Source: a virus
DNA length: 31,577 bases
IMG/VR virus record: IMGVR_UViG_3300046011_004608
Span: 1 to 31,577 of that record
Reading direction: 5' to 3' (one strand)
In this document: positions 1-31,577 of the stretch, one piece after another
Position numbering within the stretch: the first letter of the stretch is position 1
Layout of the letters: each line of letters begins with the position of its first letter
Made by a program: the position numbers and the translations under genes
The notes under the pieces: generated by a model
What the model was told of the DNA's origin: nothing
The model's input: the letters and a program-made list of their open reading frames with translations, nothing else
The model's database searches: none

Positions 1-3000
1 GTTGGTATAGTTTGATTGGCAACTATTTCCTCTAATGAATATAACTTTGTGTTGTATAAATACTTGTATTTTCTTGACTGTGTTCCAGTATAGTTTAGTG
101 TTTTAAATGACTTAACAGATAATGGATTATCATTGAGTATAGCATTAAAGGATGAGTCATACTGTGTGCCATAGAAATTATTTCTAAGAGGATTTAACCC
201 GTGCTCCCATATTCTTCCATTTTTAAACGTAAAATACGTATTGTTTAATGATATACCAAATTCAGGGATAAAAGACTTTCTAGACGTCCATCCTTCAACA
301 CCTTCTGAAAATGATACTGTTGTTTGAGTCTGAGGTTGTATAACCGTATTGCCGCAATCAATGCTAAATATTGTATTTCTGTTTGGCGAAAGTATTGCTT
401 GCCACTGCGAAGATAGCGAAGGTAATGTTACATTATAATTACCCTTGTCTTCATCATAACTACCGTAGATATTTTTGCACAATCTTAAGTTATCAGCGAA
501 GAAATCATTCATTCCTGCTTCAGATATAGGGGTGATGCCATCCATTGATAGTCTAATTATAGCACCTCTATTTTTATCTGAAAAATACACTCTAAAACCA
601 TAGCTAGCAAATGATTCTGGGTTTTTGCTTATACCATACTCACCTGCATAAGGCATTGCTTGACCTAACACATTATTGTTCGATGTGACATTAACATTCC
701 CATCCGCATTGTATAATGCATCTTTATTCGATAATATTTTTAAACATTTGTCTTCGCATAATGCTATTAAGTCAGAATCACGCGAATGCAACTTTTGTAT
801 TGTCCCATAAACAGGATTAAGATCTTTAGTTATAGCTTCGGCTTGGATAAATTGGTTAAGCCTATTTACTCCTGCAACAGAGTTGAATATCTGTGAAAAT
901 ATTAATCCAGATCCGCGTCTTTCTTGAGCATAAGGTTCATCTAGTACTGTGGACACTTTAGGTCCTTTGTCTATTGTATAAGCATTGTAGTCGTCTCGTA
1001 TACGATTGGACTCAACACCATTGCCGTAAGAATAACAATTAAACCAATCTAGCACTATAGTATTACCATGAGTTGCAATATCTAAAGCGTTGGAAGCTTG
1101 GTAATAAAGATTCAAGTCTATAGCCTCTTTTGGTTCAGTCTCAAAAATAGCTGGGTTTGTTGATGATAACATTTTATTACCATCAGAAGTTATTTTCTCT
1201 AGTAGTTGTATTGAGTATTTGTCAGGAGAAAACTCTTCGCAGGCGCTAGCCGGCATAAATGTGTCTAAGATTGGTTTCTTTAGCTTAAATAACCATGACA
1301 TTTTTTTATTACCCGTATCACCAACGTTTACAGTACCTGATAAATTGAAACTGGTTTTACCTCTATATGTATGTTCTCCATAAGCTTCTTCTATAACATA
1401 AACCTCACTAAGCTCTTCTGTATAATTGTTTTTAAAACGTATACTTGCTCCAGGTATAAGTTTGCAATTAGTCATTGCGTTGTTAGTAAGCCCCATTATT
1501 TCAAATCCGTATGTACTTAGTGATTCACCACTTTGTATACCTGACCAGTTAAACCCAAACCATCTAGATCCTTGAAACGGAGTTGAGTAGTTAGTTCTAA
1601 ATACTTGAGGCAACCAATATCCCATATCTCCCCCACAGGGCCCAGATTCAGTATTCCATCTACTTCTTCTGCCTCCTTCTCCCCTATCTTGCCAGTTAGG
1701 ACCCCATCTGCTTGATTCGCCAACAAGGTCTCCTACGCTCCAACTCTTAAAACCAAGTTCTCCTATTATGCCGTATCTAGCGTCTTCTTCGCCAAATGAG
1801 CTAATTATATTAGTGTCAAATGCAAAGTCTCTGTTAATTTTCACAAAGAATCTACCTTCGAATTCAGGAAGCCTATCTCTTTTATCTGTGTATATTTCTA
1901 TTCTAACTGTTTGTCCTACTGCTATATCGTCAAGAAAACCTGCGTCACTACCTAATGGTTCAGACAATGTAACGTTATAACTGTTACCGGCTCCCGTTCT
2001 ACCTCCAGTAGCTATTCTATAGTATCCTGTTGAATTACCACTCTTAACTATTTTTACAAAGTTATCAGATGTAAATCCTCCAGCAAATTGTGGATTGTCC
2101 GTAGCTGATGGTCCATTAAAGTTTAAGAATGAATAATCTTGTCCTATTTGTGATATAAGTGATACCTCTGATAAAGCAACAGATCTTTTAAATGTTGATA
2201 TAAACTCTGGTGCTTCATTTTCTATTGCTAATATCTTGTATCTATCTATACCTTCTGTTGGCACGTCGTTGTCGTGTTGCTTCTTTAATATTAAGTAAGA
2301 TTCTTCGTCAACTTTGTTTCTCTCTGACGAAGGAAAAGAAAGCCATATATTACCATCCTCTGCAAAATAGAATCTATCCAATGCTAAATTATAATATTCG
2401 TTTGATGTTTCTTTTACGAATATTTTATAATGAGTAGCGAAAGAAGGTGGGTTGTTAGTAGGCTTAACAGCAAGTTTATTTACATACTTAGCTGATGCTT
2501 TATCTATTTTACAAGATGCGTTCTTACTCGTTATTACAGGAGTCTCTCTACCATAAGGGTCAGCATAAGCAATACCGGCTTGATAAGTTCTTATTGATTT
2601 TATTGACGGGTATGGTCTTCTAACTTCTGTATTTTGTGTAGTTTCGTTACCTACACTTATATTACCAGGATGTGTTGTTAATGATTCTGATACAATTAAT
2701 GAAACTGGCTCACTAACAGTGTAGTTTTGCAAGTAGTTACCATATATAAGTCTGTTGCCAGTTATTTCTTGAGCTTTTGCAACACGCGGTACGTTATCCC
2801 AATGTCTAAGTAATTGGTTTGATTCCAACAGAGCTCCAATAACCTCGGATTTTATTTCAAATGTATTTGACGTAGCATCTGCTTTTTTTATAGTGTCAAC
2901 TACGTAAACAGCATTGCTTTGTGACTCTTTGTAAAGTACATCAACCTCAATAACCTCAGATGATCCAAAAGGAATGTTCTCTATTACAAGTTTACGGATA

Positions 3001-4226
3001 TTGTTAGTCATACCTATATTGTAACCATCCGATGAAATATACTTAAACTCGCTACCTATAAAAGCAACAGTTGTAAATGGCGAAAAGCAAGAATATTCGC
3101 CGTCTTTATATTTCCATCTACAAGCAAATCGCGGGAATAAAAATCTAAATAAAGGATCACCTTCATTAACAATAGATTCCCATACGATTGGTGTTACATT
3201 ACCGGTATCATCAAATGATCTAGTTATATTTGATGATATAGCTTGTATTTTACCTACTATTGTATTTCCAGTAATAGATTCTATAGATACGTTTACTTGG
3301 TATTCTAGTGTTTGATCGTAGTCATCAACCATACTTCCTTTAAGTTCTATAACATCGTTAACAGCCCATGCGCTAGCAATTGTGGCTATTGTTAATGTTA
3401 CTTTACCATTCCATCCAGGTATAGACGAGTCAGCATAATGCGCTAGGTTAGTACCATTGGTAGTTAGCTCAGCCCATTCAGCGTATGTCTCTAATGATTT
3501 GTAGTCTTCTGGATTTGTTGTGTCTGGAATGTAGGTAAAGTTAGGCATACCAGTGACCATGTAAGTTATTGGTATAGGAGTTATCCCTGTGCCTGGTATG
3601 TTATTTCCAAATTTACTTGCAGACATATTTAATGTAGGCGCAGTTAATGGCGATTTCTTTATAACCGTTATATCTGCTTCTATAAAATCAGCTCCACGTA
3701 ACTGAGTATGAGTAGTAAAATCAACTGAACCAGCCTTAGCATCTTCAATATTTACTTTCTTCGGCTCTGTTTGATCATCTGTGAAAAATAGTATTCCTTC
3801 AATTATATTAACTCCAGTTATTAAATAATCTTCTGAGAATTTTAATATATTATTAGTATCTACAAGTACAGGTCTAACAACGTCAGTTGCCTGATCATAT
3901 TCGGCTATAGCGCTAACGTTAAGCGACGATATAAACCAATATAGTTTCTCCTCTTGGTCATATCTAATACCACCAATAACTTTTGGGTTGGTTAGTGATG
4001 TTATATATTCACTTGTCCAAGCTGTTGTTAAACCAGTTACGTTATTATATGAGCTATTAGCGGTTTCTAGATTTCCTGGTATGTTTTGTATTGTACCAAC
4101 CCCTGATCCTTCAGATGTTTCAACCTCAATGTTTAAAGCGTCTCTATATTCACCATTTGGAACCAAACGTTCGTCTAGGTCTTTATTCATTTTACCACCC
4201 TGGAAGGCACGAACAAGTTCTATCAT
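1..4226 (-). CDS. Large tail protein (crAss-like stabilisation/muzzle type), C-terminus cut by window edge
   Basis: An open frame runs from the ATG at 4226-4224 to the left edge (about 1408 codons seen) without a stop. The N-terminus reads MIELVRAFQGGKMNKDLDERL and continues into an acidic, beta-rich protein without membrane segments or obvious repeats. This N-terminal signature (GGKMNKDLDERLVPNGEYRD) is one I associate with large tail or stabilisation proteins of uncultured marine phages and crAss-like phages. It lies 3 bp after the preceding connector-type gene, at the end of the head-to-tail gene order, so a role in the tail barrel or distal tail is reasonable. The start was chosen because it is the first in-frame ATG after the upstream stop; the ATG at 4190 (MNKDL) is an alternative but would remove part of the signature. 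The exact structural role is inferred. Confidence 0.7.
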   Translation of the reverse strand, partial: MIELVRAFQGGKMNKDLDERLVPNGEYRDALNIEVETSEGSGVGTIQNIPGNLETANSSYNNVTGLTTAWTSEYITSLTNPKVIGGIRYDQEEKLYWFISSLNVSAIAEYDQATDVVRPVLVDTNNILKFSEDYLITGVNIIEGILFFTDDQTEPKKVNIEDAKAGSVDFTTHTQLRGADFIEADITVIKKSPLTAPTLNMSASKFGNNIPGTGITPIPITYMVTGMPNFTYIPDTTNPEDYKSLETYAEWAELTTNGTNLAHYADSSIPGWNGKVTLTIATIASAWAVNDVIELKGSMVDDYDQTLEYQVNVSIESITGNTIVGKIQAISSNITRSFDDTGNVTPIVWESIVNEGDPLFRFLFPRFACRWKYKDGEYSCFSPFTTVAFIGSEFKYISSDGYNIGMTNNIRKLVIENIPFGSSEVIEVDVLYKESQSNAVYVVDTIKKADATSNTFEIKSEVIGALLESNQLLRHWDNVPRVAKAQEITGNRLIYGNYLQNYTVSEPVSLIVSESLTTHPGNISVGNETTQNTEVRRPYPSIKSIRTYQAGIAYADPYGRETPVITSKNASCKIDKASAKYVNKLAVKPTNNPPSFATHYKIFVKETSNEYYNLALDRFYFAEDGNIWLSFPSSERNKVDEESYLILKKQHDNDVPTEGIDRYKILAIENEAPEFISTFKRSVALSEVSLISQIGQDYSFLNFNGPSATDNPQFAGGFTSDNFVKIVKSGNSTGYYRIATGGRTGAGNSYNVTLSEPLGSDAGFLDDIAVGQTVRIEIYTDKRDRLPEFEGRFFVKINRDFAFDTNIISSFGEEDARYGIIGELGFKSWSVGDLVGESSRWGPNWQDRGEGGRRSRWNTESGPCGGDMGYWLPQVFRTNYSTPFQGSRWFGFNWSGIQSGESLSTYGFEIMGLTNNAMTNCKLIPGASIRFKNNYTEELSEVYVIEEAYGEHTYRGKTSFNLSGTVNVGDTGNKKMSWLFKLKKPILDTFMPASACEEFSPDKYSIQLLEKITSDGNKMLSSTNPAIFETEPKEAIDLNLYYQASNALDIATHGNTIVLDWFNCYSYGNGVESNRIRDDYNAYTIDKGPKVSTVLDEPYAQERRGSGLIFSQIFNSVAGVNRLNQFIQAEAITKDLNPVYGTIQKLHSRDSDLIALCEDKCLKILSNKDALYNADGNVNVTSNNNVLGQAMPYAGEYGISKNPESFASYGFRVYFSDKNRGAIIRLSMDGITPISEAGMNDFFADNLRLCKNIYGSYDEDKGNYNVTLPSLSSQWQAILSPNRNTIFSIDCGNTVIQPQTQTTVSFSEGVEGWTSRKSFIPEFGISLNNTYFTFKNGRIWEHGLNPLRNNFYGTQYDSSFNAILNDNPLSVKSFKTLNYTGTQSRKYKYLYNTKLYSLEEIVANQTIP

Positions 4227-4229
4227 ACT

Positions 4230-5135
4230 TTAGTGTTTTATTTGTTTAGACTTACCTCTCATTACTTGAGCGATTTCCTCTATTTTAATATTTGATAATC
4301 TTATTTTAGCATTTCTTTTTGCTACAGCACGATCTCTTTTAAATCTTGCTACTAAATACTCAGGTGAGTTAGCTCTTGTTGATAGTATAGAATATGCAAT
4401 ATGTAAATACAAAGCTTCCTCTGCAAATTTATGCACAACCATTTCCTCGTCTTTTGCTAATCCATCGCTTACATATTTTAATACTAATACTTTTCCAACC
4501 ATATTAGAACTGAAATTAATCAACCCTCTAACCTGATCAATATAAAATGTGCCGTTAGCTTGTGCAGTTTCTGGATCCATGCCATATCTGCGTCCAATAT
4601 TACCATCAGACATTACGTCATTAAAGTTAGCCGCCGATAATAATGAACCATTAGCTGCCGCTCCTTTAAATCTTTTCATTGATTCAGATTCGTTAGCTTC
4701 CATTATTTCGCCATTGCTATCAAATAAATATTGGTAATTGTTATCCTGTAATATTGCGCTAGGATTGCTCGTCTTTCTATTAGGATATATAATATGCTCA
4801 ATACCTGAGTTATCAACCCATGCTACTTTAACATAGTTTACATAGTCTTGAGGTAATACCATACTTAATGTTGGTCCTACCTCAATCTCGTAAGACTTTA
4901 TTGATGGTAATACGTCGAAGCTAAATTCTTGAATCCCTCGTTGGGCATGGAAAGCTACATCCGTACGTTTTATTTTACTAATAAGTTTGTCCTCACCAAC
5001 ATAAGCAATAATAAAGTTATTGATTATATCTTTTAACGATATAAACTGGTAGCTACCGTAATTTTCATCTAAACTATCCCATGCTCCGTCAGGACCCAAA
5101 TAGTATTGCTCGTTAGTTTCGTTTAATAATCCCAT
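4230..5135 (-). CDS. Connector/tail ring-type protein (301 aa)
   Basis: A 301-residue protein, soluble, with mixed alpha and beta composition and a basic C-terminus rich in K and R. It ends with a helical region (about 225-295, VVHKFAEEALYLHIAYSIL...). Position and size resemble the ring or tail-tubular adaptor proteins that sit below the portal of podoviruses (T7 gp11-like or P22 gp4-like roles), and crAss-like phages have two such proteins in succession. No catalytic motif is visible. It is 3 bp downstream of the 244-residue gene and 3 bp upstream of the large tail gene, so all three are probably one translational unit. The general structural role is fairly safe; the specific role is inference from order. 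Confidence 0.6.
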   Translation of the reverse strand: MGLLNETNEQYYLGPDGAWDSLDENYGSYQFISLKDIINNFIIAYVGEDKLISKIKRTDVAFHAQRGIQEFSFDVLPSIKSYEIEVGPTLSMVLPQDYVNYVKVAWVDNSGIEHIIYPNRKTSNPSAILQDNNYQYLFDSNGEIMEANESESMKRFKGAAANGSLLSAANFNDVMSDGNIGRRYGMDPETAQANGTFYIDQVRGLINFSSNMVGKVLVLKYVSDGLAKDEEMVVHKFAEEALYLHIAYSILSTRANSPEYLVARFKRDRAVAKRNAKIRLSNIKIEEIAQVMRGKSKQIKH

Positions 5136-5138
5136 TTA

Positions 5139-5873
5139 TTATGATTTTTCTTGTTGTGTGTTTCTTACCTCTTCTGCTACAGCTGATTGGTAAACATTAT
5201 AGTCTTTAATCAATAATCCTGATAGTTCAAGTATCTTTACAACTAACTCAGTTTCCTCTGACGGGTGTAACTCAAAGTTTACAGAGTTTGTAGCGTTGTA
5301 TAACGGTTCCTCAAATACAATTGTATAAGCCCATTGAACTTTTACAGGTTTCTTTATGTAGTTTAATGTAATAACATTTGTTGTTATTGCGGCGTCTCCA
5401 TATACTTTTAATCCGTTTAAATCTGAGAAGTAAATAGGACGCGTATTACGAGGCTTTGTTAGCGGAGACGAGTTGATATATAAGAATTCATTTTTGTTTA
5501 CTCTCTCGGCTTCTATTTGCTCTGTAGACGTAACATTGAATTGATTTGTCGTTTGATAATTAAATATAACAGTACCTACTCTATATAAATCACCTGGTAA
5601 TGGGAAATATTGAGTCGTACCGTTATAAGTTAATGATGCAGTCTTTTCAAATAAGCTAATTTTCTCATTTAAGATATTTAACATATCTGAATATTCAGTA
5701 TCGTTACCATGCATTCTACCAAATTGGTTAATATCATAGAAATATTGTTCAAACAAATCAAGTTGTGCTTGATTAGCTAACAAGTTAAATTCCTGAGGTG
5801 TAATATAACCTCGTTGCTCTTTGTTTAAAATAGTTAGAACTCTTTGATAAACTGTATCAATACTTACTGCCAT
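5139..5873 (-). CDS. Head-tail adaptor/ring protein (244 aa)
   Basis: The N-terminal segment (residues 1-50, MAVSIDTVYQRVLTILNKEQ followed by RGYITPQEFNLLANQAQLD) is a helical signature I recognise from structural proteins of uncultured marine Bacteroidota phages and crAss-like relatives. A beta-rich middle (about 80-200) and a short helical end follow. The family is usually placed in the connector below the portal. The gene opens the tail block, directly after a strong hairpin at 5906-5951 that separates it from the head genes. No enzymatic motif is seen. The structural assignment is by family recall and order, not by search. Confidence 0.6.
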   Translation of the reverse strand: MAVSIDTVYQRVLTILNKEQRGYITPQEFNLLANQAQLDLFEQYFYDINQFGRMHGNDTEYSDMLNILNEKISLFEKTASLTYNGTTQYFPLPGDLYRVGTVIFNYQTTNQFNVTSTEQIEAERVNKNEFLYINSSPLTKPRNTRPIYFSDLNGLKVYGDAAITTNVITLNYIKKPVKVQWAYTIVFEEPLYNATNSVNFELHPSEETELVVKILELSGLLIKDYNVYQSAVAEEVRNTQQEKS

Positions 5874-5905
5874 TTATTTTATAATTTATAGTTATGGTTT
5901 GCTCT

Positions 5906-5951
5906 AAATAATAAATAGGCCACTTTAAGAAAAGCAGCCTTATTTATTATA
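5906..5951 (-). terminator. Hairpin between head and tail genes (minus-strand RNA)
   Basis: Read as minus-strand RNA, the core is GGCUGCUUU, loop UCUU, AAAGUGGCC. All nine positions pair, two of them as G-U wobbles, and AU arms extend the stem on both sides (one bulge) before a U-rich stretch. In plus-strand RNA the two wobbles become C/A mismatches, so the structure is built for the leftward transcript. It lies in the 87-bp gap between the 301-residue head gene (stop at 5961) and the 244-residue connector gene (start at 5873). It could be a partial terminator or a processing or stability site. Confidence 0.65.
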
Positions 5952-5960
5952 TATACTAGA

Positions 5961-6866
5961 CTATTTAAGTCTCTTTGTTAAATGATTGTAAACTTCCATT
6001 CCTTCATCTGTTTTAAAGTATGCTGCTAAAGCAGAATAAGGATGTTCGTTAAAAGGTACTGTCATAAGCTTTCTACCATTATCTCCAAACGTGAATGTTC
6101 TTTGATCTCCTGATAATTTGATAATACCTTGTTCAACCGCTCTTGCTCCGATCGCTCTTAATTCCACATCTTCATCTGTGGCTAATCGAAGGAATAAATC
6201 CGGTTTTTTTCTTGCAAATACTAATGCATCTCTTCTTAATTCTTTTGATGTAGCGTTTGCAACCTTGCTTCCGTACTCAACTCTTAAGATAGCTTCCAAT
6301 ATATCAATGTCTAACGCTTGAGCTAAGTTCATTGCTTCTAACTCTAATTCAAACATATCTACGTCATCTTCAGCTTCTTGTACTGCATTGTATTCTTCAT
6401 ACACTTTATCTTTAAATGGGTGGTATAAAGATAATAATTTTTGTAAGGCTACGTCATCTTTTGGTACTCTTAAGATACCATTCCTAAATGCAATTTTACC
6501 AAGTGTAACTGTACCGCTTTGTTCATCAACTAACGGAGAGCTCTGGTTTGTTGCATAGCGTAACTCTCTTTGTTTTCTTAAATCTTTGTCAAAATATAAT
6601 AAAGGTTTAACTTGTGTGTGTCTAGATGGAATAGTATATACTAATGGTTTTTTATTCCCTTTTAATACATAAAGTCTATCTTCATAAGCAAATTCTTCTT
6701 CTACTTTTTCTTCAATAAATACTTTTTTTGTAGTTGGTTTAACTACTTGTAGTTGTTCAACAATCTCATCTTGTTCGTTTTCAATGAACATATCATCAGG
6801 TTGAACGAATGCTGCTTCTTGAAATTCTTTAACAGCTTTCGCTGCTGGTTTTTTTGCTGTTGCCAT
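5961..6866 (-). CDS. Putative head-associated structural protein (301 aa)
   Basis: The N-terminus (about 1-55) is low-complexity, first A/K-rich and then acidic, and is probably disordered. A folded part follows with the segments YTIPSRHTQVKPLLYFDKDL and RKQRELRYATNQSSPLVDE, then a helical region (about 150-235). I recall this conserved middle from proteins next to the capsid gene in marine Bacteroidota phages, but no function is established to my knowledge. It stands alone between two hairpins, after the major capsid gene and before the connector genes. A capsid decoration, head-completion or inner-head role is possible. There is no protease or nuclease motif. Confidence 0.55.
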   Translation of the reverse strand: MATAKKPAAKAVKEFQEAAFVQPDDMFIENEQDEIVEQLQVVKPTTKKVFIEEKVEEEFAYEDRLYVLKGNKKPLVYTIPSRHTQVKPLLYFDKDLRKQRELRYATNQSSPLVDEQSGTVTLGKIAFRNGILRVPKDDVALQKLLSLYHPFKDKVYEEYNAVQEAEDDVDMFELELEAMNLAQALDIDILEAILRVEYGSKVANATSKELRRDALVFARKKPDLFLRLATDEDVELRAIGARAVEQGIIKLSGDQRTFTFGDNGRKLMTVPFNEHPYSALAAYFKTDEGMEVYNHLTKRLK

Positions 6867-6910
6867 ATATAATATAATTAAATAATTTTTAAATGTAATA
6901 AAAGCAAATA

Positions 6911-6940
6911 ATTACCCCCGAAGTAATTATCGAGGGTAAT
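6911..6940 (-). terminator. Hairpin after the major capsid gene
   Basis: Minus-strand RNA forms AUUACCCUCGA, an 8-nt loop, then UCGGGGGUAAU: an 11-bp stem with one U-G wobble, followed by the U-rich UAUUUGCUUUUAUU. In plus-strand RNA the wobble is a C/A mismatch, so the hairpin favours the leftward transcript. It begins about 15 nt after the capsid stop codon (6956), where a terminator or mRNA-stabilising structure would protect or set the level of the abundant capsid message. Confidence 0.7.
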
Positions 6941-6955
6941 ATTTACTTATGTTTG

Positions 6956-8449
6956 TTATACAGTTGCTTTTTTCAACATAACAAAGTTGTTAGCTCCTTG
7001 TACACATAATGCTCTTTCTGATAAGAAGTGAACATTCATTGCATCCTCGTCGCTAGTGTAGTTTCCACCAACAGATCCAGTGATCCAAGATTTCATTCTA
7101 CGGTCGTCAGCTTCAGAAGCTCTATAACGTACGTGTAAGAATGGACGTTGGATATTAGTACCTAATTGTTGATCGTAAACTGTAGAAACTCCAGCAGGAA
7201 CTAAAACTCCTTCTACGTCAGCGAATAATCCACGAGTAGTTGGGTTGTTCAAGTATTTCCAGTCAGTTTTGTAGAAATCGTAAGATCCTCTTCTGAATCC
7301 AGAGAAACCTAAGTTAAGCGCCATGTTCTCATTGTTTTCGAATACTCCATAAGAAGTACCGCCAGCACCATAAGAATTTTGGTAAGCTAACATTTTGTCA
7401 ATACCTAAAGATGTAGCTCTGTTTAAGAACAACATATTCTCTTCAATAGCTCCTTGTTTATCAAGCTCTTGTAAGATAGCATCGAAATCATCTAAACCTG
7501 CACCAGCAGCAGCTCCAAAGTCAGCATCAGTATAAACTAATCCACGATCTTCGATAGCATAGAATAAACCTTCAGATCCTGAAACCTCTGTACCAGAAGC
7601 AGCTCCTCCGTTGTATCCTGTAGCTTGGTTGAATGGAGTCAATGTTAAGTTAGGTGCTGTACCAGTCATATTTGGCTCAGCCTCAATCATTGCCATTTCT
7701 AATTGATCTTCGAAACGGATACGAGCCTCGTGCTCTGATTTCAAATACCATAAATATCCTGAAGTTCCAATCTCAGTAGTTACTTCAATCCAACCAATTT
7801 GAGCTGTGTTAGATCCAGATACTGAATATTTCTCTCTCATGATAATTGGTTTGTTGCTGAAGAAGTCACCTTTAGCTTCAACAAATTTACCAGCATTTTG
7901 AGATCCTTTAGCATATTCAGATCCGTAAACGAATAATTTTAAGTTTGTAGCACCTTGGTTACCTGCGGTTCCTGAGTTAGTATCAACCCAAGCAGCTGGT
8001 AATTGAGTAGCTCCGTATACTTTTAATGCAACAACACCAGTTGTAGCGTTCGAAGCAGTAACATAAGCTTTAACTACGTTTAATCCATTAACATCAGCGA
8101 TAGCGATAGTGTGACCAGGAATGATCAAGTTTTCGTCATTAGTAATGTCTAATGTAAGTTCATTAACTCCTGAACAAGTTACGTTCTCGTAAGCAATGTG
8201 TAAACGACCTTGCTCAAACCAAGTAACTACGTCTGAAGTCATTGGCATTTCAGCTCCTACCATACGTAAGAATCCTGAAACTGTTCTGTTACCATAACGC
8301 TCTACTTCTTTCTCGTATACGTCTGGTAAATATTGTTGTGTAAAACCTAATTGATCAACTGGAATATAGTTATCATTAGATAAGATTTGTGTTGGACGTG
8401 GAGTCAAATGAGCTAATGCCCCTGTAGACCCTGTAAATGATCCTGCCAT
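6956..8449 (-). CDS. Major capsid protein
   Basis: A 497-residue protein just downstream of portal and scaffold-like genes, the standard position for the major capsid protein. Residues about 30-75 (PVDQLGFTQQYLPDVYEKEV then ERYGNRTVSGFL) and the middle segment GWIEVTTEIGTSGYLWYLKS match the pattern I know from crAss-like and uncultured marine Bacteroidota phage capsid proteins, which have an HK97 fold and are about 490-510 residues long. Codon choice is regular and third positions are more GC-rich than in the neighbours, as in highly expressed genes. A strong hairpin follows the stop codon. No N-terminal delta domain or cleavage site is evident, and assembly may use the separate protein at 8472-9644. 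Confidence 0.85.
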   Translation of the reverse strand: MAGSFTGSTGALAHLTPRPTQILSNDNYIPVDQLGFTQQYLPDVYEKEVERYGNRTVSGFLRMVGAEMPMTSDVVTWFEQGRLHIAYENVTCSGVNELTLDITNDENLIIPGHTIAIADVNGLNVVKAYVTASNATTGVVALKVYGATQLPAAWVDTNSGTAGNQGATNLKLFVYGSEYAKGSQNAGKFVEAKGDFFSNKPIIMREKYSVSGSNTAQIGWIEVTTEIGTSGYLWYLKSEHEARIRFEDQLEMAMIEAEPNMTGTAPNLTLTPFNQATGYNGGAASGTEVSGSEGLFYAIEDRGLVYTDADFGAAAGAGLDDFDAILQELDKQGAIEENMLFLNRATSLGIDKMLAYQNSYGAGGTSYGVFENNENMALNLGFSGFRRGSYDFYKTDWKYLNNPTTRGLFADVEGVLVPAGVSTVYDQQLGTNIQRPFLHVRYRASEADDRRMKSWITGSVGGNYTSDEDAMNVHFLSERALCVQGANNFVMLKKATV

Positions 8450-8471
8450 AATTTTCTAATTTGTTTAATTT

Positions 8472-9644
8472 TTAACGATTTGTTTTCACTTTTAGTCGTG
8501 AAACATCTTGCCCGTTAACCGCTCTTACAGTCCAACCATTTGAAATTGTCGATGCTTCGTGAACCCCTCTCGGATTCATATCGATATTCTTAGATCTTTC
8601 CATTGTTTCTTTAACAGCATCAGCTTTACCTTGTTCGTAAAAATGCTGTGCCACTAAATCAGGGTTCATTGCTGCAAACAATCCTTTGTGATAACCTTTA
8701 GCGTCTTTCATAGTATTATCTTCACTTAAGAACTTCTTAATGAAATTACTAATATCAGACTGCGAAGATTTCACATCAGCAAGGTTTTTAACATTCAACT
8801 TATAAGCTTTCTCTCCAACTTTAAAATCAAATCCATTAAAGTCTTGTGAAAATACTTCTTCAGTTTTTTGTTGAAAAGCTTTCTTTTGTTTTTCAGCTTC
8901 GTGCAATACTGTTTCATTCTCTTCTTTATAACGATTGAAAAATTCAACCGCCTCTCTTTGCTCAGGCGTTAGCCTTGACGTAGATTTTATTTCTTCGTAA
9001 TATTTAGATTTTAAACCTTCTAAATATTGTTTAGCCTCTTTAACGGCCGTTTTCTTAGCAAGTTGCTTGCGCTTTATTTCTTTCGCGTCATCGTATTCTT
9101 CATCAAAATCATATTTGTCTTCCATTAAGAAAGCAATATCATCTTCTGATAAATCTGGGTTAACAGCTGCAAGATGCTCCATAATCAAAACATCTTCATC
9201 TAACTTGCTATAATCTGTATTTAACTTTACATAATCATCAATTGATCCTCCAGTTTCTTCCATGAACTGAACAACCTTCTGAATGCCATCCGGTAAAACC
9301 GGGGTATTTTCTACTACGATCTTTTCAGTTTCTGGCTCAATAACAGGGTTTACAATTACGTCTTCTGTTACTTCTTGGTTGTTTTCCTCTGCGGTAACTT
9401 CGACAAGTTCCGTGTTTCCTTGCTCCACTTCTTGCAATCCCACTTCGGGTTGTTCTGGCTGTAACAAGCTTTCATCTGTGCTTTGCTCTTGAACGGCATC
9501 TGTTTCTGATTTTAATTTTGAAAAGTCAATTTTGATATTCCCACTCTCAGATAATGATACAGCGGGATTATCGTTATTTTCTTGTTCTGTAGTCTCAACA
9601 GTTTGTTCAACTGTTTCCGCTAAGATTTGATCCTCGTTTTCCAT
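8472..9644 (-). CDS. Scaffold-like protein between portal and capsid genes
   Basis: A 390-residue protein. The first 120 residues are strongly acidic and rich in E, Q, T and V (predicted disordered); residues about 170-270 are charged and helical, with coiled-coil character (YDDAKEIKRKQLAKKTAVKE and following); the C-terminus is basic. Composition and position between portal and capsid genes are typical of phage scaffolding proteins, which are expelled or digested during maturation. No prohead-protease motif is visible in it. The assignment rests on order and composition, not sequence family. An internal-virion (cargo) protein is the main alternative. Confidence 0.6.
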   Translation of the reverse strand: MENEDQILAETVEQTVETTEQENNDNPAVSLSESGNIKIDFSKLKSETDAVQEQSTDESLLQPEQPEVGLQEVEQGNTELVEVTAEENNQEVTEDVIVNPVIEPETEKIVVENTPVLPDGIQKVVQFMEETGGSIDDYVKLNTDYSKLDEDVLIMEHLAAVNPDLSEDDIAFLMEDKYDFDEEYDDAKEIKRKQLAKKTAVKEAKQYLEGLKSKYYEEIKSTSRLTPEQREAVEFFNRYKEENETVLHEAEKQKKAFQQKTEEVFSQDFNGFDFKVGEKAYKLNVKNLADVKSSQSDISNFIKKFLSEDNTMKDAKGYHKGLFAAMNPDLVAQHFYEQGKADAVKETMERSKNIDMNPRGVHEASTISNGWTVRAVNGQDVSRLKVKTNR

Positions 9645-9676
9645 AAAATATGATATTATATAATTATTTACTATAA

Positions 9677-12103
9677 TTACTTAGGCTCGTACATTCCTAA
9701 GTCAAAATCACCGTTTAGTATATCGTTACCTGCTGATTCAAAAGATTTTGGTGGTGTACCATTCTTTCTTTGATCTATTAATTCACTTTGTTGTGTAGCT
9801 TGTAACTTTGTTCTGTCGTCTTTTCTGTCCTCTTTATAAGACTCTTTATTTTTATAAACTTCTGCTTCAAGTTCTTTTAATCTTTGATTAATTTGAAACT
9901 CAAATTCCATAAGTTCTTTTTTCGCTGCAATCTCACGCTCCATTTTACCTTGATCTAATTGATCTTCTAATTGAAGCAATTGCATTTTTTGTTGTGTTAT
10001 AGCTTGCTCTTTCTGTAATGCCATATCAGCAGAAGCTTGCTGTAATTGAATATTAGAATCCGCTTGAGCTTGCATATTTTGTTGTTGCATTGCTTGATCT
10101 CTTTCTAATTTCTTTCTTCTACGTAGCTTTAATAATTGGTTTGCTAATTTAAGATTTTTTATATCTCTAATATCGATAGCATCGTCAAGATCTATTAAGC
10201 CAGCAGACAATGCTGTTTGTATATTGTTTTCTAGCATACCTCTTTCTTCTTCGTCGGGTGCTAATGTTAAGAATATACCAAAGTCATATAGATGCAAGTT
10301 TTCCATTTCAGATAATGTAGCAACGTTATGACCACCTATCTTTTGTATAAACGCTTCTTTTGTTCCAGAGAATTCTAATATATCAGAAATTCTTAATGAT
10401 AAATTTTCAGCTAGCTCAGCAGTTAAGAATAATCCTGCGTCTAATATGTGACGTGTAGCAGTGTTTGAATTTGCAGCAGCCATCTTTTGTAAACCAACTA
10501 AAGCTTTTCCATCAGGCATTGATCCATCACGAGCTTCATTTAATCCAGTTGCATCACGTATCATTTGTAAATAATAGTTGTATGTTTGGATTAACATTGG
10601 TATTTTATTTCCTCCTGATCCAGTAGATATTTCTTGAATAGCCATTTTGCCAGGATTCATTCCGCCCTCTTCGGTATATGATCTACCTACAACGCTACCT
10701 GTTTGAAAGAACATATTAAGCGCTTCAGCAGCATTATAATTTGTTCCGTTTCCTAAATCAACTTCAGCTAAACCATCAACATCAAGGAATATACCATCTG
10801 GCACAATTCTTGATAATACTTGTTGTAACTTTAAATGCGTTAATTGAATCATGTCAGCAAAACCTGTAACTCTACTAACTAATGATTCTATTTTACCTTT
10901 GTACATTCTTGGAGCTACAATACTGTAGTTCATTTTAACTCTTGTACTATCACTTTTAGGGCGCATCATATTTTTTGCCATTTCCCATTTAAGTAACTTA
11001 TCAGTACCAAGAATTAATGCTCCTTCAAATAATACCTCTATTGATCTTTGTAATTTACCGTATTTAGCTTCTAAATCTTCTAATGGCGGATTATATGTGT
11101 CATCTCTAACAATAACTTTTGTAGCTCCAGTTGCTGTTTCTTTAACTTTATACACCTCATTCATATAGGTTTTAAAATTAAAGTATAATACTTGAACTGT
11201 ATTTGAATCTGATTCGTTATAATTTGTTAATGATCTATCGTAAAATCCATTATTTTTGTATGCTTGACTAGATATAGATTGTAATTCGTCATCTGTTAAG
11301 CCAGGAAACTGCTTTTTAAGCTCATTTAAAGGCACTTCTTTAACTTCTCCTACATAATATATGTCGTCAAAATATGGAGACTCTGTGTAAGAGTAAACAA
11401 GATTAGCCGGATCCACATATTCTACCTTAACACCTTCTGTTGGGCTAAAGTAATTTTTTATAGCACCAATACCAATCGTCGTAATGTCATAGTTAACTCT
11501 TTTTCTGATTAACTCATAACGATTAGTTTCTAATAATGTTTGTATTGCCTGCTCTTCCGCTAATTCAACTTCTTGTTTATAACTAAGCTGCATGTGCAAT
11601 TCAAGTTCTTCCTGTGAATTTGGCAATAACTCTTGAGGATTCTCAAACATTTGTATACCGAACTCACTCTCTATAAAGTTGTTCAGTTCTTTTGTTTGTA
11701 AATCTCTGATTATAGATTCCATATACTCAGTTCTACGGTTAATACCGTATGGATCTTGCGAATATGCTTTTATTTCAAATGTTCTTTCTGATATACCGTT
11801 AACAACAATGTCAACAAATTTAGGTATGATTGGAACGATCTTCCAGTCTAAGTTTAAATAAGACAAATCGCCATTAATAGCTAATTCATCTTTATACTTT
11901 TGTATTGATTGTTCTCCTCTTGAATATAATCTTAATCTGTGAAAAGAATGCTGATTACTTCTATACCTAGTTGTACCAGTATCCATTTTAAACCATTCGT
12001 CTTGAATAGCTCTACCTACTTTTAAACCGTATTCTCTAGTTAGTTTTTCAGTATCACTAGCTACTTGACTTGGGAAAAAACTTTTTACAACTGACTCAGC
12101 CAT
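9677..12103 (-). CDS. Portal protein
   Basis: An 808-residue protein immediately downstream of the large terminase (7-bp gap) and upstream of the scaffold and capsid genes. Its size suits portal proteins of crAss-like phages, which are larger than most. Residues about 1-650 are mixed alpha/beta, with the segment ATGLNEARDGSMPDGKALVG (about 517-540) typical of portal cores in this group. Residues about 655-760 are a long Q/E/K-rich helical tail (repeated QQQNMQAQ-like stretches), as in portals with a C-terminal barrel. The dodecameric portal forms the DNA channel and docks the terminase. The function is inferred from order, length and recalled family features. Confidence 0.85.
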   Translation of the reverse strand: MAESVVKSFFPSQVASDTEKLTREYGLKVGRAIQDEWFKMDTGTTRYRSNQHSFHRLRLYSRGEQSIQKYKDELAINGDLSYLNLDWKIVPIIPKFVDIVVNGISERTFEIKAYSQDPYGINRRTEYMESIIRDLQTKELNNFIESEFGIQMFENPQELLPNSQEELELHMQLSYKQEVELAEEQAIQTLLETNRYELIRKRVNYDITTIGIGAIKNYFSPTEGVKVEYVDPANLVYSYTESPYFDDIYYVGEVKEVPLNELKKQFPGLTDDELQSISSQAYKNNGFYDRSLTNYNESDSNTVQVLYFNFKTYMNEVYKVKETATGATKVIVRDDTYNPPLEDLEAKYGKLQRSIEVLFEGALILGTDKLLKWEMAKNMMRPKSDSTRVKMNYSIVAPRMYKGKIESLVSRVTGFADMIQLTHLKLQQVLSRIVPDGIFLDVDGLAEVDLGNGTNYNAAEALNMFFQTGSVVGRSYTEEGGMNPGKMAIQEISTGSGGNKIPMLIQTYNYYLQMIRDATGLNEARDGSMPDGKALVGLQKMAAANSNTATRHILDAGLFLTAELAENLSLRISDILEFSGTKEAFIQKIGGHNVATLSEMENLHLYDFGIFLTLAPDEEERGMLENNIQTALSAGLIDLDDAIDIRDIKNLKLANQLLKLRRRKKLERDQAMQQQNMQAQADSNIQLQQASADMALQKEQAITQQKMQLLQLEDQLDQGKMEREIAAKKELMEFEFQINQRLKELEAEVYKNKESYKEDRKDDRTKLQATQQSELIDQRKNGTPPKSFESAGNDILNGDFDLGMYEPK

Positions 12104-12109
12104 ATTTTT

Positions 12110-14320
12110 TTATCTTATTATTTTTGAATTTGCACCATTGTTTGCATACCTTGCAAAACCTAAATTAATCTTTTCTCTTTGGACATTTGCTACCGGCTTA
12201 TACATATTTCTATTGCATGCCATAATAGCCAGCCCAGAGCTGATGGAGGCGTCATATTTTGTTCGATCATTTATCTTGAACTTTGTCCAATCGTTTAATG
12301 TTCTATTAAAATACATATCACCATACATACCATCTTCTTTTAATCCAACATAACTATTTATATATGATTCGATAGCTGCTGCGTGAGCTTGCTTCATATC
12401 CTCGCTTGAGTTAGGCATTCCACCTATCTCTTTTTCCGTAGATGATAAATTGTTTATTGTTTTATCTGGCCTATTCATTGAGAAGCCTCTATAACCTCTA
12501 CGCTTTATATGGTATAATAATCTTGGTTTATTGTTCTCTGCTAATATAGGCATACCGTAAAAGACACAAGCCATAAGAACATCCTCAAAGAATGTTTCAG
12601 CCGTGTCAGGTCTTGCTACATATTCTAAAAAGAACATATTTGCGGGAGCATCTTCCATTGAAAACTTAGTCAATCCGTGCAATGCTCCTTTTGATCCACT
12701 ACCAAATACTGTACCAGATATATCGTAACTATCACATCCAAAAGCACCTATATGCTCATTACCTGGATATTTAATACCATTTCTTACAATTACGTTGTTC
12801 TGCAAATGATATGGCGGAACCCACGATACTTTAAACCTACCGTTTGGGTTTGGTACAAAAATAACTTTTGTATCTGGTATTCCGTGCTCCCACTGAAAAC
12901 TCCCAGTAGTAACTACATTGGTATTTCTTAAATCTTGGTTATAATCTATTTGTTCGTATATTTTAGCTAAGTTGAATAAAGACTCTTTTGTCTCATCACG
13001 AAATGCGTGATCTTCTGTTCTCGGGAACTGTCTGTAATATTCATTTAAAGCATCTTGATCTCCGCGTAAACCGTCAACCTCATTCTCCCAATGTTCAATT
13101 ACTCCTTGCGTAATCTCTTCTCCACTAGGATCTAATGCTGGTTTATCAGGTGTTAAAAATACTGGATGACCATATTGATCAATAAAACCTTCATAGTTCC
13201 ATTCCATTGGTATAAACAATGAATACAAACCAGATTTTGTTTGACCATTTTTATTTCTTTTTGTTACGTCAGAATCGTAGTATAATGATTTATAGTTTTC
13301 ACCTCCTTTATCTAAAGAGTTTGATGTTGATCCCATCATACACTTACCAATAATCCTTGATCCTAACCGTAAACACGTTTTAGTAACGCGATAATTATTT
13401 AATATGTTATCAGGCTTTAACCACTTTGCGGACTCGTCATGAACTAATAGTCTTAGCTTCTCCCCGTCATAGCTGTTATCACCTGTGTTTTTCCAATCTA
13501 CGGTAGTATCTAACCCAGTAAGCCTCTCTGCTTGTGTTTTAGATTGAATAGATTTTCTTGTCAATTTAGAAGCTGGTACACGATAGGCTAATTCTGTTTT
13601 AGGTCTATCCATACCATCCTGTATTGGTTTAAAAAAGAAAGGATAGTTAGCTGATATTGGCACTACCTTATCTGTAAACATTACTTTTGCGTCATTACCA
13701 GTCTTTGATAATATACCAAACCTAGCGTCACTCGTTATTGTAGCTTGATTAACTGTTTCTGCCGATGCCATAAATGAGAAACCGGAACGTCTATTTTTTA
13801 AATAGCACATACCGTAGCATCTATTATCAGCTTTTACAGCCTCCCAAAATATAAAGAACAATCTGTTAGCTTCACGAAAATCAGGTTTACCTACGTCAAT
13901 CTTTGACCATTGTAGATACATATAATGTGATCCAGTTATGTATGTTGGAACTCCGTTATTCATAAACCAATGACCATCTTCTCTTCTAGAAAACTCTTCA
14001 TCAATATACGATTCCCACTTGTTCTTAAAGTGATCTGGATATTCTCTCCACTCAAATATGCTACCTATAGCTTTAAGCTCTTTTGGATACTCTGCAGCAA
14101 CCCATTTATCATTACCTTTCGGTAAATTAGATGGAGCTTTTGGTAATGCAATTCTTAAATTTTGTATTTCGTATATTTCACCAATCTGGCCGTTCTTGCT
14201 AATAACAATTACATCATGGTCTTTATCGTAACCGTATTTCCAACTCTTAGATTTATTTAGCCTAGATATAGTTGTTAGCTTTATTGGCTCAACAACTTTT
14301 AATAACGTTTGCGTATACAT
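12110..14320 (-). CDS. terL: Terminase large subunit (packaging ATPase-nuclease)
   Basis: A 736-residue protein. The ATPase half has a divergent Walker A-like loop (LKNRRSGFSF, about residues 172-181), a Walker B with catalytic Glu (LRLLVHDESAKW, about 289-300) and a coupling motif (GSTSNS, about 330). The nuclease half has RNase H-type acidic positions: GCDSYDIS (about 530), ILAENNK (about 595) and the D of YGDMYFN (about 682). It pumps DNA into proheads through the portal and cuts concatemers. Its ATG overlaps the stop of the upstream 107-residue gene by one base (TAATG). The N-terminal 150 residues ahead of the ATPase are longer than in many terminases, as in the crAss-like type. High confidence in the role, moderate for individual residues. 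Confidence 0.9.
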   Translation of the reverse strand: MYTQTLLKVVEPIKLTTISRLNKSKSWKYGYDKDHDVIVISKNGQIGEIYEIQNLRIALPKAPSNLPKGNDKWVAAEYPKELKAIGSIFEWREYPDHFKNKWESYIDEEFSRREDGHWFMNNGVPTYITGSHYMYLQWSKIDVGKPDFREANRLFFIFWEAVKADNRCYGMCYLKNRRSGFSFMASAETVNQATITSDARFGILSKTGNDAKVMFTDKVVPISANYPFFFKPIQDGMDRPKTELAYRVPASKLTRKSIQSKTQAERLTGLDTTVDWKNTGDNSYDGEKLRLLVHDESAKWLKPDNILNNYRVTKTCLRLGSRIIGKCMMGSTSNSLDKGGENYKSLYYDSDVTKRNKNGQTKSGLYSLFIPMEWNYEGFIDQYGHPVFLTPDKPALDPSGEEITQGVIEHWENEVDGLRGDQDALNEYYRQFPRTEDHAFRDETKESLFNLAKIYEQIDYNQDLRNTNVVTTGSFQWEHGIPDTKVIFVPNPNGRFKVSWVPPYHLQNNVIVRNGIKYPGNEHIGAFGCDSYDISGTVFGSGSKGALHGLTKFSMEDAPANMFFLEYVARPDTAETFFEDVLMACVFYGMPILAENNKPRLLYHIKRRGYRGFSMNRPDKTINNLSSTEKEIGGMPNSSEDMKQAHAAAIESYINSYVGLKEDGMYGDMYFNRTLNDWTKFKINDRTKYDASISSGLAIMACNRNMYKPVANVQREKINLGFARYANNGANSKIIR

Positions 14321-14643
14321 TATCTAGATCTTTTTTCAGCAAAACCTTTAAATGAAGTTTCTTCTTCAACTTTCATTTGTTCACCTGACAATCTTGAATT
14401 TTCTGATTCTATTCTTTCGAGTATTTCAAAAGCATCAAATATTGCTAATTTTTTTGTAGCTGCTGCGTTTTTTAATCTGTCAGCAGAAATATCATCTCCA
14501 CTATCTACAATTTTTTCTTCAGCAACTTTTATGAGTTCCTCAACTGCTTTTCTCCCAGCTTGTATTATACTCTTCTTTGTTTCCTCTATGTTCATATTCG
14601 ATTGTAATAAATTTAGTTGGTATTCGATAAAGTCTTTTACCAT
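14320..14643 (-). CDS. Small helical protein before terminase (possible small terminase position)
   Basis: A 107-residue, charged, almost wholly helical protein (EELIKVAEEKI, ADRLKNAAATKKLAIFDAFE). Its last base pairs form a TAATG overlap with terL. The position invites the small terminase role, but no helix-turn-helix DNA-binding motif is clear, so this is only a candidate. The listed start overlaps the upstream 201-residue gene by 104 bp; the internal ATG at 14595 (MNIEETKKS) would cut that to 56 bp and is a good alternative. I recall similar short proteins before terminases in marine Bacteroidota phages, without known function. Confidence 0.6.
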   Translation of the reverse strand: MVKDFIEYQLNLLQSNMNIEETKKSIIQAGRKAVEELIKVAEEKIVDSGDDISADRLKNAAATKKLAIFDAFEILERIESENSRLSGEQMKVEEETSFKGFAEKRSR

Positions 14644-15145
14644 CTATTACAAACTCATATTCAGATCCAGGCTTAAACCCGATTAGAGCACCGGCTTTTA
14701 TGCCTTGCTCTTTTAATGACTTATCTATATAAACTAAAACACCAGTTAACGGCTTTTCTTTGTTTAAACTAAATTGATCATCTTCTTTAACGGGTTTTAC
14801 AAAACAAAATCCTTCAGTAGCTCTCCACTTGTTTTTTCTTTTGTAAGCATATATCTGGTCTTCTTGTGCGAACCATAAGTCGTTTTCAAAATAACTTTTG
14901 CTCCATTTCTCGTTGCCCCGCACGTCGTAGAATCTTCTAAATACATTGTGATGTAAAATAACTTCATCATCTTTCTTAAGTTCTGAGTTGCCAAATAAAG
15001 GTGTAGATAAGACTATACCTTGACGGCTAACGAATGCGTGATTTTGCAAATCAGTATTAAGTATTAATTCTGTGTCACCTGTTTTTTTTACAGATGTTGT
15101 TCTATCTTCTTTAGGCCGTACTATATAGCTAAATGCACTTCTCAT
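14540..15145 (-). CDS. Protein with two GroES-like beta-barrel halves (possible co-chaperonin relative)
   Basis: A 201-residue protein. The first half (about 22-102) holds LKKDDEVILHHNVFRRFYDV and ends in DQIYAYKRK. The second half (about 111-186) ends in GALIGFKPGSEYEFVIDGKR followed by PTKFITIEYE. Both halves follow the order of GroES: a vulnerable loop, a GDxV-type turn, then a closing strand with idG-x-(x)-(y/l)-x-v-x-x-x-x-I. I recall related phage proteins with the HHNVFRR signature before terminase genes; they are usually unnamed. The similarity is a visual pattern, not a computed alignment. A GroES-type role would be notable, since the window also has a clear GroES at 26794-27072. It overlaps the 107-residue gene and shares one base with the stop of the upstream 72-residue gene. 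Confidence 0.5.
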   Translation of the reverse strand: MRSAFSYIVRPKEDRTTSVKKTGDTELILNTDLQNHAFVSRQGIVLSTPLFGNSELKKDDEVILHHNVFRRFYDVRGNEKWSKSYFENDLWFAQEDQIYAYKRKNKWRATEGFCFVKPVKEDDQFSLNKEKPLTGVLVYIDKSLKEQGIKAGALIGFKPGSEYEFVIDGKRLYRIPTKFITIEYEHRGNKEEYNTSWEKSS

Positions 15146-15363
15146 TAGTATTCCAAATTATATTCAATTGCGACCGCCATATTCTTATTAAAATCCTTCC
15201 AAGGAATTAACTCGTCTTCTTTTTGAATATAAATGCAATACCTGTCGGCCTCTTCTATAATGTTAACAATTTTGAAACCATTATATACTTCTTGTCCAAC
15301 CAGGTAGTGCATTGCTTCATTTTTATAGTCAAGACCTATGCTTATCTTTCTAATTATATACAT
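15145..15363 (-). CDS. Small protein of unknown function (72 aa)
   Basis: A 72-residue soluble protein, beta-rich, with no known motif: MYIIRKISIGLDYKNEAMHY, then a middle GFKIVNII and the end IPWKDFNKNMAVAIEYNLEY. Its stop overlaps the next start (TAATG type at 15145). It lies in the short run of small genes between the lysis cassette and the terminase, and I do not recognise a function. Confidence 0.7.
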   Translation of the reverse strand: MYIIRKISIGLDYKNEAMHYLVGQEVYNGFKIVNIIEEADRYCIYIQKEDELIPWKDFNKNMAVAIEYNLEY

Positions 15364-15378
15364 AGTCTTTAAATTTTA

Positions 15379-15633
15379 TTATTCTACTACTTCAGCATCT
15401 TCAATGATCTCAGTATACTCACCAGTTTCTAAGTTCACATTAATTTTACCGTAATTAGTTTCAATTGCTTTTTTAGCCGCGTCAAGCTTCATACTTAAAT
15501 CAGCATGCAAGTGCATAGCGTGGTGTTTTCTAAACTCAAATTCTAATACTTCGTTTTCTACTTTTTGAGTTGCAGAAATTAATTCTTTGATTTCAGCTAA
15601 TTCTTGTTCTGTAATTGTTTTAACTTTTTTCAT
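15379..15633 (-). CDS. Small coiled-coil-like protein (84 aa)
   Basis: An 84-residue protein. Residues about 5-62 are a long, charged helix with heptad-like spacing (TEQELAEIKELISATQ and on), followed by YGKINVNLETGEY and an acidic end. I recall short proteins of this layout (a helix, then a yGxinInletGe motif) as frequent in Bacteroidota phages, with no function known. It is separated from the spanin gene by a 38-bp gap. Confidence 0.7.
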   Translation of the reverse strand: MKKVKTITEQELAEIKELISATQKVENEVLEFEFRKHHAMHLHADLSMKLDAAKKAIETNYGKINVNLETGEYTEIIEDAEVVE

Positions 15634-15671
15634 TTTTAATTATATTTAATTGTTAATATTTATATTATTAC

Positions 15672-16148
15672 CTATATGCCTGTAAAAATAAGTCTTATCT
15701 GTTTTCTGTAAGCTATCAATACTAAAATAAGTAATACTAGTATGATCCACCAATAGAATTCAGAGCTTTTTTTCTCGGTATTTTTAACAAGCACTTTATT
15801 CTTATCAGATACTGCTGTTTTTGATTGTTTTAAGCTCGTTTTAGACGCTTTTTCTTTTTTAGAATATAAACTGTTGTCTTTTGTCTTTTTAACCTTTACT
15901 CGAGCGTTTTTTATTTTTACACCATTAAACACAATTTCTTTTGTTGTGTCTATTGGCTCAAGTTCGTACTCGCAGCTTTCTACGTCGTATTTTAATTCTT
16001 CAAAGACTTCTTTCGTTATTGAATCTTTTTGCTCAACAACTTGTTCAACCTTCGTTTCATTTTCAATAATTGTTTTATCAACCTTACGAGCGCCGCAAGA
16101 TTGCAAAATTATTGATAGTATTATTAAAATTAAGTATATTTTTTTCAT
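15672..16148 (-). CDS. Unimolecular spanin (u-spanin)
   Basis: A 158-residue protein with a lipoprotein signal peptide at the N-terminus (hydrophobic residues 4-15, lipobox LQSC with the lipidated Cys at 18) and a single transmembrane segment at the C-terminus (about 132-147, WWIILVLLILVLIAY), followed by a short basic cytoplasmic tail. The 110 residues between are hydrophilic and K/E-rich. An outer-membrane lipid anchor plus an inner-membrane anchor in one chain is the layout of u-spanins such as T1 gp11, which fuse the two membranes in the last step of lysis of Gram-negative hosts. The start at 16148 was chosen over an upstream ATG at 16202 because it gives the signal peptide and overlaps the endolysin stop (TAATG). 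It is last in the lysis cassette. The function is inferred from topology and context. Confidence 0.8.
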   Translation of the reverse strand: MKKIYLILIILSIILQSCGARKVDKTIIENETKVEQVVEQKDSITKEVFEELKYDVESCEYELEPIDTTKEIVFNGVKIKNARVKVKKTKDNSLYSKKEKASKTSLKQSKTAVSDKNKVLVKNTEKKSSEFYWWIILVLLILVLIAYRKQIRLIFTGI

Positions 16149-16612
16149 TATCCTTTTATTTGAAAGTGCATACAGTCTTTTTCCCATAGATCGCCTCCCC
16201 ACTCAAATCCGTGTTTCTTGAATATTTCTATCATCTGCTTATATTCAGGTTTTGAGAATTGAGCTTTGGTTATTTTTGTATTCATACCGTTTCTAGATGG
16301 ATCTAAGTCAATTGCTATTGCCCAAGAATGTGTACTCCAATCATTGGCAGCCCTCATTTTTCTAAAGTTAAAGCAACCCCCAAATAGATCGATACCTAAT
16401 TCTTTTATTTTGTTATATCCATAAACTCGCATAAGTTCATTGAATACGTTTAAGAATTTATCAGCAACAAGCTTATGGCACCTCATTTTGTGTACAACTG
16501 TGTCAATATCCCACGCAAGACGCATAGGGTATGGTAATTGTATTGTAACTAGATAACCATCACCTGTTTGGTTTGGTTTACCGTATTTAGCTATCCTCTC
16601 CTTTGTTGTCAT
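16148..16612 (-). CDS. M15-family peptidoglycan peptidase (endolysin)
   Basis: A 154-residue protein with the M15 (VanY/D-Ala-D-Ala carboxypeptidase-type) zinc site: STHSWAIAID gives H95 and D102, and EKDCMHF gives the third ligand H149 with D146 as probable general base. The upstream GGCFNFRKM and the FEWGGDLW turn are typical of phage M15 enzymes, usually L-alanyl-D-glutamate endopeptidases that cut the peptide stem of peptidoglycan. There is no signal peptide, so export needs a holin, and holin-like genes lie directly upstream. It overlaps the 59-codon membrane protein by 26 bp and the spanin start by one base. High confidence in the peptidase class, less for the exact bond. Confidence 0.88.
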   Translation of the reverse strand: MTTKERIAKYGKPNQTGDGYLVTIQLPYPMRLAWDIDTVVHKMRCHKLVADKFLNVFNELMRVYGYNKIKELGIDLFGGCFNFRKMRAANDWSTHSWAIAIDLDPSRNGMNTKITKAQFSKPEYKQMIEIFKKHGFEWGGDLWEKDCMHFQIKG

Positions 16613-16766
16613 TTAATTTTCTTTTTACTAATTCGATTGTTTTTAAGATAGTATACACTATCGATGCTAGCAGAAGAATAACCTTCAAGGTATTCTCTAT
16701 ATTAGTAAAACTCATGGCCATTGCTAAGCTGTTGAACCCGTAAATTTTTAAATCGTTAGTTGACAT
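16587..16766 (-). CDS. Small membrane protein in the lysis cassette (59 aa)
   Basis: A 59-residue protein read from the ATG at 16766 to the stop at 16587: a polar N-terminus, one hydrophobic segment (about 27-44, LKVILLLASIVYTILKTI), then a basic and acidic tail ending in NDNKGEDS. It overlaps the holin-like gene by 11 bp and the endolysin by 26 bp. A single transmembrane segment in a lysis cassette suggests a second holin, an antiholin or a lysis regulator. No sequence family is recognised. Confidence that it is a gene is moderate, based on context and a plausible membrane segment. Confidence 0.65.
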   Translation of the reverse strand: MSTNDLKIYGFNSLAMAMSFTNIENTLKVILLLASIVYTILKTIELVKRKLNDNKGEDS

Positions 16767-16956
16767 TCTTTGCTCTCATTAATCGTTCAACAATATTTGT
16801 GGCTCCTTCTATACCAACATACATTGTTGCCAGTATAGTCCAGTCAGCAGATTCAAGATTGTTTGTAAATAAAGCTACCGATCCAACGAATAGCACGCTT
16901 AACTTTCTACTCACCCATTTGTTGAGGAATAAATCTATTTTCTCTTTTCTGCTCAT
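16756..16956 (-). CDS. Holin-like small membrane protein (66 aa)
   Basis: A 66-residue protein with a charged N-terminus (MSRKEKIDLFLNKW), a hydrophobic segment (about 19-33, KLSVLFVGSVALFT), a short turn (NNLESADW) and a second moderately hydrophobic segment (about 39-56, WTILATMYVGIEGATNIV) ending in a basic tail. Small size, two membrane segments and position before the endolysin fit a class II-like holin, which makes the inner-membrane hole that lets the endolysin out. The start at 16956 is the first ATG. The exact holin class is an inference. Confidence 0.75.
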   Translation of the reverse strand: MSRKEKIDLFLNKWVSRKLSVLFVGSVALFTNNLESADWTILATMYVGIEGATNIVERLMRAKNVN

Positions 16957-16990
16957 ACCTAATTATTTATAATTTATTATTTACGTGGTT

Positions 16991-17314
16991 TTACTCTTTA
17001 CTAAAAGGAGGTGGTAATGTTACCGTAACAGGATTTGCTATTAAGTCAATTTGGTTCGCAATGTTAGTTTTCATTTCTTCAATGTCCATAACACTTTCCA
17101 TCCATCCAATAACTTGTTCTTCTGATAATTCCGGGTAAGGAGTAAAAGCATCTGGTGTTGGCTCTCCAACAGCTTGCGCTCCATAAATTTCTGCCATTAC
17201 ATCATTTTCATCTGTTCCTTTATATCTCCAGTGAACGGCTGTAACAACTTTTTCCATTCCTTCTTTTTGTACTGTGCAATCGAATGCAGGGAATTCCCAT
17301 TTGTAAGTAATCAT
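16991..17314 (-). CDS. Small conserved phage protein (107 aa), function unknown
   Basis: A 107-residue soluble protein: KWEFPAFDCTVQKEG, VVTAVHWRYKGTD, then FTPYPELSEEQVIGWMESVM and a proline-rich end (VTLPPPFSKE). I recall this layout (Trp-rich strand, VHWRy, tPy.dLteeqVigWve, LPLPF end) as a widespread small family in tailed phages, including marine ones, possibly a DUF7936-type domain, with no known function. It lies between the adhesin genes and the lysis cassette, and a minor virion or adhesin-associated role is possible. Confidence 0.7.
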   Translation of the reverse strand: MITYKWEFPAFDCTVQKEGMEKVVTAVHWRYKGTDENDVMAEIYGAQAVGEPTPDAFTPYPELSEEQVIGWMESVMDIEEMKTNIANQIDLIANPVTVTLPPPFSKE

Positions 17315-17349
17315 CTTTTATTTATTTAGTTATTTATTTTTTTTATATC

Positions 17350-17365
17350 TTACTATTAATAGTAA
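17350..17365. repeat. 16-bp perfect palindrome in intergenic gap
   Basis: TTACTATTAATAGTAA reads the same on both strands. It sits in the 65-bp, very AT-rich gap between the 153-residue gene (stop at 17380) and the 107-residue gene (start at 17314). Without a following T-tract it does not look like a terminator; a protein-binding site or a weak hairpin is possible. Confidence 0.4.
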
Positions 17366-17379
17366 ATAGTCTAATAATT

Positions 17380-17841
17380 TTATTTTTTACAGTATTCTAA
17401 AAACTTAGAACTAAATGATTCTCCATTCCAATACCTAACATTTTTTCCATCAGAAAGATATAATTCTTCTTTCACGACTTCTTTAATATTGCTGCTATAA
17501 GATAGAGTGACCGCGTCTATAAATTCCTCAGAGTCTATAAAGAACACTTTTATATCTCCATCAAAGTAATTTTGGCAAGCTTCAGAAGATCCTTTAAAAC
17601 CTATTCCAAATTTCATGCCCTTACTAAGAATATCATTTAGTCCTAGCGATTGATTTATAGTAATAGTATCATAAGCCGTCAAATCTTGGCTCGTATATAT
17701 TTCATCTATCACATCTTTTATCATTTCATCTAATTCCTTTATCTCATCAAATAATTCTATATTTGCTTTTACTAATATATTTTTCTTAGCTCTTATTTGT
17801 TCAGCTAGTAAAAGAGCATCGTCTATTCTTATTCTTGACAT
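17380..17841 (-). CDS. Unknown protein (153 aa)
   Basis: A 153-residue protein. Residues about 1-55 are helical and charged (ADDALLLAEQIRAKKN-like, then ELFDEIKELDEMIKDVIDEI); the rest is mixed, ending EELYLSDGKNVRYWNGESFS. The helical N-terminus could make a coiled-coil trimer, as in small adhesin-associated proteins, and the gene follows a run of fibre genes. I do not recognise a family. A tail-fibre assembly or tip role is only a guess from position. Confidence 0.65.
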   Translation of the reverse strand: MSRIRIDDALLLAEQIRAKKNILVKANIELFDEIKELDEMIKDVIDEIYTSQDLTAYDTITINQSLGLNDILSKGMKFGIGFKGSSEACQNYFDGDIKVFFIDSEEFIDAVTLSYSSNIKEVVKEELYLSDGKNVRYWNGESFSSKFLEYCKK

Positions 17842-17858
17842 ATATTTTTTTATTTACA

Positions 17859-18239
17859 TTAAAAACACAAAATACCAAAACCTATAAAGTTAGTTCCATC
17901 AAATTCTCTAGCACTAATACCATCTGAATAGAATCCAATAAAGCCGGGTATTGTTCCTGCCGCATCAGTATAAACAGCAGTAGCTGCATTTGGAGACGAA
18001 TTGTCTGCATAAAAAGTGGTAAATACAGCGGTACACGATCTATCTATATTTCTAGAGTTGTATCCCCAACTTACAGCAATTAATCCACCACCACTATAAC
18101 CGTAAAATTCACTAACAGCATCAGGTGTTGATTTACCTGCTGTTGAAGACATACTTCTCAAAGATACGTTACTAAGAGATACTCCTAATTCTCCTGCTAT
18201 TGCTGAAAAGCTTAATTGCCCACTACTTGGTAAAGCCAT
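17859..18239 (-). CDS. Small adhesin-type virion protein (126 aa)
   Basis: A 126-residue protein beginning MALPSSGQLSFSAIAGELGV, a motif (LPSSGxlSFSxIxxELG) I associate with virion-attached fibre or tip proteins in Bacteroidota phages. The rest is rich in G, S, A and aromatic residues with beta character. It overlaps the end of the 1171-residue fibre gene by 17 bp, so it may be a tip or cap for that fibre. No enzymatic motif. The function is inferred from motif recall and position. Confidence 0.65.
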   Translation of the reverse strand: MALPSSGQLSFSAIAGELGVSLSNVSLRSMSSTAGKSTPDAVSEFYGYSGGGLIAVSWGYNSRNIDRSCTAVFTTFYADNSSPNAATAVYTDAAGTIPGFIGFYSDGISAREFDGTNFIGFGILCF

Positions 18240-21200
18240 TTACAATTTGTTTTAATTCTTCGATTTGCTTTTGCTGTTCTTTTATTGCCTCAATTAAAAG
18301 TGGTATTACTTTTTCATACTTTACAGCTTTCATTCCACTTTCTCTTGTCTGAACTGCGTCTGGTAATATTTTCTCTATTTCCTGTGCAATAACACCTATA
18401 TCGTGTCCTTTATTTCCGTGAACTGGTTCGTCTTCTATCCAATCAAATTCAACACCATTGATTTGAGATATTTTCTCTAATGGTGAATCTATATTTTTAA
18501 TATTTGTTTTCCATCTTTTATCTGAAGATGAATATGCTACTATATCATTTGCAGCTTCCAATCTACCTGCCGTGTTGGTTGGTGTTACCCCTACTCCCAA
18601 AGCTCCATTACTAGTTACAAAAAGAGGAGTTGTAATAGTTGAAAAACCATTTGTAGTATATTGTAACCTGAATGTACTGTCATTGTTTAATGACCATCTG
18701 TATCCTGTTCCACCTATGGATTGTAATGCTGCAAAATTACCAAAAGCTGTAACAGATGCTATTGTATCACTTACCTGTAATCTGTATGTAGGAGCCGTTG
18801 TTCCTATACCCACAAATCCACTTGAAGTTATTCGCATACGTTCAGCTAAAGTTGTACTTAAGCCTGTAAGAAAACATATTGATGACCCAACTGTTGCTGT
18901 TCCAATTGCAGCAAGCCTAATTTGAGGATCTGTTGGAAATATACTTGTTGGTACAAAATCTAAAACACCACTATCTATAGCTCCTGTAAAACTTGGAGTA
19001 TTTAATCTAAATCTTATAGCTCCATTAACATCTAATTTATCAACAGGATTTGTTGTTCCAATACCTACATTTCCACCTCCTTTAAATGTAACATTTCTTA
19101 CCATAGATGCACTATTACCATATCCAAATGTAATATCGGTTAGCGCTCCATCGGAAAACATCTGTAATAAACTAGCCTGTATTCCAAATCCATAACCATT
19201 TCCGCTGCCTGCATCATATAATGCAATCTTATTTCCTAAGCCTGTACCAAAAGAAAGTGGAAAGCTTGGATTTGTCGTTCCAATTCCTACGTTACCTACT
19301 GATGTAATTCTCATAGCTTCAGTAAAGGTACTTTCTGAATACTTATTAGCTAATGCGTAACCAAAAGTTAAATCTCCTACTGTATTTTGTATTTGAAAAA
19401 TACGAGCATCTGGAGTGCCTCCTGATGGTCTATAAAATCTTAAAGTTGGCTCATCACCTGCTCTAAGTAATTTTACAGCTGGTATATTAGCAAAACCGCC
19501 AAAATCAAATGCAGCATCACCTCCAGCTACATTTAATCTTACAGCAGGAACAGTTGTTCCTACGCCAACATTACCAGCTGCAGTGATACGCATAGCTTCT
19601 GTTAAACCTGAGGTTCTCCAAGTAAGTAAAGATAAATACCCATCAGCATTACTAGTTGTTCCATTTGATTTTCTTCCTGTTATAGCAGCATAAGCTATTC
19701 TAGTATTATTACTATTAATATAATTTCCTCCAAACACTAAAGAAGCTCCTACGTTGGCAGCTTGTGCATCAGTAGATACTAGAGATAAAGTTCCTTGCGC
19801 TACTCCTGCAACGTTGTTTGTTAATACTTTTGTAATATCTTCTATTTGTAGTCTTGTTTCTGGGATTGATGTGTTTATACCTGTGTTACCTACACTGGTT
19901 ATTCTCATTCTTTCAGAAGCACCTGCATTTACAATAAAGTTTAAAGAAGCTGATACGCCTTGCCAACCTAAACTTAATGTTTGAGTTTGATTTGAAGGTC
20001 TTACTGTTATAGCTCCAAAACTATCGTTATTTGAAGATACTATATCAACCTTATTTAAAGGTCCTGACGTTCCTATACCTACACTTGTACCATTGTCGAA
20101 TATTTGACTATTACCTAATGTAGAGCCTGTTGATGTAAATTTAGATACAAAGTTTAATGTACCTGTTCCTGTTACAGGATTTGTTAAAGCCGCTTGAGCG
20201 CCTATATCAGAACGAACTTCTGCCGCTGTTCTTCTGGTTACTATTCCGCCAGCTGTTCTTGTTAAGAAATCACCAACTCCATTATTTACGGTATCAACCT
20301 CTAAAGTACCTGTAACAAGTGTGTTTCCAGAGATGTGTAACTTTTCGCTCGGACTTGTCGTTCCAATTCCTACGTTCCCGCTCGAAGTGATACGCATACG
20401 CTCTAAACCTCCATTTTCAAATATAGTATTAGCAGAATAAAAGAAAATATCTTTATAAACTCCAAAGTTCCTATCATAAGACCCAATATATGATGTGTTT
20501 CCTGAATATTGCATTTCAAGACCAACTCCTGAACTTGGAGTTCCACCTCCTATTATATGGGTATTTCCGTTTATAGTAAGTTTACTTGTAGGACTTGTCG
20601 TTCCAATTCCAACGTTACCTTGATTTGGCATAACTGTAATTGTTGGAATATTGTAATCATCTCCTATCCATAGATAACTTAATGTATCTCCACCGCCAAA
20701 ACCACCAAAACCGCCCTTATATGTGCCAGCACTTCCATTAAATAAATATCCTGTTGCCCATCCTCCTGAGTTAGGTGTAATTCTAAAGTTACCACCATTG
20801 CTATCGTATGTTACAGGTCTGTTTGCTCCTTGGCCAAATGTAGCATTACCAGCTACTGATAATAAAGAACTAGGACTACTTGTTCCTATGCCAACGTTTG
20901 TACCATTGTCGAATATTTGACTATTACCTAAAGTTGTTCCGCTTGTGAATTTAGAAACATAATTTGTTGTACCTGTACCAGTTACTGGATTTGTAAGCGC
21001 TAACTGAAAAGCACTTGCGTGATACCCATCTAATAAATCTGCATCTAATCCACTTCCTGACCCATCATTACCTGGATGCCAAGGAGTATATCCCAGCCAT
21101 CCAGCTATGGTTTTATTTACCCATAATGTGCCATCAAATCCTAAAATGTGTCCATTTATAGGAGTTGTGGTCTTTAAATCTACATCGTGTATTTCATTAA

Positions 21201-21738
21201 GCTCAAATCCATTTTGAACCTTTACAAATATCTCTCCATTATTGGCATTAACTCTCGTTACAATACCAATAAAAACTAAGTGAGCTGGTGCGTATGGTTT
21301 ATTTAATAATCCATAAATAAGATTACCACTAGTTCCTAACCATACAGGATCTCCAGCATTTGCCCCAACTGTATTTAATCCAGCCAGAAGACCTTCTGTA
21401 ACTACGTTAGCAAATCCATTTATTGCAACAGTAGCATCAAGTAATCCCATTGTTTTTGATGAGGTAGCTTCAGATGCATTAGAAGCTAATCCTACAATCA
21501 TATTTGTTCCGTCGGCAGATGTAACATATACAGCCTGACCTTTATTTATAGCAACGCCAGCTTTTACTTGATGCTGCAATTTAGATGCGGTATTTAGTGT
21601 AATCCCTAAATCAGATAACACTTCATTACCTGTTCTATATTTTACAACGCCACTATCAGATACTAAAAATCTATCAGTATCTGATGTAGCATTGCTTAAA
21701 GCTTCTAATTTTATTTCACTTTTGAAATTTTGACTCAT
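18223..21738 (-). CDS. Long tail fibre with GIGTT-type repeats and C-terminal S74 chaperone
   Basis: An 1171-residue fibre protein. Residues about 1-210 look like a virion-attachment part. From about 280 to 1040, around ten repeats share a core NVGIGTT-x-P-xxxL, often preceded by ERMRITSSG; this is the layout of trimeric phage fibres. The C-terminus (about 1060-1170) is a Peptidase_S74 intramolecular chaperone: SSDKRWKTNI (nucleophile Ser and the Lys of the dyad), HDIGVIAQEIEKILPDAV, KYEKVIPLLIEAI, and a coiled coil. In characterised members the chaperone helps trimerise the fibre and then cuts itself off at the Ser. The fibre probably binds the host surface. It follows the 539-residue adhesin and overlaps the 126-residue gene. 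Confidence 0.85.
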   Translation of the reverse strand: MSQNFKSEIKLEALSNATSDTDRFLVSDSGVVKYRTGNEVLSDLGITLNTASKLQHQVKAGVAINKGQAVYVTSADGTNMIVGLASNASEATSSKTMGLLDATVAINGFANVVTEGLLAGLNTVGANAGDPVWLGTSGNLIYGLLNKPYAPAHLVFIGIVTRVNANNGEIFVKVQNGFELNEIHDVDLKTTTPINGHILGFDGTLWVNKTIAGWLGYTPWHPGNDGSGSGLDADLLDGYHASAFQLALTNPVTGTGTTNYVSKFTSGTTLGNSQIFDNGTNVGIGTSSPSSLLSVAGNATFGQGANRPVTYDSNGGNFRITPNSGGWATGYLFNGSAGTYKGGFGGFGGGDTLSYLWIGDDYNIPTITVMPNQGNVGIGTTSPTSKLTINGNTHIIGGGTPSSGVGLEMQYSGNTSYIGSYDRNFGVYKDIFFYSANTIFENGGLERMRITSSGNVGIGTTSPSEKLHISGNTLVTGTLEVDTVNNGVGDFLTRTAGGIVTRRTAAEVRSDIGAQAALTNPVTGTGTLNFVSKFTSTGSTLGNSQIFDNGTSVGIGTSGPLNKVDIVSSNNDSFGAITVRPSNQTQTLSLGWQGVSASLNFIVNAGASERMRITSVGNTGINTSIPETRLQIEDITKVLTNNVAGVAQGTLSLVSTDAQAANVGASLVFGGNYINSNNTRIAYAAITGRKSNGTTSNADGYLSLLTWRTSGLTEAMRITAAGNVGVGTTVPAVRLNVAGGDAAFDFGGFANIPAVKLLRAGDEPTLRFYRPSGGTPDARIFQIQNTVGDLTFGYALANKYSESTFTEAMRITSVGNVGIGTTNPSFPLSFGTGLGNKIALYDAGSGNGYGFGIQASLLQMFSDGALTDITFGYGNSASMVRNVTFKGGGNVGIGTTNPVDKLDVNGAIRFRLNTPSFTGAIDSGVLDFVPTSIFPTDPQIRLAAIGTATVGSSICFLTGLSTTLAERMRITSSGFVGIGTTAPTYRLQVSDTIASVTAFGNFAALQSIGGTGYRWSLNNDSTFRLQYTTNGFSTITTPLFVTSNGALGVGVTPTNTAGRLEAANDIVAYSSSDKRWKTNIKNIDSPLEKISQINGVEFDWIEDEPVHGNKGHDIGVIAQEIEKILPDAVQTRESGMKAVKYEKVIPLLIEAIKEQQKQIEELKQIVNGFTK

Positions 21739-21756
21739 ATAGATTTAATTTTATTA

Positions 21757-23376
21757 TTATCCTATTTTACTTACAAGGACTCTTATTGAATTCGTTGGAG
21801 TACTTCCGAATGTAACAGTAGCCACAGTCGTAGAAGTTCTAACTACGTCGGCATATATTGTTTCATAAGTAACAACGTCAAATAACTGCACTATAACATC
21901 TCTCGTTCCTAGGTTATGCGTAACAGCAGCGGAATCCGTAATTGTAGCCGCATAAGTATTTGCGCTATTACTTGGTAAAGTTACGGTTTTTGTGTTTACG
22001 GCTGTAACGTGCCCTTCTGTTGAAGTTGTAATAGAATCGATAGCTGTAAAAGTTCCTCCAAAACTAGGAGAAGCTGTGCTTGTATTATTTGTTCTACTTA
22101 CAGAAGCATGGTTAATTGTAACAGAAGTATTGCTCGACTGATTAGCCGTAAATGAGCCTCCGCCAGACAATAAAGTACCAGCTGTAACAGTTAATGTGCC
22201 ATTACCAATATTACTAGTCAATGCGATTGTTCCTGTTGCGTCCGGTAATGTAATAACTTGATCAGCTGTTAATGTGCCCGCTAATAAAGTAAGTTCGTTG
22301 CCATCGGCCGCGTTGCCTTCAAATATAACGCCATTAGACGTAGATACTGTTTCAACGTTGTTAGTTGTAGTTGTACCAATTACGGTTAAATTACCAGCGA
22401 TTACAACATCATTTGGTAAACCGATTGTTATTGATCCAGAAGAATGTGTAACTTCAACTTCACTAGTTGTCCCAACTATTGTTATTGAATCCGTTGCTCC
22501 TGAAGAAGGAACTAAGTTAATAGAGCTACCGCCTGATGTTGAGGTATTGGTAAGATCGTATGTTGTATTTGTATCTGTAGGAGTTGGCAATGTAACTGTT
22601 TTTAAATTCAAAGCAGTTATATGTCCTTGTGTATTACTTGTAACACTATCAACCGCAGTAAAAGTTCCTCCAAATGATGGAGAAGCCGCCGAAGTTGTAT
22701 CTGTTCTTGATACACTATCATGATTTATAGTTAATGTAGTTCCAGATATGCTTGACGAAAGAGCTGTTCCTCCACTTATAGTAACACTCATACCAGAAGT
22801 CACAGGATCAATTACTCCACTGTCAGATGATAATGTCCAATCATATGTACCTGGTATTCCAGAAATTGGAGACCAAGTATTATCTCCTCTTAAATATACA
22901 GTTGCGTCAGGTGTCCCTGTAGCGCTAAGATCAGCTGTTAAAGTAGCTGCTCCAGTTTGCGATGTATTTGGAGTTAAATTAATAAATGTACCGTCAGTAG
23001 CCGTAAATGAGGTTACCGCATTGGCTGATGTTAAATACCCTAGCCCAATTACGAAATCGTAAACTTGATCACCTGTAACTAAGCCAGAAGATCCATTTGA
23101 CACAGGTGCTGTAACAATAGATAATGTTGGAGTAGTAGATCCATTCGCAACTGTTAATTGTCCAGTTGTTGCAGAGCTAACACTTGTAACAGTACCGCCA
23201 GTAGAAGCAACTAATGATACCCAAGTTGTACCATTGTGGTATTTTAATATATTATCACTACTATCTAAATAGATCTGACCTTTGGCAGCTGTTGGAGCTG
23301 TTGAGGTAACGTGCATTTTCGCATTAAGTAATTGATAATCCTTAAGGTCTATGCTATTTAAAAAAGGTATTGCCAT
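21757..23376 (-). CDS. Tail fibre/adhesin with internal duplication (539 aa)
   Basis: A 539-residue protein, rich in T, S, V and G with repeated beta-strand pattern. The N-terminus (MAIPFLNSIDLKDYQLLNAK) and the following GQIYLDSSDNILKYHNGTTW are typical of Bacteroidota phage fibre attachment domains. Two segments, about residues 215-265 and 430-475, share the order ...SVSRT..TS.ASPSFGGTFTA(V/I)DS(V/I)T..T(Q/E)GH(I/V)TA(L/V)N.KTVTLP, an internal duplication. The C-terminal about 65 residues look like a small beta-domain common at fibre ends. It probably makes part of the host-binding fibre together with the 1171-residue protein. Confidence 0.75.
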   Translation of the reverse strand: MAIPFLNSIDLKDYQLLNAKMHVTSTAPTAAKGQIYLDSSDNILKYHNGTTWVSLVASTGGTVTSVSSATTGQLTVANGSTTPTLSIVTAPVSNGSSGLVTGDQVYDFVIGLGYLTSANAVTSFTATDGTFINLTPNTSQTGAATLTADLSATGTPDATVYLRGDNTWSPISGIPGTYDWTLSSDSGVIDPVTSGMSVTISGGTALSSSISGTTLTINHDSVSRTDTTSAASPSFGGTFTAVDSVTSNTQGHITALNLKTVTLPTPTDTNTTYDLTNTSTSGGSSINLVPSSGATDSITIVGTTSEVEVTHSSGSITIGLPNDVVIAGNLTVIGTTTTNNVETVSTSNGVIFEGNAADGNELTLLAGTLTADQVITLPDATGTIALTSNIGNGTLTVTAGTLLSGGGSFTANQSSNTSVTINHASVSRTNNTSTASPSFGGTFTAIDSITTSTEGHVTAVNTKTVTLPSNSANTYAATITDSAAVTHNLGTRDVIVQLFDVVTYETIYADVVRTSTTVATVTFGSTPTNSIRVLVSKIG

Positions 23377-23378
23377 AG

Positions 23379-24089
23379 TTAGTTCATGTATGCTTTGCCA
23401 GTTTCTTCCCCAGCAAATGTTATTATTAAGTTGTTGTTGTCTATATATTGTACGTCAGCCATACCTACCTGCCCTGAAGGCAATGTAACAGTGACAGACG
23501 GATATTTTTCTAAATCATGCTGCACTTCCCATTCTACAGCTGGTATAGTTTGTACGTGAGTGTAAAATTTGTCCGGCTGGGATAATGCTCCTGGATATAC
23601 AGCTACCCCATAAAACTCATCAGCGATTATTGAACCATTAGCCGCTATGAATTCCATCTCCATAACGTAATATCCTAATTCTAATGGATCTTCTTCGTAA
23701 GATAGTAATTTATATATACCAAAGTTATTTGGCTCGTTACAATGAGCTATAATGATATTACCGCCAACAAGTTCTGCCATAAATATATGCACATCCTTTG
23801 TTGATGATGATTTTTTACTTATTTTTAATTCTGTTATATCTGCAAAATCGGTATTATTACCATTAAAATTCTCAAATGATATTGTACCCTGTCTTCTGCC
23901 AATCGATGAATCAGATTGAAATTTAAAGTTGTTCTGCCCTGATATAGATATTGCTCCTACGCTATTAAACAAATCAGCAATGGCTTGAGCTGTGAAATTC
24001 TTCGTGCTCCCGCCATTACTATCTGTTCCTATCCATTTATCAAGTAGCGATAAGTTTATGTCTAAGCCATATATACTTATTCTAGCCAT
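23379..24089 (-). CDS. Adhesin-type virion protein with DKWIGTD N-module (236 aa)
   Basis: A 236-residue protein. The N-terminus MARISIYGLDINLSLLDKWI followed by GTDSNGGSTKNFTAQAI is a module shared with the 85-residue protein at 28960-29217 (MARVSNYNTDGTLNAEDKWI, GTDG...KNYTVQS). The middle is beta-rich. The C-terminus (WEVQHDLEKYPSVTVTLPSG ... GKAYMN) is a beta-domain common at the end of phage fibre proteins. It opens the fibre run 2 bp before the 539-residue gene. A virion-attached, possibly baseplate or short-fibre role is likely; the specific ligand cannot be told. Confidence 0.7.
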   Translation of the reverse strand: MARISIYGLDINLSLLDKWIGTDSNGGSTKNFTAQAIADLFNSVGAISISGQNNFKFQSDSSIGRRQGTISFENFNGNNTDFADITELKISKKSSSTKDVHIFMAELVGGNIIIAHCNEPNNFGIYKLLSYEEDPLELGYYVMEMEFIAANGSIIADEFYGVAVYPGALSQPDKFYTHVQTIPAVEWEVQHDLEKYPSVTVTLPSGQVGMADVQYIDNNNLIITFAGEETGKAYMN

Positions 24090-24100
24090 TTAATTTGTTT

Positions 24101-24409
24101 TTAGCAATTCCACTTGTCTAACGCAAGCTTCTTTCTTGTTGGTCTACCTTTTTCGTCTTTTAATGGTCCCTTCATACCTGACATTCTTGCGCAAAATGAT
24201 TTTCTACGTTTTGCATCTTTGCTATCTGGGTCAAGTTTAGACGGCTTTGTTGTAACTGCCGTCTGTAACTTTGATCCTGGATTTTCTTTTCTATAACTAG
24301 CAACGCCTTTAGCATTTAATCCGCCTTTTGGGTCTTTGCCTTCTTTACGTGTCCACGCTGCTGTTTTCTTTTTAGCAGGAGAAGCTATCTTAGCATCCTT
24401 TTTTACCAT
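24101..24409 (-). CDS. Basic protein of DUF6321 type (102 aa)
   Basis: A 102-residue, very basic protein with ASPAKKK at 9-15, then AAWTRKEGKDPKGGLNAKG (about 17-35), SYRKENPGSKLQTAVTTKPS (about 38-57), KRRKSFCARMSGMKG (about 67-81) and the end KWNC. This order matches the phage family I recall as DUF6321, whose function is unknown. The Cys residues and basic patches would suit nucleic-acid binding, or a small internal-virion protein. It overlaps the preceding 314-residue gene by 20 bp. The SPAK motif puts it in the SPxK group described in the findings. Confidence 0.75.
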   Translation of the reverse strand: MVKKDAKIASPAKKKTAAWTRKEGKDPKGGLNAKGVASYRKENPGSKLQTAVTTKPSKLDPDSKDAKRRKSFCARMSGMKGPLKDEKGRPTRKKLALDKWNC

Positions 24410-25334
24410 AACCTTTCATTTTAAATGGGGCAGGCTTATTCATTTTCAAAGCGGAGGATTGCATGTTAATACCGCTTTTTTTGTCGCCCATCACACTTTC
24501 AGAAAAATTCATAGGATTGAATAATCCTTTTTTAGTTCCTGAGGTAACGCTGCCGCTTCCGCCACCTAAACCTTGAACATAGTTTTTACCTTCTTCAATA
24601 ACATCTGATGATGATTTTGTTCCTTCAGGTGCTTTTACGGGTCCGCCACCAGCTTGAGCTCTTGTTGGAACTTCAAAATTCTTTGTATATGTAGATAATC
24701 TTGGCGTTTTCTTTTGCGTAATTTGTTCTCTATGGATTATAGCTTGATCTGAATCTTGCATTTGCTCTCTCGCATGTTTAGCAATTTCTCCTTGCCCATA
24801 TCTTTTCTTTTTAGCAGCTAATAATTGGTCTTTATATTCCTGACTATTTTTGTCAATAGCTCCTTTTCGTGCCGCTCTATTTAATCTTCTTTCTTCCTGA
24901 CGCCCCGCTTTTCTTTCTTGTCTTTGTTGTATTTTCTCAAGTCTTCCACCTGCTCCGTATTTGCGCTGATCAAAAGTTCTAAATACATCAGAAGTAGTGC
25001 CTTGAATAGCTTCTGTTTTTGGTTCTTCAATTTTAACGTCTAAACTACCTTTACTAACTATAGTTTTAGGCTTATAGCCTAAATCAGCTTCCAAATTTGG
25101 ATTTGCATCCATAGCTTTTTTCCATCTGTCATATTCTTTGGTGCCCGGCTTCACAAGTCGTTCTACTCTTCTTGTAGCAGGAACAAAAGTGGTGGTTCCA
25201 GGCTTACCTGTTACGCTTATGTTTTGTAATTGGCCTTGTTCACCAGCTCCTTGTGCTGTGAATTTTTTTTCTGGATCTGTTGTTTGCTTAAGCGGTGAAC
25301 AGTTTTCTTTTACTCTTAATGTTATTGGTTTCAT
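24390..25334 (-). CDS. Basic protein with SPLK leader and PFKMKG end (314 aa)
   Basis: A 314-residue protein starting MKPITLRVKENCSPLKQ (ATG at 25334; an upstream ATG at 25370 would overlap the previous gene's stop and lacks the leader pattern). Residues about 140-220 are a very basic, K/R/E-rich helical stretch (RQERKAGRQEERRLNRAARK). Later parts are G/S-rich, and the end is PAPFKMKGYGKKGC; I recall the FKMKG ending from proteins of uncultured marine phages. It looks like a largely disordered, nucleic-acid-friendly or capsid-internal protein. No enzymatic motif is seen. The function is unknown. Confidence 0.65.
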   Translation of the reverse strand: MKPITLRVKENCSPLKQTTDPEKKFTAQGAGEQGQLQNISVTGKPGTTTFVPATRRVERLVKPGTKEYDRWKKAMDANPNLEADLGYKPKTIVSKGSLDVKIEEPKTEAIQGTTSDVFRTFDQRKYGAGGRLEKIQQRQERKAGRQEERRLNRAARKGAIDKNSQEYKDQLLAAKKKRYGQGEIAKHAREQMQDSDQAIIHREQITQKKTPRLSTYTKNFEVPTRAQAGGGPVKAPEGTKSSSDVIEEGKNYVQGLGGGSGSVTSGTKKGLFNPMNFSESVMGDKKSGINMQSSALKMNKPAPFKMKGYGKKGC

Positions 25335-25350
25335 ATATTTTTTATATTTG

Positions 25351-25779
25351 TTATTGTACTTCAGATACACCGTTGATTCCCATGGCTAAACTTTTTCCAC
25401 CAGACAATCCAAGCTTATAGCCTCCTTTGCCACCTCCAAACTTTTTATATTCTTCGGACCGCCCGGATGTTTTTACGTTTTCTACTTGCTTTGAAGCGGA
25501 ATTTGTTGTAAACGCTGATTCGGTAACTTTGCCAGCTTCTTTTTCAAATGGTTGCATATTTGGCCCGTTTCCACCGCTAGCTTCCTTTTCTGCGGCTTGG
25601 GATTGTTGTCTAGCTATTCTTCTTTCTGCAGAGTCTATACCTACTCCGATAGCGTCTCCTGCCGCAATGAACTCTTTTGACGCCGCTACTTGATCAGCAA
25701 CGCTCTTTGTGAATTTATAATCGAACTTCAAAGGAGAACTCGATTGTTTTGCTTTATGTGTTATTGGTAATCTTTTCAT
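25351..25779 (-). CDS. Small protein with MKxLPIT/SPLK leader (142 aa)
   Basis: A 142-residue protein starting MKRLPITHKAKQSSSPLKFD. Then a helical, A/E-rich part (about 25-70: VADQVAASKEFIAAGDAIGV, ERRIARQQSQAAEKEA) and a G-rich end. The leader resembles that of the 75-residue (MKNLPIT, SPAKFD) and 314-residue (MKPIT, SPLK) proteins nearby, so the three share a leader module even though the rest differs. The stop of the upstream metallopeptidase-like gene and this start share base 25779. No function is recognised; a virion-packaged role is possible. Confidence 0.65.
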   Translation of the reverse strand: MKRLPITHKAKQSSSPLKFDYKFTKSVADQVAASKEFIAAGDAIGVGIDSAERRIARQQSQAAEKEASGGNGPNMQPFEKEAGKVTESAFTTNSASKQVENVKTSGRSEEYKKFGGGKGGYKLGLSGGKSLAMGINGVSEVQ

Positions 25780-26138
25780 TATTTTATATGTTTAGTTTTA
25801 TCGTATGCTTCTTTTTCCCAAGGTAATTCCTTTGCTCCCTCCATCATATCATCTCTTTTATATACTCTTGCTGGTGATCTAGTGTCTTTTTTCCAGGTTA
25901 CTGTATCATCTGTATAACTAAGTTTACCCTGAGCCATTTGGTCAAGGTGTACTTTTTCGTGAGCTATTGCTTGTTTTACTTTGTCATCCGATAATGATTT
26001 ATCTACGAATATAGACCCATCTCTATTAGCTTCCGCAGCAACTGAGCCGTCCAATTTTTTTACAAAAATCGGTGTATCATTACTCGAGAACTTATGAATA
26101 CCAAGTATAACATCTTTATTTTTTAACTGGAATGCCAT
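25779..26138 (-). CDS. Small HExxH protein, putative zinc metallopeptidase (119 aa)
   Basis: A 119-residue protein with AIAHEKVHLDQ at about 58-68, giving the zinc-binding HExxH (HEKVH) of metallopeptidases; the downstream LPWEKEAYDK (about 105-114) could supply the third ligand Glu. I recall short phage proteins of the same plan (HExxHxxQ...W...lPWExeAY) without assigned substrate. The first 50 residues are beta-rich. The start at 26138 (MAFQLKNKD) is preferred because an upstream ATG at 26171 lies inside the previous gene. It sits among small SPxK proteins, so they could be substrates. Proteolytic activity is inferred from the motif alone. Confidence 0.65.
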   Translation of the reverse strand: MAFQLKNKDVILGIHKFSSNDTPIFVKKLDGSVAAEANRDGSIFVDKSLSDDKVKQAIAHEKVHLDQMAQGKLSYTDDTVTWKKDTRSPARVYKRDDMMEGAKELPWEKEAYDKTKHIK

Positions 26139-26139
26139 A

Positions 26140-26367
26140 TTATAATAACTTTTTAGCCACTTTTCCAACAACCATCATTGTTAGTGGATCAAACTTAGCG
26201 GGAGAGCTAGGTGCTTTGTCACAACCACATCCTTCTTGTTTTAACATTCCGTGACGGTTTGACACAGGCCCACCTGTTCCATCAGCTTTCATTGTTACCT
26301 CTTGGTTAACAGGAAATTTGTTTGTTTTTGATCTTTGTACAATTGCTGTAATAGGAAGATTCTTCAT
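26140..26367 (-). CDS. Small protein with MKxLPIT leader and SPAK motif (75 aa)
   Basis: A 75-residue protein starting MKNLPITAIVQRSKTNKFPV; the middle has EGCGCDKAPSSPAKFDP (Cys pair CGC and the SPAKFD motif at about 55-60); the end is a hydrophobic helix (PLTMMVVGKVAKKLL). Leader and motif link it to the 142- and 314-residue proteins. No function is recognised. The C-terminal helix could be membrane-interactive. Confidence 0.65.
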   Translation of the reverse strand: MKNLPITAIVQRSKTNKFPVNQEVTMKADGTGGPVSNRHGMLKQEGCGCDKAPSSPAKFDPLTMMVVGKVAKKLL

Positions 26368-26369
26368 AA

Positions 26370-26810
26370 TTATCTGTCTTTATCTTTAATCATGTCATCT
26401 ATAGCTTTGTTATAGACTTTATCGGTATATGTTTTATTCTTATAAAACTTACTTCGTTCTGATATAGGTAAATCTTCTTCCCCTAATAATATTCTATATA
26501 TACGCATTATTAGGTGCTGGCATTTGAATGATGTTTTGTACACATTGTATTTAATTGTAGTTTGATTCCTATTACGCCAAACATCAATCCAGCCATCTTT
26601 TCGAAGCTTTAGCCAACGGTTTCTATCCCACGCGTACGTGTAAGATCCCTTTTTAAAATCATCACGTGTAAAATGTTTAATGCAATCTAAATAAATCAAA
26701 AGTTCAAGATCACCATCGTTTATGTCATAAGTTTTACAGGCCCATTTTCTAACAAGCCTGTAATACTTAAACATATTCATATCTCTTAGATCACTAGCTG
26801 ATAGTCTCAT
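26370..26810 (-). CDS. Winged-helix-like protein (146 aa)
   Basis: A 146-residue, basic protein. Residues about 15-100 have the order of a winged-helix domain: a helix (YYRLVRKWACKTYDI), a helix (GDLELLIYLDCI), a recognition-like part (FTRDDFKKG), then a basic wing-like region (WLKLRKDGWIDVWRNRNQ). This resembles MarR-like DNA-binding proteins found in marine and crAss-like phages, so a regulator is a fair guess. An ATG at residue 11 or 13 could also be used, because the listed start overlaps the GroES gene by 17 bp. The fold is inferred from pattern, not search. Confidence 0.55.
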   Translation of the reverse strand: MRLSASDLRDMNMFKYYRLVRKWACKTYDINDGDLELLIYLDCIKHFTRDDFKKGSYTYAWDRNRWLKLRKDGWIDVWRNRNQTTIKYNVYKTSFKCQHLIMRIYRILLGEEDLPISERSKFYKNKTYTDKVYNKAIDDMIKDKDR

Positions 26811-27072
26811 CGTCTATAATAGCTACATCTTCAATTCTTATAATATATACTGTTTTGTTGTCTGGATCAAATGAATGTGCTGCGTGGCGATCATACCATA
26901 TAACACTACCCTTTTGTAAAACATCTCCAAATCTACCAGGTTCAATAACAGTTCCTTTGAAATACCTAAGATCTTTATTCTGCGATTCTGTTATTTCCAT
27001 ACCAGCAATCATCTTAGGAGCTTCTTTGATCTTATCAACTACTATATAATTGTTTATTGCTCTATACTTCAT
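26794..27072 (-). CDS. groES: GroES-type co-chaperonin
   Basis: A 92-residue protein of GroES length (E. coli 97). It begins YRAINNYIVVDKI (GroES IRPLHDRVIVKR), has a mobile loop ending AGMEIT (GroES GGIVLT), then FKGTVIEPGR (GroES TRGEVLAVGNG) and a closing strand VYIIRIEDVAII. The hydrophobic tripeptide that docks on GroEL is M-E-I here in place of I-V-L. The roof-loop region (E. coli about 45-67) is about 8 residues shorter. It starts one base inside the GroEL stop codon (TAATG at 27072), so the two are coupled and should act together. Order EL-ES is reverse to that of most bacteria. Alignment is by hand. Confidence 0.85.
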   Translation of the reverse strand: MKYRAINNYIVVDKIKEAPKMIAGMEITESQNKDLRYFKGTVIEPGRFGDVLQKGSVIWYDRHAAHSFDPDNKTVYIIRIEDVAIIDDETIS

Positions 27073-28628
27073 TACTCCACTCTTTTATTACTAATTATAC
27101 AATCTGCTGATATTAAAGTTGTTACAACGCTAACAGCGTTTTTTAGCGCCGATTTTGTTACCAAAACCGGATCTATGATACCTTCACTAACCATATCAAC
27201 CACTTCGCCTGTTACAACATTAACACCATAACCTGCCGCTGTAAAAGCTTGAGGCTCCATACCAGCATTATCCATTATTGTGTAAAACGGTGCGGTAATA
27301 GCTTTAAGTAATAATTTCTCCGCTTCGCTTTCAGCATCGATAATTGTCGATGCGTTTAATAGCGCAATTCCTCCCCCTGGAACAATACCTTCTTTCAAAG
27401 CAGCTTTAACTGCGTAAATAGCATCCTCTACTCTATCCTTTTTTTCCTTTAACTCGATTTTTGAGTCTGCCCCAACCTTAATTATGCCAACAATACCTGA
27501 AAGCATCGCTAATCTCTGATTAAGCTTCTTCTTAATAAAGCCGTTCGTCTCATCTTTGATTTTGGCTTTTACTTCTAGAATACGAGCTTGCCTTTCTTCT
27601 TCCGATGCTTCCGTTTGGAAGATCGTAGTTTTATTATCCGTGATCGTTTTCTTCGCAACACCTAATACTGATGGATCAATAAGGTCTAAATCATCACCCA
27701 ATTGCTCATCAATGACTGTTGCTCCAGTTAAAAACGCTAAATCATCAATAAAATCTCTACGTGTTGGCCCAAAACCTGGTGTATCTATAATATTTACCTT
27801 CAAATTACCTTTAACTTTGTTAGCTAAAAGCACATTGAACGGTTGTTGTTCAACTTCAGCTACGATTAATAGCGGTTTTTGCTGCTTTTGGATGAATTCT
27901 AGGACGTTTTGTATCTTTCTAATACTTCCTATAGGCGAAGACACAATTAACACGTAAGGATCGTTTAAAACAGCTAGCTCTTTATCTCTATCTGTCATAA
28001 AATACGGTGATTTTAATCCGCTGTCTATTTGCGTACCTTCAACAAACTCAACATACGTCTCATTCGTTTCAGATTCCTCCATAAACACAACACCATCTTT
28101 CCCAACTTTCTTATACGCCTCGCCAATTTTATCACCGAGGACTTTATCATTATTACAACTGATTGTAGCAACACTTGAAATCTTGTCCCCTTCAACTGGT
28201 ATGCTGATGCTATCCAGGTAATTTGCAACCTTACTAGCACAAGACTCAATACCGTTCTTAATATCTCTAATGCTTCCACTTCCGTTACCTGCATTCTTTA
28301 CTGTTTCTAATAGAGAATGAGCCAGGACGGTAGCTGTAGTAGTACCGTCACCAGCTTCTCTAACTGTGTTACTAGCGGCCTCTTTAATTAATGTTGCCCC
28401 TATATTTTCAACCGGGTCTATCAAGACTACGGATTCTGCAACCGTTACACCGTCTTTTGTTATTACCGGTCTACCCATGGAATCTTCGTATATCACGCAT
28501 TTTCCTGAAGCACCTAATGTTGACTTCACTGCGTTTGCTAACTTTGAAACTCCACTTCTTATCTTGTCGCTGGCTTCTGCGCCAAACGTTAAATCTTTTA
28601 CTATTGAACTTGCATTATTAAATTCCAT
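27072..28628 (-). CDS. groEL: GroEL-type chaperonin (518 aa)
   Basis: A 518-residue group I chaperonin (E. coli 548). The nucleotide pocket is intact: TLGASG (37-42), TKDGVTVA with D59 (E. coli D52), GDGTTTATVLA with D94 (D87) and KKDRVEDAIYAV with D402 (D398, needed for ATP hydrolysis), then PGGGIALL. The apical domain is clear (KPLLIVAEVEQQPFNVLLAN, then TPGFGPTRRDF). The C-terminal GGM tail is missing; the protein ends SNKRVE. It folds proteins in an ATP cycle with GroES, here most likely phage proteins such as capsid or fibre. Inter-ring positions differ from E. coli (see findings). The gene lies in a run of small phage genes, not next to host genes. Confidence 0.95.
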   Translation of the reverse strand: MEFNNASSIVKDLTFGAEASDKIRSGVSKLANAVKSTLGASGKCVIYEDSMGRPVITKDGVTVAESVVLIDPVENIGATLIKEAASNTVREAGDGTTTATVLAHSLLETVKNAGNGSGSIRDIKNGIESCASKVANYLDSISIPVEGDKISSVATISCNNDKVLGDKIGEAYKKVGKDGVVFMEESETNETYVEFVEGTQIDSGLKSPYFMTDRDKELAVLNDPYVLIVSSPIGSIRKIQNVLEFIQKQQKPLLIVAEVEQQPFNVLLANKVKGNLKVNIIDTPGFGPTRRDFIDDLAFLTGATVIDEQLGDDLDLIDPSVLGVAKKTITDNKTTIFQTEASEEERQARILEVKAKIKDETNGFIKKKLNQRLAMLSGIVGIIKVGADSKIELKEKKDRVEDAIYAVKAALKEGIVPGGGIALLNASTIIDAESEAEKLLLKAITAPFYTIMDNAGMEPQAFTAAGYGVNVVTGEVVDMVSEGIIDPVLVTKSALKNAVSVVTTLISADCIISNKRVE

Positions 28629-28655
28629 TTTATTATGTCTTATTTGATTAAATTT

Positions 28656-28931
28656 TTATTCGAATGTTTTTACCACTTCTGGCGTGTAATATGCTATTTT
28701 CTCGCTGTAATGCTCTATCGTATTATCAATAGCTTCCTCAGCTTCCTCAATAGTCGTTCTACGTGTCATGCCGTGAAAACGGTTTTCATCGTATTTATTC
28801 CTAAACTCTGTCTGGTAATAGCCGCTTGGTAAGTGTACAATTCTCCAATTCTTCTTCTGCACTAAGTGCGCCCAGGTCTCTTGCTGGTCTTTCGACGGCA
28901 ATGTTGTCGTCGATGTGTAATAAACTGCCAT
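28656..28931 (-). CDS. Small protein of unknown function (91 aa)
   Basis: A 91-residue protein: an N-terminal strand (MAVYYTSTTTLPSKD), a W/R-rich middle (WAHLVQKKNWRIVHLPSGYY, FRNKYDENRF) and an acidic helix (IEEAEEAIDNTIEHYSEKI). It lies directly upstream of GroEL in the transcript, with a 27-bp gap. I do not recognise the family. It could be a chaperonin client or partner only by position; there is no sequence support for that. Confidence 0.6.
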   Translation of the reverse strand: MAVYYTSTTTLPSKDQQETWAHLVQKKNWRIVHLPSGYYQTEFRNKYDENRFHGMTRRTTIEEAEEAIDNTIEHYSEKIAYYTPEVVKTFE

Positions 28932-28959
28932 GGTTTAATTGGTTTTAATTATTAATATA

Positions 28960-29217
28960 TTAAGTTAATCTAATCTTAACTGCTCCGCTTGTGTGGTATA
29001 ATCCTCCTACTGGTACATTTAATAAAGCGGCTGCCGCGTCATTAGCTGCACTTGGTAATGTTAATTGGTTTAGGTTTGCTTCAACGTAATTCAATACGCT
29101 TTGTACTGTATAATTTTTGGTTTTTCCATTTTCGGCTCCTTCTGCTCCGTCAGTTCCAATCCACTTGTCTTCTGCGTTTAAAGTGCCATCAGTATTATAA
29201 TTACTTACTCTTGCCAT
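28960..29217 (-). CDS. Short adhesin-like protein with DKWIGTD N-module (85 aa)
   Basis: An 85-residue protein starting MARVSNYNTDGTLNAEDKWI followed by GTDG...KNYTVQS, the same module as at the start of the 236-residue virion protein (23379-24089). The end, AALLNVPVGGLYHTSGAVKI and RLT, is a short domain (VPVGGLYxtxGxVkiR) that I recall from many marine phage proteins. It is a stand-alone copy of attachment and end modules without the middle, so it may cap or compete at the same virion site. It sits 3 bp from the 205-residue gene. Confidence 0.65.
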   Translation of the reverse strand: MARVSNYNTDGTLNAEDKWIGTDGAEGAENGKTKNYTVQSVLNYVEANLNQLTLPSAANDAAAALLNVPVGGLYHTSGAVKIRLT

Positions 29218-29220
29218 TAT

Positions 29221-29838
29221 TTACTTTGTTAGTGAGTTTTTATTTTTATTAGTTTTATTTTTATTAGATATAGCTTCACTCATTTTATCTCCAGATACTG
29301 TAGCGATGCCTGCCGCTAATTTAGAGTTTTTAGCAGCTTTAGCCGCTTGAAATAATTTAGGTGTTCTCGTAGCGGTTTTCTTTAAAACTTCAAACCCTGT
29401 TTTAGCTGCTTTAACTTTACTGCCTAAAGGCACAGCTGAAATAACATCTAAAACATCCTTAAGTAATCTATCTTTTTTCCAATTGCCAGTTTCCGCCATC
29501 ATACCTATATGTTGAACTCCACGCTTTGCATCTCCCCAACTTGAAATCCCAGTTGGATCCGCTATAAGTGCATCAGGTTTATTTTTTGTTTCATAATCTT
29601 GTCGCTTTTCTAAATTTGACATTTTTTGATTCGCTTCGTATTTCTGAAACTCCTTTGATTCTGTTACATCTTTACCGTCTTTTGCTAACTTGTACTCAGT
29701 TTTACCCGACTGGTTTAATGTAGGCGTCTCTGTATATCCTTTTTTCTTACCAAACTTTTTATCCTGGTATTCTTTCAACGCGTTAGTCGAAGGTGATTTT
29801 GTTTGCTTGAATGGAGAACTTTTTTGTGTGTATGCCAT
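29221..29838 (-). CDS. Basic protein with SPFK leader (205 aa)
   Basis: A 205-residue, strongly basic protein starting MAYTQKSSPFKQTKSPSTNA. Residues about 10-100 are K/E/Q-rich and probably disordered; about 125-185 contains amphipathic or hydrophobic helices (LLKDVLDVISAVPLGSKVKA, AAKNSKLAAGIATV), ending in a K/N-rich tail. It carries the SPxK leader motif and overlaps the 48-codon gene (TAATG). An internal virion protein ejected with DNA, or a membrane-active protein, would fit the composition, but there is no direct evidence. Confidence 0.6.
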   Translation of the reverse strand: MAYTQKSSPFKQTKSPSTNALKEYQDKKFGKKKGYTETPTLNQSGKTEYKLAKDGKDVTESKEFQKYEANQKMSNLEKRQDYETKNKPDALIADPTGISSWGDAKRGVQHIGMMAETGNWKKDRLLKDVLDVISAVPLGSKVKAAKTGFEVLKKTATRTPKLFQAAKAAKNSKLAAGIATVSGDKMSEAISNKNKTNKNKNSLTK

Positions 29839-29984
29839 TATTTCTTTGCTTTAATTTTTTTAGCTTGCGCCAACATCGCTTTAGTAGGTTTTTTACCACT
29901 ACCTTTATTATCGCGCATGTTATCCCATAATCCTCTTTCAGAGTAGCTACCATCTTTTCGCTTAATCATTTCTTTCTTTGCCAT
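29838..29984 (-). CDS. Small basic conserved protein (48 aa)
   Basis: A 48-codon gene read from the ATG at 29984: MAKKEMIKRKDGSYSERGLW, then DNMRDNKGSGKKPTKAMLAQ and a K-rich end. I recall this plan (MAKKEMIKR.DGSYS.RGLWDN.R.NKGSGKKPT) from many uncultured marine phages, with no known function. Its stop overlaps the next start (TAATG at 29838). Twelve of its residues before the tail are basic, so nucleic acid or capsid binding is possible. Confidence 0.75.
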   Translation of the reverse strand: MAKKEMIKRKDGSYSERGLWDNMRDNKGSGKKPTKAMLAQAKKIKAKK

Positions 29985-29987
29985 GTA

Positions 29988-30233
29988 CTAGAATTTATAA
30001 TTTTCTCTACCTTCTTTTTTTGTACCTAAGCCATCGTTACCTCTATTAGCTTTAGGCGACTTCCAAGTTTTATCCTTGTGATCCCAGTCTTTACCTTCTG
30101 CTTTCGCAGGGGACTTACGACGCATTCTCTGTGCATGAGCTTTCTTATCTCTTCTCTCATCCGTCATAGCGTAAGCTTTATCTCTTGCAGCTTTAGCCCG
30201 CGCAGCCTGTGGCGATAGTTTTTGCTTTGGCAT
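29988..30233 (-). CDS. Basic protein with SPAK motif (81 aa)
   Basis: An 81-residue, very basic protein starting MPKQKLSPQAARAKAARDKA (ATG at 30233; an earlier in-frame ATG at 30308 would add a hydrophobic segment with no support). It has RRKSPAKAEGKDWDHKDKTW and KSPKANRG near the end. The composition (K, R, A, S/P) resembles nucleoid-binding or capsid-internal proteins. It is the first gene of the leftward run, next to the noncoding control region, and 3 bp from the 48-codon gene. Confidence 0.65.
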   Translation of the reverse strand: MPKQKLSPQAARAKAARDKAYAMTDERRDKKAHAQRMRRKSPAKAEGKDWDHKDKTWKSPKANRGNDGLGTKKEGRENYKF

Positions 30234-30338
30234 AATCATTAATTTTATAATTCTTATAATCGCATAGGAAATGAACAAATTAAAAATGCGACGATAGCCA
30301 CTTACCATACATTATAACGCCCTATTGTCACGTTTTGA

Positions 30339-30400
30339 AAAATATTTTGTTAGATATATATAGGTTTGTAAAATACTTTGTTAGATGTATATATGTTTGT
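30339..30400 (+). repeat. 31-bp tandem repeat with promoter-like cores
   Basis: Two head-to-tail units of 31 bp (30339-30369 and 30370-30400) differ at about three positions. Each includes TTTTGTTAGAT or CTTTGTTAGAT and ends in a TAnnTTTG box (TAGGTTTG at 30361-30368, TATGTTTG at 30392-30399). An upstream TTG lies 23 bp before each box, a little further than the usual Bacteroidota spacing of 19-21. These may be weak rightward promoters or binding sites for a regulator. Confidence 0.6.
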
Positions 30401-30420
30401 TGTTATAATATAGCATATAC

Positions 30421-30442
30421 CTTCATACCCCTTGAGGGGAAG
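30421..30442 (+). other. Hairpin CTTC-ATA-CCCC-TTGA-GGGG-AAG
   Basis: CCCC and GGGG (30428-30439) pair around a TTGA loop, and the flanking CTT/AAG can pair around an ATA bulge. It stands about 20 bp after the tandem repeat and before a pyrimidine-rich stretch. It may be part of a short leader RNA or a weak terminator. Confidence 0.4.
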
Positions 30443-30478
30443 TCACTTCTTTTAACCCAGCCCCCTATCGTTTTGTTT

Positions 30479-30496
30479 CGTTTGATGAAACGTTTT
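30479..30496 (+). terminator. Possible intrinsic terminator (CGTTT-GATG-AAACG-TTTT)
   Basis: A 5-bp stem CGTTT/AAACG with a GATG loop is followed by TTTT. The stem is short and AT-rich, so it is only a weak candidate for ending a plus-strand RNA that starts near the tandem repeat. Confidence 0.3.
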
Positions 30497-30601
30497 GGGT
30501 TTAGCTATTAGTGCTGCATGTATGTACTTGACTGCATTGGTATGTATTTTGTACGATATTAGGGATTTTGTGTACGTATTGGGATATTACCTCTACCACA
30601 T

Positions 30602-30651
30602 AGCGCAGCGAGCGAAGCGAAGCGTAGCGTATAGCATACGCGTATAGCATA
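30602..30651. repeat. GC-rich AGCG patch and TATAGCATA direct repeats
   Basis: Six AGCG tetramers start at 30602, 30607, 30611, 30616, 30621 and 30626, a nearly regular 5-bp spacing in otherwise AT-rich DNA. They run into GTATAGCATA at 30629-30638 and again at 30642-30651, flanking a perfect palindrome ATACGCGTAT (30636-30645). A third TATAGCATA is at 30409-30417. The arrangement resembles iterons or a multi-site operator immediately upstream of the first rightward promoter. Confidence 0.55.
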
Positions 30652-30655
30652 TAGG

Positions 30656-30687
30656 GTTGATACGGACTATAAAGGATAATATATTTG
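30656..30687 (+). promoter_or_regulatory. Bacteroidota-type promoter, copy 1
   Basis: GTTGATACGGA (TTG at 30657-30659), a 20-bp spacer, then TATATTTG at 30680-30687, an exact fit to TTG-N20-TAnnTTTG. GATAAT (30675-30680) lies at the end of the spacer. No gene starts before copy 2, so it may reinforce it. Confidence 0.7.
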
Positions 30688-30740
30688 AACCTAAAATAAA
30701 GGGGTTATTTAAAAAATAAATAATATATTAAAAATATAAG

Positions 30741-30772
30741 GTTGATACGGACTAATATAGATAATATAGTTG
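30741..30772 (+). promoter_or_regulatory. Bacteroidota-type promoter, copy 2
   Basis: GTTGATACGGA (TTG at 30742-30744), 20-bp spacer, TATAGTTG at 30765-30772 with GATAAT before it. It lies 18 bp upstream of the 43-codon gene at 30791, which also has a TAAATAATT leader before its ATG. Confidence 0.7.
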
Positions 30773-30790
30773 AATATAAAATAAATAATT

Positions 30791-30922
30791 ATGGAATTAA
30801 AATTAACTACCTCAGAAATTAATCAAGTCAAAGAACTGATCTATGATAGAATAGATATAGTTGGTGGTTTTGACAACTTAGAACAAAGTTTAAAAACTTT
30901 ATTAAAAAAGTTACAGAGTTGA
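30791..30922 (+). CDS. Small rightward protein (43 aa), probable early gene
   Basis: A 43-codon gene: MELKLTTSEINQVKELIYDR then IDIVGGFDNLEQSLKTLLKK and LQS. Charged and helical, with no known motif. Its own promoter lies just upstream, and its TGA stop (30920-30922) overlaps the start of promoter copy 3. The start is preceded by AAATAAATAATT, the same kind of leader as in the next two genes. The function is unknown; small early proteins of this type often act on host machinery, but nothing in the sequence shows that. Confidence 0.65.
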   Translation: MELKLTTSEINQVKELIYDRIDIVGGFDNLEQSLKTLLKKLQS

Positions 30923-30949
30923 TACGAATCAATGTAGATAATATAGTTG
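30918..30949 (+). promoter_or_regulatory. Bacteroidota-type promoter, copy 3
   Basis: GTTGATACGAA (TTG at 30919-30921), 20-bp spacer, TATAGTTG at 30942-30949, with GATAAT before it. It overlaps the stop codon of the 43-codon gene and precedes the 42-codon gene at 30982. Confidence 0.7.
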
Positions 30950-30981
30950 TAAATAAATAATAATAATTAAATAAATAAATT

Positions 30982-31110
30982 ATGACTAAAGTTGATCAAG
31001 AATTATTACAAAGAATTGAAGAATTAAAAAACTTCTGTGAAGTTAATGGATATCCATTGAGTGAAGTATTAGAAGAAGAATTAATATATTATAAAGAAGA
31101 ATTAAAATAA
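30982..31110 (+). CDS. Small rightward acidic protein (42 aa), probable early gene
   Basis: A 42-codon gene: MTKVDQELLQRIEELKNFCE, VNGYPLSEVL, then an E/Y-rich end (EEELIYYKEELK). Acidic and helical, one Cys, no known motif. It has promoter copy 3 upstream and an AAATAAATAAATT leader before the ATG. The function is unknown. Its gene stands as one of three single-gene promoter units. Confidence 0.65.
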   Translation: MTKVDQELLQRIEELKNFCEVNGYPLSEVLEEELIYYKEELK

Positions 31111-31116
31111 TATAGA

Positions 31117-31148
31117 GTTGATACGAAGTACTAACGATAATAACAATG
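31117..31148 (+). promoter_or_regulatory. Bacteroidota-type promoter, copy 4 (more divergent)
   Basis: GTTGATACGAA (TTG at 31118-31120), 20-bp spacer, TAACAATG at 31141-31148 in place of TAnnTTTG, with CGATAA before it. It precedes the 109-residue gene at 31180. The -7 box is the weakest of the four. Confidence 0.6.
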
Positions 31149-31179
31149 TAAATAAATAATAACTAAAATAAATAAAATT

Positions 31180-31509
31180 ATGGAAACTAACAAAGAATTA
31201 TTACAACAAGCCATTTCAAAATTGTCTAAAGAAGAGTTGGCATTAATCTTTCCACCTAAACAAATGAAGAACTTTGTAGTGAGAAAGTCATGGTACGGTC
31301 GAGGTCAAATAATAACCTTTACTAATAACAAAGGTCAAACTATAACTTATGACCACGATAAGGCTCTAGATATAATGATGCCAAGGTTAAATATCATGCC
31401 ATGTTGGAACAAACGAGGGTATTGGTCACAATCAACTGATATGCCGGTGAATGTTCGAACTACTGAAGTAATCATCAACAAAGTTGAACCTGAGGTTGTG
31501 GTTGAATAA
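31180..31509 (+). CDS. Unknown rightward protein (109 aa), probable early gene
   Basis: A 109-residue protein. The N-terminal part (METNKELLQQAISKLSKEEL) is helical; then a basic, aromatic middle (MKNFVVRKSWYGRGQIITFT, PCWNKRGYWSQSTDMP) and a V/E-rich end (EVVVE). No motif is recognised. It has promoter copy 4 and the same TAAATAA leader upstream. The sequence after its stop (31510-31577) shows a possible TGAGC-CGTT-GCTCA hairpin at 31553-31566 but is otherwise featureless to the window end. Confidence 0.7.
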   Translation: METNKELLQQAISKLSKEELALIFPPKQMKNFVVRKSWYGRGQIITFTNNKGQTITYDHDKALDIMMPRLNIMPCWNKRGYWSQSTDMPVNVRTTEVIINKVEPEVVVE

Positions 31510-31577
31510 CCACTCCTCGCTCACAGGGGTAACCTCAACACGCTGTAATCACTGAGCCGTTGCTCATGCTTCTTCCC

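Follow-up and report, generated by a model that had tools for sequence, protein, structure and literature searches.

The viral contig fragment IMGVR_UViG_3300046011_004608 (31,577 bases; the whole of it is called the window here) carries four copies of a directional element that is shared by a large, uncultured group of aquatic bacterial viruses, whose genomes each contain 5–17 copies. Judged from their sequence, these elements are very probably promoters. They are probably specific to the phages and read by the core RNA polymerase of the host in complex with a sigma-70-family factor that the phage encodes. Because the elements occur in viruses with their own sigma factor, they are most likely private viral start signals, not ordinary host ones. 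Co-occurrence, exclusivity, and architecture point to the phage sigma factor as their probable reader.

The element in the window and in related viruses

The window contains leftward structural genes, including terminase (phrog_6681), portal (phrog_6547), and GroEL (phrog_5725), and three small rightward ORFs in its last ~0.9 kb. The ORFs of 43 aa (30791–30922, + strand) and 42 aa (30982–31110, + strand) have no convincing family. The 109-aa ORF (31180–31509, + strand) matched no family in Pfam and PHROG searches, and no homologues were found among named phages; homologues 58–73% identical are present in dozens of element-bearing contigs (eight viral contigs in the first search, dozens later). 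A search of window positions 29000–31577 against Rfam gave no match. The closest long relative of the window, G027 (terminase 77% identical), carries both the elements and a sigma gene, and terminase relatives of the window numbered at least 600 among the matches listed in one scan.

The first-pass annotation had reported four rightward copies, at 30656, 30741, 30918, and 31117, and these coordinates and the fixed internal spacing were borne out. A scan of the whole record for GTTGATACGRA-N8-GATAA gave four forward matches and no reverse match, and the backward-read control gave none. Conservation was also said to extend beyond the -33 and -7 boxes; this is correct, but the unit reaches further upstream than was described, with a TACA/TATA box 6 nt before each copy start (30650, 30735, 30912, and 31111) that is seen only by comparison with relatives.

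All four elements are on the + strand. Element 1 (30650–30687; TATAGGGTTGATACGGACTATAAAGGATAATATATTTG; matrix score 26.8) has no gene of its own, and the next ATG is 104 nt on. Element 2 (30735–30772; TATAAGGTTGATACGGACTAATATAGATAATATAGTTG; score 22.4) is 19 nt upstream of the ATG at 30791, so both precede the 43-aa ORF. Element 3 (30912–30949; TACAGAGTTGATACGAATCAATGTAGATAATATAGTTG; score 31.0) is upstream of the 42-aa ORF and, as had been noticed, overlaps the TGA of the preceding gene (30920–30922). Element 4 (31111–31148; TATAGAGTTGATACGAAGTACTAACGATAATAACAATG; score 25.8) is upstream of the 109-aa ORF and has no host-like -7 TTG. Under the family matrix the window copies score 22–31 bits, while the rest of the window never exceeds 8. 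The proposal of one promoter per small gene describes the family well and the window only approximately. Copies 1 and 2 share one gene, no ORF separating the two, and the window therefore has four elements for three genes.

The degenerate form of the element was first read upstream of the homologues of the 109-aa ORF, where the arrangement is as in the window. Its consensus is TACAAAcTAAAYACGA-N9-GATAATATAARTG, and 600–800 copies are spread over several hundred contigs of related viruses, nearly all of these copies on a single strand. The exact 24-mer pattern of the first-pass annotation matched 36 IMG/VR stretches elsewhere, as isolated single matches in unrelated contexts, and these are therefore attributed to chance. 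Exact scanning with ATACGA-N9-GATAATATAAGTG found 86 IMG/VR stretches, and an iteratively trained matrix gave 612 matches in 94 loci, against none in reversed sequence. An unbiased dyad search, run without reference to the element, also arrived at ACGA-N9-GATA: 39 of the 89 upstream regions on the same strand had it, and none of the controls did. On the structural-gene strand, the dyad search and comparison of homologous upstream regions found no comparable repeated motif, only a weak CTTA-N18-TAATTAT-like signal in 6–8 of 62 regions. In being repeated, directional, placed before many phage genes, and absent elsewhere, the element resembles phage sigma-dependent promoters.

Placement of the element is consistent with a promoter. 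Of 58 elements in six records, 52 lie between genes. They often begin at or over the previous stop codon, and the median distance to the next start is 22 nt. Among 776 distinct elements, the distance to the start codon peaks at 18–23 nt, and 497 lie 10–45 nt from a start, where random positions give 120. In 677 of the 776, the element ends in pyrimidine-purine, at the proposed transcription start.

The phage sigma factor and its proposed promoters

That recognition would involve something more than the host sigma factor was a suggestion of the first-pass annotation, and it is now well supported, because the elements are accompanied by a sigma-70-family gene that the phages encode. A Sigma70_r2 search found a gene of about 253–255 aa in 20 of 24 element-bearing records, and none in MW202828, elemoA, or phi38:1. 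The sigma gene is present in 21 of 21 element-bearing records of at least 58 kb, and the element-bearing records without it are all fragments shorter than 54 kb. Conversely, when records of 56–72 kb were selected by their sigma gene, two or more elements lay on the sigma strand in 21 of 22; the exception, G076, carries a divergent form, TTACARACA...GGATAATAT. At least two elements are present in 49 of 54 sigma loci with at least 9 kb upstream of sigma, and sigma-selected loci have 386 elements on the sigma strand and two on the opposite strand. No sigma match was found in the window record, because it ends 0.4 kb after the last element; the sigma gene of this virus would lie beyond the end of the 31.6-kb fragment.

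Phages of named groups share structural genes with the window without sharing this pair. Flavobacterium elemo phages, Cellulophaga phi38:1/Calle_1, Tenacibaculum Gundel_1, and MW202828 have terminase and portal genes in common with it, and GroEL is annotated in elemoA, phi38:1, and MW202828, but they have neither sigma gene nor element. Eight named relatives (Pervagoviridae, Pachyviridae, Elemovirus, and MW202828; seven complete genomes and elemoF_6-3D, titled partial) gave zero elements and zero sigma genes. Co-occurrence of element and sigma gene may nevertheless reflect common descent alone.

The sigma proteins have regions 2 and 4 in order (Pfam E 7e-8 and 1e-4, respectively; region 4 is weak in some members) and match phage RNA polymerase sigma factors of phrog_351 over regions 2–4 (E 1e-16 to 1e-23). 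They match bacterial SigA/FliA in PDB by sequence and sigma factors by fold; Foldseek aligned the AlphaFold model (mean pLDDT 77, pTM 0.47) with sigma factors over ~250 residues, although global TM-scores were low. The gene is encoded by 524 contig stretches, and homologues in named phages are only distant (~24% identity; Microcystis MaAM05 and Synechococcus S-CBS1). One record (IMGVR_UViG_3300047157_000162, 129,537 bp) is twice the usual length and has two different sigma genes 62 kb apart; it is probably two related phages joined in assembly. MAGs labelled as Aliivibrio, Ilumatobacteraceae, Halieaceae, and other taxa also contain the sigma gene; binning has most likely assigned phage contigs to the wrong bacterium.

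In the proposed mechanism, host core RNA polymerase with the phage sigma factor (~253 aa, regions 2 and 4) would read each element, GATAAT would be the -10 box, and the upstream TACAAAC and AYACGA would add specificity. The RNA would begin with the final purine of ...ARTG or an adjacent base and have an A-rich leader of ~20 nt, and each small gene would therefore have its own start. Sigma would come from a same-strand gene that in most cases is downstream of the promoter cluster or close to its end. Transcription of the region by host sigma-A would supply the first sigma protein, and in some genomes, where such an element precedes the sigma gene itself, auto-activation could follow. A sigma gene downstream of most elements is an awkward order for a switch under its control.

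Both the start site and the timing of transcription are inferred. A sigma-70-like parse, with GATAAT as -10 and the start near the final G, appears to fit better than a -33/-7 parse, because in 9 of 89 sigma loci the sigma ATG is 0 or 3 nt from the final G of the element (in G027, GATAATATAAATATGAAAAAATAC). In Bacteroidota, transcription starts 4–5 nt after the -7 box (PMC6847099). In the 0-nt cases, a host-type parse would thus place the start within the sigma ORF, but with GATAAT as -10 it would fall on the start codon; the argument assumes that elements adjoining the sigma gene express it.

Phage sigma factors with private promoters are known from phiEco32 (gp36) and phage 7-11 (gp47), podoviruses whose sigma-like protein redirects the polymerase of the host to scattered promoters that share a consensus specific to the phage (PMC8948821). 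These promoters (tAATGTAtA alone or GTAAtg-16-aCTA; six and eight promoters) have middle/late timing, and start sites are 6–9 bp from the element (PMC8948821). The present system differs in its consensus (TACAAAC..AYACGA-N9-GATAATATAARTG), in its 5–17 copies before small genes of the non-structural arm, and in its presumed Bacteroidota hosts, and it is known from sequence alone. No description of this sigma factor, its consensus, or the promoters of this phage group was found in the open-access papers searched. The proposed pairing would give a concrete transcription program for an abundant, so far uncultured aquatic phage group, whose early-gene set would become readable directly from sequence. 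Sigma factor and candidate regulon would form a testable pair in a phylum with unusual host promoters.

Alternative explanations

Early promoters of phage T4 have extra conserved bases that tune strength. By the same logic, the elements could be strong early promoters of extended length that the host sigma-A holoenzyme reads in unmodified form, with the phage sigma factor reading, for example, late genes. We consider this unlikely, although the window's own sequence favors it. Bacteroidota sigma-ABfr promoters have TTTG at -33 and TAnnTTTG at -7 (PMC7366714, PMC6847099), and copies 1–3 in the window match GTTG-N20-TAnnTTG exactly, as first described; copy 4, which ends in TAACAATG and lacks the -7 TTG, does not. 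The -7 sequences of copies 1–4 are TATATTTG, TATAGTTG, TATAGTTG, and TAACAATG, with a full TAnnTTTG match in one of the four. The position of the cluster, from the divergence point on and ahead of the sigma gene, is also the one expected of immediate-early genes. The family points the other way and lends no support to the -33/-7 parse as a general rule. TTG at -33 is present in all four window copies, yet in only 7 of 494 family copies, and the box is therefore regarded as a local variant of the window genome, whose copies are closer to the host consensus than family copies are. The family -7 region is mostly TATAARTG/TATATATG, with ARTG or ATATG usual in place of TTTG, and the conserved bases (ACGA and GATAATAT) are outside the host boxes. 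TAnnTTTG boxes are not enriched in sigma-family genomes (chance level in five such records, the window apart), in contrast to an excess in elemoA and MW202828. In addition, the element is absent from sigma-less relatives, and no second repeated motif for the sigma factor to read turned up on the structural-gene strand.

Alternatively, the repeats could be an operator regulon, that is, sites for a phage repressor or activator that overlap promoters and are not promoter boxes themselves. There is a parallel in sigma-less MW202828, which has another repeated early-region element, the palindrome GTGTCGTTAACGACAC. However, an operator role is improbable: the present element has a direction and lacks dyad symmetry, GATAAT within it resembles a -10 box, and its copies lie on the coding strand at a fixed distance before start codons. 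More improbable still are promoters of a phage-encoded RNA polymerase, either single-subunit and T7-like or a virion polymerase as in crAss-like phages. There is a visual resemblance between AATACGA and the T7 promoter, with AATACGACTCACTATC in one copy (in L212), and these phages have giant structural ORFs. Against this, a T7 RNA polymerase query found no homologue in 19 sigma-family records (T7, the positive control, was detected; distant members could be missed), and no DxDGD motif turned up in the giant ORFs that were inspected, which speaks against a multisubunit-type virion polymerase. A sigma factor would also be redundant in such a system. Transcription by host core polymerase with the phage sigma factor remains the preferred reading.

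Genome-specific variants and neighboring features

The base before GATAAT may be A, C, G, or T; it is genome-specific and differs between close relatives in the 44 sigma-family genomes compared (L257–L336). Agreement within a genome is 85%, compared to 47% when shuffled (z 24; 305 elements). Spacer positions 6–12 are near shuffles (z 4 or less), and position 13, which adjoins the variable base, is intermediate (z 6.6); with no spacer in common among the copies, the uniform base is not accounted for by recent copying of elements. The base has little relation to sigma similarity (identity 0.70 within vs. 0.68 between), and sigma proteins ~95% identical can accompany different bases (G in L272, A in L278). 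Among candidate sigma residues that might set the base, the best column, D/Q at residue 55, gave no clean mapping and was confounded by descent. The GTTG before ATACG, common to all four window copies, looks like the same phenomenon. A genome-specific "password" in a shared promoter, with promoters and recognition factor drifting in concert, is a doubtful explanation; if true, it could stop the sigma factor of one phage from serving the genes of a co-infecting relative. These variants make sigma-promoter co-evolution testable over many natural pairs. The L212 copy mentioned above, AATACGACTCACTATC on the minus strand, is almost a T7 promoter core, and it is taken as coincidence because no T7-type polymerase was found in the group.

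Two GCGTATAGCATA repeats (30627–30651, + strand) are directly upstream of element 1. Of 77 relatives, 36 have TATAGCA/TACAGCA no more than 200 bp from the first element, compared to 6 of 77 in a control stretch. About 300 bp before element 1, two tandem 31-nt repeats (30334–30399, + strand) each have the form TTTG-N23-TAnnTTTG (TTTG-N23-TAGGTTTG and TTTG-N23-TATGTTTG). These promoter-like sites are consensus matches only, and they are candidate early host-read starts.

The divergent intergenic region of the window has a conserved inverted repeat at 30290–30329 (GACGATAGCC-N20-CCCTATTGTC), which is also present in ~19 relatives (GACAATAGG...TTATATATAATAGTA...GGCTAACGTCGCA) and is possibly an operator or replication origin. 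In MW202828.1, 14 exact copies of the palindrome GTGTCGTTAACGACAC (43745–55169) all lie in the rightward non-structural arm, a place equivalent to that of the element, and many precede a start codon by ~30 nt. Between two structural genes of the window, upstream of the minus-strand gene at 5139–5873, a hairpin (AGGCTGC...GGCC) at ~5890–5945 is found in the same place in many relatives and looks like an attenuator or terminator.
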